Shown here in pieces: positions 1 to 60,353 of a stretch of DNA of 60,353 nucleotides. Made by a program: the position numbers and the translations under genes. A model generated the notes under the pieces. The model worked only from the letters and a program-made list of their open reading frames with translations. It had not been told where the DNA came from and did not search any database. Each line of letters opens with the position of its first letter. Within the stretch, counting starts at the first letter, position 1. This DNA is from Acholeplasmataceae bacterium (GTDB lineage: Bacteria; Bacillota_I; Bacilli_A; Acholeplasmatales; Acholeplasmataceae), in the NCBI GenBank assembly GCA_007692425.1, contig RECG01000017.1:1-60353 (forward strand). Reading direction: 5' to 3'.

Positions 1-1257
1 GTGGTCATTCCTGACAAGATGATCGAGCTCGCCCGTGACAACAAGGACATGTACGTGTTCTACCCGCACACCGTTTATCAAGCATATGGCAAAGATTTCG
101 TCGACATTGTCGTCGACATGGACCATTGGTATGACAAACTGGTCGACAATCCACAAGTCCGCAAGAAGAAGACCAACCCCCGCAAGCTCCTTGACATGAT
201 CGCGACCTTGCAAGGTGAGAGCGGCTATCCTTACATCATGTTTTCTGACAATGTCAACGCGGTCAATCCGCTCAAGGACCCGGTCAAGTTTTCCAACCTT
301 TGCACGGAGATCCTGCAACCGACCATCACCTCCCATTATGCCGACTACGACAAGCATGATGAAGATGACATCGGCATGGATGTCTCCTGCAACCTCGCTT
401 CGGGACACATGGGCAACATGATCAAACACAACACCATCAAAGAAACGGTGTTCGCCGCGATGGATGTCATGAACTCGGTTTCCAACAACACGGATATCAC
501 TTATGTGCCGGCGGTTGCCAAGGCCAATCGGCTCAACCGCAGCGTCGGCTTCGGCATCATGGGCCATCATGGTTTCCTGGCCGAACAGTTCATCGCCTAT
601 GGCAGCGAGGAAAACATCGACCTGATCGACGTTTTCTTCAACACAGTCAACTATTACAGCCTTGTCCACGCGATGGAAAAAGCCAAGGCGACCGGACAGG
701 TCTTCCACCGCTTCGAAGATTCCGCTTACGCAGACGGGTCGTATTTCGAAGGACGCGGGGCCATCCATCCCAAGACCGACAAAGTCAAAGAGATTTTTGC
801 AGACATTGACATCCCTTCCGATGAAGACTGGCAGACACTCAAAGAAAACGTCATGAAGCACGGGCTATACAACTCCCACCGTCTGGCGGTCGCCCCCAAC
901 GGCAGCATCGCCTACGTGATGAGCGCGACCCCGTCCTTGACGCCAATCAAGCAACAAGTCGAAGAGCGAACCTACGGCAATTCAAAAACCTATTTCCCGA
1001 TGCCCGCGCTCGCCACTTCGGCCTTCATGTACGAATCGGCCTACAAAATCGATAATTTCAAGGTGATCGATGTCATCGCCACGGCCCAGAAACACGTCGA
1101 TCAAGGTATTTCGTTCGAACTCGGCATCACTTCTGACATCACGACCAGAGACTTGCAAAAATACTACCTTTACGCCCATCACAAAGGCATCAAGACACTC
1201 TATTACACGCGCACTCAGAAACTGAAAATCGATGAGTGCGAAGCGTGTGCCGTATAG
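1..1257 (+). CDS. nrdE: Ribonucleotide reductase class Ib, large (alpha) subunit, 3' part
   Basis: C-terminal part of the catalytic subunit that reduces ribonucleoside diphosphates to deoxyribonucleotides. The gene is cut by the window edge, so the first visible codon (GTG) is internal. Seen: the thiyl-radical motif N-L-C-x-E (Cys at visible residue 101), a second redox cysteine in S-C-N-L-A-S (residue 130), the radical-transfer Tyr pair in Y-Y-T-R near residue 402, and the C-terminal C-E-A-C-A-V tail that is re-reduced by a glutaredoxin-type partner. nrdF follows 10 nt after the TAG stop and a glutaredoxin-like gene comes next, the usual class Ib operon. nrdI is not seen and could lie upstream of the window. 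Confidence 0.93.
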   Translation: MVIPDKMIELARDNKDMYVFYPHTVYQAYGKDFVDIVVDMDHWYDKLVDNPQVRKKKTNPRKLLDMIATLQGESGYPYIMFSDNVNAVNPLKDPVKFSNLCTEILQPTITSHYADYDKHDEDDIGMDVSCNLASGHMGNMIKHNTIKETVFAAMDVMNSVSNNTDITYVPAVAKANRLNRSVGFGIMGHHGFLAEQFIAYGSEENIDLIDVFFNTVNYYSLVHAMEKAKATGQVFHRFEDSAYADGSYFEGRGAIHPKTDKVKEIFADIDIPSDEDWQTLKENVMKHGLYNSHRLAVAPNGSIAYVMSATPSLTPIKQQVEERTYGNSKTYFPMPALATSAFMYESAYKIDNFKVIDVIATAQKHVDQGISFELGITSDITTRDLQKYYLYAHHKGIKTLYYTRTQKLKIDECEACAV

Positions 1258-1267
1258 GAGGAAAGAC

Positions 1268-2377
1268 ATGGCAAAGCAAACCAAGAAAAGCACAACACCG
1301 CGCAAACCTCATTTTGAATCACCGACCGATTTCGACGGTGCCAACTGGAACACGATGGAAGATCCTTACACCCAGTTCTTTTATGAGCAAAATCTCAGCC
1401 AGTTCTGGCGTCCTGAAGACATCAGCCTGCAAGGCGATCTCAATGTCTGGAACATGTTGTCAGACGACATTAAGCTCGCCTATGCCCGCAACCTGCTCGT
1501 CCTGACTTTTTTAGATACTTATCAGGGTGATATCGGCATGCCTGTCGTTTCCCGTTCGCTTGATGACAAACAGCATCAACGAAAAGCCGTCCTTAATTTC
1601 ATGGCCGCCATGGAAAATGCCGTTCATGCCAAAAGCTATTCCAACATCTTCATGACGTATATGACCACCAACGACATCAACGAACTGTTCGCCTGGGGTG
1701 AACAAAATAAAAACCTGCAACACATCATGTCGTTGATTGTCGGCACCTACGAGGTGCTCGACCGCTACAATTACTTGCGTCAATACGAACCCGGACACGA
1801 CCATTTCTCAGAAGAAGATTTCAAGGAAGCCCAGTGGAAGGCCATGACGGCCAGCGTCTTTTTGGAAACCTGGCTGTTTTACAGCGGGTTCTATTATCCG
1901 CTCTATTTCTATGGCCAGGGCAAACTGATGCAAGCCGGTGAAATCATCAACCTGATCTTGCGTGATGAAAGCATCCACGGCTTGTATGTCGGTCGTCTCG
2001 CCCAGGAAATCTTTGAAGGTTTCGACACGCCGAAACAAGAAGAACTCAAAGGCTGGATGTTCAATCTTCTGCATACACTCTACCGCGAACAGGCCGAACT
2101 GGTCGAAACCATCTATGATCCGGTCGAACTGGCCCATGATGTCAAGATCTTTGTCCGCTACAACGCAAACAAGGCCTTGATGAATCTTGGGTTCGAACCA
2201 GTTTATCCTAACGAAGAAGTCAATCCGGTCGTATTGAACGGACTCAATACCGAAACCAAGACGATGGATTATTTCTCGATGAAGGGCAATGGCTATCAAA
2301 AAATGCGCTCCGAAGCGCTCAAGGACCAGGATTTCTTTTTTGATTCCACCAAGAGCGGTGGTGACGGACGTGACTAG
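1268..2377 (+). CDS. nrdF: Ribonucleotide reductase class Ib, small (beta) subunit
   Basis: Ferritin-like radical-generating subunit of the class Ib reductase. The ATG at 1268 follows an AGGAGG-type site; an ATG 36 nt upstream overlaps nrdE and lacks such spacing. Expected dimetal and tyrosyl elements are visible: L-D-T-Y-Q-G (Asp ligand), M-E-N-A-V-H-A-K-S-Y (Glu, His and radical Tyr), F-L-E-T-W (Glu) and R-D-E-S-I-H-G (Glu, His), plus the C-terminal F-S-M-K-G-N-G-Y segment that docks on NrdE. At 369 aa it is somewhat longer than typical NrdF because of a basic N-terminal extension of about 20 residues. It sits in an operon with nrdE and the following thiol protein. Confidence 0.95.
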   Translation: MAKQTKKSTTPRKPHFESPTDFDGANWNTMEDPYTQFFYEQNLSQFWRPEDISLQGDLNVWNMLSDDIKLAYARNLLVLTFLDTYQGDIGMPVVSRSLDDKQHQRKAVLNFMAAMENAVHAKSYSNIFMTYMTTNDINELFAWGEQNKNLQHIMSLIVGTYEVLDRYNYLRQYEPGHDHFSEEDFKEAQWKAMTASVFLETWLFYSGFYYPLYFYGQGKLMQAGEIINLILRDESIHGLYVGRLAQEIFEGFDTPKQEELKGWMFNLLHTLYREQAELVETIYDPVELAHDVKIFVRYNANKALMNLGFEPVYPNEEVNPVVLNGLNTETKTMDYFSMKGNGYQKMRSEALKDQDFFFDSTKSGGDGRD

Positions 2378-2633
2378 GGTGATCATGCTGACCAAACCGA
2401 ACTGTCCGCAGTGCCAAAGTCTGAAAATGTTTTTAAAACTCGCACTCAGGGATAAATACGCGCCTGAGATCGACATCATCGACCAGCAGGCACAATCTGA
2501 TCGTTTTCAGACGCTTGCCAGACAACACGCGGTCCAATCGTTGCCGGTGTTAATCAAAGATGATGACATCCTGCGCGCCTGCGGCCCGAATGAAACCATC
2601 CGTTTTTTGGAGACCCATCTCGGCAAACGATAA
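2370..2633 (+). CDS. Glutaredoxin-like (NrdH-type) thiol protein
   Basis: Small redox protein of about 87 aa, likely the electron donor that re-reduces NrdE. The N-terminus has the dithiol site T-K-P-N-C-P-Q-C, followed by a thioredoxin-fold-like pattern including S-L-P-V-L (the cis-Pro strand) and a C-terminal helix. The start is uncertain: GTG at 2370 overlaps the nrdF stop and gives a typical short N-terminus, while GTG 2379 and ATG 2385 are alternatives. It is longer and more divergent than classical NrdH (about 75 aa), with an inserted K-M-F-L-K-L-A-L-R segment. A decayed paralogue lies at 4987-5220. Confidence 0.75.
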   Translation: MTRVIMLTKPNCPQCQSLKMFLKLALRDKYAPEIDIIDQQAQSDRFQTLARQHAVQSLPVLIKDDDILRACGPNETIRFLETHLGKR

Positions 2634-2668
2634 ATCGGAAACACCATTGACGGGTATCTGGATATGAT

Positions 2669-2998
2669 AAAAATGGCACATTCAAAAAGTGTCCAATGTT
2701 TGTCAAAACAACAGGCGCCAATAATCTTGATGCTGCAAAAACCCACTCCTTTGTTAAAACTTTCATTAGAAAAGGATTCATCATAGGAACAAATGCTTAT
2801 TGAGGCTATGATGAGTTATTTGAAACAGGAAATAAACATGATGTTGAACCAACGGATATGGAACATGGCAACTACCGCCCAATTCATTTTGTTATCACGA
2901 ATCTCAAGGCATGCATCAATGGAAATCATCAAAACGCGAAACCAGAAAACATGCAAAACCATTTGATTGGATTTTGTTATTGATTCAATCGAAGAAAC
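2669..2998 (+). pseudogene. IS1595/ISXO2-type transposase remnant
   Basis: One reading frame carries about 110 codons resembling the C-terminal part of IS1595-family (ISXO2-like DDE) transposases. It is interrupted by in-frame TGA codons at 2801 and 2981. Recognisable pieces are T-N-A-Y-stop-G-Y-D-E-L (family: T-D-x-Y-x-G-Y), I-H-F-V-I-T-N-L-K-A (family: V-H-x-V-I-S-N-x-K) and F-C-Y-stop-F-N-R-R (family: F-C-Y-R-F-N-R-R). The second stop is a one-base change of the conserved Arg codon (CGA to TGA). The 5' part of the transposase and clear terminal inverted repeats are not seen, so this is a dead fragment. Confidence 0.72.
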
Positions 2999-3046
2999 AT
3001 GCAAGGCAGATTATAGAATCAACTACAAAAACGTTAAAATAATGAA

Positions 3047-3075
3047 TGCTGGCCTGCGCCACCAAAGTGGCGTGT
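3047..3075. repeat. Short inverted repeat
   Basis: A small perfect hairpin, CGCCAC-CAAA-GTGGCG, downstream of the transposase remnant. There is no T-run, so it is not a convincing terminator. It may be a leftover of a mobile-element end. Confidence 0.35.
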
Positions 3076-3083
3076 AAACAATC

Positions 3084-3138
3084 AAAAAAGGAGCACTTCA
3101 TCGTGATTGGATTGCAATCAGTGAATGTGCACCTTTTT
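3084..3138. repeat. Long imperfect hairpin flanked by A and T runs
   Basis: The left arm (AAAAGGAGCAC, TTCA, TGATTG) pairs with the right arm (CAATCA, TGAA, GTGCACCTTTT) around a 5-nt loop. This gives about 20 paired positions with one mismatch and small bulges. The A-tract before and T-tract after would let it act as an intrinsic terminator on either strand. It could also be the end of a palindromic mobile element. No gene reads directly into it in the window. Confidence 0.5.
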
Positions 3139-3404
3139 ATTGTTTTAACTTGGGGCATTTGAACTTCATAAAATCATGATTTGATACATGGTCGTATGAG
3201 TTGTTTTCCAAACAATCTGTTCCATGCTTCCTGGAAGAAGTCCATGTCATGTCCAATTTTTGGTTTCTGAGAGGTTGTGTGAAAACAATTTCACCGCTTT
3301 CATGTATGATAATGTCCTTAAAAAATCCAGTCTAAGGGTGCTTGTGAACAAGATCAGCTTGGTTTTCATTTCTGCCGGTTCACGAATGAAGCATCATCAA
3401 GGAA
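3139..3404. other. Non-coding or decayed stretch
   Basis: No convincing gene. A 62-codon frame on the plus strand has no ribosome-binding site or recognisable motif. On the minus strand about 50 codons of open but unrecognised protein-like sequence are interrupted by stops. It reads as degraded sequence belonging to the same island as the transposase remnant. Confidence 0.4.
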
Positions 3405-3854
3405 TCATCTGATGTGGGTAACATCCAAACTCACAGGCATGTCTTCCATTTTATCAATAACGATCAAATACGTATACCGACTCATAATTGTTGGTGATTC
3501 CCCTTGTGGATATGTGACCCGAATCTTCACGTAAATGGTGCCGCCCTTTTCATAAACACCTTCCAAACTGAACATTTGTTGATTCAAACTGCCGCTCACT
3601 TCCAATATGACCACAATAAGATCATTGTCATCAAAGAAGGCTTCATCAAATATCCTATATGTTGCTGGCATCTTGAACTCAGTGTCCAATGCCGCTTCAT
3701 ATTGGTCAAAGTTCACTAATTTATTTGTGTATGAATGGCTGAGCGGGACAGGTGCCGCTCCAGTGACAAAATAGCTGCGTTTGATGGGAACAGCTGAGCT
3801 TGGATTACATGAAAACAAGAAAACCAGGCATGCGAGAATCAAGAGTTTTTTCAT
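3405..3854 (-). CDS. Small lipoprotein of unknown function
   Basis: 149-aa predicted lipoprotein. It has an N-terminal basic-hydrophobic signal with lipobox L-F-S-C (Cys16), so it should be exported and anchored to the outer face of the membrane. The ATG at 3854 is preceded by AGGAGT; a longer version starting upstream lacks a signal-peptide-like N-terminus. The mature part is mostly beta-strand-like, with several Val/Ile-rich segments, and I do not recognise a family. It starts about 12 nt downstream of the stop of the truncated subtilase on the same strand, so the two were probably co-transcribed. Confidence 0.6.
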   Translation of the reverse strand: MKKLLILACLVFLFSCNPSSAVPIKRSYFVTGAAPVPLSHSYTNKLVNFDQYEAALDTEFKMPATYRIFDEAFFDDNDLIVVILEVSGSLNQQMFSLEGVYEKGGTIYVKIRVTYPQGESPTIMSRYTYLIVIDKMEDMPVSLDVTHIR

Positions 3855-3865
3855 ATGATTGACTC

Positions 3866-4795
3866 CTATGAATGTATATGCCAAGTCAAAGCCATCAAGT
3901 CTGGCCTCAATCCCGAGTAGTCACCTACAATCCTTACCTCGAATCTCAGTGTACCACTACTTTCGATGATCAGTCTTACCAGTTCGGAATTACCATAGGT
4001 GCTACTTCCTGTACCATTGGTTAACAAGATATCGTTAAGATAAACTTTTAAGTCATAGTTGTTGATAACGGGATTCCCCGCAACCACATCTGTCAGCCAG
4101 TTCAATGCCACAGACAAATATAGGGGTGACTGAACTGACGCACTGATAGGAACTTCATATGAAAGGATTGGATTGGTGTTGGGAATGCCAGAATATGTGT
4201 GAAGAACGGTATGATTAACTATGACGTTTTCGATAAACTTCTCTATGTCTAGCAAACCAGAACCATACATGTCATTGAGATGGTTCGTCTCAAAATCCGG
4301 GTTAAATGGAATACTATTTGATGTGGCTGAAAGTATGGACATGATTTTTTCAGGAAAAAGTCTCAGCACAGGGGTATGTTGCATTGCCAAAGCTATAGCA
4401 CCAGTGACAAGTGGTGCGGCAAGACTTGTTCCGTAATTGTATCCACTATTTGGAATATTCATGTTACCTACAGCAACCAAATTGGGTTTCAGTCTGGGTA
4501 TTGCTACCGGTTCTTCATAAACCGAATACCATGCAAGGACATCACCCGAAATGGTGGTGGCACCTACAGTAATCACATTGTTGGCCAAGGCTGGAGCACC
4601 CATAACATTAGTATTTGGCCCATGATTCCCCGACGCCACAACTAAAACAAGAAAATTATCTCTGACAAACAGGTCATATGCATTAATGCGTGAATTGATT
4701 GCAGATGTGTTGTTTGACCAAGGTATTCCAAAACTAGCATTTACAACGGATACTTGATTATCAACAAACCATTGAAGTGCAGGCAAGTCAATCAA
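3866..4795 (-). pseudogene. Subtilisin-like serine protease (S8), 5'-truncated
   Basis: 309 codons covering the C-terminal part of an S8 peptidase. Seen: V-V-N-A-S-F-G, the oxyanion-hole region V-A-S-G-N-H-G and the catalytic serine box G-T-S-L-A-A-P-L-V-T-G, then a beta-rich C-terminal domain resembling P-domain or pre-peptidase C-terminal folds. The catalytic Asp (D-T/S-G) and His (H-G-T-H) boxes that should lie upstream are absent. The open frame begins at a TTG with no ribosome-binding site. Just upstream, similar coding continues in other frames across T5 and G6 runs before stops appear. I therefore call it a broken gene, though indels in the homopolymer runs could also be sequencing errors. 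Confidence 0.68.
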
Positions 4796-4986
4796 GGTTC
4801 CCGTATATGGGTTGAAATCGGTAGAATATATACAGTCTCTTCATCATTCCCCCCTAAAAACAAAGTCTTCGTTTGTTTTGAGTATATCATAATGAGTCCA
4901 CTTAATCAAGAGCGTGTTATCAGCGTGCCGAAATTGTTTGCAGACAGCATCGTTAATCACTGTAAAGGACAAAGTGAACAAAGGGT

Positions 4987-5220
4987 TTTTTTCTGTCTAA
5001 ACCATGCTGTCAAAAGCGTCAAGACCTCAAGATGTTATTGAAACTCGCCCTCAGGGACTAATATCCGCACAATATCACCCTCATCGAGTCGTGGTTTTGC
5101 GCACTCGATACTGAAAACATCTACCTTCAAGACAAACTATCAGAATTTGAAACGGTTTCCATTGTCGAAAGATATTTAAAGTATTACAATGAAGAAGGAC
5201 TACAGGAAGAATATAAATAG
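4987..5220 (+). pseudogene. Decayed second copy of the glutaredoxin-like gene
   Basis: Bases 4993-5058 align without gaps to 2388-2453 of the intact thiol gene. By my count 47 of 66 bases and 15 of 22 encoded residues match, including the L-K-L-A-L-R-D segment. The CxxC site has been lost (C-C-Q-K-R), and an in-frame TAA at 5059 breaks the frame. Reading on, the 3' part still resembles the family C-terminal helix (E-T-V-x-I-V-E-R-Y-L versus E-T-I-x-F-L-E-T-H-L) and ends at TAG 5218. No start codon or ribosome site is seen. Together with the intact copy it brackets the IS/subtilase island. Confidence 0.65.
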
Positions 5221-5351
5221 TTAGTTTCGTCAGAATATCGGAAACAAACTCTCCTTAATCTTTTTATCAATTGTCCGTTTGTGCAAATTAACTTCTCTGG
5301 TGTCTTTTCTTGACGATCATCAGGACTTGTGCTCAGCATCATGCCCGAGAC

Positions 5352-5361
5352 ATGCTATAAT
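5352..5361 (+). promoter_or_regulatory. Extended -10 promoter of the AAC(3)-like gene
   Basis: TGC-TATAAT at 5353-5361 is an extended -10 element with no clear -35. Transcription would start near 5368, leaving only about 10 nt before the ATG at 5378, so the leader would be very short. Confidence 0.5.
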
Positions 5362-5377
5362 GAAACGGGTGATCAAC

Positions 5378-6196
5378 ATGTCAGAACAACAAATCATACA
5401 TGATACAAGACAACCTTTGAGCGCTGACGATGTCAGACAGTGTCTCTTTGATCTAGGCATCCGCACCGATGACCGCGTGGTCGTCCACAGTTCGCTTTCC
5501 GCCCTCGGCTATGTCATCGGCGGTGCACAGAGCATCATCACAGCCCTTATAGACACGGTCAAAGACGGGACGCTGATCATGCCGGCACACTCTAGTGACT
5601 GGTCAGATCCGGCCGCCTGGTCGAATCCACCGGTCCCCAAAGAATGGGTCGAAGACATGATTAGGACCATGCCCGCCTATGACAAGGAACTGACACCACC
5701 CCGCAAGATGGGAAAAATCGCGGAAACCTTTCTGATGATGAAAAAGACCGAACGGTCCGACCACCCGCAAGCCTCGTTTGCAGCTTATGGCAAAGAAGCG
5801 GCGGAGCTGACAAGCCATCACGGTCTGACACCGATGTTCGGCCTGCAGTCACCTTTGGGAAAACTCTATCAACGTGGTGGCAAGATCCTCCTGCTGGGTG
5901 TCGATTTTTCGTCCTGCAGCGCCTTTCATCTTGCTGAGGCCATCACCGGCATCCCAGCGATGGAAAAGATCGGATCACCCATCATGGTCAATGGTCAAAG
6001 ACAATGGGTCTGGTATGAAGACTTTATCTATGATGCCGATGATTTCCCAAAGATCGGCCAACTGCTCCTTGAAAAAGGTTTGGCGACCACCCGTCCCCTC
6101 GGCAACACCCAGGCGATTGTCGCAGACATCAAGACGGCTGTTGATGCGGCAATCCGTTTCATCAGGATCACCCGGCAAAACCAAGACACACCATAA
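5378..6196 (+). CDS. AAC(3)-family aminoglycoside N-acetyltransferase-like protein
   Basis: 272-aa member of the antibiotic (aminoglycoside) N3-acetyltransferase family, soluble acetyl-CoA-dependent enzymes. Family signatures seen: V-H-S-S-L-S-A-L-G near the N-terminus, G-T-L-I-M-P-A-H-S, D-H-P-Q-A-S-F-A-A-Y-G in the middle, and S-P-L-G-K-L-Y followed by G-x-x-L-L-L-G-V. The ATG at 5378 is chosen because the frame upstream of it contains the promoter. Many chromosomal members of this family (YokD type) have no proven resistance role, so the natural substrate is open. It is monocistronic and separated from the decayed island by its own promoter. Confidence 0.85.
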   Translation: MSEQQIIHDTRQPLSADDVRQCLFDLGIRTDDRVVVHSSLSALGYVIGGAQSIITALIDTVKDGTLIMPAHSSDWSDPAAWSNPPVPKEWVEDMIRTMPAYDKELTPPRKMGKIAETFLMMKKTERSDHPQASFAAYGKEAAELTSHHGLTPMFGLQSPLGKLYQRGGKILLLGVDFSSCSAFHLAEAITGIPAMEKIGSPIMVNGQRQWVWYEDFIYDADDFPKIGQLLLEKGLATTRPLGNTQAIVADIKTAVDAAIRFIRITRQNQDTP

Positions 6197-6226
6197 AAAA
6201 AACCAGCTGATCATCGATCAGCAGGG
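6196..6226 (-). terminator. Terminator of tRNA-Trp
   Basis: On the minus strand, GCTGATC-GAT-GATCAGC is followed by a run of eight T. It lies about 40 nt after the CCA end of tRNA-Trp. It overlaps the 3' end of the acetyltransferase gene and is not a good terminator in the plus direction. Confidence 0.7.
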
Positions 6227-6262
6227 TTGATTCAGCACATCATATCAAAGAGATAAAAAAAA

Positions 6263-6337
6263 TGGCAGGGGTAGCAGGACTCGAACCCGCACTGACGGTT
6301 TTGGAGACCGCTGTGCTACCATTGACACCATACCCCT
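6263..6337 (-). tRNA. tRNA-Trp (CCA)
   Basis: Seventy-five nt on the minus strand with a complete cloverleaf. The acceptor AGGGGTA pairs with TACCCCT, the anticodon loop is C-T-CCA-A-A, the T-loop is GGTTCGAGTCC, and the CCA end is encoded. The CCA anticodon, with no UGA-reading tRNA-Trp in view, agrees with TGA being a stop. Upstream on the minus strand a TTGTAT/TATACT pair with 18-nt spacing is a plausible promoter. Confidence 0.95.
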
Positions 6338-6390
6338 GGCTGCGCATGATAAGTATAACACAAGCAAAAACAAAAATACAATCATCGCAC

Positions 6391-6423
6391 AAAAAAAGAT
6401 GGCATCATTTGCCATCTTTTTCT
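6391..6423. terminator. Terminator at the end of the 2-TM membrane protein gene
   Basis: AAAGATGGCA-TCAT-TTGCCATCTTT with flanking A and T runs, so it can work in both directions. The stop codon of the minus-strand gene lies inside the hairpin (6405-6407). Confidence 0.75.
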
Positions 6424-7370
6424 TCATGATCATGGAATAGCGTCTGACTTGACTTGGGTTTGGGTGGTTCTTTTTGATAGCGTTTGGCACGCACAGTTTC
6501 CATCACGTTCTTGTGAAAGAAGAGCAGATAAGTCAGGGTCAGCACGATGACGATATAAATCAACATGGTCCGCCAGACCAGATGATTGTAAGGACTTAGG
6601 TCACCGCGGTCGGTCACCAGATCGTAGAAGATGATTTCGGACTCATCCGGCATGTCGTCGGCAAACAGACCATGCAAACGGTACAAATCCACATCAAGGT
6701 CGAAATCCGCATCCTTGTTATTGCCTAGCACGGCTTCATTGATCTCGAAACGGCTGGCGATGAAAAGCGGGACAGGATTGAACACCAACGCATTGTCTTC
6801 ACGTTCGCCGTTCGAATAGCTGATCTCAAGTGTGTTCAACACGGCGATCACATCACTATCCGGCACCTTGAGATAATTATCGGAATCAAATAAAAACAAC
6901 AAAGGGACGTTATAAAAAGCGAAAGGTTGTCCCGGATCGAAGAAGACACTGCCTGTGTTGGTCTGTTCGTCACCCACGGTCAAAGTCGCTTCGCTCAGTT
7001 CGACCGTGATCCTAAGAACCGGATTGTCGACCAGCACACCATCCTCATAAATGCGCACATGATTGACAAAGACGACAAAACCGTCGAAATGCTCGGTTTC
7101 CGTACTGGCGCTGACCGCCCTGATGGAGACGCGCAGTTGATAATCGCCACTGTCCTGCTCATACACATAAAGCAAGGGCGACTGACGGAAATAATTGAGC
7201 CCCATCAACGTGTTCATGCCAATCAGATAAGCTTCGTCATCATCCATCCGGTCAGCGATATGCTCTTCGTAATAAGCTTGTAATTTGGAGAAATAAGCAA
7301 AATGATAGATTTGCAGGGAAAGCACAGAAATGACAATCACATAAATGATGCGTAAAACCCATTTGAGCAT
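6405..7370 (-). CDS. Membrane protein with large extracytoplasmic domain, unknown function
   Basis: 321-aa protein with one N-terminal membrane segment (about residues 4-22), about 245 residues of acidic, beta-rich extracytoplasmic domain, and a second membrane segment near residues 270-292. A short basic cytoplasmic tail follows. The ATG at 7370 is preceded by AAAGG; longer versions begin with a hydrophilic, unlikely N-terminus. No family is recognised. It is transcribed alone and away from the tRNA cluster. The two-TM layout with a big outer loop suggests a sensor or an envelope-assembly role, but nothing in the sequence decides this. Confidence 0.7.
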   Translation of the reverse strand: MLKWVLRIIYVIVISVLSLQIYHFAYFSKLQAYYEEHIADRMDDDEAYLIGMNTLMGLNYFRQSPLLYVYEQDSGDYQLRVSIRAVSASTETEHFDGFVVFVNHVRIYEDGVLVDNPVLRITVELSEATLTVGDEQTNTGSVFFDPGQPFAFYNVPLLFLFDSDNYLKVPDSDVIAVLNTLEISYSNGEREDNALVFNPVPLFIASRFEINEAVLGNNKDADFDLDVDLYRLHGLFADDMPDESEIIFYDLVTDRGDLSPYNHLVWRTMLIYIVIVLTLTYLLFFHKNVMETVRAKRYQKEPPKPKSSQTLFHDHEEKDGK

Positions 7371-7450
7371 GGTATCATCGCCTTTCTCATCCATGATACA
7401 AGAAAAGAAATCAAATGACAACCAAAACCCTTGAAAAGTGGGGATTTCAC

Positions 7451-7478
7451 TTTACAAAAGATGAAAATATTGTATAAT
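7451..7478 (+). promoter_or_regulatory. Promoter of the His-Gln-Gln tRNA cluster
   Basis: TTTACA, a 16-nt spacer and TATAAT, ending 19 nt before tRNA-His. No other promoter is needed for the three tRNAs, which lie within 260 nt. Confidence 0.75.
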
Positions 7479-7497
7479 AAGAGTTGCGTTATCACAT

Positions 7498-7574
7498 GGC
7501 GGCCGTGGCGAAGCGGTTAACGCATCGGATTGTGGCTCCGACATTGGAGGGTTCAACTCCCTTCGGCCGCCCCA
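7498..7574 (+). tRNA. tRNA-His (GUG)
   Basis: Cloverleaf with an 8-bp acceptor stem that includes the extra G(-1):C73 pair diagnostic of tRNA-His. The anticodon loop is T-T-GTG-G-C, the T-loop is GGTTCAACT, and CCA is encoded. Confidence 0.95.
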
Positions 7575-7583
7575 ACATCATGC

Positions 7584-7657
7584 AGGCCCATAGCCAAGGG
7601 GTAAGGCAAGGGACTTTGACTCCCTCATCGTTGGTTCAAATCCAGCTGGGCCTGCCA
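7584..7657 (+). tRNA. tRNA-Gln (UUG)
   Basis: Acceptor AGGCCCA pairs with TGGGCCT. The anticodon loop is C-T-TTG-A-C, the T-arm contains GGTTCAAATCC, and CCA is encoded. It is 9 nt after tRNA-His and co-transcribed with it. Confidence 0.94.
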
Positions 7658-7679
7658 CCCTTTTTTTATCACTTGCTTT

Positions 7680-7753
7680 AGGGCTATAGCCAAGCGGTAA
7701 GGCAGAAGGCTCTGACCCTTCGATCGTTGGTTCAAATCCAGCTAGCCCTGCCA
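7680..7753 (+). tRNA. tRNA-Gln (CUG)
   Basis: Acceptor AGGGCTA pairs with TAGCCCT. The anticodon loop is C-T-CTG-A-C, the T-arm is identical to that of the preceding tRNA-Gln, and CCA is encoded. A second glutamine isoacceptor decoding CAG fits a genome with appreciable G at third positions. Confidence 0.93.
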
Positions 7754-7842
7754 TCAATCATGAAACGGAAGCGATGCTTGCCGTTTTTTTTTCAGCAAGT
7801 AAAAATCTGACGACCTTCTATCATAAGGTAGGAGGTAATACC

Positions 7843-9396
7843 ATGCGAAAACTTTGCACGATCATGCTTTTGTTCATCATCTTGGGCGGCGCGTCTTTTT
7901 TGACCATCAGTGCCAATCAGCCGGCCAGTCCCGTCGGCATCAACCATTTGCCATTGAGCAATCTTGTCATCCGCTCAGATGGCTCCCACGAGGCTTATAC
8001 GCTTCAGCCGTTGCCGTTGCAAAACGCGACCGGGTACACGTTGGTCATCGGTTACTCTTTTTTGGGGCAACATGCCATGTATCCCGATTACGCGGTCATC
8101 AGAATCAGGGACTCTGCAGGCGTTGTCCAAGATTACAATGTGGTTGACGACTATGCCCGAGACCGGGTCTATGTCGAATTTGTCGCCTCGGGTGAATGGA
8201 TCCATATCGAGCGTTTGCCGGCGGATCCGGAAGGCTATGACATCATTCTTTATCAAGGGACGTATCAGGATTTTCCCGGTTTTGAACCCTATCTTCATGC
8301 TGAAGAGCAACTTGAGCATGAAGGTGTGCTGATTATGGATTATGACCATTTGCTCAGCGCTCAGGACATCATGTCCCTCATCCAGGCAAAAGACCCGCTG
8401 GGTAACGTTCTGTCCTTGTCGACAACTGTGGACCAATATACGCCAAGCGATAAAAAACCAGGTGTTTACAACATGGTTTTTGTCGCCTCCTACGGTAACA
8501 TCAACAAGACCTTTTCACTTGAAATCAGGGTTTATGATCTCCAACCGCCTGTCATCAACATTCCCAATCCGGTCATCATCGCCTTCAGCGAACGACTGAC
8601 CCTTCATGAAATCTTACAGACACTGGATGTGTCAGATAATGTCGATGACATCTCATATCTTGATCTTGAAGTTCTTGCAGACACGTATTCATCCGCCGCG
8701 ACCATTGGTCATTATGAAATCGAAGTCCGGGCGGTCGATTCAAGTGGTAATAGCACAACAAAAATCATACCGATTCAATTGGTCGATCTACATGGTCCGG
8801 TGATCGAAGGGCCATCGGCCATCTTCGTCTATACCGAGGACGACCCGCTGACGCTTGATGACATCCTGATCCTGTTTGATATCCATGATGATGTCGACGG
8901 CACCAATGTGACCATCACCATCATCGAAGACCAATATCAGCAAACCCGCCTTCCTGGCATGTATTTCTATACCATCAGGGCGACCGACCAACAACACAAT
9001 TCGACTGACAAACGCTTTGTCATCCACGTTGTCAACAATAGCGGACCGGTCTTTGAAATCGATGGGTTGATCTTATCGGTCGAAGCCTTTGAAGCCATGT
9101 CGGAAGAAGACCTGATCGACTGGTTCAGGGACCAATTGTCCAGCCAGGGTCATCAAGCCACGTTGTTAAGCATCGTCTATAACGAGTATCAGTACCATGC
9201 CGGCACACCCGGGACGTATTATGTTTACCTGAATTATGATCTTGACGGCCAGACACATACCACGCGGATTGCCGTGGTGGTTGAAGAACAGCCTTCCGTC
9301 ATCGACATGCAACACCTGGTCATCGGCGGTATGGCAGCCCTCTCGATCGGTATCGTGATCGTCTTGAAAATCCGCAAACCAAAAATGAACCCATGA
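7843..9396 (+). CDS. Secreted, membrane-anchored protein with Ig-like (DUF5011-type) domains
   Basis: 517-aa surface protein. Signal peptide at residues 1-24, an N-terminal region of about 200 aa of unknown fold, then two or three repeats resembling bacterial Ig-like/DUF5011 domains. Each repeat shows the D-x-x-P-P/G-P-V-I opening, D-N/D-V-D turn and G-x-Y-x-x-x-V/I-R-A-x-D-x-x-x-N-S pattern. A C-terminal hydrophobic segment (about 490-508) followed by K-I-R-K-P-K anchors it with the outer part exposed. The ATG at 7843 follows a TAGGAGG site. It sits between tRNA genes without obvious partners. Adhesion or cell-surface scaffolding is an inference from the domain type. Confidence 0.75.
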   Translation: MRKLCTIMLLFIILGGASFLTISANQPASPVGINHLPLSNLVIRSDGSHEAYTLQPLPLQNATGYTLVIGYSFLGQHAMYPDYAVIRIRDSAGVVQDYNVVDDYARDRVYVEFVASGEWIHIERLPADPEGYDIILYQGTYQDFPGFEPYLHAEEQLEHEGVLIMDYDHLLSAQDIMSLIQAKDPLGNVLSLSTTVDQYTPSDKKPGVYNMVFVASYGNINKTFSLEIRVYDLQPPVINIPNPVIIAFSERLTLHEILQTLDVSDNVDDISYLDLEVLADTYSSAATIGHYEIEVRAVDSSGNSTTKIIPIQLVDLHGPVIEGPSAIFVYTEDDPLTLDDILILFDIHDDVDGTNVTITIIEDQYQQTRLPGMYFYTIRATDQQHNSTDKRFVIHVVNNSGPVFEIDGLILSVEAFEAMSEEDLIDWFRDQLSSQGHQATLLSIVYNEYQYHAGTPGTYYVYLNYDLDGQTHTTRIAVVVEEQPSVIDMQHLVIGGMAALSIGIVIVLKIRKPKMNP

Positions 9397-9400
9397 TTCG

Positions 9401-9429
9401 TTGACACCCGCGCCAAATCAAGGTATAAT
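9401..9429 (+). promoter_or_regulatory. Consensus promoter of tRNA-Leu
   Basis: Exact TTGACA, 17-nt spacer, exact TATAAT. The tRNA begins 10 nt after the -10. This is a fully consensus sigma-A-type promoter, as expected for a stable RNA gene. Confidence 0.92.
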
Positions 9430-9438
9430 GTCATTTGC

Positions 9439-9523
9439 GCGGGTGTGGCGAAACTGGCAGACGCACTAGACTTAGGATCTAGCGCCTTCGGGCGTGCAGG
9501 TTCAACTCCTGTCACCCGCACCA
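9439..9523 (+). tRNA. tRNA-Leu (UAG)
   Basis: Class II tRNA of 85 nt. The acceptor GCGGGTG pairs with CACCCGC, the anticodon loop contains T-TAG-G, and a long variable arm is built around CGCCTTCGGGCG. The T-loop is GGTTCAACTCC and CCA is encoded. Confidence 0.95.
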
Positions 9524-9534
9524 GAAAGCAATAG

Positions 9535-9563
9535 ACACAGTGTCGCAAGAGACTGTGTTTTTT
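9535..9563 (+). terminator. Terminator of tRNA-Leu
   Basis: ACACAGT, 10-nt loop, ACTGTGT followed by a T-rich tract. It lies 12 nt after the tRNA. Confidence 0.75.
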
Positions 9564-9678
9564 GTTGGTTTTTTAGAAATATTTTAATACATTAAAAATT
9601 TCTTAAAAAAGGCTTTTATATTTGACAAAGTGCGTTATAATGTTAATGATAGGTAAATATGCGATTTTGGAGGTCAAT

Positions 9679-10143
9679 ATGTTATCCGTTGGAACAAAAC
9701 CACGCGATTTTGCCTTGCAAGATGCCAATGGCAAGATTCATCAACTCTCGGATTATACCGGCAAAAAAATCGTCATCTATTTTTATCCCAAGGACGATAC
9801 ACCGGGGTGCACCACCCAGGCTTGTGCCTTCAGGGATGCCTATGATGATTTCAAAGCGCTTGATGTCGTCGTCATCGGCATCAGCAAGGATGACGGAAAA
9901 AGCCATCAAGCATTCATCAAGAAATACGATTTGCCCTTTATGCTCTTGAGTGATACCGAAGCCGAAGTGGCGCGCCAGTTCGGCGTATGGGTCGAGAAGC
10001 GCCTTTATGGAAAAAAGTACATGGGCATGAACCGCTCCACCTTCGTGTTGGACGAGTCAGGCGTCATCACCCATGTCTTTGAAAAGGCGACACCTTCTGA
10101 TAATGCAGCCGATATCCTCAGGGTTCTTGGCGACAACAAATAG
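9679..10143 (+). CDS. bcp: Thiol peroxidase, Bcp/AhpC-TSA family peroxiredoxin
   Basis: 154-aa cytoplasmic peroxiredoxin that reduces hydrogen peroxide and organic hydroperoxides. The Bcp signature is present: Y-F-Y-P-K-D-D-T-P-G-C-T-T-Q-A-C, with the peroxidatic Cys and a resolving Cys five residues later, and F-R-D following. Length matches the family. The ATG at 9679 is preceded by GGAGG; a longer frame starts upstream but lacks one. It lies 17 nt upstream of the PFOR gene and was probably co-transcribed with it, which makes sense for protecting an oxygen-sensitive iron-sulfur enzyme. Confidence 0.93.
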   Translation: MLSVGTKPRDFALQDANGKIHQLSDYTGKKIVIYFYPKDDTPGCTTQACAFRDAYDDFKALDVVVIGISKDDGKSHQAFIKKYDLPFMLLSDTEAEVARQFGVWVEKRLYGKKYMGMNRSTFVLDESGVITHVFEKATPSDNAADILRVLGDNK

Positions 10144-10160
10144 AAAGGAAGTATGATCAC

Positions 10161-13100
10161 ATGACAACCAAGAAATTCATTTCCATGGATGGGAACGAAG
10201 CCGCCGCATACTGCTCGTATGCCTTTACCGAACTGGCCGGCATCTACCCCATCACCCCCGCTTCACCCATGGCACAATATGTCGACCTGTGGGCATCCGA
10301 AGGTAAGAAAAACCTCTTTGGCATGCCGGTCAAGGTCGTCGAAATGCAAAGCGAGGCCGGCGCGGCAGGCACCGTCCACGGCTCCTTGCAGATGGGACTG
10401 TTGACCACGACATACACCGCCTCACAAGGTTTGCTTTTGAAACTGCCGAACATGTACAAGATTTCCGGTCAGCTGTTGCCCGGCGTCATGCATATCGCCG
10501 CACGCAGCATTGCCTCTCAGGCATTGTCGATTTTCGGTGACCACCAAGACGTCATGGCCGCCCGTCAGACCGGCTGGGCGATGCTTGCGTCAAACTCGGT
10601 GCAATCCACGATGGATCTGGCTGGCATCGCACATCTCGCCGCCATCAAGACCGGCATCCCCTTTCTGCATTTTTTCGACGGATTCAGAACTTCTCATGAA
10701 GTCCAGTCCATTGAACTGATTGATTACGACCTGTTCGATCGCCTGCTTGACCGTGACGCCGTCACACGTTTCCGTGAAAAGAGCCTCAATCCGGCCAGAC
10801 CGGTCACCAGGGGTTCCGCCCAAAGCGATGACGTCTATTTCCAAACCCGCACCTTGCAGGCTTCCCATTACCCTGGTGTCGCCGACACGGTCGCCGACTA
10901 CATGGAAGCCATTTCCAAAGAGACAGGCCGTCACTATGCGCCTTTCAATTATTATGGAGACAAGCAAGCGACCGATGTGGTGATTGCCATGGGTTCGGTC
11001 ATCGAGACCGCCCAACAGACGGTCGACCACCTGCTTGAACAAGGCAAGAAAGTCGGTTTGATTGCCGTCCATCTCTATCGTCCGTTCTCGACCAAGCATT
11101 TCTTGAAAGTCATGCCGAAAACGGTTGAACGCATCACTGTTTTGGACCGCACCATCGAGCCTGGCAGCATCGGCGATCCGTTGTTCCTCGACATCAAGGC
11201 TGTTTACTATGGTCTACCACATCAACCCAAGATCATCGGCGGCCGCTATGGCTTGTCCTCCAAGGACACCACACCGCAAATGATCCTGTCTGTTTATGAA
11301 AACATGTTTGGTGAACAAAAAGACCAATTCACCGTCGGCATCAACGATGACGTCACGTTCACGTCGCTCGATGTCGATGTGTCGGTCGACATCAGCGATC
11401 TTGATGCCACCGAACTGCTGTTTTTCGGTCTTGGTTCCGACGGCACGGTCGGGGCCACCAAGAATATCACGAAAATCATCGGCGACCACACCGACCTCTA
11501 TTCACAGGCCTATTCGTCTTATGACTCCAAGAAAGCCGGTGGTGTCACCCGCATGCATGTCCGTTTCAGCAAGAAACCGATCCGCTCGACCTACCTGGTC
11601 AACTATCCGCAGTTCGTGTCCTGCTCCACGGACACGTATCTGACCAAATATGACATGCTCAAAGGTTTGCGTGAAGGCGGAACCTTCCTTTTGAACACCA
11701 CCACACCGAAAGAAGAAATCGGTAAACTGCTGCCCAACAAGGTCAAACGCCAACTCGCCCAGAAAAAAGCGAAGTTCTACATCATCAACGCGACCGACCT
11801 GGCTTATGAGATCGGTTTGGGACGTCGGATCAACACCATCATGCAATCCGCTTTCTTCAAACTCAACGAGCATCTCCTGCCGGCCGACCAGGCGAACGCC
11901 TATATGAAGGAATACGCCGAGAAGACTTACGGCAGACAAGGCGAAGCCGTCATCGAACTCAACATCAAAGCCATTGACGCCGGCTACAAGCATCTTGTCC
12001 TGGTGCCGGTCGATCCGGCCTGGGCCATGCTTGAAGACGCCGTTGAAGAACGTGGCGATCGTCCGGACTTTGTCAAGAAGATCGCCGATATCGTCAATCG
12101 CATCGAAGGCGATTCATTGCCCGTCAGCGCGTTCCTCGGTTATGAGGATGCACACATGACAAACAGTGCATCCCGTTATGAAAAACGTGGCATTGCCAAT
12201 TTCGTTCCGGAATGGCGTTCTGAAAATTGTATCCAATGCAACCAGTGTGTCTTTGCTTGTCCGCACGCCGTCATCCGGGCCTTTTTGGCTGATGACCAGG
12301 AAGTCGCCAACGCGCCTGAAAGCACCAAGTTCATCGATGCCAAAGGCAAAGGCATGGACCCTTACAAGTTCACCATCCAGATTTCAACCCTCGACTGTAC
12401 CGAATGTGGCGTCTGTGTCCAGGTCTGCCCGACACCTGAGAAGTCATTGGCCATGGTGCCGATTGGTGAGGAACTCGCCAAAGGTGCCCAACAGACCGCC
12501 GATTATTTCTTCAATGAAGTGACCTATAAAGACCTTGGCAAGGGAAATGCCAAGAGCCTCAGTTTCAGCCAACCGCTCTTTGAATTCAGCGGTGCCTGTG
12601 CGGGTTGTGGCGAGACCGTCTACATCAAGACCCTCACGCAGCTTTATGGCGACCACATGGTATTCGCCAACGCGACCGGCTGCACATCAATCTACAGCGG
12701 TTCGTTCCCATCGACACCTTATACCACCAACAGTGAAGGTTATGGACCGGCTTGGGCCAACTCGCTTTTCGAAGACAATGCCGAGTTCGGCTTCGGCATG
12801 CACGTGGCGTATGAAACCGCCCGTGACCGCATCCAGACCTTGTTCGCTGACCATATGGACGACATGCCGGAAGACCTCAAGGCGTTGGCTGTCGAATGGA
12901 TCGACAACCGCAAGGACGCGGCTGTCACCAAGCGACTCAAACAACCCTTGATCGATGCACTCAAGAAGATTGACAAGCCCTATGCCAAGGAACTGTTGAT
13001 CATGAAGGATTACTTCATCAAGATTTCGCAATGGATCCTGGGTGGCGACGGTTGGGCCTATGATATCGGTTATGGCGGCATCGACCATGTCATCGCCAAC

Positions 13101-13697
13101 AACGAGGATGTCAACATCCTGGTTCTGGACACCGAAGTCTATTCCAATACCGGCGGACAAAGCTCCAAGGCCGCCTCGCGCGGTTCGATCGCCAAATTCA
13201 CCGCCGCCGGCAAAGGCACGAAGAAAAAGGATCTGGCGGCCATTGCCATGAGTTATGGCCATGTCTATGTCGCCCAGATTTCACATGGTGCCTCACCGGC
13301 CCAGGTCATCCGCGCCTTCAAGGAAGCGGAAAGTTATGAAGGTCCGTCCATTGTCATCGCCTATGCACCTTGTATCGAACATGGCATCAAGGGCGGTTTG
13401 ACCAATTCGTTCTCGCAAGCCAAACTGGCGACCGAATGCGGCTATTGGCCGACCTTCCGTTTCGATCCCAGACGCGAAGAAGAAAGCAAGAACCCGTTCC
13501 AAATCGATTGCAAGACACCGGTCTGGGACAAGTACCACGACTATCTGCTGAGCGAGGCAAGGTATGCCCAGCTGGCCCAGATCAATCCTGATCACGCCGC
13601 TGAGTTATTGGATGCCAACTTGAATGATGCCAAGCGCAGATGGGCGATGTATCAACGTTATCTGGCGATGGATTATTCACCAGAATCCTGGCAATAA
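10161..13697 (+). CDS. nifJ: Pyruvate:ferredoxin (flavodoxin) oxidoreductase
   Basis: 1178-aa single-chain PFOR. It converts pyruvate and CoA to acetyl-CoA and CO2 and passes electrons to ferredoxin or flavodoxin. Domains in order: the pyruvate-binding N-terminal domain (Y-P-I-T-P-A-S-P-M-A), the gamma/transketolase-like domain, and a ferredoxin domain with two 4Fe-4S motifs (C-I-Q-C-N-Q-C and C-T-E-C-G-V-C, each with a distal C-P). The TPP domain follows, with C-A-G-C-G-E-T, G-D-G-W-A-Y-D-I-G and N-T-G-G-Q. Full length, with AAAGGAAG before the ATG. Its presence indicates anaerobic fermentative pyruvate use. Paired with bcp upstream. Confidence 0.97.
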   Translation: MTTKKFISMDGNEAAAYCSYAFTELAGIYPITPASPMAQYVDLWASEGKKNLFGMPVKVVEMQSEAGAAGTVHGSLQMGLLTTTYTASQGLLLKLPNMYKISGQLLPGVMHIAARSIASQALSIFGDHQDVMAARQTGWAMLASNSVQSTMDLAGIAHLAAIKTGIPFLHFFDGFRTSHEVQSIELIDYDLFDRLLDRDAVTRFREKSLNPARPVTRGSAQSDDVYFQTRTLQASHYPGVADTVADYMEAISKETGRHYAPFNYYGDKQATDVVIAMGSVIETAQQTVDHLLEQGKKVGLIAVHLYRPFSTKHFLKVMPKTVERITVLDRTIEPGSIGDPLFLDIKAVYYGLPHQPKIIGGRYGLSSKDTTPQMILSVYENMFGEQKDQFTVGINDDVTFTSLDVDVSVDISDLDATELLFFGLGSDGTVGATKNITKIIGDHTDLYSQAYSSYDSKKAGGVTRMHVRFSKKPIRSTYLVNYPQFVSCSTDTYLTKYDMLKGLREGGTFLLNTTTPKEEIGKLLPNKVKRQLAQKKAKFYIINATDLAYEIGLGRRINTIMQSAFFKLNEHLLPADQANAYMKEYAEKTYGRQGEAVIELNIKAIDAGYKHLVLVPVDPAWAMLEDAVEERGDRPDFVKKIADIVNRIEGDSLPVSAFLGYEDAHMTNSASRYEKRGIANFVPEWRSENCIQCNQCVFACPHAVIRAFLADDQEVANAPESTKFIDAKGKGMDPYKFTIQISTLDCTECGVCVQVCPTPEKSLAMVPIGEELAKGAQQTADYFFNEVTYKDLGKGNAKSLSFSQPLFEFSGACAGCGETVYIKTLTQLYGDHMVFANATGCTSIYSGSFPSTPYTTNSEGYGPAWANSLFEDNAEFGFGMHVAYETARDRIQTLFADHMDDMPEDLKALAVEWIDNRKDAAVTKRLKQPLIDALKKIDKPYAKELLIMKDYFIKISQWILGGDGWAYDIGYGGIDHVIANNEDVNILVLDTEVYSNTGGQSSKAASRGSIAKFTAAGKGTKKKDLAAIAMSYGHVYVAQISHGASPAQVIRAFKEAESYEGPSIVIAYAPCIEHGIKGGLTNSFSQAKLATECGYWPTFRFDPRREEESKNPFQIDCKTPVWDKYHDYLLSEARYAQLAQINPDHAAELLDANLNDAKRRWAMYQRYLAMDYSPESWQ

Positions 13698-13705
13698 CAC
13701 ACATG

Positions 13706-13729
13706 AAGACGACTCCGGTCGTCTTTTTT
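13706..13729 (+). terminator. Terminator after PFOR
   Basis: AAGACGAC-TCCG-GTCGTCTT followed by T, 9 nt after the stop. Confidence 0.85.
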
Positions 13730-13824
13730 GTGCGAAATGACTTTTAAAAAATGTCATTATCAAGTACAATAGAAGATAACACATCCATGTGTTTACATGG
13801 ATCCATTGAGGAGGAAACACTGAT

Positions 13825-16035
13825 ATGAGCCGTACTTTACGACACATCTTGTTAATGTTTGTTCTCATCGCCGGAGTTGTGGGGTTGACCGCCTGTGAAG
13901 GGTTTGAACCGGGCGTCGACCGGACACCACCGGTCTTTTCAGGCATCGAGGACATCACGTATGTCATCGGTGACCCCGTTCCTGACTTGCTTGAAGGCGT
14001 CACCGCCAACGACCGGGTCGACGGTGACGTCACCGCAGCGATTGAAATTGATGACTCGGAAGTCGATTTCACCACGCCTGGCGTTTATACCGTGACCTTC
14101 ACGGTCAGTGATGAGGCGGGCAATGTCCGCAATGCCAGCATGACGGTGACGGTGGTCGAACCGGATGAACCGGATGAGCCGGATACCGGCCAGGAAGAAA
14201 ATGCCGCCTTGGATATCGCGGCGCTTTCATGGGAACCGGGCGAGAGTTTACCTCTCAGTGGCGAAAACGGAACCACGTTCACCTGGGTTTCAGGCAATCC
14301 TTACGTCATCGTGATTGATATCATCAACCGCGTCCATGTCGTCAATCCCGCCATTGGTGACGATCCGATCGACGTCACCATGACAGTGACCGCCCGCAAC
14401 GGGTCCTATTCCACGACTTTTGAATACATCGTGACCGTTGAACCCCGTGAGGAATCAGTTGTCACAGACAAGATTTCCTTGCCGTTCACCAGCACGTCCG
14501 ATGAATGGTTTGTCGACGACAATCCTGCTGTCGATATATACTTTGTCGACGAAGGCACGGTCCCGTATGTCGATGTTGAAACCTTCCTGATGTTGCTGGA
14601 TGGCGCGATTGAATCCGACCTGCTGGTCTTTGATTATGATGATGACATCCTGACCATCACCTATACGGCTGTCTATACCGACATCTATGACGAAGAGGTC
14701 GAAGAAGACCTTTGGGCTGTCATTGATTTTACAGCCAATACGATGACAGTCAGCAGTTTCCGCTTTTTCTCCTATTACATCGTTTCAACCGAAACTGATT
14801 TTGGCGAAGGGCTCGTATATCTTGACGTTGAAACGGTTGAACCACAAAGCGTGACCTTCGATCTCAATCATTACCGCATCGATCTGGTCATTGATGAGGA
14901 TGACGACGTCTATCTGATGCCTTTCCATGTCGCCAACCTGCTGTTTGCCGGCCGTATTTATTACGACATCTATTACAACGGCGACGCCCTGATCGGTTTT
15001 GACACCTTCAGCCGTGGCGACAGCGCGATCCAGGCACAATTGCGCGCCAGTTCACTCAATAACACCTCGCCTGCCCGCGACAAACGGGAAGCCACTTATC
15101 ACTTCATGGCCTTTGCGCTTGATCATTTCTTTGGTCTCAAGGATTTCAGGGAGGTAGACACCTATTATCATTTCCTGGTGGATTATTTGTCCGTTATCAT
15201 GTTCGGACAAAATACGACCGTGCATAACACCTTGTTCGCCATTGCCAATGACATTGACGACCTGCACTCGTCACACGCCTTCCCAGGATATCATGCCAGA
15301 ACCGAATACTCCATCCAAGTCACCACACTCGACCAGCTCGGTCCTAGCGTGCAGAACTGGTACCAAGGTTTGTGGGAGGTACAGGACCTGCTTGCAGCCA
15401 AGTTCGGTTCACATCAAAATCTACACATGGAACACCGATTGATTGACGCCAACAAGACCGCGATCATCTATTTGACGGGCTTCACCGTCGACACCCCGGG
15501 CGATTTCAAGCGGATACTCGACCTGCTACCGGCATCGGTTGAGAATGTCGTCATCGATCTGACTTACAATACTGGAGGAAACCTCGGCGCTGTCTTACGT
15601 CTCTTCGGATACATGACCGATGAACCCATCACCTACCATTCCCAAAATCCGGCAGACGGATCAGCCGTGACCTATTATATCGGCAGTGAGTACACACCTT
15701 ATGACTACGAATGGTTCATCGCCACTTCGTCAGTGACTTTCAGTGCCGCCAACCTGATGGCCTCGATCGCCAAGGAAACCGGCGTGGCTACCGTGTTCGG
15801 CCGTAACTCAAGCGGTGGTGCATCCTCGATCGGCCTTGTCGTTCTACCAAACGGGACCACCTGGATCATCAGCACAAATAATGTGTTAAGCACACGCATT
15901 GGTGATCCCGAAACCGGTTATACTTACCTGAGCATCGAAGAAGGTGTCGAGGTTGACATTTTCGTCTTCGATTTCACGGATGATGATGCCATCATTGCCG
16001 CCATCAACCAAGCCAAAGGTGTAAACGAGGAATAA
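13825..16035 (+). CDS. Surface lipoprotein with Ig-like domain and S41 protease-like domain
   Basis: 736-aa lipoprotein (lipobox L-T-A-C, Cys24). After the anchor comes a DUF5011-type Ig-like domain (about 33-112), then an acidic Pro linker (E-P-D-E-P-D repeats) and a second beta domain. From about residue 400 a tail-specific protease (S41)-like domain follows, with the family strand D-L-T-Y-N-T-G-G-N-L and the nucleophile box T-F-S-A-A-N (Ser), and later N-S-S-G-G-A-S-S. The serine appears retained, so peptidase activity is plausible; the Lys partner cannot be fixed by eye. ATG 13825 has GAGGAGG upstream. It is monocistronic, between two terminators. Cleavage of external peptides or surface proteins is an inference. 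Confidence 0.8.
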   Translation: MSRTLRHILLMFVLIAGVVGLTACEGFEPGVDRTPPVFSGIEDITYVIGDPVPDLLEGVTANDRVDGDVTAAIEIDDSEVDFTTPGVYTVTFTVSDEAGNVRNASMTVTVVEPDEPDEPDTGQEENAALDIAALSWEPGESLPLSGENGTTFTWVSGNPYVIVIDIINRVHVVNPAIGDDPIDVTMTVTARNGSYSTTFEYIVTVEPREESVVTDKISLPFTSTSDEWFVDDNPAVDIYFVDEGTVPYVDVETFLMLLDGAIESDLLVFDYDDDILTITYTAVYTDIYDEEVEEDLWAVIDFTANTMTVSSFRFFSYYIVSTETDFGEGLVYLDVETVEPQSVTFDLNHYRIDLVIDEDDDVYLMPFHVANLLFAGRIYYDIYYNGDALIGFDTFSRGDSAIQAQLRASSLNNTSPARDKREATYHFMAFALDHFFGLKDFREVDTYYHFLVDYLSVIMFGQNTTVHNTLFAIANDIDDLHSSHAFPGYHARTEYSIQVTTLDQLGPSVQNWYQGLWEVQDLLAAKFGSHQNLHMEHRLIDANKTAIIYLTGFTVDTPGDFKRILDLLPASVENVVIDLTYNTGGNLGAVLRLFGYMTDEPITYHSQNPADGSAVTYYIGSEYTPYDYEWFIATSSVTFSAANLMASIAKETGVATVFGRNSSGGASSIGLVVLPNGTTWIISTNNVLSTRIGDPETGYTYLSIEEGVEVDIFVFDFTDDDAIIAAINQAKGVNEE

Positions 16036-16071
16036 CACCCCACGCATGAGGTAGTCACCAAGCAAACCGTT

Positions 16072-16108
16072 AAAAAACGGCTGTTCACAATCGAGCAGCC
16101 GTTTTTTT
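16072..16108. terminator. Bidirectional terminator between convergent lipoprotein genes
   Basis: AACGGCTG, 11-nt loop region, GCAGCCGTT with A-run and T-run on either side. It serves the S41-like gene on plus and the RCC1-repeat gene on minus. Confidence 0.85.
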
Positions 16109-18960
16109 CATCCATTGGTCGTGTCATCATCATTGGTCACACGCCATTTGGCATATAGTGTCACATCATATGAAGGCGCCCACCTTAAAGTGAAAGGCAC
16201 TTGAAAGGCAGCATCCACATACCAACCTTCAAAGATGAATCCGGATTGTTCCAAATGGGGCAGGTCCAGTGGGGCACCAAAAGCAAAGGTCATCGTGGTC
16301 ACATCCACATTCGACAACCAACCGATGGTCGGCGGCAGGCCGGTCTGACCCAATTGGTTACGACCCCAAGTCAGCGGGATCCCATCATTTGTCAAGACTG
16401 ATACATGCCACGCGCCGGCCACGAGATCAACCACGGATTGTATTTCTGCAAGACCGAGATGTGTGGTGATGTCGAAGATAAAGGCGCGGTCTGTCTTTGA
16501 ACCGTCTCCCAATTGGCCATGGTTGTTCCGGCCCCAGCTAAGCACGCGACCTTCACTGGTCAGGACAACATTGAAGTAACCACCGGCAGCCGTCCGGGCA
16601 ACAGTCTCATCATCGTTCAAACCCAACCGGTTTGTGAGGTCCAAAGGTACAGGATGGTCGTGTCCCTTGGGTTCCAGCATCTGACCGTAATTATTGGCGC
16701 CGAACGCCATCAGACGACCATTAGAAGTCACGGCGAGGCTGTGAGAACCGCCACCATCAAGTGTGACGATGGTTTCACCCTGCTCAAGTGAAAAAGAAGT
16801 CGTCATCTCAACAGGTGATAAACGATCTTGTTTTGAACCGTCACCGAGTTGGCCATGTCCGTTCGCGCCCCACGCAAACACCCTGTTGAACGAGGTGATG
16901 GCAAAACTATGATAAGCCCCGGCGTTGATCATGACGATGGTTTCATCTTCAAACAAGGGAAGATGCGTGGTGATGTCAACCGGTATAAACCGGTCCTCAG
17001 TCGTTCCATCACCGACCTGGCCATGTTCATTCCAACCCCAACCAAAAAGCTTTCCTGAGGTACTGAGTGCAAGATTATGCCAACCGCCGGAAGCGATGTT
17101 AATGATGCGGTCATGGAAATCAAGTCCGAATGACGGGGTGATGAACACCGGGATCATGGATGATTGCCATGAACCGGTACCAAGCTGGCCTTTGACATTG
17201 TCCCCCATGGTAAAGACCCGCCCAGTCGACGTCAGACCCAGACTATGGGCGCCTCCTCCCGTCATCACGATGACGGTTTCGTCTTTTTGAAGACCGTCAA
17301 GCAAGGGTGCCATCACGGGTGAAAAGCGGGCATGGGTCGTTCCTTCGCCCAGTTGGCCATGACTGTTGTTGCCCCACGCCCAAAGCTTTTGATTATCTGT
17401 CCAGGCAAATTGATGATCCCATCCTGATGCGATTCCGGTTACTGCCATTTGATTGTCTGTCAACCAGGACATGCCCATCGGCATGGGCTGTTCATAGGTC
17501 TGATTTTCAGGTGTTTTTCCGCTTTCCAAAGTCATCTGGCCCCAGACAAGCACATCGCCCGAAGTTGTCCAGGCATGGCTTGATGTCAAGCCCAGACTCA
17601 TGCCGATGAGGGGGCGGTCATTCAAGGCGTGCAGCCTTTCTGTGATATCAACAGCCGCATGCCGGTTGATTAAAGTGCCGTCACCCAGCTGGCCGGCATC
17701 ATTCCTGCCCCAGGCCCATACACGATGATGTGATGTCATCACCATCACGTGTTGGCCGCTGCTGAATACATGATCAATGTGTTCATCCAGTGCCAGATTC
17801 AAAGAAGCAGACGTTTCAACCGGTGTCATGTGAGCATGGCTGGTGCCGATGCCGGACTGCCCATGATGATTCGCGCCCCAGATGAAGAGGCGATGATTTG
17901 ATGTCAATGCCAGACTTTGATCAACCTTGGCATCAATATGAACGACGTGTTCATCTTGTTCAAAGTCAAGGGGAAGGGGGATTTCCATCGCCACAAAACG
18001 ATCCAGCATCGTGCCGTCACCGAGTTGCCCGACATGATTCACACCCCAGCCAAGGATCCGGCCGTTTGATGTCAATACAAGCACATGTCCCTTTCCTGAA
18101 GCAATCGAAACCAAGGATTCCTCCGTTTCCAAAGGAAGCACAGAAGTCAGTTCATAGGGCATGAAAACAGGGTCGACCACTGGTATTCCAGGCGTGTCAT
18201 AGCGGTTGATTCCCCACACCCACAGTCTGCCTGTTGATGTCAGTGCCAGACTTTGGTGACCACCAGCGGCAATCTCCGTCACATGCTCATCTGATTCCAG
18301 GGTCAAAGCGGGTGTGATGTCTTGGGGTTCAACCCTGTCGTGATCGCTTTCAACACCGAGTTGACCAGAGACATTCCCACCCCATGTCAAGACGCGTCCT
18401 GTTGATGTAAGCGCCATGCTGTGCATGTCTCCGGTGGCCATCTTGACCACGGTTTCATCAACGTGAAGAGCCTCATTGACAGATGTCTCAACCGCCTGAT
18501 CACGATAGATGTTTGTTCCATCGCCCAATTGTCCGTGGATGTTCAATCCCCAAGCCAGCACACGACCATCCATCGTCAATCCAAAAGTATGTGATGATCC
18601 GGCGACAATCTTGTCAAAGCGTGAGGACAAACCTGAATGAAGGCGGATCCTGATGTCGGCAACCACCCATTCGGCATATAGTATCGTGTCCTCGTCAGGC
18701 ATCTTGTCAAACACAAAAGGGCTGGTCAAAAGAGCATCATCATGCCAGATGACAAAACGATGACCAGGGCGATAAGGTTCTTCCGGTGCTTCGAGGGCAT
18801 CACCGGGAGACGCGGTGATCGGCGTGACGTGAGCGCCACCGTTGCTGACGAAAGTCAGTGTGACAGGCATTTGTTGCGACGGAGGATCATCTGGTCGTGT
18901 GCAAGCGATCAATGTCAACAGTAAAAAAAGCATCAAAATCATCAACCATCTTTTAACCAC
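16108..18960 (-). CDS. RCC1-repeat lipoprotein with Listeria/Bacteroides-type repeat domains
   Basis: 950-aa lipoprotein (lipobox L-I-A-C, Cys20). Right after the anchor is a small Flg_new/InlB-B-like repeat domain (Y-A-E-W end), and a second one closes the protein (L-Y-A-K-W). Between them I count 14 RCC1-type units with the pattern W-G-x-N-x-x-G-Q-L-G-D-G-T and A-x-G-x-x-H-x-x-x-L-T-S-x-G-R, enough for two seven-bladed propellers. The start is GTG at 18960 with GGAGGTG nine nt upstream. Such proteins in bacteria are surface-exposed and bind partners; the ligand here is unknown. Two units (at about residues 255 and 480) lack the usual G-Q-L-G-D-G. Confidence 0.85.
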   Translation of the reverse strand: MVKRWLMILMLFLLLTLIACTRPDDPPSQQMPVTLTFVSNGGAHVTPITASPGDALEAPEEPYRPGHRFVIWHDDALLTSPFVFDKMPDEDTILYAEWVVADIRIRLHSGLSSRFDKIVAGSSHTFGLTMDGRVLAWGLNIHGQLGDGTNIYRDQAVETSVNEALHVDETVVKMATGDMHSMALTSTGRVLTWGGNVSGQLGVESDHDRVEPQDITPALTLESDEHVTEIAAGGHQSLALTSTGRLWVWGINRYDTPGIPVVDPVFMPYELTSVLPLETEESLVSIASGKGHVLVLTSNGRILGWGVNHVGQLGDGTMLDRFVAMEIPLPLDFEQDEHVVHIDAKVDQSLALTSNHRLFIWGANHHGQSGIGTSHAHMTPVETSASLNLALDEHIDHVFSSGQHVMVMTSHHRVWAWGRNDAGQLGDGTLINRHAAVDITERLHALNDRPLIGMSLGLTSSHAWTTSGDVLVWGQMTLESGKTPENQTYEQPMPMGMSWLTDNQMAVTGIASGWDHQFAWTDNQKLWAWGNNSHGQLGEGTTHARFSPVMAPLLDGLQKDETVIVMTGGGAHSLGLTSTGRVFTMGDNVKGQLGTGSWQSSMIPVFITPSFGLDFHDRIINIASGGWHNLALSTSGKLFGWGWNEHGQVGDGTTEDRFIPVDITTHLPLFEDETIVMINAGAYHSFAITSFNRVFAWGANGHGQLGDGSKQDRLSPVEMTTSFSLEQGETIVTLDGGGSHSLAVTSNGRLMAFGANNYGQMLEPKGHDHPVPLDLTNRLGLNDDETVARTAAGGYFNVVLTSEGRVLSWGRNNHGQLGDGSKTDRAFIFDITTHLGLAEIQSVVDLVAGAWHVSVLTNDGIPLTWGRNQLGQTGLPPTIGWLSNVDVTTMTFAFGAPLDLPHLEQSGFIFEGWYVDAAFQVPFTLRWAPSYDVTLYAKWRVTNDDDTTNG

Positions 18961-19054
18961 GGCCGGACACCTCCTTCGTCAACAAACACGGACAAGTTAA
19001 TGTTATCATCCATCACATGGGAAAGCAACCTGGTGTTGAGACATGAAGGACAAT

Positions 19055-19082
19055 TAAAAAAAGATGAAGTCAGAACTTCACC
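19055..19082 (-). terminator. Terminator of the DUF3899-like gene
   Basis: Minus-strand hairpin GGTGAAGTT-CTG-ACTTCATC followed by seven T, 12 nt after the stop codon of the small membrane protein. Confidence 0.75.
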
Positions 19083-19093
19083 TTGACCGATCA

Positions 19094-19480
19094 CTAACGG
19101 TTGCCATAATAAATGATTAACATCACAACCGTGGGAATCAAATAGATGGCTGCTGCCGCCCAAAATCCCAAATAAATACCTTTTGACACCTTGCTTTTGC
19201 CGGTCGTGTATTCGTAGTATGATTCCTTCATGCGTTTACCGATGACGGCCTTTGCAAAAGCCTGCACTCCGTAAACCAAGATATCGAGTGAACCTTCGTT
19301 CGAGATCAGCATGAACCAACCAAGTGCAAAAAGCAACACTGTGCTCATGGTTCCGGCATTGATATAACCGATCAAAGAGAAGTTCGCCCCATAAAACAAA
19401 GTGCCAACGAAAAACAAAACACCGATCATCAGTCCGATCAATGTGAATAAAACGAAATCATTTTTTAGGATGCGGTGCAT
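19094..19480 (-). CDS. DUF3899-like small membrane protein
   Basis: 128 aa with three predicted membrane segments (about 10-32, 42-60 and 103-124). It carries the family-like stretch G-W-F-M-L-I-S-N-E-G-S-x-D-I and a charged loop with Y-Y-E-Y. I assign it to the DUF3899-type family of uncharacterised Gram-positive membrane proteins from this pattern. The ATG at 19480 has GGAGT nine nt upstream. It has its own terminator and is followed by the RCC1-repeat gene on the same strand. Function unknown. Confidence 0.7.
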   Translation of the reverse strand: MHRILKNDFVLFTLIGLMIGVLFFVGTLFYGANFSLIGYINAGTMSTVLLFALGWFMLISNEGSLDILVYGVQAFAKAVIGKRMKESYYEYTTGKSKVSKGIYLGFWAAAAIYLIPTVVMLIIYYGNR

Positions 19481-19631
19481 GAAAAGTCAACTCCATGTGA
19501 CAATTGTGGTAAAAATACGTAAATAAACCACCATGAAAAACTAAAACAATTATACCATGTTTCCGCCCAATCATGCCCCAAAATACATTTTAAGCCCCGA
19601 ATTATATAAATAAGCGGACCCATACCAATGA

Positions 19632-19645
19632 TGTAAACGCACACA
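19632..19645 (+). promoter_or_regulatory. Possible cre (CcpA) site upstream of oppA
   Basis: TGTAAACGCACACA matches the cre consensus TGWNANCGNTNWCA with one mismatch (A for T at position 10). It is centred about 65 bp upstream of the predicted oppA start site. The low information content makes chance occurrence plausible. Confidence 0.3.
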
Positions 19646-19667
19646 CGCGCAAAATATATGCTTTATA

Positions 19668-19696
19668 TTGACAAAACGACCACTTTATAGTAAAAT
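19668..19696 (+). promoter_or_regulatory. Promoter of the opp operon
   Basis: TTGACA, 17-nt spacer, TAAAAT. It lies 37 nt before the oppA start codon, with AAGGAG and GGAGAAAGGA in the leader. Confidence 0.85.
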
Positions 19697-19733
19697 CATC
19701 ACAAACCTATAAAAAGGAGAAAGGAATGAAGAA

Positions 19734-22241
19734 ATGAAAAAACTCTTTAGTTTTTTGTTAGTATTACTGGCTCTATTCACAGTCAGTGCCTGTATTGGCG
19801 AAGCGCCGATCTTTGATGACGATGATGAAATCGTCATGGATACAGAAGCGACGTACTTCACTTCAATCAGTGAAACCGTCAATTTGAATCCATACAGTGA
19901 GACGCTAGCCAACGCAAACACCCTGTATAGTCTCTTGACCGATTCACTTTACATCGGTGACTATGACTGGGATCTTGCAATCGAGTTGGGCCTTGCCGAA
20001 GAAGTTGGGGATTTCACCAACACAGCACTCCTGCCGTTCGGATATTTCCCGCGCATGGCTGTTGACTTCCCGGAAGATGTCACAGGCAGAGGCACACATT
20101 GGCGTTTTACGCTTAGACAAGATCTGGAATTTGAAGATGGCACACCTATCGACGCTCATACGTTTGAGTATTCGTGGCGTCAGCTTCTTGATCCGCTACT
20201 GTTGAATGCCAGAGCATCCAATCTTTATGACACAGGTAATCTTCCGTTAGTGAATGCTGAAAAATACTTCACACAACTGGTGCCTGATGTTGATGAGTTG
20301 GGCTTCGTCAAGTACTATGTCAATGACGTCGAGTACACACGTGCAAACTCCCGCATTGAAGCAGGCGAACCATATTTCTACGCACAAAGCGGACTCTATG
20401 AAGACTATTTTATCGAGCTTTTTGGAACGACATGGTATCTTGGTACTTTCATTGATGATGTCTGGTATGACTTCTGGACCGATGCCGCTGGCAATGTGCT
20501 TGCTCCTGATGTAGTCGATGATGACGGTGATCATATCGTGTTCCTCGATAGCGCAGGCAATCGTATTCCTAACCGCAACATGCCAAAAGTCGATGATGAA
20601 GGCGATCCGATCCTAGATGACGAAGGCGAACCGGTTCTTTGGTTGGCAGCCGCTTATGCGACTGGCTTCCGTCCGGCTTACATGGATGCAGCTGGTGATC
20701 GTGCTATTGTTGATTCAGCAGGCATTCCTGTCGATGGCGAAGAAAGATTTGAAGATGCCGTAGAAATTCCTTGGGAAGATGTCGGCTTTGAAGTCATCAG
20801 TGAGTATGTCTTTGAAATCAGACTCTCAAGCAAGAAGAGTGCATGGCAAGTCATGACCAATCTGTCAAGTGGTATCACCGGTGTTGTCCATCCTGAGAAC
20901 TATGAAGATGGCAAAATTGAAGGTGACACACGTACCACATACGGCACCATCGACAATCCGCTTGTCTCCTACGGTCCTTACAACTTGATTGAATGGGTTG
21001 ATGGCGGTTTCTTCCTCTATGAAAGAAACGATGATCATTATGCATCCGAAGATTATAGAATCAAGCGCATCCGTTATGATGTCATCAATGACCAAAGCAC
21101 CGCGGTCAACGAATTCCGCCAAGGCCGTCTTGATGTCACAGGTGTAGGAGGCGAATACTATGAACAGTATAGAACCAGCCCATACCTGAAACTTTCACCG
21201 GCGACATTGATCTTCAGATTTGAGTTCAGTATTGATAGACCGAATCCGGATGATAACAACGTTCTCAGCCAATACGCCGAATTCAGACAAGCGCTATACT
21301 TTGCAGTAGACCGTGAAACCTTTGTCACAGACGTCCGTGCTCCGGGCTTCCCGACCCATGGTTTCCTAGGACCCATCTACTTCGCAAGTGAGCAAAACCC
21401 GTTCTCATATCGTGCTTCTCAAGCAGGACAGGGTGTGCTCGCACCGTTCTCACCTGCCACCTATGGTTACAACCCTGTGATGGCGAAATCGCTATATGAC
21501 CAGGCTTATGCCAAGGCAGTTGCAGACGGATACATCACACAAGGCCAAGTGGTCGACTTTGAATTCGTCTTCTTCAATGCCGAAACCAACTGGATTATGG
21601 CGAACTGGCTCAAGGCTACCACTGAAGCGATCTTTGGACCGACCTTCAACATGGAACTCAATGCTGTCACCAGCCCTGAATTGACAGGTGCCGGCGGTGT
21701 TTGGGACTCTGGTAACCATGACATCACCTTTGCGGGATGGCAAGGCCTCCAGTTCTGGGCGCCAGGCATGCTCCAAGTCTACTCCAGCAACTCGACACAC
21801 TTCAATGACATCGGTTTTGAGACAGGTAATGTTGAATTGTCAGTTGAACTGCCAGCAGGTAAACTCGCCGTTCAAGAATGGCTTGCAGACTTGTTAGCCA
21901 TGGATGAAGAAGACCTGACAGCAGCTGACGAATCATACATCGATTCTTTCCAAACCTTCTTGTCCAAATTTGAAGGTGATGTCTATACTGACACTTATCA
22001 CAGACTGATCTTCTTCGTCTACTACAACGTCCTTGACTATGATCTCTATGAAGGTCGCGAAGATGAGTTCGATGCCATCACTGCTACACTTGAAGCCGAA
22101 CTGCTCAGACAAATGATTGGTGTTCCGCTCTTCACATCAGTGAGTGCGGCCGTGTACAGTGCACGCGTCGTATTTGAAGCCCAAGAATACCATGCACGCA
22201 TGGGATGGGGCGGCCTCAGATACATGTACCTCAAAAAATAA
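19734..22241 (+). CDS. oppA: Oligopeptide ABC transporter, substrate-binding lipoprotein
   Basis: 835-aa SBP_bac_5 family lipoprotein (lipobox V-S-A-C, Cys20) that captures peptides outside the membrane and hands them to OppBC. Family features include W-R-F-T-L-R-Q-D-L-x-F-x-D-G-T near residue 125, Y-G-P-Y-N-L-I-E-W, and F-A-V-D-R-E-T-F. It is about 250-300 residues longer than typical OppA. Much of the excess is a roughly 150-aa acidic insert (about 185-340) with repeated D-A/S-A-G-N/D and D-D-E-G-E/D motifs, reminiscent of calcium-binding turns. The first ATG in the leader (19726) is followed at once by a stop, so 19734 is used. First gene of oppABCDF. Confidence 0.95.
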   Translation: MKKLFSFLLVLLALFTVSACIGEAPIFDDDDEIVMDTEATYFTSISETVNLNPYSETLANANTLYSLLTDSLYIGDYDWDLAIELGLAEEVGDFTNTALLPFGYFPRMAVDFPEDVTGRGTHWRFTLRQDLEFEDGTPIDAHTFEYSWRQLLDPLLLNARASNLYDTGNLPLVNAEKYFTQLVPDVDELGFVKYYVNDVEYTRANSRIEAGEPYFYAQSGLYEDYFIELFGTTWYLGTFIDDVWYDFWTDAAGNVLAPDVVDDDGDHIVFLDSAGNRIPNRNMPKVDDEGDPILDDEGEPVLWLAAAYATGFRPAYMDAAGDRAIVDSAGIPVDGEERFEDAVEIPWEDVGFEVISEYVFEIRLSSKKSAWQVMTNLSSGITGVVHPENYEDGKIEGDTRTTYGTIDNPLVSYGPYNLIEWVDGGFFLYERNDDHYASEDYRIKRIRYDVINDQSTAVNEFRQGRLDVTGVGGEYYEQYRTSPYLKLSPATLIFRFEFSIDRPNPDDNNVLSQYAEFRQALYFAVDRETFVTDVRAPGFPTHGFLGPIYFASEQNPFSYRASQAGQGVLAPFSPATYGYNPVMAKSLYDQAYAKAVADGYITQGQVVDFEFVFFNAETNWIMANWLKATTEAIFGPTFNMELNAVTSPELTGAGGVWDSGNHDITFAGWQGLQFWAPGMLQVYSSNSTHFNDIGFETGNVELSVELPAGKLAVQEWLADLLAMDEEDLTAADESYIDSFQTFLSKFEGDVYTDTYHRLIFFVYYNVLDYDLYEGREDEFDAITATLEAELLRQMIGVPLFTSVSAAVYSARVVFEAQEYHARMGWGGLRYMYLKK

Positions 22242-22297
22242 CTAAGCATCATAGCGTATTTCGATTCGTTTCGAATACCTAAGCATCAACAAGGCGA

Positions 22298-22341
22298 ACA
22301 CAAATCAACCCTGATGGGTTCTCCATTAGGGTTGTTTGTGT
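22298..22341 (+). promoter_or_regulatory. Strong hairpin between oppA and oppB
   Basis: An imperfect stem of about 18 pairs (ACACAAA, CAACCCT, ATGG against CCAT, AGGGTTG, TTGTGT) with a 6-nt loop. There is no good T-run, so it is more likely a 3'-stabilising or processing structure for the oppA message than a full terminator. Such a structure commonly explains excess binding protein over permease. Confidence 0.6.
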
Positions 22342-22364
22342 CGTAATAGACAGGAGCATACCTT

Positions 22365-23342
22365 ATGAAGAGATACATCGCTAAACGTATCGGTCTCATG
22401 TTTATCACGTTGTTCATCATCATTTTTATGGTGTTTGCCTTCGTGAGAAGCCTGCCCGATATTCCAGCTGAGGGTGATCCGACCATTGACCCACGCATAT
22501 TACGGCAGTTGATGGAGCGAGACGGGTTGGGCCAAGGTCCGATCATCGAGCAATTTGGTCGCTGGATCAACAACATCTTTGAATACCGCAGCCTTGGTTA
22601 TTCCCTCAGAGAACCACGTGAGGTGACCACGATGATCGCTGAGCGATTGGTTGTCACCATCAGAATCAACATCATTCCTTACTTTTTATCGATACCCATC
22701 GGCATCAGTCTGGGGATTTGGGCAGCGCTCAAAAAGAACAAGATGACCGACCATTTCATCTCGACAGGGGTCATGGTCTTCATTTCCGTCCCCAGTTTTA
22801 TCGTCGGTGTTCTTTTGCAATATTATTTCGCTTTCCACCTCAACTGGGTCTCATGGCGCGTGTTGCGTGGAAGCGATTTTGATACAAATATATGGGTTGG
22901 CTTATCCAGCTACATCTTACCCATTATCATGTTAACCATCGGTGGTGTCGCCGGTCTGGCCCGTCTCACCCGTGCTGAATTGACCGAGGTGTTGACCTCC
23001 GAATTCATGCTGTTATGTCGCACCAAGGGATTGAATCGCCGACAGGCGACTTTACGCCACGGCATTCGTAACGCCCTCGTTCCCATCGCGCCAGGTTTGA
23101 TTGGCGGCTTGATCGGGATTTTGAGTGGTGCGATTGTCACGGAACAAATTTTTGCCATCCGCGGCATTGGCACACTATATCTTGCAGCATTTCAAGCATC
23201 AGCAGGCATGAAACCGGATTATCCGACCATCATGGCCCTCTTGATGTTTTACACGACGATTGGCTTGATGGCAACGTTGATCATTGACCTATCTTATGGT
23301 TTCATTGATCCGCGTATCCGAATGGGGGCTGGCAAACGATGA
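22365..23342 (+). CDS. oppB: Oligopeptide ABC transporter, permease
   Basis: 325-aa inner-membrane permease with an N-terminal membrane anchor and five further hydrophobic segments. The EAA loop that docks on the ATPases is T-K-G-L-N-R-R-Q-A-T-L-R-H-G-I-R-N-A-L. AGGAGC lies upstream of the ATG. Length is normal for OppB/DppB. It overlaps oppC by 4 nt (ATGA), which shows translational coupling. Confidence 0.95.
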   Translation: MKRYIAKRIGLMFITLFIIIFMVFAFVRSLPDIPAEGDPTIDPRILRQLMERDGLGQGPIIEQFGRWINNIFEYRSLGYSLREPREVTTMIAERLVVTIRINIIPYFLSIPIGISLGIWAALKKNKMTDHFISTGVMVFISVPSFIVGVLLQYYFAFHLNWVSWRVLRGSDFDTNIWVGLSSYILPIIMLTIGGVAGLARLTRAELTEVLTSEFMLLCRTKGLNRRQATLRHGIRNALVPIAPGLIGGLIGILSGAIVTEQIFAIRGIGTLYLAAFQASAGMKPDYPTIMALLMFYTTIGLMATLIIDLSYGFIDPRIRMGAGKR

Positions 23343-24859
23343 ACAATTCAAACAACGTCAACAAAGAAAAACTGGTCCTCGCCAACCGTGACGACATGCA
23401 GTTTGACGAAGCTTTTCAAACCAAGCCTATTGGTTACTACAAAGATGCATGGTTGCGCTTTAAAAAGAACAAGGCCTCGGTTGTTGCCGCCATCATCATG
23501 ATTTTCTTGATTTTCATGTCTGTCATCGGACCTTTTGTCAAAGGAGACACATTGTTTTTCAATCATGTCACCAGGGCACAACGTCTTGTCAGCCAAGGTG
23601 AACTGCCACCCAAGATCAACGCACTTTCCTGGATTTCTGCGTTTGATGGTAAACGTACCATCACGCGTTCAAATCTACAAACCGATCTGATTCCATTAGA
23701 GGATCCGGAAGTGATCGAACGTTTCGGACGAATTCTATATACCGATCTTGACACGGTGAGACGCGCACCTGACGGGACTTATACGGTCACAGTCGACTTT
23801 TACAATTATGTCAACTATCGTCTAAGCACACCTTTTTGGGACCGTGATATTTTAGGCATGCCTGAATACCGGTTTAACGCCACCGGCATATCAACCGATG
23901 AGTTACTTGTTTTGCTTGACAAAATCAAAGATGCCCGAGCCGCGGGCGAAGACCCTGGAGTCATCGTGACTTTTCAACGCCTGATGACGACAGACGGCAT
24001 TGTCGTCAACCAACCCATCATTGATGTCACAGGTCAGGTTATCGGTTGGCAAGAGGATTGGGAAGCATTGCTTTTGGGGCCTGATGCTGTGACATTGGAA
24101 CCTGGCCAGACTCATCGTGTGACAGTGAATTTTTTCACCTTCCTGGATATGATGTATGACGTCACACCAGAATATTGGTTTGGTGCTGATGCACGTGGTC
24201 GGGACTGGTTCTACATGTTGTGGCTTGGCGCAAGGATTTCCTTGTTGATCGCGTTAACCGTTTCGGTGATCAATATTTTGATCGGCGTCGTCATCGGATC
24301 CATCTCGGGTTACTTTGGCGGAGCGGTCGACTTGGCCATCGAGCGTATCAGCGAAATCATTGCGGGTATTCCTTTCCTCGCCCTGATCACCTTGCTGATC
24401 TTGCGATATGGAAGTAGTGTGCCGGTTGTCATTGTCGCATTCACCTTGACCGGATGGTTGGGGATTGCTTCCGTGACAAGGCGCGAGTTTTATCGTTATA
24501 AAGGAAGAGAGTATGTGTTAGCAGCCCGGACGCTGGGTGCAAGTGATGTGCGTATCATGTCACGACACATCCTGCCCAATGCCGTCGGTACGATGATTAC
24601 CGTCTTTGTCCTTTACATCCCGTCGGTCATCTTTACCGAATCAACATTCTCATATCTCGGCATCATCGATTATGGTAATGTCGCCAGCGTCGGTCGCATG
24701 CTGTCAGATGCACAATCGCGTTTGAGAGTGGATGCAAGTCTTGGCTTCCTCGTCATGTTTCCAGCGATTTTCGTGTCTTTCCTGATGCTTTCGTTCAACC
24801 TTTTCGGTAACGGACTCAGAGATGCGTTCAATCCGTCATTGAGAGGAGTTGAGGAATAA
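23339..24859 (+). CDS. oppC: Oligopeptide ABC transporter, permease with enlarged outer loop
   Basis: 506-aa permease, about 200 residues longer than common OppC. An N-terminal cytoplasmic part and first membrane segment (about 48-66) are followed by about 220 residues of extracytoplasmic sequence. The usual membrane core then begins at L-G-A-R-I-S-L-L-I-A-L-T-V. The EAA loop reads A-A-R-T-L-G-A-S-D-V-R-I-M-S-R-H-I-L-P-N-A. The outer insertion follows the first membrane span and may form a docking platform for the enlarged OppA. It overlaps oppB (ATGA) and oppD (one base). Confidence 0.93.
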   Translation: MNNSNNVNKEKLVLANRDDMQFDEAFQTKPIGYYKDAWLRFKKNKASVVAAIIMIFLIFMSVIGPFVKGDTLFFNHVTRAQRLVSQGELPPKINALSWISAFDGKRTITRSNLQTDLIPLEDPEVIERFGRILYTDLDTVRRAPDGTYTVTVDFYNYVNYRLSTPFWDRDILGMPEYRFNATGISTDELLVLLDKIKDARAAGEDPGVIVTFQRLMTTDGIVVNQPIIDVTGQVIGWQEDWEALLLGPDAVTLEPGQTHRVTVNFFTFLDMMYDVTPEYWFGADARGRDWFYMLWLGARISLLIALTVSVINILIGVVIGSISGYFGGAVDLAIERISEIIAGIPFLALITLLILRYGSSVPVVIVAFTLTGWLGIASVTRREFYRYKGREYVLAARTLGASDVRIMSRHILPNAVGTMITVFVLYIPSVIFTESTFSYLGIIDYGNVASVGRMLSDAQSRLRVDASLGFLVMFPAIFVSFLMLSFNLFGNGLRDAFNPSLRGVEE

Positions 24860-26010
24860 TGGCCCAGCAAAGAGACAAAATTTTAGAAGTCCGCAACCTT
24901 ACCATCGCCTTCAGAACCCAACAAGGCTTGCTTAAAGCTGTCCGTGATGTCAATTTTGACCTCTATCGTGGTGAGACGCTCGCCATTGTCGGTGAAAGCG
25001 GCTCTGGCAAAAGTGTGACATCACGTGCCATCATTGGTATCTTGGCAGGTAATTCGGTCCATGAAGCCGGCTCCATCTATTACTACAGCCAGGCTGTCAA
25101 AAAATTAAAAAAATTCCAAGAAATGAAAGAACAAGAAGGAGCGGCGATCGATGACATACAACCCGCCATCGACTTGATGTCGATTCCTGAAGAGGACTTT
25201 CACCAACTACGTGGTTCACGCATCTCGATGATTTTCCAGGATCCGATGTCCAGCCTTAACCCGATCATGCGTGTCGGCAAGCAGATTTCAGAAGCACTCT
25301 ATTTGAAAATGGGTGTGCCCAAGGAAGAAGCCTATGCCCGTTCGCTTGAACTGATGCGGGAAGTCGGCATCCCCGAACCGGAAAAACGGTTCACCCAGTA
25401 CCCCTTCCAGTTTTCAGGTGGTATGCGGCAACGTATCGTGATTGCGATTTCGCTCGCCAACAATGCGGAAATCTTGATTTGTGACGAACCGACCACGGCG
25501 TTGGATGTCACCACCCAGGCCCAAATCCTGGAACTGATCAACCGCATCAAGAAAGAACGCAACCTGTCGGTCATTTTCATCACCCATGATCTCGGTGTGG
25601 TCGCCAATATGGCCGATCGTGTCGCTGTCATGTATGCGGGCAAGATCGTCGAATTAGGGGAATCAAGAGAAATTTTCTACAATCCCCAACACCCATATAC
25701 ATGGGCTCTTCTATCCGCCATGCCCGATTTGGAAGCTGAAAGGCACGAGCAGAAAATGTTCGTCATTCCAGGCACACCACCGGACATGCATTTTCCACCC
25801 GTCGGGGATGCGTTTGCAGCCCGTAATGTTTATGCGCTGGAACTTGATTTTGAGCAGCAACCGCCGATGTTCAAGGTATCTGACACCCATTACGCAGCCA
25901 CATGGCTGCTTCACCCTGATGCACCCAAGGTCAAGATGCCTGACGCTTTGATCGAACGGATCGAGCGAAGCAAACAACGGGTCAAGGCAAAGGAGGCGGC
26001 CAACAAATGA
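24859..26010 (+). CDS. oppD: Oligopeptide ABC transporter, ATPase
   Basis: 383-aa ABC ATPase with Walker A G-E-S-G-S-G-K-S, Q-loop F-Q-D-P-M-S-S-L-N-P, signature F-S-G-G-M-R-Q-R, Walker B I-L-I-C-D-E-P-T-T-A-L-D and H-loop T-H-D-L. A modest insert (about 70-110) separates Walker A from the Q-loop. The C-terminal OppD/DppD extension begins after the Q-H-P-Y-T-W-A-L-L motif. Here that extension lacks the CX(4-6)CX(n)C cluster motif found in many OppD proteins. Coupled to oppC and oppF by overlaps. Confidence 0.95.
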   Translation: MAQQRDKILEVRNLTIAFRTQQGLLKAVRDVNFDLYRGETLAIVGESGSGKSVTSRAIIGILAGNSVHEAGSIYYYSQAVKKLKKFQEMKEQEGAAIDDIQPAIDLMSIPEEDFHQLRGSRISMIFQDPMSSLNPIMRVGKQISEALYLKMGVPKEEAYARSLELMREVGIPEPEKRFTQYPFQFSGGMRQRIVIAISLANNAEILICDEPTTALDVTTQAQILELINRIKKERNLSVIFITHDLGVVANMADRVAVMYAGKIVELGESREIFYNPQHPYTWALLSAMPDLEAERHEQKMFVIPGTPPDMHFPPVGDAFAARNVYALELDFEQQPPMFKVSDTHYAATWLLHPDAPKVKMPDALIERIERSKQRVKAKEAANK

Positions 26011-27461
26011 GTGATCGAGTCAAAGCATTAGAAGTCAAGCATCTCAAGCAATACTTCAAGTCAGGCTTCGGTAAAACCAAGCTCATTGTCCGTGCTGTCG
26101 ATGATGTCTCTTTTGACATTTATGAAGGCGAAGTCTTCGGTCTTGTGGGTGAATCCGGTTGTGGTAAGACAACAACCGGCCGTTCCATCATCAAACTCTA
26201 TGAAGCCACCGATGGCGAAATCTTTTTCAAAGGCAAACGGATTGGCGGTGGCGTCAAACGTCTGAAGGATGATATCCGCAGCGTGAAACGCCAGGCAGCC
26301 AGAGATATTTTGGCATGCCAGCCCGACAAACTTAAAGCGCGTCAAATCATCGAAACCTTTAAAACTGAGATTGCGGAAGCCAAACGTTCTGCAGCCCTTG
26401 AAAAAGCCAAAATCAAGGCTGATACGCAAGATCAGACAGATGCGCTGAAAGAAAAAATCAAAAAAACAAAGAAATCCGGTGGCAGTGCAAACGTCATCGC
26501 TGAAGCGACCGAAAAAATCACTGTGCTCAAACAAGAAGAGAAAGGTCGCATCCTGGCCATCAGCAACAAACTGAAAGAAACCGTCGCCAAAGCCAATGAC
26601 AACCGTACCAAGCAAAGCGAAGCATTGAAGAAGGATGTTGCTGAAAACCCGCAAAAATATCCTCACAATGAGGACAAAATCAAAAAAATCACAGATGAAC
26701 GGGATGCCCACATCGCCAAACAACGTGCCCACATGCGTGAGATCATCCAAGACAACAAGTTCAAGGGTGAAACCTATGAAACGATGAAGAAGATCCAAAT
26801 GATTTTCCAAGATCCGATCTCATCGCTCAACCCCCGCATGACAGTCCGTGAGATCATTGCTGAAGGTTTGCGTATTTCAGGTGTCAGAAGCAACAAGGAA
26901 ATTGACGAGCGCGTTTTTAACGCCCTTAACATCGTCGGCTTGGTTCCTGAACACTCTTTCCGCTATCCTCATGAATTCTCCGGCGGACAGCGTCAGCGTA
27001 TCGGCATCGCCCGTGCGTTGGTCATCAATCCCGAACTCTTGATTGCGGATGAGCCGATCAGTGCCCTTGATGTGTCTATTCAGGCACAGGTCATCAACCT
27101 GCTCAAACAGCTCAGGGAAAAGCTCAACCTGACCATTTTGTTCATCGCGCATGACTTGTCGGTCGTGAAATTCTTCAGCGACCGGATTGGTGTCATGTAT
27201 TATGGCAAACTGGTTGAAGTAGGTCCTTCGGACATGGTATTCAGACATCCTTTGCACCCTTACACCCGTTCGTTGCTATCTGCGATTCCCCAACCAGATC
27301 CGGATTATGAGAAGATTAGAAAACGGTTCAACTATAATCCGATGCGCGACCACAAATACACCCTTGACAATCAGCCATCATTTATGGAATTTGAAAAAGA
27401 TCATTATGTGCTCGCTTCGGAAGAAGAATTCGCCGAACTTCGCAAATTGTATCAAAAATAA
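26007..27461 (+). CDS. oppF: Oligopeptide ABC transporter, ATPase with coiled-coil insert
   Basis: 484-aa ABC ATPase. Walker A G-E-S-G-C-G-K-T-T (about 48-56), Q-loop F-Q-D-P-I-S-S-L-N-P (about 267), signature F-S-G-G-Q-R-Q-R, Walker B L-L-I-A-D-E-P-I-S-A-L-D. Between Walker A and the Q-loop an insert of roughly 175 residues (about 83-258) is rich in Lys, Glu and Ala with heptad-like spacing. It is predicted helical or coiled-coil, projecting from the nucleotide-binding domain. Typical OppF is about 310-330 aa, so the insert accounts for all the extra length. Last gene of the operon. Confidence 0.95.
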   Translation: MSDRVKALEVKHLKQYFKSGFGKTKLIVRAVDDVSFDIYEGEVFGLVGESGCGKTTTGRSIIKLYEATDGEIFFKGKRIGGGVKRLKDDIRSVKRQAARDILACQPDKLKARQIIETFKTEIAEAKRSAALEKAKIKADTQDQTDALKEKIKKTKKSGGSANVIAEATEKITVLKQEEKGRILAISNKLKETVAKANDNRTKQSEALKKDVAENPQKYPHNEDKIKKITDERDAHIAKQRAHMREIIQDNKFKGETYETMKKIQMIFQDPISSLNPRMTVREIIAEGLRISGVRSNKEIDERVFNALNIVGLVPEHSFRYPHEFSGGQRQRIGIARALVINPELLIADEPISALDVSIQAQVINLLKQLREKLNLTILFIAHDLSVVKFFSDRIGVMYYGKLVEVGPSDMVFRHPLHPYTRSLLSAIPQPDPDYEKIRKRFNYNPMRDHKYTLDNQPSFMEFEKDHYVLASEEEFAELRKLYQK

Positions 27462-27472
27462 AAGAAAGAGAG

Positions 27473-27500
27473 TCATCCTCGGATGGCCCTTTTTTTTGCA
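27473..27500 (+). terminator. Terminator of the opp operon
   Basis: GTCATCC-TC-GGATGGC followed by eight T, about 12 nt after the oppF stop. Confidence 0.75.
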
Positions 27501-27526
27501 AAAAAAGAGCCTCGCAAGGCTCTCCT
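27500..27526 (-). terminator. Minus-strand terminator facing opp
   Basis: On the minus strand AGAGCC-TTGCG-GGCTCT is followed by seven T. No minus-strand protein gene reads into it, which points to a non-coding transcript upstream of it (27527-27666). Confidence 0.6.
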
Positions 27527-27666
27527 TTGAGAGAAAGATCATTTTCAGGCCGGCTGTTTGAGGGATGGCTTGATCAAACAGCGCCCCAGGCAAGGATCAG
27601 GCCGTATAAAGGGGGGAGAAAATGAAAAACTTTTAAATGTGAAGAAAGAAAAAGTTTCACATTCAC
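27500..27666 (-). ncRNA. Candidate small non-coding RNA
   Basis: No open frame. On the minus strand a TATAAT (27673-27678) stands in front of about 165 nt of structured sequence: AATGTGAA/TTCACATT, then a 9-bp stem GCTGTTTGA/TCAAACAGC inside a GGCC/GGCC closing pair. The stretch ends exactly at an intrinsic terminator. The -35 is weak. I recognise none of SRP RNA, 6S RNA, RNase P RNA or tmRNA motifs. The stems could instead belong to a plus-strand leader of sufC. Confidence 0.3.
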
Positions 27667-27720
27667 ATGCCCATTATAATCCAATATGAATCAATATTCA
27701 CAATAATTGACTTGATGTTT

Positions 27721-27747
27721 ACATGAAACCGTTCCCTTGTTTCATGT
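27721..27747. promoter_or_regulatory. Inverted repeat upstream of sufC
   Basis: Perfect 9-bp repeat ACATGAAAC-N9-GTTTCATGT about 85 bp upstream of the sufC start. The spacing and symmetry suggest an operator, but the cognate regulator is not identified. Confidence 0.4.
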
Positions 27748-27791
27748 TTGCAAGCCTTGGCACATTAGCATATAAATAGCATTATGGTTGC

Positions 27792-27809
27792 GCATATTGT
27801 ATAATATGC
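27792..27809. promoter_or_regulatory. Palindrome over the sufC -10 element
   Basis: GCATATT-GTAT-AATATGC is a perfect 7-bp palindrome containing TATAAT (27800-27805), the likely -10 of the suf operon. A protein bound here would block the promoter. It could equally be a chance palindrome of an AT-rich -10. Confidence 0.4.
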
Positions 27810-27832
27810 TTGTTGAATGCAAGGAGGCGCAT

Positions 27833-28606
27833 ATGGCAAAACTGGAAATCAAAAATCTTCATGTCGCCATTGAAGATCACGAAATACTCAAGGGTGTCAA
27901 CCTGACCGTCAATTCCGGTGAGGTTCACGCCATCATGGGACCCAACGGTACCGGCAAATCAACATTGGCAAGTGCGTTGATGGGCCATCCCAAATATCAA
28001 ATCACCAAAGGTGAGGTTTATCTCGACGGTGAGAACTTGCTGGACATGGAAGTTGATGAGCGTGCCCGTGCAGGTCTTTTTCTGGCCATGCAGTATCCGG
28101 CTGAAGTGCCGGGTGTCACCAACAGTGATTTCATGCGTTCGGCGCTCAAGGCCACATCCGGTCAAGACATCGGTCTTTTTGATTTTGCCTTACGTTATGA
28201 AAAAGTGGTTGAAGAACTCAAGATGAGTCCGGACCTGGCCCACCGCTACCTCAATGAGGGTTTCAGCGGTGGTGAACGGAAACGCAATGAAATCTTGCAG
28301 CTCAAGGTCATCCGTCCGAAGTTCGCCGTTTTGGATGAAATCGATTCCGGTCTCGATATCGATGCATTAAAAGTCGTCGGGGCCAATGTCAGCGAACTGA
28401 TTGACGACAAATTCGGCTGCATTTTGATTACCCATTATCAACGCATCTTGGATCATATCAAGCCGACGTTCGTCCATATCATGATCAATGGTCAAATCGT
28501 GTTAAGTGGCGGACAAGACTTGATTCAAAAAATCGACCAGGGTGGTTACGAATGGGTCAAAGACGAACTGGGCATTGATTTTGTCGAAGAGACGGACACC
28601 CCATGA
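27833..28606 (+). CDS. sufC: Fe-S cluster assembly ATPase SufC
   Basis: 257-aa ABC-type ATPase of the SUF iron-sulfur assembly scaffold, partner of SufB and SufD. Walker A G-P-N-G-T-G-K-S, signature F-S-G-G-E-R-K-R-N-E, Walker B A-V-L-D-E-I-D-S-G-L-D and H-loop T-H-Y-Q-R are present and typical of SufC. The ATG at 27833 follows AAGGAGG. First gene of sufCDSUB, the Gram-positive order. The products serve abundant Fe-S enzymes such as the PFOR encoded nearby. Confidence 0.96.
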   Translation: MAKLEIKNLHVAIEDHEILKGVNLTVNSGEVHAIMGPNGTGKSTLASALMGHPKYQITKGEVYLDGENLLDMEVDERARAGLFLAMQYPAEVPGVTNSDFMRSALKATSGQDIGLFDFALRYEKVVEELKMSPDLAHRYLNEGFSGGERKRNEILQLKVIRPKFAVLDEIDSGLDIDALKVVGANVSELIDDKFGCILITHYQRILDHIKPTFVHIMINGQIVLSGGQDLIQKIDQGGYEWVKDELGIDFVEETDTP

Positions 28607-29478
28607 ACGCGATTGTCATCGCAAGCGGCCAGGCAACCGGACCGCTGCCTTTCAATCTAACTTTTGACCAGGGGACCTTGAATATTCCCAAAAACAGTCA
28701 TCTCGAAGAACCTTTGAAAGTCACTGTCGAAGGACCATCCACAACACCTCTTTCCATCGTGATTGGTGCACACAGCACCATCAAAATCATACTGGAAATT
28801 GCCGATTCATCACTTGACGAGAAGATGTACCATGTTCATTTGACCGCTTTGGAAAATAGTCATGTCAAGTACTTGTTCATTAGCGAAATCAACAGCGAAG
28901 CAGGCACGCTTGATCATCATTTCACGGTGGAAAAACACGCCAGTATCGATTTGGTCGGCGGCTTTATCAGTAACATCCTGACCGCTAGGATGCATGTCGA
29001 TCTCATCGGTGAAGGTGCGGATGTGAACATCCGTACGGTCACAGTTTCCAGCGGTCGTAACAACCAGACGATTGATGTGCTGATTGTTCACAAAGCGCCG
29101 CATACATACGGTGAAATGACCAATATCGGTATCGCCAACCAGCAGGGTCGGATTACCTTGAACGGTGTCGAACAAATCGAAAAAGGGATGAAACAAGCCC
29201 ATGCTTTTCAAACCCTGAAAGGCATCATCACTTCCGATGAGGCGGTTGTCGCGGTCAATCCGATTCTCTTGATTGATGAATTTGATGTCAAAGCCGGACA
29301 TGGCGCGACCATCGGCAAGATCGAAGAGGATGTCCTCTATTATCTAAGAAGCAGAGGCCTCACCAAGGATGAAGCAGAGCGTTTGGTCATCAACGGTTTT
29401 CTCAAACCGGTGGTGGACGAAATTGAAGATGAGACATTGAAAGCACGCTTTGTCAATGTCGTGAATGCGCGCATATGA
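28603..29478 (+). CDS. sufD: Fe-S cluster assembly protein SufD (short form)
   Basis: 291-aa SufB/SufD-family beta-helix protein that forms the SufBCD scaffold. Diagnostic elements are the G-M-K-Q-A-H-A-F-Q-T-L-K-G-I region, P-I-L-L-I-D-E-F-D-V-K-A-G-H-G-A-T-I-G and the C-terminal Y-L-R-S-R-G-L-x-x-x-E-A motif. It is much shorter than common SufD (about 420 aa), lacking most of the N-terminal domain. The ATGA overlap with sufC and with sufS shows coupling. Confidence 0.9.
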   Translation: MNAIVIASGQATGPLPFNLTFDQGTLNIPKNSHLEEPLKVTVEGPSTTPLSIVIGAHSTIKIILEIADSSLDEKMYHVHLTALENSHVKYLFISEINSEAGTLDHHFTVEKHASIDLVGGFISNILTARMHVDLIGEGADVNIRTVTVSSGRNNQTIDVLIVHKAPHTYGEMTNIGIANQQGRITLNGVEQIEKGMKQAHAFQTLKGIITSDEAVVAVNPILLIDEFDVKAGHGATIGKIEEDVLYYLRSRGLTKDEAERLVINGFLKPVVDEIEDETLKARFVNVVNARI

Positions 29479-30680
29479 TCGATGTCAATGAAATCCGTAA
29501 GGATTTCCCGGTTTATCAGAATCATGCCAATTTGATCTATCTTGATTCCGCCGCTTCCGCCCTGAAGGTCAAGGACGCCATCGACCAGGTGGATTATTAC
29601 CACAAGGTGCTTGGTGTCAACGCGCATCGCGGCGCTTACCATCTCGCCTTTGAGACGACACAGCTTTATGAAGCGGCGCGGTCAACCGTCGCCCGTTTCA
29701 TCAATGCCGCCGAAGACGAGATTGTTTTCACGCGCGGCACCACCACCTCATTAAACATGGTGGCCGCCGCTTTCCGGGATATCTTGAACGAAGGCGATGA
29801 AATCATCACGAGTGAACTTGAACATCATTCGTCGCTCCTGCCTTGGATGATGACCGCCAAAAAGACCAAGGCCAGACTGGTATACGTCCCCCTCACGCCG
29901 GAAGGAAGGATTACCGCTTCCGCCTTCCAGTCAGTCTTGTCGGACAAGACCAAGGTTATTGCCTTGACCCATATCTCCAATGTCATGGGTTACCGTACGC
30001 CGATTGAAGACATCGTCAAGATCGCCCGGACGAAAGACGTTGTCATCATCTTGGATGCCGCCCAGTCCGCGCCACACATGACACTAGATGTCAAAGCGCT
30101 TGATGTCGATTTTCTGGCCTTTTCCGGACATAAGATGTTCGGTCCGACCGGTGTCGGCGTCCTATACGGTAAAAAGCATCGGTTGAGCCAAATCGAACCC
30201 TTTGAGTATGGCGGTGAGATGATTGACGAGGTCCATCTTGAAGACGCGACCTTCAAACCCTCACCCATGCGTTTCGAAGCCGGCACGCCCAACATTGCCG
30301 GCGTCATCGGTTTCGCGGCCGCCATCCGTTATCTTGAACGTCTGGGCATGGACAAGATTGACGCCCATGTCGCCGCACTCACCCGTTACACGCTCGACAA
30401 GCTTTCACAAGTCGAGGATGTGACCATCTATAACCCCAAAGACACCCATTCAATCATTACTTTCAACATCAAGGATGTCCATCCCCACGATGCCTCGACC
30501 ATGCTTGACCAACATCACATCGGCATCCGTTCCGGCCATCATTGTGCCCACCTTGTCGCCCGTTTTCTCAACACACCCGCCACCATCCGCGCCTCCTTCC
30601 ACATCTACAACGATTTCAAGGATTGTGATGCGTTGGTCGAAGGCGTCATCAAGACCAGAGATTTCTTTCAATCATTTTAG
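29475..30680 (+). CDS. sufS: Cysteine desulfurase SufS
   Basis: 401-aa PLP enzyme that removes sulfur from cysteine for Fe-S assembly. PLP lysine in F-S-G-H-K-M-F-G-P-T-G, A-H-R-G-A-Y-H near the N-terminus, and the catalytic cysteine in R-S-G-H-H-C-A-H (group II desulfurase arrangement). Length is typical. Sulfur is passed to SufU encoded next. It may also feed ThiI (41.5 kb), as no other desulfurase is seen in the window. Confidence 0.96.
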   Translation: MIDVNEIRKDFPVYQNHANLIYLDSAASALKVKDAIDQVDYYHKVLGVNAHRGAYHLAFETTQLYEAARSTVARFINAAEDEIVFTRGTTTSLNMVAAAFRDILNEGDEIITSELEHHSSLLPWMMTAKKTKARLVYVPLTPEGRITASAFQSVLSDKTKVIALTHISNVMGYRTPIEDIVKIARTKDVVIILDAAQSAPHMTLDVKALDVDFLAFSGHKMFGPTGVGVLYGKKHRLSQIEPFEYGGEMIDEVHLEDATFKPSPMRFEAGTPNIAGVIGFAAAIRYLERLGMDKIDAHVAALTRYTLDKLSQVEDVTIYNPKDTHSIITFNIKDVHPHDASTMLDQHHIGIRSGHHCAHLVARFLNTPATIRASFHIYNDFKDCDALVEGVIKTRDFFQSF

Positions 30681-30688
30681 GAGTCATC

Positions 30689-31138
30689 ATGAACATTGAA
30701 CAGCTGTACCGTCAGGTCATCATGGACCACTACAAGTATCCGAAGAACAAAGGGCTTGTCGGTGATGCATCCTATCTGACCATCCATTTGAACAATCCGT
30801 CATGCGGCGATGAAATGACCGTCCAGCTCATGTGTCAGGAGGGCATCATCAAAGATGTCCGTCATCAAGGCACCGGCTGTTCGATTTGTTGCGCGAGTGC
30901 AAGCGTGATGACGGAAACCTTGAAAACCAAACCAATTCCGGATGCCGAAAAGATCATCCATGAGTTTTATGAAATGATCAAGGGCTATCCGTTCAACCCC
31001 GAAGTCCTTAAAGGCGACGCTGTCGTCTTCCAAGGTGTCGCCCAGTTTCCAGCCCGCATCAAGTGTGCGACCTTGGCCTGGAAGGCACTTGAGCAAGGAC
31101 TGACCCATCTGAAAGAGGAGGAAACACAACATGGATGA
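30689..31138 (+). CDS. sufU: Zinc-dependent sulfurtransferase SufU
   Basis: 149-aa IscU-like protein of the SufU branch. It accepts persulfide sulfur from SufS. Three Cys ligand positions are visible ([25 protein letters not shown]), with the Asp of C-G-D and the insertion typical of SufU between the second and third. GGAGT lies upstream of the ATG. It overlaps sufB by 8 nt. Confidence 0.95.
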
Positions 31139-32540
31139 AAACAAAAAGAAAATAGACGCCATTGTTGGCGAATATCAATACGGATTCCATACGGAATCGA
31201 CGCCGGTGTACACCACCGGCAAAGGCTTGAACGAAAACATCGTCCGTGCCATCAGTGCGTACAAGAAAGAACCGGCATGGATGCTTGAATTCCGTCTGAA
31301 AAGCTATCAGAAATTCGTCGAACTGAAAAACCCCGAATGGGGTCCTGACTTGTCATTCATCGATTTCGATGCATTCACTTACTTCATCAAGGCAAGTGAC
31401 AGGACCGAAGTCAGCTGGGATGAAGTGCCTGTTGCCATCAAAGAAACCTTCGAACGTCTGGGCATTCCTGAAGCGGAACGTAAGTTCCTGGCCGGTGTAT
31501 CGACCCAGTTTGAAAGCGAAGTCGTCTACCATAACACACTTAAGGAACTGGAAGAGCTTGGTGTTGTTTATGTCGATACCGATACGGCTTTACGTGAGTA
31601 TCCGGACCTGATCAAACAATATTTTGGTTCGATCGTCCCTTATCATGACAACAAGTATGCAGCGTTGAACAGCGCCGTCTGGAGTGGCGGATCGTTCATC
31701 TATGTGCCCAAAGGCGTCCGTGTGCCTAAACCGCTTCAATCGTACTTCCGGATCAATTCTGATCAGATGGGCCAGTTTGAACGCACCTTGATCATTGTCG
31801 AGGAAGGCGCCTACGTCAATTATGTCGAAGGTTGCACCGCACCTGTCTATTCGCGTGATTCCTTGCATGCCGCCATCGTCGAAGTGGTTGTCAAGAAAGA
31901 TGCCACTTGTCGTTATACGACCATTCAAAACTGGTCTAATAACGTTCTCAATCTCGTCACCAAGCGTTCCTATGTCTATGAAAACGGCCATATGGAATGG
32001 ATTGACGGCAATATCGGCAGCGGTGTCAACATGAAGTATCCATCTTGCATTTTGTTAGGTGAACGTGCCAAAGGCACGACGATTTCCATCGCCTTTGCCG
32101 GCAAGGACCAAATCCAGGATGCCGGCGCCAAAATGATTCATGTCGCCCCCAATACGACGTCGACCATCATCTCAAAATCAATCAGCCGCGGTGGCGGATC
32201 GGTCAATTATCGTGGCAAGGTCGACTTTGGCAAAAACGCCAAAGGTGCCAAAGCCCATGTCGAGTGTGACACCATCATCCTCGATGACCAGTCTTTCAGC
32301 GACACGATCCCGACCAATGTGGTCAGAAACAGCGATGTTTTTCTGGAACATGAAGCCACCGTTTCCAAAATCAGTGAAGAACAATTGTTTTATTTGATGA
32401 GTCGTGGTCTGACTGAAGAAGAGGCCGTCGAAATGATTGTCATGGGCTTCATTGAGCCGTTTGCGAAAGAACTACCAATGGAGTATGCGATTGAACTGAA
32501 CCAGTTGATCAAACTGGAGATGGAAGGATCCATCGGCTAA
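31131..32540 (+). CDS. sufB: Fe-S cluster assembly scaffold SufB
   Basis: 469-aa scaffold subunit. It has typical SufB landmarks: [49 protein letters not shown] and the C-terminal S-R-G-L-T-E-E-E-A. Full length. GAGGAGG precedes the ATG inside the end of sufU. Last gene of the suf operon. Confidence 0.97.
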
Positions 32541-32544
32541 AAAT

Positions 32545-32581
32545 AAAAAAGATATTCGCAAGACGGCGAATATCTTTTTTG
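32545..32581 (+). terminator. Terminator of the suf operon
   Basis: AAAGATATTCGC, 7-nt loop, GCGAATATCTTT with T-run, just after the sufB stop. Confidence 0.88.
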
Positions 32582-32616
32582 ACCATGTTACAATAACATA
32601 TGAGAGGTGAACTTTC

Positions 32617-33408
32617 ATGCGAAAACTGCTCAGTATGCTTTATCTCATTGCATTGGCATTGTTCTTATCGGCATGTCATGAAGATCAGATGTTTGCCAGT
32701 TTGAACCAAACGATTGACAATCATCTTGAGCACCGTGCTGACACATATCAAGAACAAGTCGATTTCTTCAACAATCTCGCCATCGACATCATCCAATCGG
32801 CCGTCGCCGTCTACCGGCATGCCAGCACAGGCCTGGCCACCGGGTCAGGTGTCATCTTTGCCGTTGACGAGACCCATTACTATGCGTTGACGAACAATCA
32901 CGTCGTTTATGTCGAAGAAGGCGTCAGCCACTATTTCCGTGTCCACGATTATCTTGGTAACATCTATAGTGGCGAGCTCGTCGCGCAAGATCATCTTTAT
33001 GATCTGGCCGTGGTGCGGTTTCAAAAAGATGAAAGTCGTCCGGCTTTGCGTTTGATCAGCATGACGACTGACAATGCCGTTTTGGATGAACGCATCGCCA
33101 TCATCGGTTATCCAGCCAGCCAGATCAATGCCATCACCATGGGCAAGGTCAAAGGGTATCAACGGATCACACTTTCTGACACACCGCCTGAAGTGGTCGA
33201 CATCACCTTTGACGTGATGGCCATGGATGCCCCTGTCAAAGGTGGCAGCAGCGGCAGTCTTGTCGTCAATGAAGCATTTGAACTCACGGGCATTCTTTAT
33301 GCCGGCAGTCGGACTTCAAGGGTCGGGAACGTCATGACCAGTTATGCCGTGCCGATTGAAAAAGTGCTTGAATTTCTTGCCAAGCACGGTTTCGAGGTGT
33401 CATCATGA
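32617..33408 (+). CDS. Trypsin-like serine protease lipoprotein
   Basis: 263-aa lipoprotein (lipobox L-S-A-C, Cys20) with a chymotrypsin/HtrA-like fold and a complete triad: His in L-T-N-N-H-V-V, Asp in L-Y-D-L-A-V-V-R-F, Ser in G-G-S-S-G-S-L-V-V-N. There is no PDZ domain. It is likely an envelope protease anchored to the outer membrane face, perhaps for quality control. Its stop overlaps the start of a diverged paralogue (ATGA), so the two are made together. Confidence 0.87.
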   Translation: MRKLLSMLYLIALALFLSACHEDQMFASLNQTIDNHLEHRADTYQEQVDFFNNLAIDIIQSAVAVYRHASTGLATGSGVIFAVDETHYYALTNNHVVYVEEGVSHYFRVHDYLGNIYSGELVAQDHLYDLAVVRFQKDESRPALRLISMTTDNAVLDERIAIIGYPASQINAITMGKVKGYQRITLSDTPPEVVDITFDVMAMDAPVKGGSSGSLVVNEAFELTGILYAGSRTSRVGNVMTSYAVPIEKVLEFLAKHGFEVSS

Positions 33409-34157
33409 TGAAAAAACTGTTGTTGTTTCTGACATTGGCATCAAGCCTGTTCATGCTGGCGGGATGCGAGTTCAATGAAGTCAGTCAGGAGTATCGTGAT
33501 TTACGGCACGCCTACGATCGCATGATCGAAGATGAAATCGTCTCCACCCAAAACCTGGCCGACTTCATCAATCATGCGACCTTGGAGACCTCGCTTTCGA
33601 ATGTCAAAATCACCGTGGCCGTCTATGAAAACAACACCATCATCGAGACACGTTACGGTGCCGGCGTGGTGTTCGCATCCGTGGGCGCTCACGCCCATAT
33701 CCTGACCACTTACGGCCTGCTTGAAGTCACCGAAGGTACCAACATCCTGGTCAAGGTGCATGATTACTTGAACCGTGAACACATGGCATCTGTCAGGGTG
33801 CGTGCCGAAGAAGACCAAATGGGCATCATCCGGATCATCCGCCCCTTGGTCAATCCCTTGCCGGTCGTGACCATGGCCTTACAGTTGCCTTTTGCCGGTG
33901 AACAGGTGCTGCTCATCGGATTCCAGAACCAGGTCATCAATGCTATGAGCATGGGTCGGATCCTTGCCCTGCCTGATGATACACAAGATCTGATTACCAC
34001 CAATGTACCCACGGACATCTACGGCATGGGAGGCATGCTCGTCAACACCAGTCATGAGTTGGTGGGCATCCAAATCGGTGTGGATCCTTCAACCCAGACG
34101 GTCATCGCCCAACCCCTTGAAAGGATTCTGGCCTTGCTCGAACAATACGATGCCTAA
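33405..34157 (+). CDS. Catalytically dead protease-like lipoprotein (paralogue)
   Basis: 250-aa lipoprotein (lipobox L-A-G-C, Cys21) homologous along its length to the protease just upstream. Shared features include V-H-D-Y-L, I-G-F/Y-x-x-x-x-I-N-A-x-x-M-G and H/F-E-L-x-G-I. All three catalytic positions have changed: the T-N-N-H-V-V site reads T-T-Y-G-L-L, the Asp aligns with Gln in D-Q-M-G-I-I, and G-S-S-G-S reads Y-G-M-G-G. The reading frame is intact and coupled to its partner. I therefore read it as a functional pseudoprotease (regulator, adaptor or decoy), not a decaying gene. Confidence 0.8.
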   Translation: MMKKLLLFLTLASSLFMLAGCEFNEVSQEYRDLRHAYDRMIEDEIVSTQNLADFINHATLETSLSNVKITVAVYENNTIIETRYGAGVVFASVGAHAHILTTYGLLEVTEGTNILVKVHDYLNREHMASVRVRAEEDQMGIIRIIRPLVNPLPVVTMALQLPFAGEQVLLIGFQNQVINAMSMGRILALPDDTQDLITTNVPTDIYGMGGMLVNTSHELVGIQIGVDPSTQTVIAQPLERILALLEQYDA

Positions 34158-34189
34158 AAAAAACAAGCCGGTGACCGGCTTGTTTCATA
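34155..34189. terminator. Bidirectional terminator
   Basis: AACAAGCCGG-TGA-CCGGCTTGTT with A-run before and T-rich sequence after. It ends the protease pair on plus and the convergent membrane protein on minus. Confidence 0.82.
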
Positions 34190-34907
34190 TCAACGACTTG
34201 AACAGATTGACAATGTACTGATAGTAAGCTGTGGGATAATAAATATCGCTATGCAGGAAATAGACTTCCCCGGTGCTTTTGATGTAGTAGGCATTGAGCA
34301 CATGGATGTGTTGTCTGCCATGGTTGTCAAACGTTACCTGATCAACCTCAGCCTGGATGTTTTCATCGAATGTCTCGCCCGCTTTCACCTGGATGATCGA
34401 ATAATGCCGAAAGCTGGTTTTGTTTTGACGATATTCATGTTCAAGGTCATTGACAGCCTGGACAATATCCGGACTTTGGAATGAAAGATCAGGATTCTTC
34501 ATGAAGACCACGATTTCGAGCATGACCTGTCTCGCTGTATAAATGCGCTCGTCTTTGATCAACCTGTGCATCAAAATGAAAGTTCCGTAATCGCGACTGA
34601 AACGAAACCCTTTCTTGGATAGATAATTCGCCCATTGCTCGCTCAAGAGTTCATGTTTCGTCGGTACAGGCTTGGCGGCATGTTGCTTCAATTTCAAAAA
34701 GCCGACCAGTTTATTATAGTAGTAGATGCGTGGCCGGAACCAGAATGTCACCAGCATCAAGGCAATCATCAAAACCAAAAACAAGGTCATCTTGAGATCG
34801 ACCGACCATGCGGTCGTCAACAATAAAATCGATAGCCCGATGAAACCCAGGATGACCACGATCAAACTGATCATGTAAAGACGTTGTTTGCTTCTGACCT
34901 GATTCAT
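34185..34907 (-). CDS. Membrane protein of unknown function
   Basis: 240-aa protein with two adjacent N-terminal membrane segments (about 10-30 and 38-57) and a cytoplasmic domain of about 175 aa rich in aromatic and charged residues. The ATG at 34907 has GGGAGGG upstream; the longer reading begins with non-ATG codons and is rejected. I do not recognise a family. Its promoter region is divergent to a PucR-type regulator gene, which might therefore control it. Confidence 0.65.
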   Translation of the reverse strand: MNQVRSKQRLYMISLIVVILGFIGLSILLLTTAWSVDLKMTLFLVLMIALMLVTFWFRPRIYYYNKLVGFLKLKQHAAKPVPTKHELLSEQWANYLSKKGFRFSRDYGTFILMHRLIKDERIYTARQVMLEIVVFMKNPDLSFQSPDIVQAVNDLEHEYRQNKTSFRHYSIIQVKAGETFDENIQAEVDQVTFDNHGRQHIHVLNAYYIKSTGEVYFLHSDIYYPTAYYQYIVNLFKSLI

Positions 34908-34945
34908 GAAGACCCTCCCAACCAGCAACCAAATTATAACATATA

Positions 34946-34954
34946 TGCTATAAT
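34946..34954 (+). promoter_or_regulatory. Extended -10 promoter of the PucR-type regulator
   Basis: TGC-TATAAT at 34946-34954, 34 nt before the ATG at 34989. Confidence 0.6.
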
Positions 34955-34973
34955 TAAACCAGAATTAAACCAG
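34952..34973 (+). repeat. Tandem 11-bp repeat in the promoter
   Basis: AATTAAACCAG occurs twice, head to tail and perfectly. The first copy starts in the -10 and the second covers the predicted start site. The placement suits a binding site for autoregulation. Confidence 0.5.
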
Positions 34974-34988
34974 CAAAGGAATGATGGC

Positions 34989-35564
34989 ATGTACCGTTAT
35001 ATCTTGATTGAAAGCAAAAAGGATATCAAGAGTGAAGAAGACCTGATGATCTCGTTTTTTTCAGAGATCCTTTCCATCAGTACATTCGAGCGACAATCCC
35101 ACATGCTGGTCATGTGTTTCGAACATGCCATCGACATGTCGTTGTCGGATATCATCCTCAACATGATCGCCGACACATACAGCGACTTGAGGATGTACGC
35201 GTCACATGTGTTTGACAACACCCAGCAACGCGACAACCATATCCGCTTCATCAAAAAACAACTCGCACAGATAGAGTTTAACAAACACGCTTATCTTGAT
35301 GACAAGATCATTCTCAAGGAAGCATTGGACCGTCTTGATGATAAAATCAAGGCGTTCATGTTGCGTAAATATCACCAAGATGCGATGATGCATGACACAC
35401 TCAAGGCATACCTGGAAGCCAATCAAAACATGAGTGTCGCCGCCAAACAACTGTATGTGCATCGCAACACACTCATCCAAAGAATTGATAAATTCAACCA
35501 GGTCACAGGGTTCGATCCGCGCCGTTTCACCGACGCTTTTCTCATCTATCACCTGCTTGATTGA
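34989..35564 (+). CDS. PucR-type helix-turn-helix regulator
   Basis: 191-aa protein whose C-terminal 60 residues match the PucR C-terminal HTH: T-L-K-A-Y-L-E-A-N-Q-N, then A-A-K-Q-L-Y-V-H-R-N-T-L-I-Q-R-I and a final F-x-x-x-x-I-Y-H-L-L. The N-terminal 120 residues have no clear sensor domain. The ATG at 34989 has AAAGGA upstream; an in-frame ATG 105 nt earlier lies upstream of the promoter. Members of this family often regulate transport or catabolic genes. The sugar ABC ATPase gene follows 88 nt later with its own promoter. Confidence 0.8.
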   Translation: MYRYILIESKKDIKSEEDLMISFFSEILSISTFERQSHMLVMCFEHAIDMSLSDIILNMIADTYSDLRMYASHVFDNTQQRDNHIRFIKKQLAQIEFNKHAYLDDKIILKEALDRLDDKIKAFMLRKYHQDAMMHDTLKAYLEANQNMSVAAKQLYVHRNTLIQRIDKFNQVTGFDPRRFTDAFLIYHLLD

Positions 35565-35565
35565 A

Positions 35566-35592
35566 AAAGTGTGCATCTTGCACATTTTTTTT
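35566..35592 (+). terminator. Terminator after the PucR-type regulator
   Basis: TGTGCA-TCT-TGCACA followed by eight T. Confidence 0.8.
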
Positions 35593-35605
35593 AACCACAT
35601 ATGAT

Positions 35606-35614
35606 TGCTATAAT
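35606..35614 (+). promoter_or_regulatory. Extended -10 promoter of the sugar ABC ATPase gene
   Basis: TGC-TATAAT, 38 nt before the ATG. Confidence 0.6.
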
Positions 35615-35652
35615 GGTGTTAACATGTCAATATCAAGAGAAAGGATACACAC

Positions 35653-36801
35653 ATGGCAACCTTATTTTTAAAAGATCTCAACAAGGTTTATCCCAACGGT
35701 GTCCAGGCGGTCTTCGATTTCAACCTGAAGATCAAGGACAAGGAGTTTATTGTTTTCGTCGGTCCTTCCGGTTGTGGCAAGTCCACGACGCTCAGAATGA
35801 TCGCCGGTTTGGAGGAAATCACATCCGGTGAACTCTACATCGATGACGAGCTGGTCAACGACAAAGCACCGAAAGATCGAAACATCGCGATGGTCTTCCA
35901 GTCCTATGCGCTTTATCCCCACATGAGCGTCTTCGACAACATGGCATTCGGTCTCAAGTTACGCAAAGTCCCGAAAGACATCATCAATGAGAAGGTTCAG
36001 GAAGCTGCCGAGATTTTGGGTCTTGTCCCTTATTTGAAGCGCAAGCCTAAAGCCCTTTCCGGTGGTCAGAGACAACGTGTCGCCCTGGGCCGCGCGATTG
36101 TCAGAAACGCCAAGGTCTTCTTGATGGATGAGCCGCTTTCCAACCTTGACGCCAAATTGCGCGTTCAGATGAGAGGTGAGCTGATCAAGCTCCATAACAA
36201 GATTGAAACCACCACCATCTATGTCACCCATGACCAGATCGAAGCCATGACCATGGCCACCCGCATCGTGGTCATGAAAGATGGTTATATCATGCAGGTC
36301 GGCGAACCCAAGGAAATCTATGATTATCCCGACAACATGTTTGTCGCCGGCTTCATTGGTACGCCACCAATGAACTTCATCACCGGAAAAGTCGATTCCA
36401 AAGGCAATTTCAACGCCGGCAAACATGTCATCGAACTGCCTGAAGACAAGTTTGAAATCGTCAAAAGCAATCGCATGGTTGACAAGGAAATCGTGTTCGG
36501 CATCCGTCCTGAGGATATTCATGACGACGCAAACGTGATGAAGACTTATCCTGGCGCGATTGTCGAAATCACCGTTGATGTCGCCGAACTGCTCGGTTCT
36601 GAGACCAACATTTACACCACCATCAACGACAGTAACATCTGCGCAAGCGTTGATGCCCGTGCCGGTGTCCATATCGGCGACAAACTCAAATTCGTCTTTG
36701 ACATGCATAAATGCCATTTCTTCGACCCGGTCAGTGAACAGCGTCTGCTGCTGCCTGATGATTACCAGCCGTCTTCAAAAAAGACGACAGCCAAAAATTG
36801 A
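35653..36801 (+). CDS. Carbohydrate ABC transporter ATPase (MsmK/UgpC type)
   Basis: 382-aa CUT1-type sugar-importer ATPase. Walker A G-P-S-G-C-G-K-S-T-T, signature L-S-G-G-Q-R-Q-R-V-A-L-G-R-A, Walker B F-L-M-D-E-P-L-S-N-L-D-A-K-L-R, H-loop T-H-D-Q-I-E-A-M-T, then the regulatory TOBE domains with F-G-I-R-P-E-D-I. Full length. No permease or binding-protein gene is next to it, so like MsmK it probably powers several sugar importers encoded elsewhere. AAAGGA precedes the ATG. Confidence 0.93.
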   Translation: MATLFLKDLNKVYPNGVQAVFDFNLKIKDKEFIVFVGPSGCGKSTTLRMIAGLEEITSGELYIDDELVNDKAPKDRNIAMVFQSYALYPHMSVFDNMAFGLKLRKVPKDIINEKVQEAAEILGLVPYLKRKPKALSGGQRQRVALGRAIVRNAKVFLMDEPLSNLDAKLRVQMRGELIKLHNKIETTTIYVTHDQIEAMTMATRIVVMKDGYIMQVGEPKEIYDYPDNMFVAGFIGTPPMNFITGKVDSKGNFNAGKHVIELPEDKFEIVKSNRMVDKEIVFGIRPEDIHDDANVMKTYPGAIVEITVDVAELLGSETNIYTTINDSNICASVDARAGVHIGDKLKFVFDMHKCHFFDPVSEQRLLLPDDYQPSSKKTTAKN

Positions 36802-36831
36802 ACCACCCGAGAAAACTGAAAAGCATGAAAC

Positions 36832-36855
36832 AAAGGCCTGCGGGCCTTTTTTCTT
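36832..36855 (+). terminator. Terminator after the sugar ABC ATPase
   Basis: AAAGGCC-TGCG-GGCCTTTTTT. The ComK-like frame begins only a few bases beyond. Confidence 0.8.
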
Positions 36856-36863
36856 GAAAAAAG

Positions 36864-37274
36864 ATGATCACATCGATTGAAAACAACGGTCAAGGGGCCG
36901 TGATATATCAACATACAGGCGCATGCCAGGTCAAATCATCCAATCTTGGCGTGATCAAACAATGGTGCATTGAGCACTTGTTCACGTATGAAGGCTATGC
37001 CAAAGCGGTGAAACAAACACTTGGCATCGCTTACCGGGTGCCACTCTATTTAAGAGAAGACCTGCAATTGTTTCCCACCCGCCGGATCCGTGATGTCGAT
37101 AATGTCTGGATCAATGCGGCCGCAATCAAGACAGTCACGCCCACCACACACGGCGCTTGTCTGGTTTTTCATAACGGCCGAAGACTTGAACTTGACATGT
37201 CGCTTCACAAGGTCAGACGACAAATCGACGTTCTCGACACCATCCGTGCCGTCAAAGGTAAACACTTTCATTGA
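36864..37274 (+). CDS. ComK-like protein
   Basis: 136 aa resembling the competence transcription factor ComK. The core V-P-L-Y-L-x(5)-L-F-P-T-R-x-x-x-D-x-D-N-V-W-I-N-A-A-A-I corresponds to the ComK P-I-x(n)-P-T-x-S-x(n)-C-x-W-I pattern. Next come V-F-H-N-G-R-R-L-E-L-D-M-S and a C-terminal R-R-Q-I. The start is not secure: the ATG at 36864 has only a weak AAAAAAG upstream and sits right after a terminator. If correct, it would bind AT-boxes to activate DNA-uptake genes; no com genes are in the window. Confidence 0.65.
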   Translation: MITSIENNGQGAVIYQHTGACQVKSSNLGVIKQWCIEHLFTYEGYAKAVKQTLGIAYRVPLYLREDLQLFPTRRIRDVDNVWINAAAIKTVTPTTHGACLVFHNGRRLELDMSLHKVRRQIDVLDTIRAVKGKHFH

Positions 37275-37302
37275 CAACCTTATGGCAATCGTTTCGAAAT
37301 AG

Positions 37303-37311
37303 TGTTATAAT
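37303..37311 (+). promoter_or_regulatory. Extended -10 promoter of the pgk operon
   Basis: TGT-TATAAT 48 nt before the pgk ATG. No good -35 at the right spacing; a TTGACA at 37271 is too far away. Confidence 0.55.
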
Positions 37312-37358
37312 AATAGCGGCTAAAAAACGTTTCCATATGAACCAAGGAGGAACCCCAC

Positions 37359-38555
37359 ATGGCAAAAAAAACAGTCAGGGATATTGCATTGAAAGGCAAG
37401 AAAGTACTTATCAGAGTTGATTTCAACGTCCCTTTGAAAAACGGTGAAATCAGTGATGAAAACCGCATTGTCGAAGCATTACCAACCATCAGGTACGTGC
37501 TTGAACAAGGCGGTCGTGCCATTCTCTTTTCACATCTGGGAAGAATCAAGGATGCTTCTGATCAAGCAAAAAACAGCCTGCGTATCGTGGCCAAACGATT
37601 GAGCGAACATCTCAACCAAGAGGTGTGCTTCATCCCCGACACACGAGGCAAAGCGCTTGAGGATGCTGTCAACGCGTTAAATGACGGCGACATCCTCATG
37701 TTTGAGAATACCCGCTTTGAAGATCTCGAGGGCAAAAAAGAAAGTAAAAATGATCCGGAACTGGGACAATACTGGGCTTCACTTGGCGATGTATTTGTCA
37801 ATGATGCCTTTGGTACGGCTCATCGTGCCCATGCTTCGAATGTCGGCATTGCCGCCAACATCAAGGAAACCGTCGCCGGATTCCTGCTCGAGAAAGAAAT
37901 CAACTTCATCGGTGGCGCCTTGGAAAATCCTGACAGACCTTTTATCGCCATTCTTGGTGGTGCCAAGGTTTCTGATAAAATCGATGTCATCAACAATCTG
38001 CTCAAGATTGCCGATTATGTCTTGATCGGTGGTGGCATGGCATACACGTTCTTCAAAGCACAAGGTCATGAAGTCGGCACCAGCTTGCTGGAAGCCGACA
38101 AAGTCGACCTCGCCAAATCACTGCTTGAACAAGGCAAAGACAAAATTCTGCTTGGAAGAGATGTCATCACCGCCAAGGACTTCGATGCTGATAGCGAGAA
38201 GAACACCCGTGATGCCGATGCCATCCCCCAAGATGAAATGGGCATGGATATCGGTCCCAAGACCATCGCCTTGTTCACGTCTTATATCGCCAAGGCCAAG
38301 ACCGTGGTCTGGAACGGCCCTGTCGGTGTCTTTGAGTTCCCCCGCTTCGCCGAAGGAACGAGGGCTGTTGCCACCGCCTTGACGACAATCAAGGATCAGG
38401 CAACGACCATCATCGGTGGTGGTGATTCAGCCGCTGCCGTCATTCAATTCGGCCTTGCTGCCGGCTTCACTCATATTTCAACCGGTGGCGGTGCGTCACT
38501 CGAATATCTCGAAGGCAAGGTCCTTCCAGGCATCGCCTGTGTTCAAGACAAATAA
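37359..38555 (+). CDS. pgk: Phosphoglycerate kinase
   Basis: 398-aa glycolytic enzyme (1,3-bisphosphoglycerate + ADP to 3-phosphoglycerate + ATP). R-V-D-F-N-V-P near the N-terminus, [27 protein letters not shown], and the C-terminal G-G-G-D-S-A-A-A and S-T-G-G-G-A-S-L-E are all present. AAGGAGG precedes the ATG. First gene of a four-gene operon pgk, XRE-cupin regulator, HPr-like, tpiA. Confidence 0.97.
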
Positions 38556-39094
38556 TGGATATCGGTAAAAAGATTCGTGCGCTCAGACTGGGCAACAATC
38601 TGACGCAGGAAGAGCTCGCCAACCGGCTCGAGCTGACCAAAGGATACATTTCCCAACTTGAAAACAACCTGACTTCCCCATCCATGCAGACCCTCTTCAA
38701 TATCCTGGAAGTGCTGGGCACGGACGTTCATGAATTCTTCAGCAAAGAAGAAGAACAAGTGGTTGTGTTCAAAAAAGAAGATTTTTATATCAAGGAAAAC
38801 GATGCACTCAAGCATATCATCAGCTGGATCGTGCCCAATGCCTTAAAATATGAAATGGAACCGATTATCATCGAGCTCCATCCCGGGGGTCAGTCTGAAA
38901 TCGATGACCCGCATGCCGGTGAAGAGTTCGGTTACGTCCTTGAAGGACAAGTCACCTTGGTGCTCAACAAAAATCGTTATATCATCCGCAAAGGCGAGAC
39001 ATTCTATTACCTGGCAAACAAGGAACACTATCTTGCCAATAACAGTCACCAATCTGCCAAAGTGCTGTGGATCAGCACACCACCCATGTTTTAA
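38555..39094 (+). CDS. XRE-family regulator with cupin sensor domain
   Basis: 179 aa. An N-terminal Cro/C1-type HTH (residues 1-62: L-T-Q-E-E-L-A-N-R-L-E-L-T-K-G-Y-I-S-Q-L-E-N) is followed by a cupin barrel (about 105-175, with H-P-G-G and E-F-G-Y-V-L-E-G). The ATG overlaps the pgk stop by one base, so it is translated with the kinase. Placement within a glycolytic operon suggests a regulator of central metabolism or autoregulation; the ligand is not evident. The His/Glu metal positions of the cupin are only partly retained. Confidence 0.88.
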   Translation: MDIGKKIRALRLGNNLTQEELANRLELTKGYISQLENNLTSPSMQTLFNILEVLGTDVHEFFSKEEEQVVVFKKEDFYIKENDALKHIISWIVPNALKYEMEPIIIELHPGGQSEIDDPHAGEEFGYVLEGQVTLVLNKNRYIIRKGETFYYLANKEHYLANNSHQSAKVLWISTPPMF

Positions 39095-39112
39095 CGGAGG
39101 AAAGGAACCCCC

Positions 39113-39358
39113 ATGGAAAAAGAAATCATCATCAAAAGCACAACCGGCCTGCATGCCAGCCTGGCAGCAAAAGTGGTCCAGACCGCGTCCAAGTACACGG
39201 TCGAGATCGAACTGCACTATCATGACAAGGTGGTCGATCTCAAATCAATTCTGGCCTTGATGTCATTGGCCGTCCCTCATGGTGAAAACGTGCGTATCGT
39301 TGCCCGCGGCGCACGTGCTGAAGAAGCCATCAAGGACGTTTCATCCATTCTGGGTTGA
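39113..39358 (+). CDS. HPr-like phosphocarrier with altered active-site neighbours
   Basis: 81-aa HPr-fold protein. The phosphorylatable His is kept (T-G-L-H, His14, equal to HPr His15) and so is the regulatory serine (D-L-K-S-I-L-A-L-M-S-L, Ser45, equal to Ser46). The invariant Arg17 and Pro18 that follow the His are replaced by Ser16 and Leu17. In PTS HPr that Arg is needed for efficient phosphotransfer, so this protein may act mainly as a Ser-phosphorylated CcpA cofactor (Crh-like role) or be a low-activity HPr. GGAGG precedes the ATG. It lies between the regulator and tpiA. Confidence 0.88.
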   Translation: MEKEIIIKSTTGLHASLAAKVVQTASKYTVEIELHYHDKVVDLKSILALMSLAVPHGENVRIVARGARAEEAIKDVSSILG

Positions 39359-39363
39359 TTGTC

Positions 39364-40134
39364 ATGAAACGTAGACCGATTATTGCCGGCAACTGGAAGA
39401 TGTACAAGACCAAGGATGAGGCGATCGCCTTTATCTATGCGGTCAACCTTTCGGTTCCGGACAAGGAAGATGTCGAGTCGGTAATTTGTGCACCAGCCAT
39501 CTTTTTAAGAGACCTGGTGAAACGCGAAGGTGAAAACCTACGCATTGGTGCGCAAAACATGCATTTCGCCGACGAAGGAGCCTATACGGGCGAAATATCG
39601 GCTCCGATGCTCAAATCTTACGGCGTGGAATACGTCGTTTTGGGGCATAGCGAACGTCGCACCCATTACCATGAAACAGATGAGTTCGTCAATTTGAAAG
39701 TGATTGCCGCGCTTAACAACGACCTCACGCCAATCATCTGCGTGGGCGAATCACTTGAAACCAGGGAGGCCGGCACGACCGATGCTTTTGTGGCAGAACA
39801 GGTCAAAAAGGCCTATCAGAACATGGATGCTGAAGAAGCCCTCAAGACAGTCATCGCCTATGAGCCGATCTGGGCGATTGGCACCGGCAGGACAGCGACT
39901 CCCGCACAAGCCAATGATGCCATTATTGCCATTCGTGGTGTCATGGCGGACTTGTACGGCCGTGACGTCGCCGATCAGATCCGGATCCTTTACGGTGGAT
40001 CGGTCAATGTCAAAAATGTCGATAATCTCGTGGCCATGAGTGATATCGATGGCGCGTTGGTCGGCGGGGCATCATTGGACGCCGAACATTTCCTGACCTT
40101 GGTCAAGGCTGCACTTGTCAAAACCCGAACATAA
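39364..40134 (+). CDS. tpiA: Triosephosphate isomerase
   Basis: 256-aa TIM barrel. N-W-K-M near the N-terminus (catalytic Lys), G-H-S-E-R-R (electrophile His), A-Y-E-P-I-W-A-I-G-T-G (catalytic Glu) and Y-G-G-S-V-N are all present. The ATG at 39364 is preferred because it gives the standard N-terminus; a TTG nine bases upstream overlaps the stop of the HPr-like gene and is possible. Translationally close-coupled to the preceding gene. Confidence 0.96.
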   Translation: MKRRPIIAGNWKMYKTKDEAIAFIYAVNLSVPDKEDVESVICAPAIFLRDLVKREGENLRIGAQNMHFADEGAYTGEISAPMLKSYGVEYVVLGHSERRTHYHETDEFVNLKVIAALNNDLTPIICVGESLETREAGTTDAFVAEQVKKAYQNMDAEEALKTVIAYEPIWAIGTGRTATPAQANDAIIAIRGVMADLYGRDVADQIRILYGGSVNVKNVDNLVAMSDIDGALVGGASLDAEHFLTLVKAALVKTRT

Positions 40135-40137
40135 GAC

Positions 40138-40165
40138 AAAAAGACCCTTTCAAGGGTCTTTTTTC
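40138..40165 (+). terminator. Terminator of the pgk-tpiA operon
   Basis: AAAAAGACCC, 6-nt loop, GGGTCTTTTTT, directly after the tpiA stop. Confidence 0.88.
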
Positions 40166-40174
40166 ATCATCTTA

Positions 40175-40205
40175 ACAAAAAAAGGACGGAGCCCGTCCTT
40201 TTTCG
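40175..40205 (-). terminator. Terminator of rpsD
   Basis: AAAGGACGG-AGC-CCGTCCTTT with long A-run on the plus strand (T-run on minus), about 10 nt after the rpsD stop. Also usable from the plus side. Confidence 0.85.
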
Positions 40206-40214
40206 TTGTCATGA

Positions 40215-40814
40215 TCAGCGGTTGTAGAATTCGACAATCAACTGTTCGTTGATTTCTTGCAAAAACTCATTGCGTTCCGGATAACGGGCGAATGTGCCGA
40301 CGCCTGTTTCAGCATCATACGTGACATAGTCCACGGTTGCGTATTGGCCTTCCAGCGAATCAGCGATGACCTTGAGTCCCTTCGAACGTTCACGCGCAGT
40401 GATTTTCTGACCGGGAACGAGACGATAGGACGGAATGTCGACTTTCTTGCCATCGACCATGAAGTGTCCATGGTTGACGAGCTGACGGGCTTGGGCCCGC
40501 GTCTTGGCCAAGCCGAGACGATAGACGACATTGTCAATCCTTGATTCCAAGAGACGCAAGAAGTTTTCACCTTGTTTACCCTTGAGTTTGCCCGCTTCAT
40601 TAAACGTCTTTCTGAATTGCTTTTCAGAAACGCCATAAGTGAAACGAACCTTTTGCTTTTCCTGCAATTGCTGCCCGTAATCAGAAATCTTTGAGCGGCG
40701 TTGGCCATGTTGGCCAGGGGCAAACGGGCGTCTTTTGAGTTCCTTGCCTGTTTCGGAAATCGAGTAGCCGAGACGACGTGCGATTTTCCAGGTGGGTCCG
40801 GTGTAACGTGACAT
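40215..40814 (-). CDS. rpsD: 30S ribosomal protein S4
   Basis: 199-aa S4, a primary 16S rRNA-binding protein. M-S-R-Y-T-G-P-x-W at the N-terminus, the S4 RNA-binding domain ([12 protein letters not shown][16 protein letters not shown]) and the final L-I-V-E-F-Y-N-R are typical. The ATG at 40814 has AAGGAGG upstream; a longer frame through the leader is rejected. The N-terminus lacks the zinc-binding cysteines of some S4 types. Stand-alone gene with its own leader and promoter. Confidence 0.97.
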
Positions 40815-40968
40815 GATTCTTACCTCCTTTATAGTATGGTGGTAAAAACCGCATGATGACTTGGAAAGCGATCCCGGTGTTCTTTTCACCTTAAAGCAGA
40901 AAGGTTACTCAGGGCGCCATGTGGTAGGGATCGGGATTTCAAAGGCAGAATGCCTGCTTTTTACCGAC
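40815..40968 (-). promoter_or_regulatory. Structured leader of rpsD, candidate S4 autoregulatory element
   Basis: About 154 nt of leader between the start site and rpsD. Read on the minus strand, GGTAAAAA near the 5' end pairs with TTTTTACC just before the ribosome-binding site. CGATCCC pairs with GGGATCG inside this, and AGGCA-TTC-TGCCT forms a small hairpin. The outer pairing sits beside the Shine-Dalgarno. S4 is known to autoregulate rpsD in Bacillus through a leader, so S4 binding here is a reasonable inference. Confidence 0.6.
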
Positions 40969-40974
40969 TTTTTA

Positions 40975-41003
40975 ATTATACTGTTGATGACATCAAATGT
41001 CAA
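40975..41003 (-). promoter_or_regulatory. Consensus promoter of rpsD
   Basis: On the minus strand TTGACA, 17-nt spacer, TATAAT. Both hexamers are exact. It lies across the 3' end of the GAF-domain gene. Confidence 0.92.
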
Positions 41004-41451
41004 TCGATTTTGTCAACAAGTCGACGAATGCCTCCAAAAAGGCGACTGTTTCTTGATCAAAGCGTGCGAGAGAGGGACTGTCGACATCCAACACCCCGTA
41101 CAAACGGTTTTTGATCACGATGGGAACGACTGCTTCGGATCGGCTTGCCGCATCACAGACGATATGATTGTCATGCGAGTGGACATCATCGACAACCATT
41201 GTCGAACGGGCGGCTGCCGCTTCACCACAAACGCCTTTGCCAAGCGGAATATAAGCACAGGCGACCTTGCCTTGAAAGGGGCCGACGGTCAGTGCTTTGC
41301 CATCATAAAGATAAAAACCGACCCAGTTGATGTCAGACAGGGTTTCTTTCAAGAAGGCGGTGGCGTTGGCCAGCGTCGCCTGGGTGTTGGGTTGACTGTC
41401 AAGAAGGCTTTTTGCAATAGGGAGCATTTCGTGCAATTTCATCATCATCAC
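40993..41451 (-). CDS. msrC: Free methionine-(R)-sulfoxide reductase (GAF domain)
   Basis: 152-aa GAF-fold enzyme that reduces free methionine-R-sulfoxide. The diagnostic pattern V-G-P-F-Q-G-K-V-A-C, I-P-L-G-K-G-V-C-G, and then H-I-V-C-D-A-A-S-R-S-E is complete, providing the three family cysteines. N-W-V-G-F-Y at about residue 42 and G-V-L-D-V-D-S-P also fit. The start is a GTG-ATG-ATG-ATG cluster, so the exact first codon is uncertain by up to three residues. It is divergent from thiI. A role in oxidative-damage repair fits Bcp and Spx elsewhere in the window. Confidence 0.9.
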   Translation of the reverse strand: MMMMKLHEMLPIAKSLLDSQPNTQATLANATAFLKETLSDINWVGFYLYDGKALTVGPFQGKVACAYIPLGKGVCGEAAAARSTMVVDDVHSHDNHIVCDAASRSEAVVPIVIKNRLYGVLDVDSPSLARFDQETVAFLEAFVDLLTKSIDI

Positions 41452-41493
41452 CGCTCATATTATAGCATATGTGTTAAAATAATACATGGTGAT

Positions 41494-42771
41494 ATGATGC
41501 ATCAAAAAATCCTCGTCCGCTTCGGTGACATGATGCTGAAGGGACGCAACATCAACCAGTTCATCAAACGCATCCACGCGCATGTCCATTTCAAACTCAA
41601 AGACCTTGACATCGCCATTGATGCCCGTCATGACCGCATGCTCATCGATGTCAGACCGGGTTTGGAGCAGTTGATCATCGAGCGCCTGTCCCAGGTGCCC
41701 GGTGTGTTCTCCTATAGCCTTGTCTATGTCGCCAGGCCTGAAGTGGACCATATTGTCGAAGTCGGCGCCATGGTCATGGATCGTGAAATCAGATTTGACG
41801 GTCTGACATTTAAAATTGAGACGAAGCGCATCGACAAACAATTTCCACTGACCAGTCAAGATGTCACAAAAACCGTTTCCGGCAGGATTCTGGCGACCGC
41901 CAGACGACGGGTGGTCGTTGATGTCAACACGCCTGCACACACCCTTTATATCGAAATACACAAGACCGAAGCACTCATCTATATGACCAGCATTCCCGGA
42001 ATGGGTGGTTTTCCAGCCGGCATCGCCGGCAGAGGACTTGTCATGCTCAGCGGTGGCATTGACAGCAGCGTGGCCGCCTATCTCGCCATCAAGCAAGGCG
42101 TCGATGTCGAACTGTTTCACTTCGAATCCACCCCGCTGACGGCGATTGAATCCGTGCAAAAAGTGATTGACCTGTCCAAAAAACTGGCCGTCTACATGCC
42201 CCAGGAACGCATCACCCTTCATCTCGTGCCATTCACCCAGATTCATGAAGCATTGCTCGAGTACATGCCTAAACCGTATTTGATTACGGTCATGCGCCGG
42301 ATGATGTACCGCTTGGGCGAGCGCTTCATCAAAGCCCGTAAGATGTTATGTCTGATCAATGGCGAATCCATCGGTCAGGTGGCCAGCCAGACCTTGCAAA
42401 GCATGAAGGCCGTCGAAGTGGTGACCAGTTTTCCGGTCATCCGTCCGCTGGCGACCATGGACAAGCATGATATCATCGATTTGGCGCGTCAGATTGACAC
42501 CTTTGCGATTTCAACACGTCCTTACGAGGATTGTTGCAGCATTTATGTACCGAGGTCACCAGCCACCAAACCGATGCACATTTATGCCTTGCGATATGAA
42601 GGACTGTTCGATTATGAGCCGATGCTTGAGCAAGCACTCGCTGCGATATGGACATTGGACATCACGCCTGGGACCAAACTTGATGTCTGCCAGTTCGGAT
42701 TGACCACCAAAGAAGCCAGGAAGACACTGGAAGAAACGGAAGAAAGCCATGATCACCTCGACCCAGAATAA
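41494..42771 (+). CDS. thiI: tRNA 4-thiouridine synthetase ThiI (no rhodanese domain)
   Basis: 425-aa sulfurtransferase-dependent tRNA s4U8 synthase, also linked to thiamine thiazole synthesis. N-terminal ferredoxin-like and THUMP domains (V-R-F-G-D-M-M-L-K-G-R-N start), then the PP-loop adenylation domain with S-G-G-I-D-S-S-V-A. The C-terminal rhodanese domain of the E. coli enzyme is absent, as usual in Gram-positives. The start is ATG 41494 or 41497. The frame continues open upstream, but only because it runs antisense to the methionine sulfoxide reductase gene. It overlaps the next gene by 23 nt. Confidence 0.93.
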   Translation: MMHQKILVRFGDMMLKGRNINQFIKRIHAHVHFKLKDLDIAIDARHDRMLIDVRPGLEQLIIERLSQVPGVFSYSLVYVARPEVDHIVEVGAMVMDREIRFDGLTFKIETKRIDKQFPLTSQDVTKTVSGRILATARRRVVVDVNTPAHTLYIEIHKTEALIYMTSIPGMGGFPAGIAGRGLVMLSGGIDSSVAAYLAIKQGVDVELFHFESTPLTAIESVQKVIDLSKKLAVYMPQERITLHLVPFTQIHEALLEYMPKPYLITVMRRMMYRLGERFIKARKMLCLINGESIGQVASQTLQSMKAVEVVTSFPVIRPLATMDKHDIIDLARQIDTFAISTRPYEDCCSIYVPRSPATKPMHIYALRYEGLFDYEPMLEQALAAIWTLDITPGTKLDVCQFGLTTKEARKTLEETEESHDHLDPE

Positions 42772-43447
42772 ATCATATAAGCTTTGGCAGAAACTCAAAC
42801 TGAAAAAACACCGGGACGCCCACGGCCTGTTTTTGGTCTATGGGCCCCACCTGGTTGAAAAAGCACAAGAAAAAGAAGCCATCGTTGACATCCTGACCAC
42901 CCGTGCCGAGATTCAAGGCACCTTGATCAGTCAAGAACTGATGGACGGTCTCAACCAGACCGAAACAGGGTTTGATGTCATGGCGGTCTGCCGGAAAACC
43001 AATCCGCCTCTGACCAGCACACGAGTGCTCATGCTTGATGATGTTCAAGATCCCGACAATGTCGGTGCGCTTGTTAGAAGCGCTGCCGCTTTTGGCTTCC
43101 GTCATGTCATCTTCAGTCTACAAACTGCAGATCTCTATAATGAGAAGGTCATCCGTGCTTCGAAAGGCGCCATCTTTGATGTCCATGTCGAACGCCGACT
43201 CCTTGACGAAGCCATCCAATCATTCAAACAACAAGGATATGCCATGGTCTGCACCGATACCAAAGGTCAGACTTTGACCACGCTGGAAGGACCGCTGGTG
43301 CTCGTGCTCGGCAACGAGGGGCATGGCATCCAGCCAGCCATCATGGCATTGGCAGACCATATCATCCATATCCCGGTTTCACATGTCGACAGTCTCAACG
43401 TCGCTGTCGCAGGCGGGATACTGATGCATCAATGGAGGTGTGTATGA
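42749..43447 (+). CDS. SpoU/TrmH-family RNA 2'-O-methyltransferase
   Basis: 232-aa SPOUT methylase. Motif 1 D-D-V-Q-D-P-D-N-V-G-A-L-V-R-S-A, motif 2 V-L-V-L-G-N-E-G-H-G-I and motif 3 I-P-V-S-H-V-D-S-L-N-V-A-V-A-G are clear. An N-terminal substrate-binding-like domain of about 80 aa precedes them, as in RlmB-type rRNA methylases. The target (rRNA or tRNA) cannot be told from sequence alone. It overlaps thiI, and the following gene starts within its last codons. Confidence 0.92.
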   Translation: MITSTQNKSYKLWQKLKLKKHRDAHGLFLVYGPHLVEKAQEKEAIVDILTTRAEIQGTLISQELMDGLNQTETGFDVMAVCRKTNPPLTSTRVLMLDDVQDPDNVGALVRSAAAFGFRHVIFSLQTADLYNEKVIRASKGAIFDVHVERRLLDEAIQSFKQQGYAMVCTDTKGQTLTTLEGPLVLVLGNEGHGIQPAIMALADHIIHIPVSHVDSLNVAVAGGILMHQWRCV

Positions 43448-44349
43448 AACCAATCATTACTGGTTTTCTAGACCAGGACGGACAACTTTCCCTTGAAGAC
43501 CAGATCGAACAGGCAAACAGGCACGACCTTGATGCCTTGTGTCTCAAATCATACAAGGGTGAAAAGTTGATCGAATTGAGCGAGCCTTCGCAAAAACAAC
43601 TGCTTCAGACCTTGAAACAAAACAGGTTGCGTATCGCAATCATCGATCCGCAAATCCGCACTTATGACCTTTATGACGACCGTGCCCACCGTGAAGCTTT
43701 GGATGAGTTCAAATACATGGCCATGATGGCGGACCGTCTCAGGGCCACCCACCTGTATCACCGCTTGCCGGTCATCAACGATGTCATCAAGGAGTTTGCC
43801 GACATCAACGAACGTTTGACCCCGTTTCTCGATATCGCCCACAAGCACGGCAAAAAGTTGGTCTTGGTGCCTTCAGACGGACAGAAGACCAATGTCTATG
43901 CCTATATCTTGAAAAAGTTTAAAAACAACCAGCTCAGCATCGTCTTCGATCCCGTCTATCTCATGCTGAATGACGAATCAACGACCACGGCTTATCGCTT
44001 GCTCAAGGGACATATCGGCGCGGTTCGCGCCATCGATGCCGACTTGCTCGGCAACCCTTGCCTGATGGGTTATGGCAAGACGGACATCTTGGCGATATTC
44101 AAGAAACTGCTCAGAGACAAATATCAAGGCATGTTTTTGGTTGACAACCATTTTTACAACCAGGTCTTCAACCCCGTCATCGTCAAGCAATCCTTTTTCA
44201 AACGTGTCTTTTCGAGCGACAAAAAGAAAAGGGAAGGCACCATGCAGGACCTTGCCCGCAAGATCTTCCCCAAAGAAGAAAACCGTACTGTCACCTATGA
44301 TGACATCCTTGACAACCAAATCAAGGTCTTAAACGTGATTTTCCGGTAA
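43444..44349 (+). CDS. TIM-barrel protein resembling sugar phosphate isomerase/epimerases
   Basis: 301 aa. Alternating strand/helix pattern with P-I-I-T-G-F-L at the start, L-V-L-V-P-S near the middle, S-I-V-F-D-P-V-Y-L and G-A-V-R-A-I-D-A-D, which recalls the AP-endonuclease-2/xylose-isomerase-like superfamily. The metal-binding His/Glu set of that superfamily is incomplete by eye, so a catalytic role is doubtful. The ATG at 43444 has GGAGGTG upstream. It overlaps the methylase gene by 4 nt and ends convergent with def (21 nt overlap). Confidence 0.55.
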   Translation: MKPIITGFLDQDGQLSLEDQIEQANRHDLDALCLKSYKGEKLIELSEPSQKQLLQTLKQNRLRIAIIDPQIRTYDLYDDRAHREALDEFKYMAMMADRLRATHLYHRLPVINDVIKEFADINERLTPFLDIAHKHGKKLVLVPSDGQKTNVYAYILKKFKNNQLSIVFDPVYLMLNDESTTTAYRLLKGHIGAVRAIDADLLGNPCLMGYGKTDILAIFKKLLRDKYQGMFLVDNHFYNQVFNPVIVKQSFFKRVFSSDKKKREGTMQDLARKIFPKEENRTVTYDDILDNQIKVLNVIFR

Positions 44350-44922
44350 AGATTCGTCTGGCTCAACCACCTTGTAAGCAGGTTCGGCATGGGGCAGCTC
44401 CGGAAAGAGCTTGGTGGTGAACAGGATGCCGTTGAGATGATCGTACTCATGCTGGAAAACAATGCCGACATAACCTTCCAAATGAAGCGCGACCGGCACC
44501 AGCAAGTCACTGACATCATCATAGGCCAACGCTTCAAAGACGACTTCCCGATAACGGGGTGTCAACCCTTCGGTCTCACGATCGACTGACAAGCAACCTT
44601 CTCCGCCGGGCAAATAGATCAAATCCTTGCTTTTCTCCTTCAACACGGGATTGACCAACGCATAGGAATAAAGCGTGCCGTCCAAATCGTGGACATGCAC
44701 GGCAAACATCCGTTTTGAGACATTGATCTGCGGTGCCGCCAAACCGACGGCAGGACGAAGATCATAACGTTCAACCATCGTCTCGTCTTGCGAGTTGATG
44801 ACAAACTCAAGCAGGCTTTTCAATGTTTTCTTGTCTGCTTTCGACAAAGGCACATGGACCGGTTTCGCCACGGTTTCAAGTGTCTTGTGTCCTTCACGAA
44901 TAATATTTTTCATTAAAATCAT
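44329..44922 (-). CDS. def: Peptide deformylase
   Basis: 197-aa Fe/Zn metallo-hydrolase that removes the N-formyl group from nascent proteins. The three motifs are visible: A-V-G-L-A-A-P-Q, E-G-C-L-S-V and Q-H-E-Y-D-H-L-N-G. Long (about 197 aa) type 2 form, as in Gram-positives. The ATG at 44922 has GAGGTG seven nt upstream. It is divergent from rsuA. Confidence 0.95.
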   Translation of the reverse strand: MILMKNIIREGHKTLETVAKPVHVPLSKADKKTLKSLLEFVINSQDETMVERYDLRPAVGLAAPQINVSKRMFAVHVHDLDGTLYSYALVNPVLKEKSKDLIYLPGGEGCLSVDRETEGLTPRYREVVFEALAYDDVSDLLVPVALHLEGYVGIVFQHEYDHLNGILFTTKLFPELPHAEPAYKVVEPDESLPENHV

Positions 44923-44968
44923 AGTGACACACCTCAATCATGATTATATCACACACGGAGTGAAAAAG

Positions 44969-45658
44969 ATGCGACTTGACAAATTCTTCAGTCATCTCAA
45001 ATATGGATCCAGACGGGACATGAAAACCTTTTTTAAAGCAGAGGTCGTCAAGGTCAACGGCAACCGGATCACTGATCCCGCTTATCACATCGAACCCGGG
45101 CATGATGACATCACTTTGAATGAAGTGGCTGTCTTTTATGAAGACCCCGTTCATCTTGTCATCCATAAACCCCCTGGCTATCTCTCAGCCAACCGTGATG
45201 CCATCCACCCCTGTGTGGTCGAACTCGTCAATCCGCCCTACGATCGGTTTGATTACGCGATCGCCGGCCGGCTTGATCTCGATGCCGAAGGCCTGATGGT
45301 GCTGACCACCGACGGTCCGCTCGCCCATCGCATCACCTCACCCAACAGCCATTTGCCCAAGACCTACGCAGTCACGTTGGAGAAACCTTTCAAGCACGAC
45401 AAGACCTTGTTGAAAGGTGTGTCGGTGAAAGACGGCAAAGGCCGTCCGTACATGGCGAAAGCACTGGCCATCGAACACCGTGACGACCAGGTCATCATCA
45501 CCATCGATGAAGGCAAGTTCCATCAGGTCAAACGGATGTTTGAAGCCACCGGTCATACGGTGGTCCGTCTGGTGCGTCTGCGCATCGGCAATCTCGCTTT
45601 AGGCGATCTCGCACCAGGCGAACATCGCCCGTTCAAGGAGGCGGAACTATATGACTGA
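44969..45658 (+). CDS. rsuA: 16S rRNA pseudouridine synthase (RsuA family)
   Basis: 229-aa protein with an N-terminal S4-like domain (M-R-L-D-K-F-F-S start) and the RsuA/RluB catalytic motif G-R-L-D-L-D-A-E-G-L-M-V-L-T-T-D-G with the nucleophile Asp. E-G-K-F-H-Q-V-K-R-M-F is the second family motif. The ATG at 44969 follows CGGAGTG; upstream frame is antisense to def. It overlaps ylbF by 8 nt. Confidence 0.93.
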   Translation: MRLDKFFSHLKYGSRRDMKTFFKAEVVKVNGNRITDPAYHIEPGHDDITLNEVAVFYEDPVHLVIHKPPGYLSANRDAIHPCVVELVNPPYDRFDYAIAGRLDLDAEGLMVLTTDGPLAHRITSPNSHLPKTYAVTLEKPFKHDKTLLKGVSVKDGKGRPYMAKALAIEHRDDQVIITIDEGKFHQVKRMFEATGHTVVRLVRLRIGNLALGDLAPGEHRPFKEAELYD

Positions 45659-46043
45659 CATCATCATCCAGGCCTACCAGGTCTTGGAAGAAATCAAGAA
45701 GAGCCCGCATTATCACACCATCAACACACTCAACCAGGCCATTCCCGAACAGCACCCTGACCTGGTGGAGGCCTTTCAAATAGCCAAGCAAGATTATGAA
45801 ACGATCATGGCACAAGGTGGTCGGCATCATCCTGATTTCAAAGAGACCGTCAAACGGTTGAGCATGGCCAAGACCCATCTTCACCAACAAGACATGGTCA
45901 AGCGTTATCTGGCTGCTGAACAGGCATTTGAAACAGAGATCAACACCTTTCTACACGCACTTGCAGGTGCCGTCTCACCTCATATCAAGACCCCTGACAA
46001 ATGGGGCATCATCCACAAAGGAGGAAGCTGTCATGTACGCTAA
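45651..46043 (+). CDS. ylbF: YlbF/YmcA-family protein (RicF-like)
   Basis: 130-aa, all-helical protein. It matches the YlbF/YmcA family by length, by the I-A-K-Q-D-Y-E-T-I pattern and by its neighbour ylbG. In Bacillus, YlbF forms the Ric complex with YmcA and YaaT, which affects RNase Y processing, competence and biofilm formation. GGAGG precedes the ATG within the end of rsuA. Confidence 0.8.
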   Translation: MTDIIIQAYQVLEEIKKSPHYHTINTLNQAIPEQHPDLVEAFQIAKQDYETIMAQGGRHHPDFKETVKRLSMAKTHLHQQDMVKRYLAAEQAFETEINTFLHALAGAVSPHIKTPDKWGIIHKGGSCHVR

Positions 46044-46260
46044 ACGGATGGCTTACGTCGTGTTTTATCAAGGCAAGCGTGTGCTTGACAAACTCCGCAA
46101 AATGCCGGTCGATATCGCCTATGTGTCTAAAAAACAACACTATGCCATCGTCTATGGCGATGCCGAACAGGAAGCGAACTTGAAAAAACAACTGAAAGAT
46201 GTCAAAGGTTTCAAGTATTTCGGACCGTCCCATCTCTTTGATGAAGGCCTGAATTTTTAA
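46033..46260 (+). CDS. ylbG: YlbG family protein (DUF2129)
   Basis: 75-aa protein with R-M-A-Y-V-V-F-Y-Q-G-K-R near the start, then Y-V-S-K-K-Q-H-Y-A-I-V-Y and a basic C-terminal half, as in the small cytosolic YlbG family. The ATG at 46033 has AAAGGAGG upstream and overlaps the end of ylbF. Function unknown; the ylbF-ylbG pairing is conserved in Bacilli. Confidence 0.85.
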   Translation: MYAKRMAYVVFYQGKRVLDKLRKMPVDIAYVSKKQHYAIVYGDAEQEANLKKQLKDVKGFKYFGPSHLFDEGLNF

Positions 46261-46261
46261 C

Positions 46262-46305
46262 TGTCAAGTAAAAAGGCTTGACACCTGTGAAAAAATCATT
46301 ATAAT
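46262..46305 (+). promoter_or_regulatory. Promoter of the rpsP operon with overlapping inverted repeat
   Basis: TTGACA (46278-46283), 16-nt spacer, TATAAT (46300-46305). A 7-bp inverted repeat TGTCAAG-N8-CTTGACA (46262-46283) includes the -35, so it may be an operator or the remains of a ylbG terminator. Confidence 0.75.
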
Positions 46306-46339
46306 AGACATGGATAAAATAAGAAAGAGAGTGTGACAT

Positions 46340-46582
46340 ATGGCGGTTAAATTACGTTTACAACGCTTCGGTTCCAAGAAGAGACCCTTTTACCGTGTGG
46401 TGGCCAGCGAATCCAGAAGTCCCAGAGACGGACGATTCCTGGAAATCCTCGGGACCTACGATCCATTGATTGGCAATGTTTCTGTCGACGCTGACAAAGT
46501 CCAGAAATGGTTAGGGAATGGTGCTCAACCCACGGATACCGTCAAGAGTTTGTTTAAAAAGTACAACGTGCTCAACAAATAA
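46340..46582 (+). CDS. rpsP: 30S ribosomal protein S16
   Basis: 80-aa S16: [21 protein letters not shown] and L-G-T-Y-D-P are characteristic. First gene of the conserved rpsP-khpA-rimM-trmD-rplS cluster. Confidence 0.97.
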
Positions 46583-46597
46583 GAAGGGGGAATAACC

Positions 46598-46846
46598 ATG
46601 GCGGTTGATTTTGAAAAATTGATTAAAAACATGATCATGCCATTAGTTGTGAACCCTGATGATGTCATGGTGAAGGTTTTGTCCACCGATGGTGACACCA
46701 TCATCATACAGCTGTTGGTCAACGAGGCCGACCTTGGCCGTGTCATCGGCAAGGGCGGCAGGATTGCAAACGCGATGCGCACCATCGTCTACGCCGGAGC
46801 ATCCAAGGAAGGCAAGCGCGTCCAGATTGATATCGACGCCTTTTAA
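46598..46846 (+). CDS. khpA: KH-domain RNA-binding protein KhpA
   Basis: 82 aa, a single KH domain with the loop V-I-G-K-G-G-R-I-A-N-A-M-R. KhpA binds RNA with KhpB and affects cell division and envelope growth in streptococci. GGGGGAA precedes the ATG. It lies between rpsP and rimM, the standard place. Confidence 0.93.
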   Translation: MAVDFEKLIKNMIMPLVVNPDDVMVKVLSTDGDTIIIQLLVNEADLGRVIGKGGRIANAMRTIVYAGASKEGKRVQIDIDAF

Positions 46847-46848
46847 GC

Positions 46849-47343
46849 ATGGATGCCATGGTCAAGATCGGCACAATCACCACGACACACGGCATCAAGG
46901 GCGAGATCAAAGTCATCAATCTGAGCGACTTTGTCCGTTTTGCCAAAGGACGCAAGGTCCATCTGATCAAGGACGAAACAAGACAGACCCTCGTCATTGA
47001 AAAGGTCCGTACGCAAGGCGACCGCTTGGTTGTCAAGTTCGCCGGCATCGACAACATCAACGATGTGCTGCCATTCAAAGGACTTGATCTTTATGCCGAT
47101 GACGACATCAGCCATCAGCTAGAAGATGATGACTACCATTATCGCGACCTGATTGGCAAGGCTGTCTATGATGAGCAAGATGTCCTGATCGGTCATGTCA
47201 CCGCGATGATTGAAGTGCCGCAAGGTCATTTGATGGAAGTCGATCATCAGGGGAAACGCATCCTCGTGCCTTTTGTCAAGGCGTTCATCGGTGAAATCAC
47301 GGATGACAGGATCATCATTCATCCAATCGAGGGATTGTTATGA
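46849..47343 (+). CDS. rimM: 16S rRNA processing protein RimM
   Basis: 164-aa ribosome-assembly factor for the 30S head. The N-terminal RimM barrel (V-K-I-G-T-I-T-T-T-H-G-I-K-G-E) and PRC-barrel (L-I-G-K-A-V-Y-D, L-V-P-F-V) are visible. It starts 2 nt after the khpA stop and overlaps trmD by 4 nt. Confidence 0.95.
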   Translation: MDAMVKIGTITTTHGIKGEIKVINLSDFVRFAKGRKVHLIKDETRQTLVIEKVRTQGDRLVVKFAGIDNINDVLPFKGLDLYADDDISHQLEDDDYHYRDLIGKAVYDEQDVLIGHVTAMIEVPQGHLMEVDHQGKRILVPFVKAFIGEITDDRIIIHPIEGLL

Positions 47344-48068
47344 TCATCGATATCATCACGATCTTCCCTGACTTTTTCACGCCTTTTCTAGAAACCTCGA
47401 TGATTCGGAAAGCTTTGGAAAAGCAATATGTGAAGATCAACATCCACAACCTAAGAGACCACACCACGAACAAACACAAGAAGATTGATGACACGCCCTA
47501 TGGCGGCGGTGCGGGCATGTTGATGACGATCCAGCCTTTCGAGGCGGTCATCAGCGCACTCAAGACCAAGGACAGCGTCGTCATCCTGCTTTCGCCCCAG
47601 GGAGAGCTGCTTAGCCAACCCAAGGCGATCGAACTGGCCACAAAGACACACATCATCTTGTTGTGTGGCCACTATGAAGGGGTCGATGCACGCATCCAGG
47701 CTTATATCGACATGGAATTGTCAATCGGTGATTATGTACTCACCGGTGGCGAGATTCCCGCCATGATCGTCGCGGACGCCATCACCAGGCTCATCCCGGG
47801 TGTCCTGCATGAAGAATCCGCCCAGGCGGATTCGCTCCAAAACGGATTACTCAAATATCCGCAGTATACCAAGCCCGAACACTACAAAGGCATGGCTGTG
47901 CCCGATGTGCTGTTATCAGGCCATCATCAACAGATCGAATCATGGCGAAAACAAGAACAACTCAGGCAAACCCTGGTCAAGCGACCCGACTTGTTGAAAA
48001 AAGTCAAGCTTGATCCAGAGTCAAAAACCATGCTTGAAGCCATCAAGCAACAACTGAAAGACAAGTAG
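47340..48068 (+). CDS. trmD: tRNA (guanine-N1)-methyltransferase TrmD
   Basis: 242-aa SPOUT methylase making m1G37. F-P-D-F-F at the start, P-Y-G-G-G-A-G-M, L-L-C-G-H-Y-E-G-V-D-x-R and S-I-G-D-Y-V-L-T-G-G-E are the SAM-knot motifs. Coupled to rimM through an ATGA overlap. Confidence 0.97.
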   Translation: MIIDIITIFPDFFTPFLETSMIRKALEKQYVKINIHNLRDHTTNKHKKIDDTPYGGGAGMLMTIQPFEAVISALKTKDSVVILLSPQGELLSQPKAIELATKTHIILLCGHYEGVDARIQAYIDMELSIGDYVLTGGEIPAMIVADAITRLIPGVLHEESAQADSLQNGLLKYPQYTKPEHYKGMAVPDVLLSGHHQQIESWRKQEQLRQTLVKRPDLLKKVKLDPESKTMLEAIKQQLKDK

Positions 48069-48178
48069 AAGCGTCCATGGGACGCGCGGTTGCCTAAAGC
48101 AACCCCAACCCAAAACCTTAAGACACAATGGTCCGCTGTCATTGACATGAACATTGGAAGAAAGAGAGTGAGTCGAAC
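48069..48178 (+). promoter_or_regulatory. Leader between trmD and rplS, candidate L19 leader
   Basis: Two adjacent hairpins, GCGTCC-ATG-GGACGC (48071-48085) and GGTTGC-CTAAA-GCAACC (48088-48104), followed by an unstructured purine-rich stretch and AAGAAAGAG before rplS. Firmicute rplS genes often have a conserved L19 leader here. The two-hairpin layout fits that idea, but I cannot test the covariance model. Confidence 0.5.
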
Positions 48179-48535
48179 ATGTCAAAGCTCAAAGGACAAG
48201 AGCTGATTGCTGCAATCACACAAGGGTATCTCAAAGAGGTCCCCGATTTCAACGCCGGCGACACCGTCAAGGTGTATGTCAAGATTAAGGAAGGCGCTCG
48301 TGAACGAATCCAGATGTATGAAGGATTAGTCATCAAACGCCAAGGTGGCGGTGTTTCTGAAACATTCACCGTCCGCAAGGTTTCTTATGGCATCGGTGTG
48401 GAACGGACCTTCCCTGTTCATTCCCCGTCGATCGACCGGATTGAAGTGGCCCGGAAGGGTAAAGTCAGACGTGCCAAACTGCATTACATCCGCAATCTGT
48501 CTGCCAAAGCAGCAAGAATCAAGGAAAAACGATAA
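48179..48535 (+). CDS. rplS: 50S ribosomal protein L19
   Basis: 118-aa L19 with [16 protein letters not shown]-x-R-E-R-I-Q and [19 protein letters not shown] upstream of the ATG. Last gene of the rpsP cluster. Confidence 0.97.
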
Positions 48536-48540
48536 CCAAA

Positions 48541-48570
48541 GTAAAGAGGCCATGCCTCTTTATTTTTTTG
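48541..48570 (+). terminator. Terminator after rplS
   Basis: AAAGAGGC-CAT-GCCTCTTT with T-run. Confidence 0.85.
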
Positions 48571-48610
48571 CAAATGAAGTGTAAATGAATGAAAATTGTT
48601 TCATGAATGC

Positions 48611-48639
48611 TTGAAAGCACCTCCATGCTATGATATAAT
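48611..48639 (+). promoter_or_regulatory. Promoter of the ccpA-like gene
   Basis: TTGAAA, 17-nt spacer, TATAAT, 37 nt before the ATG. Confidence 0.8.
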
Positions 48640-48676
48640 AACGACGTATATCCAAACAGAATCACGAGGTGAAACC

Positions 48677-49672
48677 ATGAGCAACGTCACAATTTATGAT
48701 GTCGCGGGAGCGGCCAAAGTATCGCTTGCAACCGTGTCACGCGTCTTGAACAATCCTGAAAAGGTCAAAGAAGAAACCAGGTTGCGTGTTCTTAAAATCA
48801 TCAAGGAACTGGGCTATCGTCCCAATGTCATCGCCAGGGGACTGGCGAGCCGCAAGACCACGACTGTCGGTGTGGTCATTTCCGATGTCACCCGTGCTTC
48901 GGTCGCGGCCATGCTCGGCGGGATCAGCGATATCGCCCAGAACTACAATTATTCGATCAAGCTGTTTGCCATCCGTGAAGACATGGATGTCACCGATACC
49001 TTGCAAGACATCGTGGCCGAACAGGTCGATGGCGTTCTTTATCTCAATGACGAACTTTCTGAAAAGCATGTCGATGAGATCAAACGTGTGTTTCACACCA
49101 ACGGCATCCCCTTCGTCTTCGCCAATGTCGTTTCTGATGACAATGAGGTGCCCATGGTATCGATCGACTATGAAAAAGCCGGTTATGAAATCACCAGGCT
49201 CCTTCTTGATGACAACCGCAAGGATGTCTATCTGCTCAGCACCGCCCGTCGTTATTCGGTCAACGATAAGAAAGAAGCTGGTTATTCACGTGCCATGGCG
49301 GAAGCCGGTCTTGAACCGATGATTTTCCGTACCAGCGGCGACACCAACATCAACCGTCAACACTTTTCAACCTTTTTCAGCGACAAGAAAATCGATGCCG
49401 CCATCGGTGTCCGTGATTCAATCGCGGTCTCGTTCATGAACATCGCCCGTGACAATGGCAAAGATGTGCCTGCCGATTTGGTGGTCGCCGGCTTTCAAAA
49501 CACGAAATACGCCCTTTTGTCAAGACCCAATCTGACATCAATCGATGTCCCGGTTTACGACATTGGTGCCGTCTCGATGCGGCTCTTGACCAAACTGATG
49601 AACCAACATGATGTGGACAACATCCGTATCATCCTGCCGCATTACATTGTCAAACGTCAATCCACCACTTGA
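48677..49672 (+). CDS. ccpA: LacI-family regulator, CcpA-like
   Basis: 331-aa regulator. The LacI HTH M-S-N-V-T-I-Y-D-V-A at the start, then L-A-T-V-S-R-V-L-N and hinge Y-R-P-N-V-I-A-R-G-L-A-S-R-K-T-T-T-V-G-V, is the pattern of catabolite control protein A. A periplasmic-binding-like effector domain follows. CcpA binds cre sites together with Ser-phosphorylated HPr. An HPr-like protein with the target serine is encoded at 39.1 kb and a cre-like site lies upstream of gap. The ATG at 48677 has GAGGTGA upstream. Length and N-terminus favour CcpA over other LacI members. Confidence 0.85.
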   Translation: MSNVTIYDVAGAAKVSLATVSRVLNNPEKVKEETRLRVLKIIKELGYRPNVIARGLASRKTTTVGVVISDVTRASVAAMLGGISDIAQNYNYSIKLFAIREDMDVTDTLQDIVAEQVDGVLYLNDELSEKHVDEIKRVFHTNGIPFVFANVVSDDNEVPMVSIDYEKAGYEITRLLLDDNRKDVYLLSTARRYSVNDKKEAGYSRAMAEAGLEPMIFRTSGDTNINRQHFSTFFSDKKIDAAIGVRDSIAVSFMNIARDNGKDVPADLVVAGFQNTKYALLSRPNLTSIDVPVYDIGAVSMRLLTKLMNQHDVDNIRIILPHYIVKRQSTT

Positions 49673-49708
49673 CAGCCTGATCCAGGCATCTGTCAACACG
49701 ACATACCA

Positions 49709-49760
49709 GGGGCGCACAGGCGCCCCCGGTTTCCATAGACGTCCTGTCAGGACGGTTTTT
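49709..49760 (+). terminator. Two hairpins between ccpA and tyrS
   Basis: GGGGCGC-ACAG-GCGCCCC (49709-49726), then CGTCCT-GTC-AGGACG followed by GTTTTT (49740-49760). The second looks like an intrinsic terminator for ccpA. No T-box motif is present in the 110-nt gap, so tyrS seems not to have a tRNA-sensing leader here. Confidence 0.65.
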
Positions 49761-49782
49761 ATCAAACACGGAGGCGCACACG

Positions 49783-51027
49783 ATGACACTGTATGATGAT
49801 TTGATATGGCGTGGCATGATCAAGGATGTCAGCAACGAACAAGAAGCACGCCGCCTGCTCAACGACAACAAGGTCAAATTTTATTGCGGGTTCGATCCGA
49901 CTGGTGAATCACTCACCATCGGACACTGGGTCCAGATTATCCGGATGATGCTTTTAGCCAGGCATGGCCATACGCCGATTGTCCTGATTGGTGGCGCGAC
50001 CGGTTTGATCGGCGACCCCAAACAAACCAGCGAACGCAAGTTGTTGTCGCTTGAAGCATCGCTGCAAAATGCTGCAAAGATCGAAAGACAGCTCAGCCGT
50101 TACCTCAACGGCGGACAAGCCGTCTTTGTCAACAACCACGACTGGATCAAGGACATCGACATGATTTCCTTTTTACGTGATTACGGCAAACAGTTTTCCA
50201 TCAACTACATGCTGGCCAAAGACACGGTCGCCAAACGTCTGGAGAGCGGCATTTCTTATACCGAATTTTCATACATGCTCATCCAGGCGATCGACTTTCT
50301 TCATTTGTATCAGCAACATGACTGCAAGATCCAGTTCGGCGGCTCCGACCAATGGGGCAACATCACGACCGGCCTCGAACTGATCAGGAAAGTGGTCGGT
50401 GACCAAAACGAAGCCGTCGGCTTGAGCTCTCCGCTTTTGCTCAAGGCGGACGGATCCAAGTTCGGCAAAAGCGAATCAGGCTCGTTGTGGCTAGATGCCG
50501 AATTGACGACACCATATGAAGTTTACCAATATTTCCTCAATGCCGCCGATGCGGACATCGAGACCTATTTGAAAACCTTGACATTGTTAGATCGCCCCGT
50601 CATCGAAAAACTGGTTGAAGCGACCAAGACACAACCCGAAGCACGTCTGGCCCAAAAAGAACTCGCCGCCGAGGTGGTCACCCTGGTTCACGGCAAGCAT
50701 GCGCTCGATGAAGCGCTGGCCGTCACTCAAGCCCTCTTTTCCGGTCAATTTTCCCATTTGACGCCATCCGGGTTCAACACCTTGACGAAAACCTTGGATC
50801 ATGTGGTTTTGAAAGAAGCCAGGCCGCTGATCGACCTTTTGGTCGACACCAAACTGGCGGTTTCCAAACGTGAGGCACGCACGTTCATCGAAAGTGGCGC
50901 GATCATGGTCAATGACTGTAAGATCGAAGCACTTGATTTCACCGTCAACAAGCATGATGCGTATACGGGCGGTTATGTGATCCTTCGCCGCGGCAAGAAG
51001 AAATATGCCATTCTCACCATCTCATGA
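49783..51027 (+). CDS. tyrS: Tyrosyl-tRNA synthetase
   Basis: 414-aa class I synthetase. [16 protein letters not shown] (HIGH-type motif), [14 protein letters not shown] and the KMSKS-like K-F-G-K-S, then a C-terminal S4 domain ([12 protein letters not shown]). GGAGG precedes the ATG. It overlaps the frame of the lipid kinase gene start region. Confidence 0.96.
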
Positions 51028-51038
51028 AGGAGCAGTCC

Positions 51039-51881
51039 ATGGACATCGTCTTGTACAACCCCTTGTCCCGCAACGGCAGTGATCCGAACTTCATCAACAA
51101 GATTGTCAACAAACTCAACAAGCAGGGCCGAAAGGCGGAAGCCTACAGCCTGCTCGACATCGAGGATGTCGACAGTTTTGTCAGTGGCTGTGACAAAGAC
51201 GACCGTCTCATCATCGTCGGTGGCGACGGCACCTTGAACCGTCTTGCCAATCACATCTATGGCGTGGATATCAAACAAGATATTTTCCTTTACCAGGCCG
51301 GCACCGGCAATGATTTCGCCCGCAGTCTCAAAAAGAAAACCAAGCTCATTCCCATCAAGTCCTATCTCCAACCCTTGCCGGTCATCCAGTATGGCGTCAT
51401 CGACCAATATTTCCTCAATGGCGCGGGCATCGGTCTGGACGGCTATGTCGGACATCTGGTCAACACCTCGACCCATAAAAAGAACAAATTCAATTATTTC
51501 CGTCATGCCATTGAGGCGTTTATCAAGTTCAAACCGCTAGCCGCCGACATCACGGTCGATGACCGTTCCTGGCGTGAAAAGAAAGTCTGGTTCGTCAGTG
51601 TCATGCACGGCGCTTACTTTGGCGGTGGGATGAAAATCGCCCCTAGGGCCAGACGGGAAGAAGACGCCCTTTATCTCGTGGTCGCCAAACGGGCGCCCAA
51701 ATGGCTCTTGTTTCTCATCTTTCCGACCATTTATCTCGGTTGGCATGTCATGCTCAAACCATTTGTCAGTTTTCACAAAGGCAGCACCTTTAAAATCACG
51801 ATGAGTGATCCGACCTATGTGCAAGTCGATGGTGATGTCACCTATCCCGTCCAGGAAATACGCGCCAAGGCACGCGCCTAA
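51039..51881 (+). CDS. Diacylglycerol kinase-family lipid kinase
   Basis: 280-aa DagK/YegS-type kinase. N-terminal Y-N-P-L-S, the nucleotide site I-I-V-G-G-D-G-T-L-N-R-L, G-T-G-N-D-F-A-R-S-L and a C-terminal beta domain ending with V-D-G-D. It phosphorylates diacylglycerol or a related lipid for phospholipid recycling. The ATG at 51039 has AAGGAG upstream; an ATG at 51024 overlaps the tyrS stop (ATGA) but lacks a ribosome site. Confidence 0.9.
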   Translation: MDIVLYNPLSRNGSDPNFINKIVNKLNKQGRKAEAYSLLDIEDVDSFVSGCDKDDRLIIVGGDGTLNRLANHIYGVDIKQDIFLYQAGTGNDFARSLKKKTKLIPIKSYLQPLPVIQYGVIDQYFLNGAGIGLDGYVGHLVNTSTHKKNKFNYFRHAIEAFIKFKPLAADITVDDRSWREKKVWFVSVMHGAYFGGGMKIAPRARREEDALYLVVAKRAPKWLLFLIFPTIYLGWHVMLKPFVSFHKGSTFKITMSDPTYVQVDGDVTYPVQEIRAKARA

Positions 51882-51882
51882 A

Positions 51883-51911
51883 AAAAAACGAGATGCGATA
51901 TCTCGTTTTTA
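51883..51911. terminator. Bidirectional terminator between lipid kinase and trpS
   Basis: AAACGAGAT-GCGAT-ATCTCGTTT flanked by A and T runs. The trpS stop codon is within the T-run side. Confidence 0.85.
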
Positions 51912-52907
51912 TTTGACCCGGCCCAGACCAAGACGCTTGTAAACCTTCAACATCTTGATGCGGGCGATCTCTTTCGCCCGTTTGGCCCCCTCATCGAGCA
52001 CCTGGTCTAAAAGCGGATGCTTGATCAGTTCATGATACCGTTCCTGAATCGGTCTGAGCGTGTCGACCACGATCTCGGCCAGATCGGCCTTGAAGGTGGC
52101 ATAACTGGACTCAGCGTAACGCTTCTCCAAATCCTTGATCGACAAATCGGCAAGCGAAGCATAGATGGTCAGGAGGTTGCTGATGCCGGGCTTGTGCTTG
52201 ACATCATACCTGATCGTGCCTTCGGAATCCGTGACCGCGCTCTTGATCTTGTTCTTGACAGCATTCAGATCATCCAAAAGCAAAATATAACTCTTGGGAT
52301 TGTCATGACTCTTATCCATTTTCTTATCGGGCTCGGTCAATGATTTGATGCGGGCGCCGGTCTTCGGGAAAAACGGTTCGGGCACGACAAACGTCTGTCC
52401 ATGGGCGTTGTTGAAACGGATCGCCAGATTCCTGGTCAGTTCGACATGTTGTTTCTGGTCATCGCCGATCGGCACGATGTCCGCGTCATAGAGCAGGATA
52501 TCGGCCGCCATCAAGGCGGGATAGGTCATCAACGATGTCCGGATGCCTTCGGTCTGACGTCCTTTTTTGTCTTTGTATTGCGTCATCCGTTCCATTTCAC
52601 CGATATAGGCGGTGGATTCCATGACATAGCTGAGCATGACGTGTTCGGGTATTTCCGACTGGATGAAGAGATTGACCCGCCCCGGATCTAGTCCGCAGGC
52701 CATATAAACCGCCGCCACGCTTTTGATGTTATGGCGCAGCTGGCCCTTGTCCTGTGGTGTGGTGATCGCATGCAAATCCGCGATAAAAATGAAGAATTCC
52801 GTATCCGGCAACTCATCTTGCAGTTTGACAAATTGACGCAGGGCGCCGATGTAATTGCCCAAGGTCAGTTGTCCGGTGGGCTTGATACCCGACAATAAAC
52901 GTTTCAT
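51909..52907 (-). CDS. trpS: Tryptophanyl-tRNA synthetase
   Basis: 332-aa class I synthetase. S-G-I-K-P-T-G-Q-L-T-L-G-N-Y (HIGH equivalent), G-D-D-Q-K-Q-H-V-E-L-T-R and K-K-M-D-K-S (KMSKS) are present. The ATG at 52907 has AGGAGG seven nt upstream. The upstream frame runs into the T-box leader. Regulated by a Trp-specific T-box. Confidence 0.97.
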   Translation of the reverse strand: MKRLLSGIKPTGQLTLGNYIGALRQFVKLQDELPDTEFFIFIADLHAITTPQDKGQLRHNIKSVAAVYMACGLDPGRVNLFIQSEIPEHVMLSYVMESTAYIGEMERMTQYKDKKGRQTEGIRTSLMTYPALMAADILLYDADIVPIGDDQKQHVELTRNLAIRFNNAHGQTFVVPEPFFPKTGARIKSLTEPDKKMDKSHDNPKSYILLLDDLNAVKNKIKSAVTDSEGTIRYDVKHKPGISNLLTIYASLADLSIKDLEKRYAESSYATFKADLAEIVVDTLRPIQERYHELIKHPLLDQVLDEGAKRAKEIARIKMLKVYKRLGLGRVK

Positions 52908-53126
52908 GACCATACCTCCTTGATATAAGAAAACGCCCTTAGAAAAACCTAAGGACGTATGATTACGCGGTGCCACCTTAGTTCCGGGAAATCCCGGCCC
53001 TCAATGCCGTTAAAGCCGGCTGACTGTACACTCCGAGGACCCATTTCAATCTGGTGATGCGGCCGGCTCTCACCAACCCGGCTCGCTTGACGCATCAATC
53101 AGACGTACTCTTCCTCTTCGACGTGC
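52908..53126 (-). promoter_or_regulatory. T-box riboswitch, tryptophan-specific, of trpS
   Basis: On the minus strand the hallmark T-box sequence AGGTGGCACCGCG is complete (around 52967-52980). Stem I with G-A-G-C-C-G-G-G and a specifier region G-A-A-A-TGG-G (TGG = plus 53041-53043) lies upstream. The terminator hairpin CCTTAGG/CTAAGG followed by GCGTTTT lies just before the trpS ribosome site (52928-52962). Uncharged tRNA-Trp would favour the antiterminator and switch trpS on. Confidence 0.93.
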
Positions 53127-53132
53127 ATGTTT

Positions 53133-53161
53133 ATTATACATCAAACGGACAGCGTTGTCCA
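53133..53161 (-). promoter_or_regulatory. Promoter of trpS
   Basis: On the minus strand TGGACA, 17-nt spacer, TATAAT, right after the pepF stop. Transcription begins near 53126. Confidence 0.75.
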
Positions 53162-54925
53162 TCATTCATTCAAGGCTTTTTCCAATTGGTCGATCAAATG
53201 ATTGAAACGGTTGATGACCGCCATGAAAGTCTCTTTGTCGGTCAGGTCGGCGCCAGCCTTGGCGGCCTGATTGACGGGGTAGTCGCTACCGCCTGATTTC
53301 AGCAGGTCAAGGTATTGTGTCATCGCGCCGTCAACCTTGTTTTTCACATTCTCATAAATCTTGAGCGATGCGCTGTAAGACGTCGCGTATTGATAGACAT
53401 AGAAGGGCGTGTGAAACAAATGCGGGATGTAAGCCCAGACATAAGGCTTGTATCCTTCCTCGGTGATGTCGATGTCATAGTAGTGTTTGTACAAGTCGAT
53501 CATGATCTTCGATAGCGTCGATTCGGTGATCGGCACACCCTTTTCGACCAGTTCATTGGCCTTGAATTCATACGTGGCGAACAAGGTCTGACGGAAGAAG
53601 GTTCCCATGATGCCGTCAATCGCCTTTTCAATCAATGCGATCTTCTGAGCCTTGCTTTCCGCCTTTGAAATCAGGTAGTCGAGCAAGACATGTTCGTTGA
53701 AGGTCGAAGCGATTTCAGCCACGAAGATCGTGTAATCCGCCGTCGCCATCGGTTGATGCCTGTTGGCATAGAGCGTGTGCGCACTATGACCAGCCTCATG
53801 GGCGAGCGTGAAGACCGCATCCAATGTCTCGTCATGGTTCAACAAGATGTAAGGATGGAAACCATACAGTCCTGATGAATAGGCACCGGTCCGTTTGCCA
53901 TCTTGGGGATAAGCGTCGACAAAGCCTTCTTCCAACGCCTCTTTTTGATTATTGACGAAGGTCTCATCCAAGTTTTTGATGGCTTCAAAGAACAGTCTGC
54001 GGGCTTCTTCATAGCTGTATTTGGTATCATCTTTGGCCAACATCAGGAAACGGTCATAAGTCCGATACTTGTCCAGACCGAGATGCTTTCTGCGCAGTTC
54101 GATATAACGTTTGATCGGTGCCGTGTTTTCATAAGCGGCATCTTTCAAGTTATGAAAGACAGTTGTGGGAATGTTGTTTTTAAACAACGCGGCATCCAAG
54201 GCCGATGGATACTTGCGTGACTTGTATTGGGCGGCCTGGTGCTGCAATACCAGGTTGTAGGTGGCGGCGAACGCCGACTTGTTGTCCTTGTATCGTTTGA
54301 AAGCCGCTTCGAAGACCTTTTGACGGTCTTCAGCCGTGGGCAGCGTCGGGATGAGCGAACGGAAGTTCGACAACGTGACGGTCACTTCCTTGCCATCACT
54401 CAAGGTCACCGTCTGATCGACGGCATCAATGATGGACAATGATTGATGCAACGAACTGGGCACACCACGTGTCGGTGCGAAGTTGGCCAGCAATTGTTCC
54501 TGCACGCCATCCAAGACATGTTTTTGCTGGAAGAAGAGTTTCTCCATCGGAAAGCGATAAGTCTTCAAGAAATCGTCGCGATTGACAAAATCCATGACCT
54601 TCTCTTCACCGAGAGCAATGATCTCAGGCGAGACATAAGCCGTCTTCTGGTTGAGGTTCGCAAACATCAACATGACCTGCTGGCTTTTCGAAAGCTTGTC
54701 TTGGTCCTTGAGGTTGAGGTCGCTGTTGAGATGGATATAGCCATACAACCGATACATCAGCTTGACGGCTGCCTCCTGGGCTTCATAATAAGCCTTGAAT
54801 GTGTCATACTCATGAAGCTTGCCGGCAAACGAAGCGAGCTTCTCAATATGACCGGGCAATTGTTTCAAGTCTTCCTCCCAGGCTTCCAAGCCGGGATAGA
54901 AGGGGGATAGATCCCATTTTGACAT
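53162..54925 (-). CDS. pepF: Oligoendopeptidase F
   Basis: 587-aa M3 zinc metallopeptidase of the cytosol that cleaves oligopeptides. The zinc site A-H-E-A-G-H-S with downstream Glu (E-I-A-S-T-F-N-E) is intact, and the N-terminus W-D-L-S-P-F-Y is standard for PepF. The ATG at 54925 is used; an ATG nine codons upstream has its AAGGA directly abutting. It fits with the Opp importer: imported peptides are trimmed here. No separate terminator is seen between it and trpS, which has its own promoter. Confidence 0.95.
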   Translation of the reverse strand: MSKWDLSPFYPGLEAWEEDLKQLPGHIEKLASFAGKLHEYDTFKAYYEAQEAAVKLMYRLYGYIHLNSDLNLKDQDKLSKSQQVMLMFANLNQKTAYVSPEIIALGEEKVMDFVNRDDFLKTYRFPMEKLFFQQKHVLDGVQEQLLANFAPTRGVPSSLHQSLSIIDAVDQTVTLSDGKEVTVTLSNFRSLIPTLPTAEDRQKVFEAAFKRYKDNKSAFAATYNLVLQHQAAQYKSRKYPSALDAALFKNNIPTTVFHNLKDAAYENTAPIKRYIELRRKHLGLDKYRTYDRFLMLAKDDTKYSYEEARRLFFEAIKNLDETFVNNQKEALEEGFVDAYPQDGKRTGAYSSGLYGFHPYILLNHDETLDAVFTLAHEAGHSAHTLYANRHQPMATADYTIFVAEIASTFNEHVLLDYLISKAESKAQKIALIEKAIDGIMGTFFRQTLFATYEFKANELVEKGVPITESTLSKIMIDLYKHYYDIDITEEGYKPYVWAYIPHLFHTPFYVYQYATSYSASLKIYENVKNKVDGAMTQYLDLLKSGGSDYPVNQAAKAGADLTDKETFMAVINRFNHLIDQLEKALNE

Positions 54926-55039
54926 ACAGATATCATTCCTTTCCTTTGACATTCCTTTTCCATTATAACAAACATCGTGGAAAACATTGTTCGAAATGAG
55001 CCGAATTATGTAAAATCATGATAAATCACCCGCCTCGTC

Positions 55040-55068
55040 TTGTATTTGCAGTCAATCCGTCATATAAT
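55040..55068 (+). promoter_or_regulatory. Promoter of spx
   Basis: TTGTAT, 17-nt spacer, TATAAT. The 70-nt leader contains a small hairpin (GCTATAGG/CCTATGC, about 55110-55131) just ahead of AAGGAGG. Confidence 0.7.
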
Positions 55069-55148
55069 AAAGCGACAGGTGGCATCATCTGCTAAAGACA
55101 CTTGCGTGCTATAGGCTGAAACCTATGCTCCAAAAGGAGGAAGACAAT

Positions 55149-55610
55149 ATGATCACCATCTATACAACACCCAGCTGTTCATCTTGTCGGAAAGCGAAAA
55201 AGTGGCTTGATGATCATAAGATCGCATATGAAGAGCGAAATCTTTTCAACCAACGCATCACCGAAGAAGACATCGATCGCATGCTGGAAAACGCGGAAAA
55301 CGGCTTCGAGGATATCATTTCCACCCGTTCCAAGGTATTCAAGGAACAGTCTCTCGATGTCGAAGACATGCGTATCAGCGAGCTCAAGGCGTTCATCATC
55401 GACAATCCCAGCGTCTTGAAGCGGCCCATCATCATCGACGGTGAAAAAATGCAAGTTGGCTACAATGATGAGGAAATCCGGGTTTTCATTCCCAGACGAC
55501 TCAGGGAACTCATCATGTGTATGGATTGCCCGCAAGGGGAGAATTGTGACTATCAAAGCGCACTACGTCGCTATTTCGCAGAAATCAGCAACAAACGCCA
55601 ATCAGCATGA
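55149..55610 (+). CDS. spx: Spx/ArsC-family regulator with Cys-containing C-terminal tail
   Basis: 153-aa thioredoxin-fold protein. The redox switch C-S-S-C (Cys10, Cys13) and N-terminus I-T-I-Y-T-T-P-S-C are those of Spx, which binds RNA polymerase alpha and reprograms transcription under thiol stress. R-P-I-I-I-D-G and G-Y-N-D-E-E-I are conserved. Compared with Bacillus Spx (131 aa) it has about 20 extra C-terminal residues, including C-M-D-C-P-Q-G-E-N-C, a possible metal or second redox site. The ATG at 55149 has AAGGAGG upstream. Confidence 0.88.
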   Translation: MITIYTTPSCSSCRKAKKWLDDHKIAYEERNLFNQRITEEDIDRMLENAENGFEDIISTRSKVFKEQSLDVEDMRISELKAFIIDNPSVLKRPIIIDGEKMQVGYNDEEIRVFIPRRLRELIMCMDCPQGENCDYQSALRRYFAEISNKRQSA

Positions 55611-55640
55611 AAAACACGGGAACTCCGGTTCCCGTTTTTC
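55611..55640 (+). terminator. Terminator of spx
   Basis: ACGGGAAC-TCCG-GTTCCCGT with T-run right after the stop. Confidence 0.87.
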
Positions 55641-55644
55641 ATGC

Positions 55645-55675
55645 AAAAAAAAAGATCCTTGCCGGATCATTTTTC
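55645..55675 (-). terminator. Terminator of the Cys-tailed membrane protein
   Basis: On the minus strand GATCC-GGCAA-GGATC followed by nine T. It overlaps the end of the gene. Confidence 0.78.
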
Positions 55676-56116
55676 TTTCGTTTCTTCGCATTCACATTCC
55701 TGACAGCATTCATGATCCTTGCAGCACCCAAGCAAGAAATGTGAATAGTAACCTAGTCCGACTGACGCCAAGATCAAGACGAAACTGATAACATAAGTGG
55801 TACGGATGGCGGGGGCATGATCAATCGGGATGAACAAGGTGTCGGTCACGATGATGCCATGATTGAGATGGAACATGAACAGGACGGTCATGAGGATGGT
55901 CGATGCCAAAAGGAAATGTCTGTTATTGAAATACCAACCGACCCAGATCAACATCAAAGGCAACAACAACTTCAACGTCTGCGGCATGGCCTGCATATCA
56001 GCCTGATTGCTTGCAAAAGCATTGAACCAGAGCTGGGTTCTAATCAGTAATGATATCAAAAAAATCACGCTGACGAGGACGGCAGTGATGAAATAAAGTA
56101 GACTACGTTCTTTCAT
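55667..56116 (-). CDS. Small membrane protein with cysteine-rich cytoplasmic tail
   Basis: 149 aa with four predicted membrane segments (about 7-26, 50-65, 72-92 and 108-128). The tail of about 20 residues carries six cysteines (G-C-C-K-D-H-E-C-C-Q-E-C-E-C) and many acidic residues. The ATG at 56116 has AGGAGGTG upstream. No family is recognised. The tail looks able to bind metal or form disulfides. It is convergent with spx, so a link with thiol or metal stress is an inference from position only. Confidence 0.65.
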   Translation of the reverse strand: MKERSLLYFITAVLVSVIFLISLLIRTQLWFNAFASNQADMQAMPQTLKLLLPLMLIWVGWYFNNRHFLLASTILMTVLFMFHLNHGIIVTDTLFIPIDHAPAIRTTYVISFVLILASVGLGYYSHFLLGCCKDHECCQECECEETKEK

Positions 56117-56186
56117 GGACACCTCCTGCTTTCAAGTATTATTATAAATATATTATGGCTTAATGTCAATGTTAAGTGGGTTTTAT

Positions 56187-56216
56187 AAAAAAAAATAGCG
56201 GAAAATCGCTATCTTT
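56187..56216 (-). terminator. Terminator of the CYTH protein gene
   Basis: On the minus strand ATAGCG-ATTTTC-CGCTAT followed by T8, overlapping the stop codon. Confidence 0.75.
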
Positions 56217-56760
56217 TGCATATAAATGCCCTTTCACTCTTCCTTTTTGTCGGTAAAAAGGTAATGTCATGTTTTTCCAGAAAAGTTTCGAAAACACGCC
56301 ATCCCTCTTGATAACGGTTGACTTCATACTCGATTTCATAATCGACCACATTGCAATACTCGCACCGGTCGAGAAACAAGGTGCCTGATTCATAAGGGGT
56401 GCTGACACGGTAGTTGTCGAGACTGACCTTGAAGGTGACAAAGACATCGATGTCATCAAAATAATCTTTTGTTTGGAAGCCGTTTTCAATCATGTCCAAG
56501 GCCTGTTCAGGTGTCAGAAGAACGTGGTTCTCATAGGCCCCTTCCTCACTTTGGCTTTTGAGCGTCACCTTGAAAAAATGCTCGCCCTTCTGTCGAATTC
56601 TGAGCACGATCTGTTTTTGGTTGAGGGCATAGTCATCGGTGTCAAAATAATGGTTGGTCTGCTTGTATATATTGTTCTCAAGTTGAAACAGCGTCAGCAG
56701 TTCCTCATATTTTTCCTTGGGAATCACGGTCTTGAATTCGATTTCGATATTCCGGTTCAT
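56209..56760 (-). CDS. CYTH-domain protein (YjbK-like)
   Basis: 183-aa member of the CYTH (CyaB/thiamine triphosphatase) superfamily. The signature E-I-E-F-K is at the N-terminus, followed by alternating charged strands (Y-F-D-T, L-R-I-R, K-V-T-L-K), the metal-dependent triphosphate tunnel. Substrates in this group include inorganic triphosphate. The ATG at 56760 has GAAAGGTG upstream. It is divergent from gap. Confidence 0.87.
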   Translation of the reverse strand: MNRNIEIEFKTVIPKEKYEELLTLFQLENNIYKQTNHYFDTDDYALNQKQIVLRIRQKGEHFFKVTLKSQSEEGAYENHVLLTPEQALDMIENGFQTKDYFDDIDVFVTFKVSLDNYRVSTPYESGTLFLDRCEYCNVVDYEIEYEVNRYQEGWRVFETFLEKHDITFLPTKRKSERAFICKR

Positions 56761-56872
56761 GGCCACGCACCTTTCAGCGGATGTGCGACATTCGGCATCC
56801 AACATCATTATAACAAATGCCGCCCTGAAAGAAAAGCGGAATCCTTGACATTAGAGACAAACCATCCATAAG

Positions 56873-56886
56873 TAAAAACGTTTACA
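56873..56886 (+). promoter_or_regulatory. cre-like site upstream of gap
   Basis: TAAAAACGTTTACA matches the CcpA operator consensus TGWNANCGNTNWCA at all but the second position and is a perfect GTAAA/TTTAC palindrome when extended by one base. Its centre is about 65 bp upstream of the predicted start site, where CcpA usually activates (as at ackA and pta in Bacillus). Confidence 0.6.
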
Positions 56887-56910
56887 TCCACCAACCAAAA
56901 TCGAAGGTAT

Positions 56911-56938
56911 TTGTATTTTGTCGCGAACGTGTTAAAAT
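56911..56938 (+). promoter_or_regulatory. Promoter of gap
   Basis: TTGTAT, 16-nt spacer, TAAAAT, with the start codon 37 nt downstream of the -10. A second candidate further up (TTGACA at 56845 with weak TAAGTA) would place the cre site at its start. Confidence 0.55.
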
Positions 56939-56974
56939 ATGCTTGATGAAAAACATTCCAAGGAGGAAAATAAT

Positions 56975-57985
56975 ATGGCGATCAAAGTCGCAATCAATGG
57001 TTTTGGCCGGATCGGCCGTCTCGCTTATCGCTTGATGGCAGATGACAAGGCATTCAATGTCGTCGGCATCAATGACTTGACCGATGCCGAAACACTGGCG
57101 TATCTGCTCAAATATGATACGGCACAAGGTAGTTTCAAGACAGATGTCATCAGTTTCGAAGGATCGGATCTGGTGGTCGGAGACAAGAAGATTCCGATTT
57201 TCAGTGAAAAAGACCCCAAAGCACTTCCCTGGGGCAAGCTTGGTGTCGATGTCGTGCTTGAATGCACCGGATTCTTCACCAATGAGGAAAAAGCCGGCTG
57301 GCATCTGGAAGCCGGTGCCAAGAAAGTGGTTGTCAGCGCGCCCGCTTCAGGCAATGTCAAGACGATTGTCTATAATGTCAATGACGATACGCTTGATGGC
57401 ACTGAAAACATTTTGAGTGCAGCCTCATGCACCACCAACTGCCTGGCGCCCATCGCCAAGGTGCTCGATGACAATTTTGGCATCGTGCGTGGCATGATGA
57501 CCACCATCCATGCCTACACCAATGACCAGTCACTCATGGACCAACCCCACAAGAAGGGCATCATGTCCAGACGTGGACGGGCCGCCGCTGTCAGCGTCAT
57601 CCCCAGTTCCACTGGTGCGGCCAAGGCCATCGGTCTGGTGTTGCCGCAACTGAAAGGCAAACTGGACGGAACCGCCCTGCGTGTGCCGACGATCACCGGA
57701 TCGGTCATCGACCTGACTGTCGAACTCGCCAAAGAAGTCACGCTTGAAGACATCGATAACGCCTTCAAGGCCGCCGCCAATGAATCGTTGGCCTATGTCA
57801 GCGACCCGATTGTCTCCGCCGATGTCATCGGATCATTATATGGCTCGCTTTACGATGCCAATACGACCCAGATCGTCACCAGCGGTGGCAAGCAGCTGGT
57901 CAAGGTCATGGCCTGGTATGACAATGAAATGGGCTATGCGGCCCAATTGATCCGCATGGTACGCAAGCTGGCAAGCCTGATTTGA
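56975..57985 (+). CDS. gap: Glyceraldehyde-3-phosphate dehydrogenase
   Basis: 336-aa glycolytic enzyme making 1,3-bisphosphoglycerate, the substrate of Pgk encoded at 37 kb. I-N-G-F-G-R-I-G-R (Rossmann), S-A-A-S-C-T-T-N-C-L-A-P (catalytic Cys), the His in H-A-Y-T-N-D-Q and W-Y-D-N-E-M-G-Y are intact. The ATG at 56975 has AAGGAGG upstream. Monocistronic. Confidence 0.98.
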   Translation: MAIKVAINGFGRIGRLAYRLMADDKAFNVVGINDLTDAETLAYLLKYDTAQGSFKTDVISFEGSDLVVGDKKIPIFSEKDPKALPWGKLGVDVVLECTGFFTNEEKAGWHLEAGAKKVVVSAPASGNVKTIVYNVNDDTLDGTENILSAASCTTNCLAPIAKVLDDNFGIVRGMMTTIHAYTNDQSLMDQPHKKGIMSRRGRAAAVSVIPSSTGAAKAIGLVLPQLKGKLDGTALRVPTITGSVIDLTVELAKEVTLEDIDNAFKAAANESLAYVSDPIVSADVIGSLYGSLYDANTTQIVTSGGKQLVKVMAWYDNEMGYAAQLIRMVRKLASLI

Positions 57986-58025
57986 CCCATCTCAAAGCAT
58001 TGTTCAACTTGATTAAACAAATAAG

Positions 58026-58058
58026 AGACGCCCATCGTTGTGATGAGGCGTTTTTTTT
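58026..58058 (+). terminator. Terminator of gap
   Basis: ACGCC(C)ATC-GTTGT-GATGA-GGCGT followed by eight T. Confidence 0.87.
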
Positions 58059-58119
58059 GCGCAACAAGGCAAAATTCAGTATTGAATGAATGTTAATTCA
58101 TGAAAATCAAGCGAAAGTA

Positions 58120-58148
58120 TTGACATTATAACATCGATATTATAAAAT
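58120..58148 (+). promoter_or_regulatory. Promoter of the c-di-GMP-controlled secreted-protein operon
   Basis: TTGACA, 17-nt spacer, TAAAAT. The start would be near 58155, leaving a small hairpin (ATGCAAG-AA-CTTCGCAT, 58159-58176) before the riboswitch aptamer. Confidence 0.78.
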
Positions 58149-58181
58149 TGAGTCGAGATGCAAGAACTTCGCATTTCATTT

Positions 58182-58262
58182 CATAATGTTAAAGGCAAAC
58201 CTGGGGAAACCCAGCGACGCAAAACTATAGGGCCTGAAATGGTAGCCAGTTGTCATTACGTT
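58182..58262 (+). promoter_or_regulatory. Cyclic di-GMP-I (GEMM-I) riboswitch aptamer
   Basis: The conserved core is plainly visible: A-AGGCAAACC, a CTGGG-GAAA-CCCAG hairpin with GNRA tetraloop, GCGACGCAAA, then the P3 stem ACTAT/ATGGT around the tetraloop receptor AGGGCCTGAAA, and ATGGTAGCCAGTTGTC. The P1 closing strands are AATG and CATT. The base equivalent to G20 of the Vibrio Vc2 aptamer is G (58194), which favours c-di-GMP over cGAMP. It stands 133 bp ahead of the first secreted-protein gene with an expression platform between. Confidence 0.92.
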
Positions 58263-58266
58263 GAAA

Positions 58267-58368
58267 ACCCGTATAACGGGTCGATTCTGACGTTTGATAT
58301 CTGGATTTTTATTTGCAAAAAACAGAGAGTCAACGTCAGTGTCGAAAGCAGACATGTTGACTCTTTTG
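58267..58368 (+). promoter_or_regulatory. Expression platform: terminator and competing antiterminator
   Basis: After a small hairpin (CCCG-TATAA-CGGG, 58268-58280), CTGACGTT (58287-58294) can pair with AACGTCAG (58332-58339). The latter overlaps the left arm of an intrinsic terminator, AGAGTCAAC (58326-58334) with GTTGACTCT (58356-58364), inner TGTC/GACA, then TTTT. The two structures exclude each other, the arrangement of a transcription-control switch. Whether c-di-GMP turns it on or off cannot be read directly. Confidence 0.7.
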
Positions 58369-58394
58369 CTTGAATAAAGGAAGGAGGCGGAAGC

Positions 58395-58979
58395 TTGCGC
58401 AGTGCGAGATTGGCGCAAGGAGTGATCATTGTCGTGCTGTTGATTGCCTTGGGATTCACTTCCACCGCAGCGTTCGCCTATTGGCAAGACGTGACAAGTC
58501 TTGGCAATGTCCAAATCGAATTCAGCGGCGAAGATGCAACCCTGGAAATTGTCGAGCTTCATGAAACCTTTACAGGCAAGCTCGTACCTGAAGGACGCGC
58601 CTACTTCACAGATGAAGTCGAAGAAGTCGTCCTGCAGTACCAGGTGAGTATCAGCAGGGAGTTGGCACGGACAATGAACCTCATTGTCGAGGCGACACAA
58701 GTTTTGATTGAAGGTGACGATACGTATGCGCATCTGGTGGAAATCACCATCGATGGCAGCAAGAACAAAGTCGTCAGAGACATCTTCAATGAACTCGTGG
58801 TCGTCACTGTCACGGTAAGACTGATCGAACCGATTGACGCAGCAGAAGCTGCATTACTGGGTTTAGATCCCGAACGTGTGAATGTCGAAGATTCGGTTGC
58901 GGCATATCATGCGATTAAAGGGAAGACGGTCACGATTACATTAGGATTTGGTGTACAACCGAAAACAAATGGTAATTAA
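58395..58979 (+). CDS. Secreted protein with SipW-type signal (first of three)
   Basis: 194 aa. The start is TTG at 58395 with AAGGAGG upstream. An N-terminal basic region, a hydrophobic segment and the end F-A-Y-W-Q-D resemble the signal peptides of TasA/CalY-type proteins, which a SipW-like peptidase processes. The mature part (about 160 aa) is beta-rich and contains L-V-P-E-G-R-A-Y-F, V-V-L-Q-Y-Q-V-S-I, then an acidic C-terminal half. No known domain is certain. It is the first gene after the c-di-GMP riboswitch, suggesting a surface or matrix component. Confidence 0.78.
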   Translation: MRSARLAQGVIIVVLLIALGFTSTAAFAYWQDVTSLGNVQIEFSGEDATLEIVELHETFTGKLVPEGRAYFTDEVEEVVLQYQVSISRELARTMNLIVEATQVLIEGDDTYAHLVEITIDGSKNKVVRDIFNELVVVTVTVRLIEPIDAAEAALLGLDPERVNVEDSVAAYHAIKGKTVTITLGFGVQPKTNGN

Positions 58980-59019
58980 AAACAAAAAATAAAAAGGAAA
59001 TTTAAAAGGAGATTTTAAA

Positions 59020-59541
59020 ATGAGACAAAGAAAGTTAGTGATTGGTTTATTGGTTATTTTGGCATTGGTGACGTCTTCGTTCACCTATGCATATTGGTTA
59101 GATGGTATCACTCAAGCCACCAACACACCAGGTACAGTCACGATTGGTGAAGCTGGTGAAACCACAGTGACATTATTATTTGATGAAGCTTCTGAAGGTG
59201 ATTTGGTTCCCGATGGATACACAGGTGAAAGTACTTCTGTTTTGACATTTGATGTCGAATGGGATGCTGATGTTGCAGGCACTGCAGGTGGCTCAGGCAC
59301 ACTCGCTGTTTCAATCATTTCATATACGCTGGGTACATTGTCAGAAGAACAAATTGACCTTATGTTTGACATTAGCATCACAGCTGGTAATGGTGCTGCC
59401 ATTTCTGTTGGTGGAGGCGTTGTCAATGTACAAATCACTGTCTTCTTTGAAAACGAACCCGCAACACAAGCTATTTATGATCAAGTAGCCAACGGAACAC
59501 TATCTATCACGGTCAGCGTTACAGTTACCCCGAATACTTAA
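59020..59541 (+). CDS. Secreted protein with SipW-type signal (second of three)
   Basis: 173 aa. Signal segment ends in T-Y-A-Y-W-L-D; the mature part is small, acidic and Thr/Val/Gly-rich (beta-sandwich-like). It shares with the upstream protein the L-V-P-E/D-G motif and a beta strand-rich profile, so the two are probably distant paralogues. Its Gly/Ala/Thr composition suits a fibre-forming subunit. AAAAGGAG precedes the ATG. Third positions are visibly more AT-rich than in the housekeeping genes, hinting at a different origin or high expression bias. Confidence 0.8.
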   Translation: MRQRKLVIGLLVILALVTSSFTYAYWLDGITQATNTPGTVTIGEAGETTVTLLFDEASEGDLVPDGYTGESTSVLTFDVEWDADVAGTAGGSGTLAVSIISYTLGTLSEEQIDLMFDISITAGNGAAISVGGGVVNVQITVFFENEPATQAIYDQVANGTLSITVSVTVTPNT

Positions 59542-59574
59542 TAGTTAAAATATAACCATTTTATAATTAAATTT

Positions 59575-59598
59575 GAGCAGTTTTTTAGACTGCTTTGA
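59575..59598 (+). terminator. Weak terminator or attenuator between second and third secreted-protein genes
   Basis: AGCAGT-TTTTTAG-ACTGCT followed by TTT. The short stem and short T-run would allow partial read-through, giving more of the second protein than of the third. Confidence 0.5.
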
Positions 59599-59621
59599 TT
59601 GGTGTGAATCGAGGTGAAATC

Positions 59622-60353
59622 ATGAAAAAATTCCTACTAAAGTTCTTTACGACCATTTTCATGGTTTTATCTCTATCGACCGTAGTGGGACAATCGTATG
59701 CTTATTGGGTTAGCAACAGCAGTGTGTTGACAACACAAGAAGAAGGATTAGTTTCAATAGGCTTTTGGCAATTCTTGACAGAATTCGCCCAAAGTGTCAT
59801 CGCAATGGAAGATTGGGTTGATGCCAATTTCACCGCAACACAAAAAAACTGGTTGTATGACACCGCCTATTCTGTTCAAAAGCAAAACGAAACCATCGTC
59901 ATACAAGGATTAAGTGTTGACAACATCGATTGGATCATCACCGGAACTGGTACAGGTGGAAGCCAGCTTAGAACGATTGGCTATGTAAGCATTATCGATC
60001 GTTCTGTTAATGCCAGCAATCAACCCATTCACACCATCCTGCCAGTTGCGCCATCTGATCCCCCCCCCTATCCAGAATATAGTTTCTTCTTGTCAAACGA
60101 TGTCAATAACGCTCTTACAAACAACCTAAACAGCATCCGTTTGAACTATGCTGTCAACATTCGCACCGCAGGCACCGTGTCGGATGTCACCAACATCTCA
60201 TTTTATGCATCGCGTGGTTTGGCAGATGGTGACGGTGGTAGGCTTGTCAACCGGGCTTTCACGGTCAGTGTCAGCACCAATGCCAGCACATGGACCAACA
60301 TTGGGACCGCCACCCCTGGTGCACCAGCATCCAACAGCGTGAATTTCTCATTC
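59622..60353 (+). CDS. Secreted protein with SipW-type signal (third, cut by window end)
   Basis: 244 codons without a stop to the window end. The ATG at 59622 has GAGGTGA upstream. Signal peptide of about 28 residues ends in S-Y-A-Y-W-V-S, the same A-Y-W pattern as the two genes before. The mature part is larger and differs from theirs: many Asn/Thr/Ser residues, I-Q-G-L-S-V-D-N, a Pro run at about 150, and beta-strand-like N-F-S-F near the cut. It may be a minor or anchor component of the same structure. A SipW-like signal peptidase gene might follow outside the window. Confidence 0.75.
   Translation, partial: MKKFLLKFFTTIFMVLSLSTVVGQSYAYWVSNSSVLTTQEEGLVSIGFWQFLTEFAQSVIAMEDWVDANFTATQKNWLYDTAYSVQKQNETIVIQGLSVDNIDWIITGTGTGGSQLRTIGYVSIIDRSVNASNQPIHTILPVAPSDPPPYPEYSFFLSNDVNNALTNNLNSIRLNYAVNIRTAGTVSDVTNISFYASRGLADGDGGRLVNRAFTVSVSTNASTWTNIGTATPGAPASNSVNFSF

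Follow-up and report, generated by a model that had tools for sequence, protein, structure and literature searches.

The HtrA/Deg proteases, which we take to be family S1C, usually carry PDZ domains and form trimers, and among the Mollicutes the MIP/DUF31 serine proteases of Mycoplasma are surface lipoproteins with a trypsin-like fold. Dead copies of serine proteases are not rare as such; the available part of one survey lists 42 putative inactive homologues in a set of 966 proteases from 91 prokaryotic genomes, and no overlapping active/dead pair was seen described in that part (PMC2605481). In the magnetotactic bacteria, an active trypsin-like HtrA protease, MamE, and a dead HtrA relative, MamO, lie in one gene island. 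The excerpts available of this work report that MamO is needed for MamE-dependent proteolysis with its own active site dispensable, and that active/inactive HtrA-type pairs arose repeatedly in these bacteria (PMC4794232). In Clostridioides difficile, as far as the accessible text goes, a pseudoprotease likewise controls the activation of an active protease, with CspB and its pseudoprotease relatives CspC and CspA acting in one pathway (PMC6636752); these are soluble spore proteins of the subtilisin fold, not homologous to the proteins described here.

The locus studied lies in a window of 60,353 nt, which is the whole stretch of Acholeplasmataceae DNA analysed, from a genome of 1.45 Mb in 29 contigs. 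It encodes two predicted tandem lipoproteins, here called P1 and P2, whose closest precedent is MamE/MamO. MamO differs in having a TauE transporter domain and in keeping two of the three triad residues, as stated in the excerpts of PMC4794232, whereas P2 is a 250-aa lipoprotein with no second domain and, in the window, none of the triad residues. Unlike MamE and MamO, the genes of P1 and P2 overlap and probably descend from one tandem duplication. MamO was the best NCBIfam match of P2, yet it scored 18.1 bits against a cut-off of 800 and P2 has no TauE domain, and orthology with MamO was rejected. P1/P2 is a real, conserved variant of the active/dead HtrA-type pair, and our literature search found no description of it in the open PMC papers searched. 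The words "protease", "peptidase", "lipoprotein", "HtrA", and "proteolytic" are all absent from the main text of the paper on Peloplasma aerotolerans.

Layout of the Gene Pair

The features of the locus are as follows.

32544..32581, strand not given: hairpin with T run between sufB and P1 (-18.4 kcal/mol, z -6.5)
32603..32609, + strand: AGAGGTG, Shine-Dalgarno-like site of P1, read from the sequence
32617..33408, + strand: P1, 263 aa, HtrA-like serine protease lipoprotein without PDZ domain, predicted to be active; lipobox LSAC20, helix at residues 26-56 near the N terminus, protease domain ~62-257
32899..32901, + strand: His95 codon of P1, predicted catalytic
33001..33003, + strand: Asp129 codon of P1, predicted catalytic
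33250..33252, + strand: Ser212 codon of P1, predicted catalytic, in GSSGS
33394..33399, + strand: GAGGTG, Shine-Dalgarno-like site of P2 within the 3' end of P1, read from the sequence
33405..33408, + strand: ATGA, in which the P1 stop overlaps the P2 start by 4 nt, read from the sequence
33405..34157, + strand: P2, 250 aa, pseudoprotease lipoprotein; lipobox LAGC21, helices at residues 28-60 near the N terminus, HtrA-like barrel intact at 66-249, Gly104/Gln138/Met208 at the triad positions
33714..33716, + strand: Gly104 codon of P2, at the His position
33816..33818, + strand: Gln138 codon of P2, at the Asp position
34026..34028, + strand: Met208 codon of P2, at the Ser position
34161..34185: hairpin directly 3' of P2, facing a convergent gene at 34185-34928 (-16.3 kcal/mol, z -6.0)

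The first-pass annotation had described tandem lipoproteins of a common trypsin-like fold joined by an ATGA overlap. Both open reading frames lie where it placed them, both encode a Trypsin_2 domain and a lipobox, and the overlap is present. The hairpin between sufB and P1 was terminator-like on the minus strand in a terminator scan and is a probable terminator, possibly bidirectional, so that the pair is probably outside the suf transcript. The hairpin 3' of P2 received no call from the scan. With strong hairpins on both sides, P1 and P2 look, from the layout, like a bicistronic unit of their own.

Homology, Domains, and Predicted Fold

P1 and P2 are homologous over their full length, with 25% identity by BLASTP (E 5e-21) and 100% probability in a profile-profile comparison (E 2.4e-41). 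Pfam Trypsin_2 was recognized above its gathering score of 27.6 bits in P1 (71.1 bits) and in P2 (31.8 bits); the domain was also recognized in 32/32 P2 orthologues. Structure prediction of each protein, suggested in the first-pass annotation, gave confident models of HtrA-family protease domains; the AlphaFold2 models, single chains built from alignments of 32 orthologues each, had a pLDDT of 90.8 for P1 and 91.3 for P2. The P1 model matched DegP (VIA Z 27.7, 2.3 Å over 196 residues), and the P2 model matched DegS (VIA Z 26.6, 2.2 Å over 190 residues) with DegP and DegQ tied. These models suggest that P1 and P2 share the chymotrypsin fold of the HtrA/Deg type.

P1 resembles HtrA, DegP, and DegS (S1C) in this protease-domain fold, as does P2, and in its His-Asp-Ser triad; unlike them, it carries a predicted lipid anchor and no PDZ domain, a Pfam search having found none in P1 or P2. 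Its best NCBIfam score was 56.0 bits, for a TIGR02037 cut-off of 416.2, and judged by its sequence P1 falls short of full HtrA membership on both counts. Similarity of P1 to the Mycoplasma MIP/DUF31 proteases was low (18.6 bits, gathering score 27), with the NCBIfam MIP models far below cut-off.

Both proteins are predicted lipoproteins with a signal peptide and a lipobox (LSAC and LAGC). The lipobox pattern was found in 32/32 P1 and 31/32 P2 orthologues, the exception being the P2 of genome G087, which is without the lipobox Cys; the Pfam lipobox model LPAM_1 matched only 3/32 P2. One or two helices are predicted between the lipid anchor and the barrel in P1 and in P2. The conservation of these helices was not significantly different from that of the barrel (p 0.17), and the idea of the N-terminal stalk as a specially conserved interface was dropped.

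The Catalytic Triad Is Kept in P1 and Lost in P2

The triad of P1, His95/Asp129/Ser212, is kept in 32/32 orthologues. In the P2 of the window, a multiple alignment places Gly104, Gln138, and Met208 at these positions, while the two-sequence BLAST alignment of P1 and P2 slips by one and places Met under Asp. An intact triad in the first protein, the replacements Gly, Gln, and Met in the second, and an intact frame and lipobox of the second gene (a 250-aa open frame, LAGC) had all been proposed from the DNA, and each holds.

At least two of the three triad residues are gone in all 32 complete P2 orthologues. His survives in G002 only, Ser in G044 only, and Asp in none, so that no genome retains two of the three. 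Across the 32 sequences, 10, 7, and 10 residue types occupy the His, Asp, and Ser positions, the commonest being Asp or Glu, Gly, and Asn, respectively. A 33rd P2, incomplete because the contig of G001 begins inside it, has lost Asp and Ser at the two visible positions. No Ser, Thr, or Cys is invariant among the 32 P2 orthologues; Cys21 of the lipobox and Thr101, which adjoins the former His, are nearly so. His-Asp-Ser is retained in 40/41 other relatives placed in the tree, the exception being the second gene of another tandem (locus L157, see below). The loss in P2 is not a chance event, since it recurs in 32/32 orthologues while 32/32 P1 and 40/41 relatives keep the triad.

Selection on P2 and Origin of the Pair

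P2 frames are open and full-length in 32/32 genomes. The first-pass annotation had named an intact triad or broken frames in the second gene of relatives as evidence against a pseudoenzyme and had proposed a dN/dS analysis; neither feature was seen in the 32 complete P2 genes, and omega contradicted neutral decay. Nei-Gojobori omega, computed on the 14 closest of 496 genome pairs, was 0.038-0.273 in 13 of them, with dS infinite in one, and these values are rough because dS is high (0.8-2.3). In the pair G078/G079, pn was 0.06 and ps 0.50. P2 is less conserved than P1, showing the lower identity in 489/496 genome pairs. Open frames, triad loss in 32/32, and low omega together make P2 a conserved pseudoprotease and not a decaying gene, and its status as a maintained pseudoprotease is strongly supported by sequence, fold model, and selection.

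The open reading frames at 79 loci (L098-L176) were scanned for tandem partners, and 19 rows entered the protease tree as other relatives. In a tree without long branches, P2 and P1 each formed one clade (SH-aLRT 100 and 85, respectively), and all 35 further relatives grouped on one side (90), so that P1 and P2 come out as sisters. With all rows included, support for the P2 clade was 67; both are quick trees, the second leaving out 8/105 rows as long branches or duplicates. As P2 is one clade and sister to P1, a single tandem duplication is the probable origin of the pair and would have happened in an ancestor of one Acholeplasmataceae clade.

Distribution and Gene Order

The pair occurs in 33 of the 88 family genomes, namely all 33 of genera g1, g10, g11, g13, and g15. 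Both genes are complete in 32 of these carriers; in G001, P1 lies off the contig end. No P2 orthologue was found in the 55/55 other family genomes. In a profile scan of 160 genomes of the order, the top match outside the family was a 357-aa frame at 99 bits, against 205.9 bits for the weakest complete P2 orthologue. Among the 88 family genomes we found no P1 without P2 (the P1 of G001 being beyond its contig), and no P2 away from P1 was found in these genomes or in the order-wide scan. The order P1-P2 was identical in all 32 complete pairs; 31 of them overlap by 4 nt and one by 8 nt. The survey of related genomes called for by the first-pass annotation thus returned the same order, triad pattern, and open frames in 32/32.

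In 33/33 genomes of the five genera, the pair forms a single cassette, with sufB on one side and a conserved block on the other. Wide context was available for 18 pair loci, some of which stop early where the contig or the fetched stretch ends; these read sufB, the pair, and then an HTH_30 regulator gene, usually followed by genes for an MsmK-type ATPase, a ComK-like protein, and PGK; in genus g1, a convergent 240-aa gene intervenes. None of 20 loci from pair-less genomes has the pair, and 8 of them show the sufB-to-HTH_30-msmK block without it, although some end early. Because the flanking suf, HTH_30, ABC ATPase, ComK-like, and PGK genes are conserved even where the pair is absent, they give no specific functional hint, and assigning function from the neighbors was abandoned. 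A phage origin was likewise discarded, no encoded relative being found in viral contigs.

On a concatenated species tree, the presence of the pair needs two changes, a pattern that would fit a single gain plus a loss in the small g14 genomes; this is a quick tree of 33 rows, from which G086 was dropped for too few columns.

Three side observations concern this region. In G087 (C1:1560919-1562325, in L039), the sufB match has 3 in-frame TAA codons and two shorter frames, and the adjoining pair is intact. In G025, two copies of the sufB-P1-P2 locus score equally and lie about 99 kb from each other (C1:1594723-1597735 and 1693653-1696665; L122 and L123), either a large duplication or an assembly repeat. 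The ComK-like gene of the window (36864-37274; Pfam ComK, 53 bits) belongs to a conserved family block with the MsmK-type ATPase and PGK, despite these bacteria being wall-less.

Probable Translational Coupling and Rate Correlation

The ATGA overlap had been read as a sign of production in fixed ratio. The overlap is real and coupling is likely, yet the case for a fixed ratio is weaker than proposed. A Shine-Dalgarno-like motif precedes P2 in 29/32 genomes, compared with 11% of random 18-mers of P1 open reading frames, and a fixed P1:P2 ratio does not follow because P2 usually has a site of its own. Judged from these sequence features, translation of P2 is probably coupled to that of P1, yet with its own initiation.

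Species-corrected distance residuals of P1 and P2 correlated at 0.76, higher than in any other of the 66 pairings of 12 local genes, in a comparison that covers 18 of the 32 genomes and in which pairs are non-independent. As fast controls, the genes for ComK and for the HTH_30 regulator gave 0.49 and 0.53 with P2. The P1-P2 value may be helped by saturation, both being fast genes of one fold. That P2 is tied to P1 is supported by their constant adjacency and by the highest rate correlation of the 66.

P2 as a Proposed Non-Catalytic Partner of P1

It is very probable that the dead copy has a function in its own right, most likely to control the live one or to assemble with it. We favor P2 as a non-catalytic partner of P1, most likely as a regulator or as one subunit in a mixed assembly, with a rough probability of 0.6. 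This reading is the most economical because of the fixed co-occurrence, order, overlap, compartment, fold, and rate correlation, and MamE/MamO offers a good precedent by analogy. Genes may share a fixed operon without their products touching, and contact between P2 and P1 stays an inference. The faster change of P2, N-terminal helices no better conserved than the barrel, and the missing lipobox Cys in G087 also count against this reading.

In the proposed mechanism, P1 and P2 would be the two products of a bicistronic unit that followed a tandem duplication, both presumably exported and lipid-anchored on the outside of the single membrane. P1 would be the working serine protease. P2 would have retained the HtrA-like barrel, together with the helical stalk at its N terminus, and abandoned catalysis; in a mixed assembly it might then contact P1 and activate, restrain, or feed it, doing the job of the PDZ domains or homotrimer loops in classical HtrA proteases. 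The default guess for the substrate, from the HtrA fold, would be misfolded surface or secreted proteins. The genome of the window also encodes a separate HtrA-like Trypsin_2 protein of 357 aa, which has a long C-terminal extension and is a further candidate for quality control beside the pair.

Among the alternatives, the one that survives best is that P2 was repurposed for a separate surface job, such as binding of a ligand, metal, or client, or a non-proteolytic chaperone role, and is merely co-expressed with P1. Its faster evolution than P1 would suit such a role, as would two reports, each in the portion available, that the MamO protease domain has its own job in binding metal via surface histidines (PMC4794232) and that HtrA proteins can serve as chaperones (PMC12826053). 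However, a separate job sits poorly with the failure to find P2 apart from P1 in the 88 family genomes and the order scan, and with a P1-P2 rate correlation that tops 66 gene pairs; we regard it as possible, if on the unlikely side. That P2 mainly titrates or sequesters substrate, acting as a decoy site or dominant-negative brake rather than as part of an assembly, is consistent with the barrel preserved in its model and with co-transcription as the layout suggests, but the high sequence variability at the former active-site positions is a poor fit with a conserved substrate-binding cleft and makes this reading improbable. More improbable again is a P2 that is still an enzyme through a non-classical nucleophile or triad: the lone His of G002 and Ser of G044 might be taken as its remnants, but the diversity at the triad positions, with no sequence keeping two of three, and the want of any invariant Ser, Thr, or Cys, with Cys21 and Thr101 nearly so, speak against it. 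A decaying duplicate, which the faster divergence of P2 might recall, is scarcely credible, neutral decay being ruled out by full-length open frames in 32/32, pn far below ps in close pairs, retention across five genera, and a Trypsin_2 domain recognized in 32/32.

Other Tandem Pairs

At L157:2965-4579, in the Bacilli bacterium isolate RGIG6178 from sheep rectum, an intact-triad lipoprotein is followed by a dead trypsin-like lipoprotein with Asn-Gly-Asn at the triad, whose gene overlaps the first by 8 nt, read as ATGTATAA. Its placement in the tree is unsure because of a very long branch, and a pair of this type occurs in only 1 of the 4 genomes of its family. The L157 pair may be independent of, and possibly convergent with, that of the window; if true, this apparently separate active/dead tandem would make hetero-assembly a recurring solution. 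Two gut Clostridia loci, L136 and L142, carry tandem trypsin-like lipoproteins that both have the triad, possibly an earlier stage of active/dead pairs.

Implications

Pairs of active and dead enzymes are a test of how pseudoenzymes originate and work. P1/P2 is a clean natural series for this purpose, with one duplication, one clade, and 32 complete pairs of fixed order and overlap. The pair was gained and lost as a single cassette at a syntenic site, and lone triad residues survive in two species only. At least one carrier, the free-living Peloplasma aerotolerans, is in culture, which makes it directly testable, with two small soluble domains, whether the dead barrel controls the live barrel. 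For this wall-less clade, we put forward tentatively, as a rather doubtful proposal, that an obligate hetero-assembly at the surface complements the classical HtrA design of one gene, a homotrimer, and a PDZ sensor; in it, a dead barrel replacing the PDZ domain would sense the signal or client and switch the live barrel on or off.

Follow-up and report, generated by a model that had tools for sequence, protein, structure and literature searches.

In Bacillus subtilis, the tapA-sipW-tasA operon, which gives rise to TasA fibres, is controlled by the protein SinR (PMC9674648). Direct control by RNA has been described for other surface proteins, namely the riboswitch-controlled adhesins Cap/CbpA of Bacillus thuringiensis (PMC4933901, PMC7423583) and the targets of the c-di-GMP riboswitches of Clostridioides difficile (PMC6200980). 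Two leader architectures are also relevant: the double-terminator GEMM-I riboswitch Bc1 of B. thuringiensis, in which the second terminator stays folded and masks the response (PMC11218506), and Bc3-5, a triple-tandem c-di-GMP riboswitch (PMC4759541). In the open-access literature searched, no paper was found that joins a c-di-GMP riboswitch with the control of SipW or TasA, and the few co-mentions of these terms are, by title and abstract, reviews or unrelated genomes. The parts are known, but their conserved arrangement, a riboswitch ahead of a SipW operon, is not described in that literature.

The locus studied here lies at the end of a contig of an Acholeplasmataceae bacterium. The whole stretch of DNA that was analysed, hereafter the window, is the complete contig C23 (RECG01000017.1, 60353 bp) of a 1.45 Mb genome in 29 contigs, 97.8% complete. 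The closest kin of the host are wall-less Acholeplasmataceae, among them Peloplasma aerotolerans M4Ah, Mycoplasmatota strain zrk7 and a number of metagenome-assembled genomes (MAGs) of the family. Peloplasma is described as a free-living coccus without a cell wall, and the paper describing it makes no mention of c-di-GMP, GGDEF or signal peptidase (PMC11122141). Elsewhere in the window, a T-box leader precedes a tryptophanyl-tRNA synthetase gene (52948-53130, minus strand). The features of the locus are as follows.

56939-57985, plus strand: gapA (glyceraldehyde-3-phosphate dehydrogenase), an ORF of 348 aa, the conserved upstream neighbour of the operon.
58021-58058, plus strand: hairpin and T run ending the gapA transcript, stem ACGCC..GGCGT, then TTTTTTTT.
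58120-58148, plus strand: sigma-70-like promoter, TTGACA-N17-TAAAAT, with 11 of 12 consensus bases.
58184-58257, plus strand: c-di-GMP-I (GEMM-I) riboswitch aptamer, matched by RF01051.
58246-58313, plus strand: terminator-like hairpin T1; 5' arm 58246-58254, within the aptamer; 3' arm 58296-58304, then ATTTTTATT.
58287-58297, plus strand: antiterminator segment CTGACGTTTGA, which belongs to the 3' side of T1 and is complementary to the T2 5' arm.
58327-58367, plus strand: second terminator-like hairpin, T2, whose 5' arm starts at 58327 and whose 3' arm, at 58356-58363, is followed by TTTT; it lies directly before the ribosome-binding site.
58381-58387, plus strand: ribosome-binding site of Y1, AAGGAGG.
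58395-58979, plus strand: Y1, secreted protein of 194 aa with a TTG start after AAGGAGG, a SipW-like signal peptide ending AFA-YW and a beta-rich mature domain.
59020-59541, plus strand: Y2, secreted protein of 173 aa with a signal peptide ending TYA-YW and a predicted beta-sandwich.
59575-59595, plus strand: hairpin and T tail between Y2 and Y3, conserved in relatives, probably a partial terminator (attenuator).
59622-60353, plus strand: Y3, large secreted protein with a signal peptide ending SYA-YW, open at the contig end, 244 aa visible.

We propose that the c-di-GMP-I riboswitch acts as the transcriptional ON switch of an operon of SipW-processed surface proteins, a reading to which, as a whole, we give a probability of about 0.62. 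The operon resembles tapA-sipW-tasA in its small size, in encoding secreted proteins that are beta-rich and bear signal peptides and, in the complete relatives, in having a dedicated peptidase of the SipW type (Ser/His); it differs in being placed under an RNA sensor of c-di-GMP instead of SinR. As for Cap/CbpA and the C. difficile targets, a c-di-GMP riboswitch stands directly upstream of surface-protein genes; unlike those systems, which are adhesins or pili of walled bacteria, it would govern a multi-gene SipW-type operon in Acholeplasmataceae.

The sequence-only reading had placed a GEMM-I aptamer with a promoter and a terminator ahead of three genes whose signal sequences end in A-Y-W. 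The aptamer was borne out in place and kind, as the covariance model RF01051 gave a significant match over its full length (model positions 1-87; 61.6 bits against a gathering cut-off of 35; E 1.2e-9), and the leader folds far more stably than shuffled sequences (z -3.7). The promoter fared less well: the TTGACA-17-TAAAAT site is present with 11 of 12 matches, but the number of promoter-like sites, of which it is one, is no higher than in shuffled sequences (5 counted, 4.8 in shuffles), so that the site, weak alone, is supportive only. A G at the position equivalent to G20 is typical of c-di-GMP over cGAMP recognition. The window aptamer has G at this position, AAAGGCAAA matching the consensus. 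In genus g5, two aptamers (L104:8801-8875 and L108:4505-4579) carry A in place of the first G of GGCAAA, the G20 equivalent, and may favour cGAMP. The genome of the host encodes nine GGDEF domains, so that c-di-GMP is probably made by the cell.

Downstream of the aptamer, the fold predictions yield the two terminator-like hairpins T1 and T2, and the folds computed for the leader are mutually exclusive. In the window, the pair probability of T1 falls from 0.87 in the free leader to 0 when the aptamer 3' end is held, and that of T2 from 1.0 to 0.05, while pairing of the antiterminator segment with the T2 5' arm rises from 0 to 0.86. The same design recurs among the leaders of this operon type (type A): in the minimum-energy folds of 22/22 leaders the 3' end of the aptamer is paired to an arm further downstream, usually followed by a U run, and the free-state probability of T1 is at least 0.76 in every one of the 22. 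The leader of a second operon in the same genome, on contig C1, shares the T1 design (GCCAGCTGTCAT ... ATGACGCTGGC-TTTTT). Because the ligand-bound aptamer needs the same bases as T1, the ligand should prevent termination, and the riboswitch is predicted to be ON with c-di-GMP. Compared with shuffled arms, the T1 duplex is not outstanding in many single leaders, including that of the window (p 0.16), and since such single-arm controls are often non-significant, weight is placed on the repeated architecture of the leaders. Native T1 arms also pair only moderately better than swapped pairs, and covariation is therefore not claimed for T1.

The behaviour of T2 is less uniform. As in Bc1, a single GEMM-I aptamer is followed by two predicted intrinsic terminators; unlike in Bc1, the predicted effect of the T1 3' side, in the window as in several relatives, is to open T2. 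At equilibrium this release is predicted only in some leaders, and partly; a clear T2 is absent from 3 of 22 by the same test, and in many leaders a terminator-like T2 persists in both states. The behaviour of Bc1 (PMC11218506) counts against release of T2 in the proposed switch. The persistence of T2 agrees with an alternative in which the riboswitch is of the OFF type or acts on translation, so that the surface proteins would be expressed less when c-di-GMP is bound. As general background on the same side, many GEMM-I switches are of the OFF type. We nevertheless consider this alternative unlikely, as T1 uses the aptamer 3' end in all 22 leaders and again in the second operon of the genome, and the ligand should block T1.

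That the riboswitch belongs to these genes is indicated by its conservation. With the Y1 alignment as query, 84,980 genomes gave 23 homologous loci, all of them in Acholeplasmataceae or in MAGs labelled Tenericutes, Bacillota or Erysipelotrichaceae; Y1 is 44-58% identical to its homologues in the best segment and 45-59% in alignment A1. RF01051 scores above cut-off upstream of Y1 in 22/22 testable loci, 105-192 nt away and in the same orientation, the 23rd locus being left out of the count for Ns upstream. This conservation already refutes the idea that a GEMM-I riboswitch of some other gene merely came to lie beside unrelated secreted proteins; we found no evidence for such a chance neighbourhood, and with similar spacing and the same orientation in every testable locus its probability is close to nil.

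In relatives, the type A block reads gapA, RF01051, Y1, Y2, Y3, SipW, a membrane protein of about 205 aa, SipW and ung. The complete operon occurs in eight loci (L064, L068, L075 and L078-L082), and in L076 without Y3, with gapA as upstream neighbour in all nine; the relatives with the complete operon include the cultured Peloplasma aerotolerans. At L075:9972-10546 (G035, a complete genome) Y1 is seemingly split by a frameshift. Beyond what is found in tapA-sipW-tasA, the operon of the relatives has a pair of peptidase genes, a gene for a membrane protein and one for a large protein with CBM5/12 modules. Its peptidases reach 79 bits with TIGR02228 (cut-off 51.85) and carry the Ser and His (SM and H motifs) expected of ER-type peptidases. 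In four relatives the first of the two SipW proteins is changed, Ser to Thr or Gln and His to Tyr or Ala; these paralogues, devoid of both catalytic residues (L068:6250-6822, L079:5015-5581, L080:7885-8469 and L082:7337-7912), are possible pseudoenzymes that have been retained.

The sequence-only reading had asked for a search for a SipW-type peptidase downstream of the three genes. One is encoded directly downstream in every complete relative; in the genome studied here, profile searches with TIGR02228 and PF00717 gave weak matches only and none is detectable, the contig ending before the expected place. Since the window is a complete contig, no sequence downstream of 60353 can be read in the RECG01000017.1 assembly. 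The genome also lacks ung and trmFO, conserved downstream neighbours of the operon, and as these are missing together with SipW, an assembly gap just past the end of C23 is the simplest reading, though this is not proof. Two of the weak matches were ruled out as SipW, one on C21, which is an ordinary signal peptidase I, and one on C25, which lies in a reading frame opposite metabolic genes. Congeners likewise showed no SipW-type peptidase by HMM; in one of them, G002, the second type of operon does encode a relative of SipW (E 1e-30).

The link between riboswitch and peptidase extends beyond this locus. Across 61 related genomes, a TIGR02228 peptidase is encoded no more than 8 kb away from 60/91 riboswitches, where about 1.9 would be expected by chance placement; riboswitches of one cluster are not independent, and counted by cluster, 46/77 have a SipW-type peptidase at 10 kb or less. 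Among the 105 riboswitches listed from outside the order, at least 22 have a listed SipW at such a distance, in four further families, so that no fewer than four other families of the class show the link. In one of those families, L117 and L118 encode homologues of Y2 (hhalign 99.5% with the signal, 98.8% for the mature part).

The three consecutive ORFs with A-Y-W signal ends were confirmed (AFAYW, TYAYW and SYAYW), and the motif is not due to chance, as it is conserved at the same place in orthologues. Y1 and Y2 share a homologous mature part (hhalign 98.4%). The further view that the three proteins are of the TasA/CalY kind is so far not supported. A profile of PF12389 members matches Y2 in the signal and first strand only (residues 1-43, 94.5%), a resemblance of the signal region to camelysin-family proteins that is shared with tapA-sipW-tasA, whereas the mature domains reach 0.4% (Y1) and 1.1% (Y2) with hhalign against a small profile of such members and, unlike those of that operon, are not recognisably TasA/camelysin. 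PF12389 (Peptidase_M73, TasA/camelysin) itself has no match among the window proteins, and its best score in the genome is 14.0 against a cut-off of 22.5; a weak match on C17 was dropped, as it sits in a region of phosphonate-transporter-like genes. With TIGR04088 (SipW-dependent secreted proteins), Y1 scores 10.4 and its L064 orthologue 12.3 against a cut-off of 19, and Y2 and Y3 are not listed. No Pfam or NCBIfam model reaches its cut-off for Y1, Y2 or the visible part of Y3, in keeping with the sequence-only reading that the mature domains are unrecognised, and searches of PDB sequences gave chance-level matches only. Y1 and Y2 therefore look like SipW clients by their signals, while their mature domains do not support membership of the TasA/camelysin family.

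It could be argued that A-Y-W is the usual end of a signal peptide, cut by the ordinary signal peptidase I, and that the SipW-type peptidases serve something else. The genome does encode an ordinary signal peptidase I (L007, TIGR02227, 96 bits), and SipW is undetectable in it. SipW-type peptidases are, however, co-encoded in all complete operons; the pairwise identity of Y2 homologues is 73% in the signal against 33% in the mature part, as expected for a dedicated protease, and the Y2 signal matches that of the camelysin family. We regard cleavage by the ordinary enzyme as quite improbable.

The fold of the subunits was approached with structural models. The AlphaFold2 model of Y2 is a beta-sandwich of fair confidence (pLDDT 80.5, pTM 0.76), which has the beta-sandwiches of CBM3 and of cohesins among its fold neighbours, at Z of about 5. 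Searches with the Y1 and Y2 models returned no solved fold at Z of 8 or above, and TasA is absent among the neighbours listed for Y2, which is not evidence against a TasA fold. The neighbours of Y1 (WSSV envelope proteins and pilins) were left unused, as they fall below Z 8 and the Y1 model is of low confidence (pLDDT 61).

Y3 aligns with its relatives at only about 20% identity. CBM5/12 (CBM_5_12, PF02839) is found above cut-off in 8/8 complete Y3 homologues tested, pointing to chitin or cellulose as a possible target; the 244 visible aa of the cut copy in the window show no such match. A run of nine C in the Y3 frame (60060-60068, plus strand), the only C or G run of eight or more in the window, is a possible slippage site, at which a change of length could switch Y3 on and off.

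A recurrent hairpin suggests that the proteins of the operon are made in unequal amounts. Past the end of Y2, 19/22 loci (0.3 expected from shuffles) have a hairpin with T tail, with arms that differ among genomes yet remain complementary, the window copy being among the weaker ones; in the Y1-Y2 gaps of the same loci no such hairpin was found. It looks like a partial terminator through which, in the manner of subunit operons, Y1 and Y2 would outnumber Y3 and the peptidases, and its recurrence suggests that the subunits are made in excess. Y2 is the probable main subunit.

These observations bear on an alternative that keeps the operon and its riboswitch and makes the products soluble or membrane-bound secreted binding proteins, for example for capture of polysaccharide, with no polymerisation. 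The CBM5/12 modules of the Y3 homologues, the CBM3 and cohesin neighbours of Y2 and the absence of any TasA or pilin fold with Z reaching 8 would all suit such proteins, but the tandem of related small proteins, the attenuator hairpin and the dedicated SipW-type peptidases fit the logic of a subunit operon, and no degradative enzyme is seen in the operon at the loci of the relatives. We hold this alternative to be rather unlikely, and prefer that of a SipW-processed surface structure.

A second type of operon accompanies the first. On contig C1 of the same genome (L005:2-2633), a second RF01051 match of 60.4 bits sits behind three GGDEF or GGDEF-EAL genes and precedes proteins of 238, 321 and 237+ aa, the last cut by the contig end; signals of the second and third end in TFAWI and TFAWF (A-W-[FI] type). 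The type B operons of relatives run on beyond these genes: SipW is followed by a membrane protein, which has an AAA-like region scoring below the Pfam cut-off, and by a DUF2357 protein, a further SipW and additional A-W-F proteins. Both types occur in the same genomes. At L058, L060-L063 and L116, the membrane/AAA-like and DUF2357 genes follow SipW and one to four riboswitches stand in tandem. The type B loci read thus share with Bc3-5 the presence of tandem GEMM-I aptamers in one leader, two to four in relatives, a feature that sets Bc3-5 apart from the single aptamer of the window. One congener has a c-di-GMP-I riboswitch ahead of a gene whose product resembles type IV pilins at its N-terminus (L072:1-1664, G001:C231).

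We propose the following series of events. Without ligand, the aptamer 3' end would pair with the downstream arm to form T1, T2 would also form before the ribosome-binding site, and the RNA would be cut short. Binding of c-di-GMP would fold the aptamer and block T1; in the window, the freed 3' side of T1 would then pair with the 5' arm of T2, and the polymerase would read into Y1, Y2 and Y3 and, in complete relatives, on into the two SipW-type peptidases and the membrane protein. Y1 and Y2, as related beta-sandwich proteins, would be released by a SipW-type cut, their excess being set by the partial terminator after Y2. The product is likely to be a coat or filament on the cell surface, by which the wall-less cell would attach to polysaccharide at high c-di-GMP. 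Aptamer, conserved operon, SipW linkage, Y1/Y2 homology and the CBM modules of relatives are computed results on which this model is built; ligand, direction of switching, cleavage, assembly and attachment are what we infer from them. The sequence-only reading had an RNA sensor of c-di-GMP switching a fibre or matrix operon directly: riboswitch, operon and SipW link agree with direct RNA control of putative surface proteins, whereas for the fibre we hypothesise from operon logic. A bolder extension, in which these loci form an undescribed and widespread surface-filament system of wall-less bacteria, with riboswitches (often in tandem), SipW-processed subunits, a carbohydrate-binding partner and a two-terminator relay where the T1 3' side dissolves T2, is put forward tentatively, at a little under even odds.

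Operons for TasA-type matrix are known under protein regulators such as SinR, and an RNA sensor of c-di-GMP would act in one step, here in bacteria that lack a cell wall, as described for Peloplasma (PMC11122141) and in contrast to the host of tapA-sipW-tasA. Proteins of this kind are normally tied to the wall. The proposal gives a concrete idea, open to testing, of the means by which free-living Acholeplasmataceae may attach and of the role of their GGDEF proteins and riboswitches. The complete operon is present in a cultured species, Peloplasma aerotolerans. If it is true, attachment would be switched on directly from RNA.
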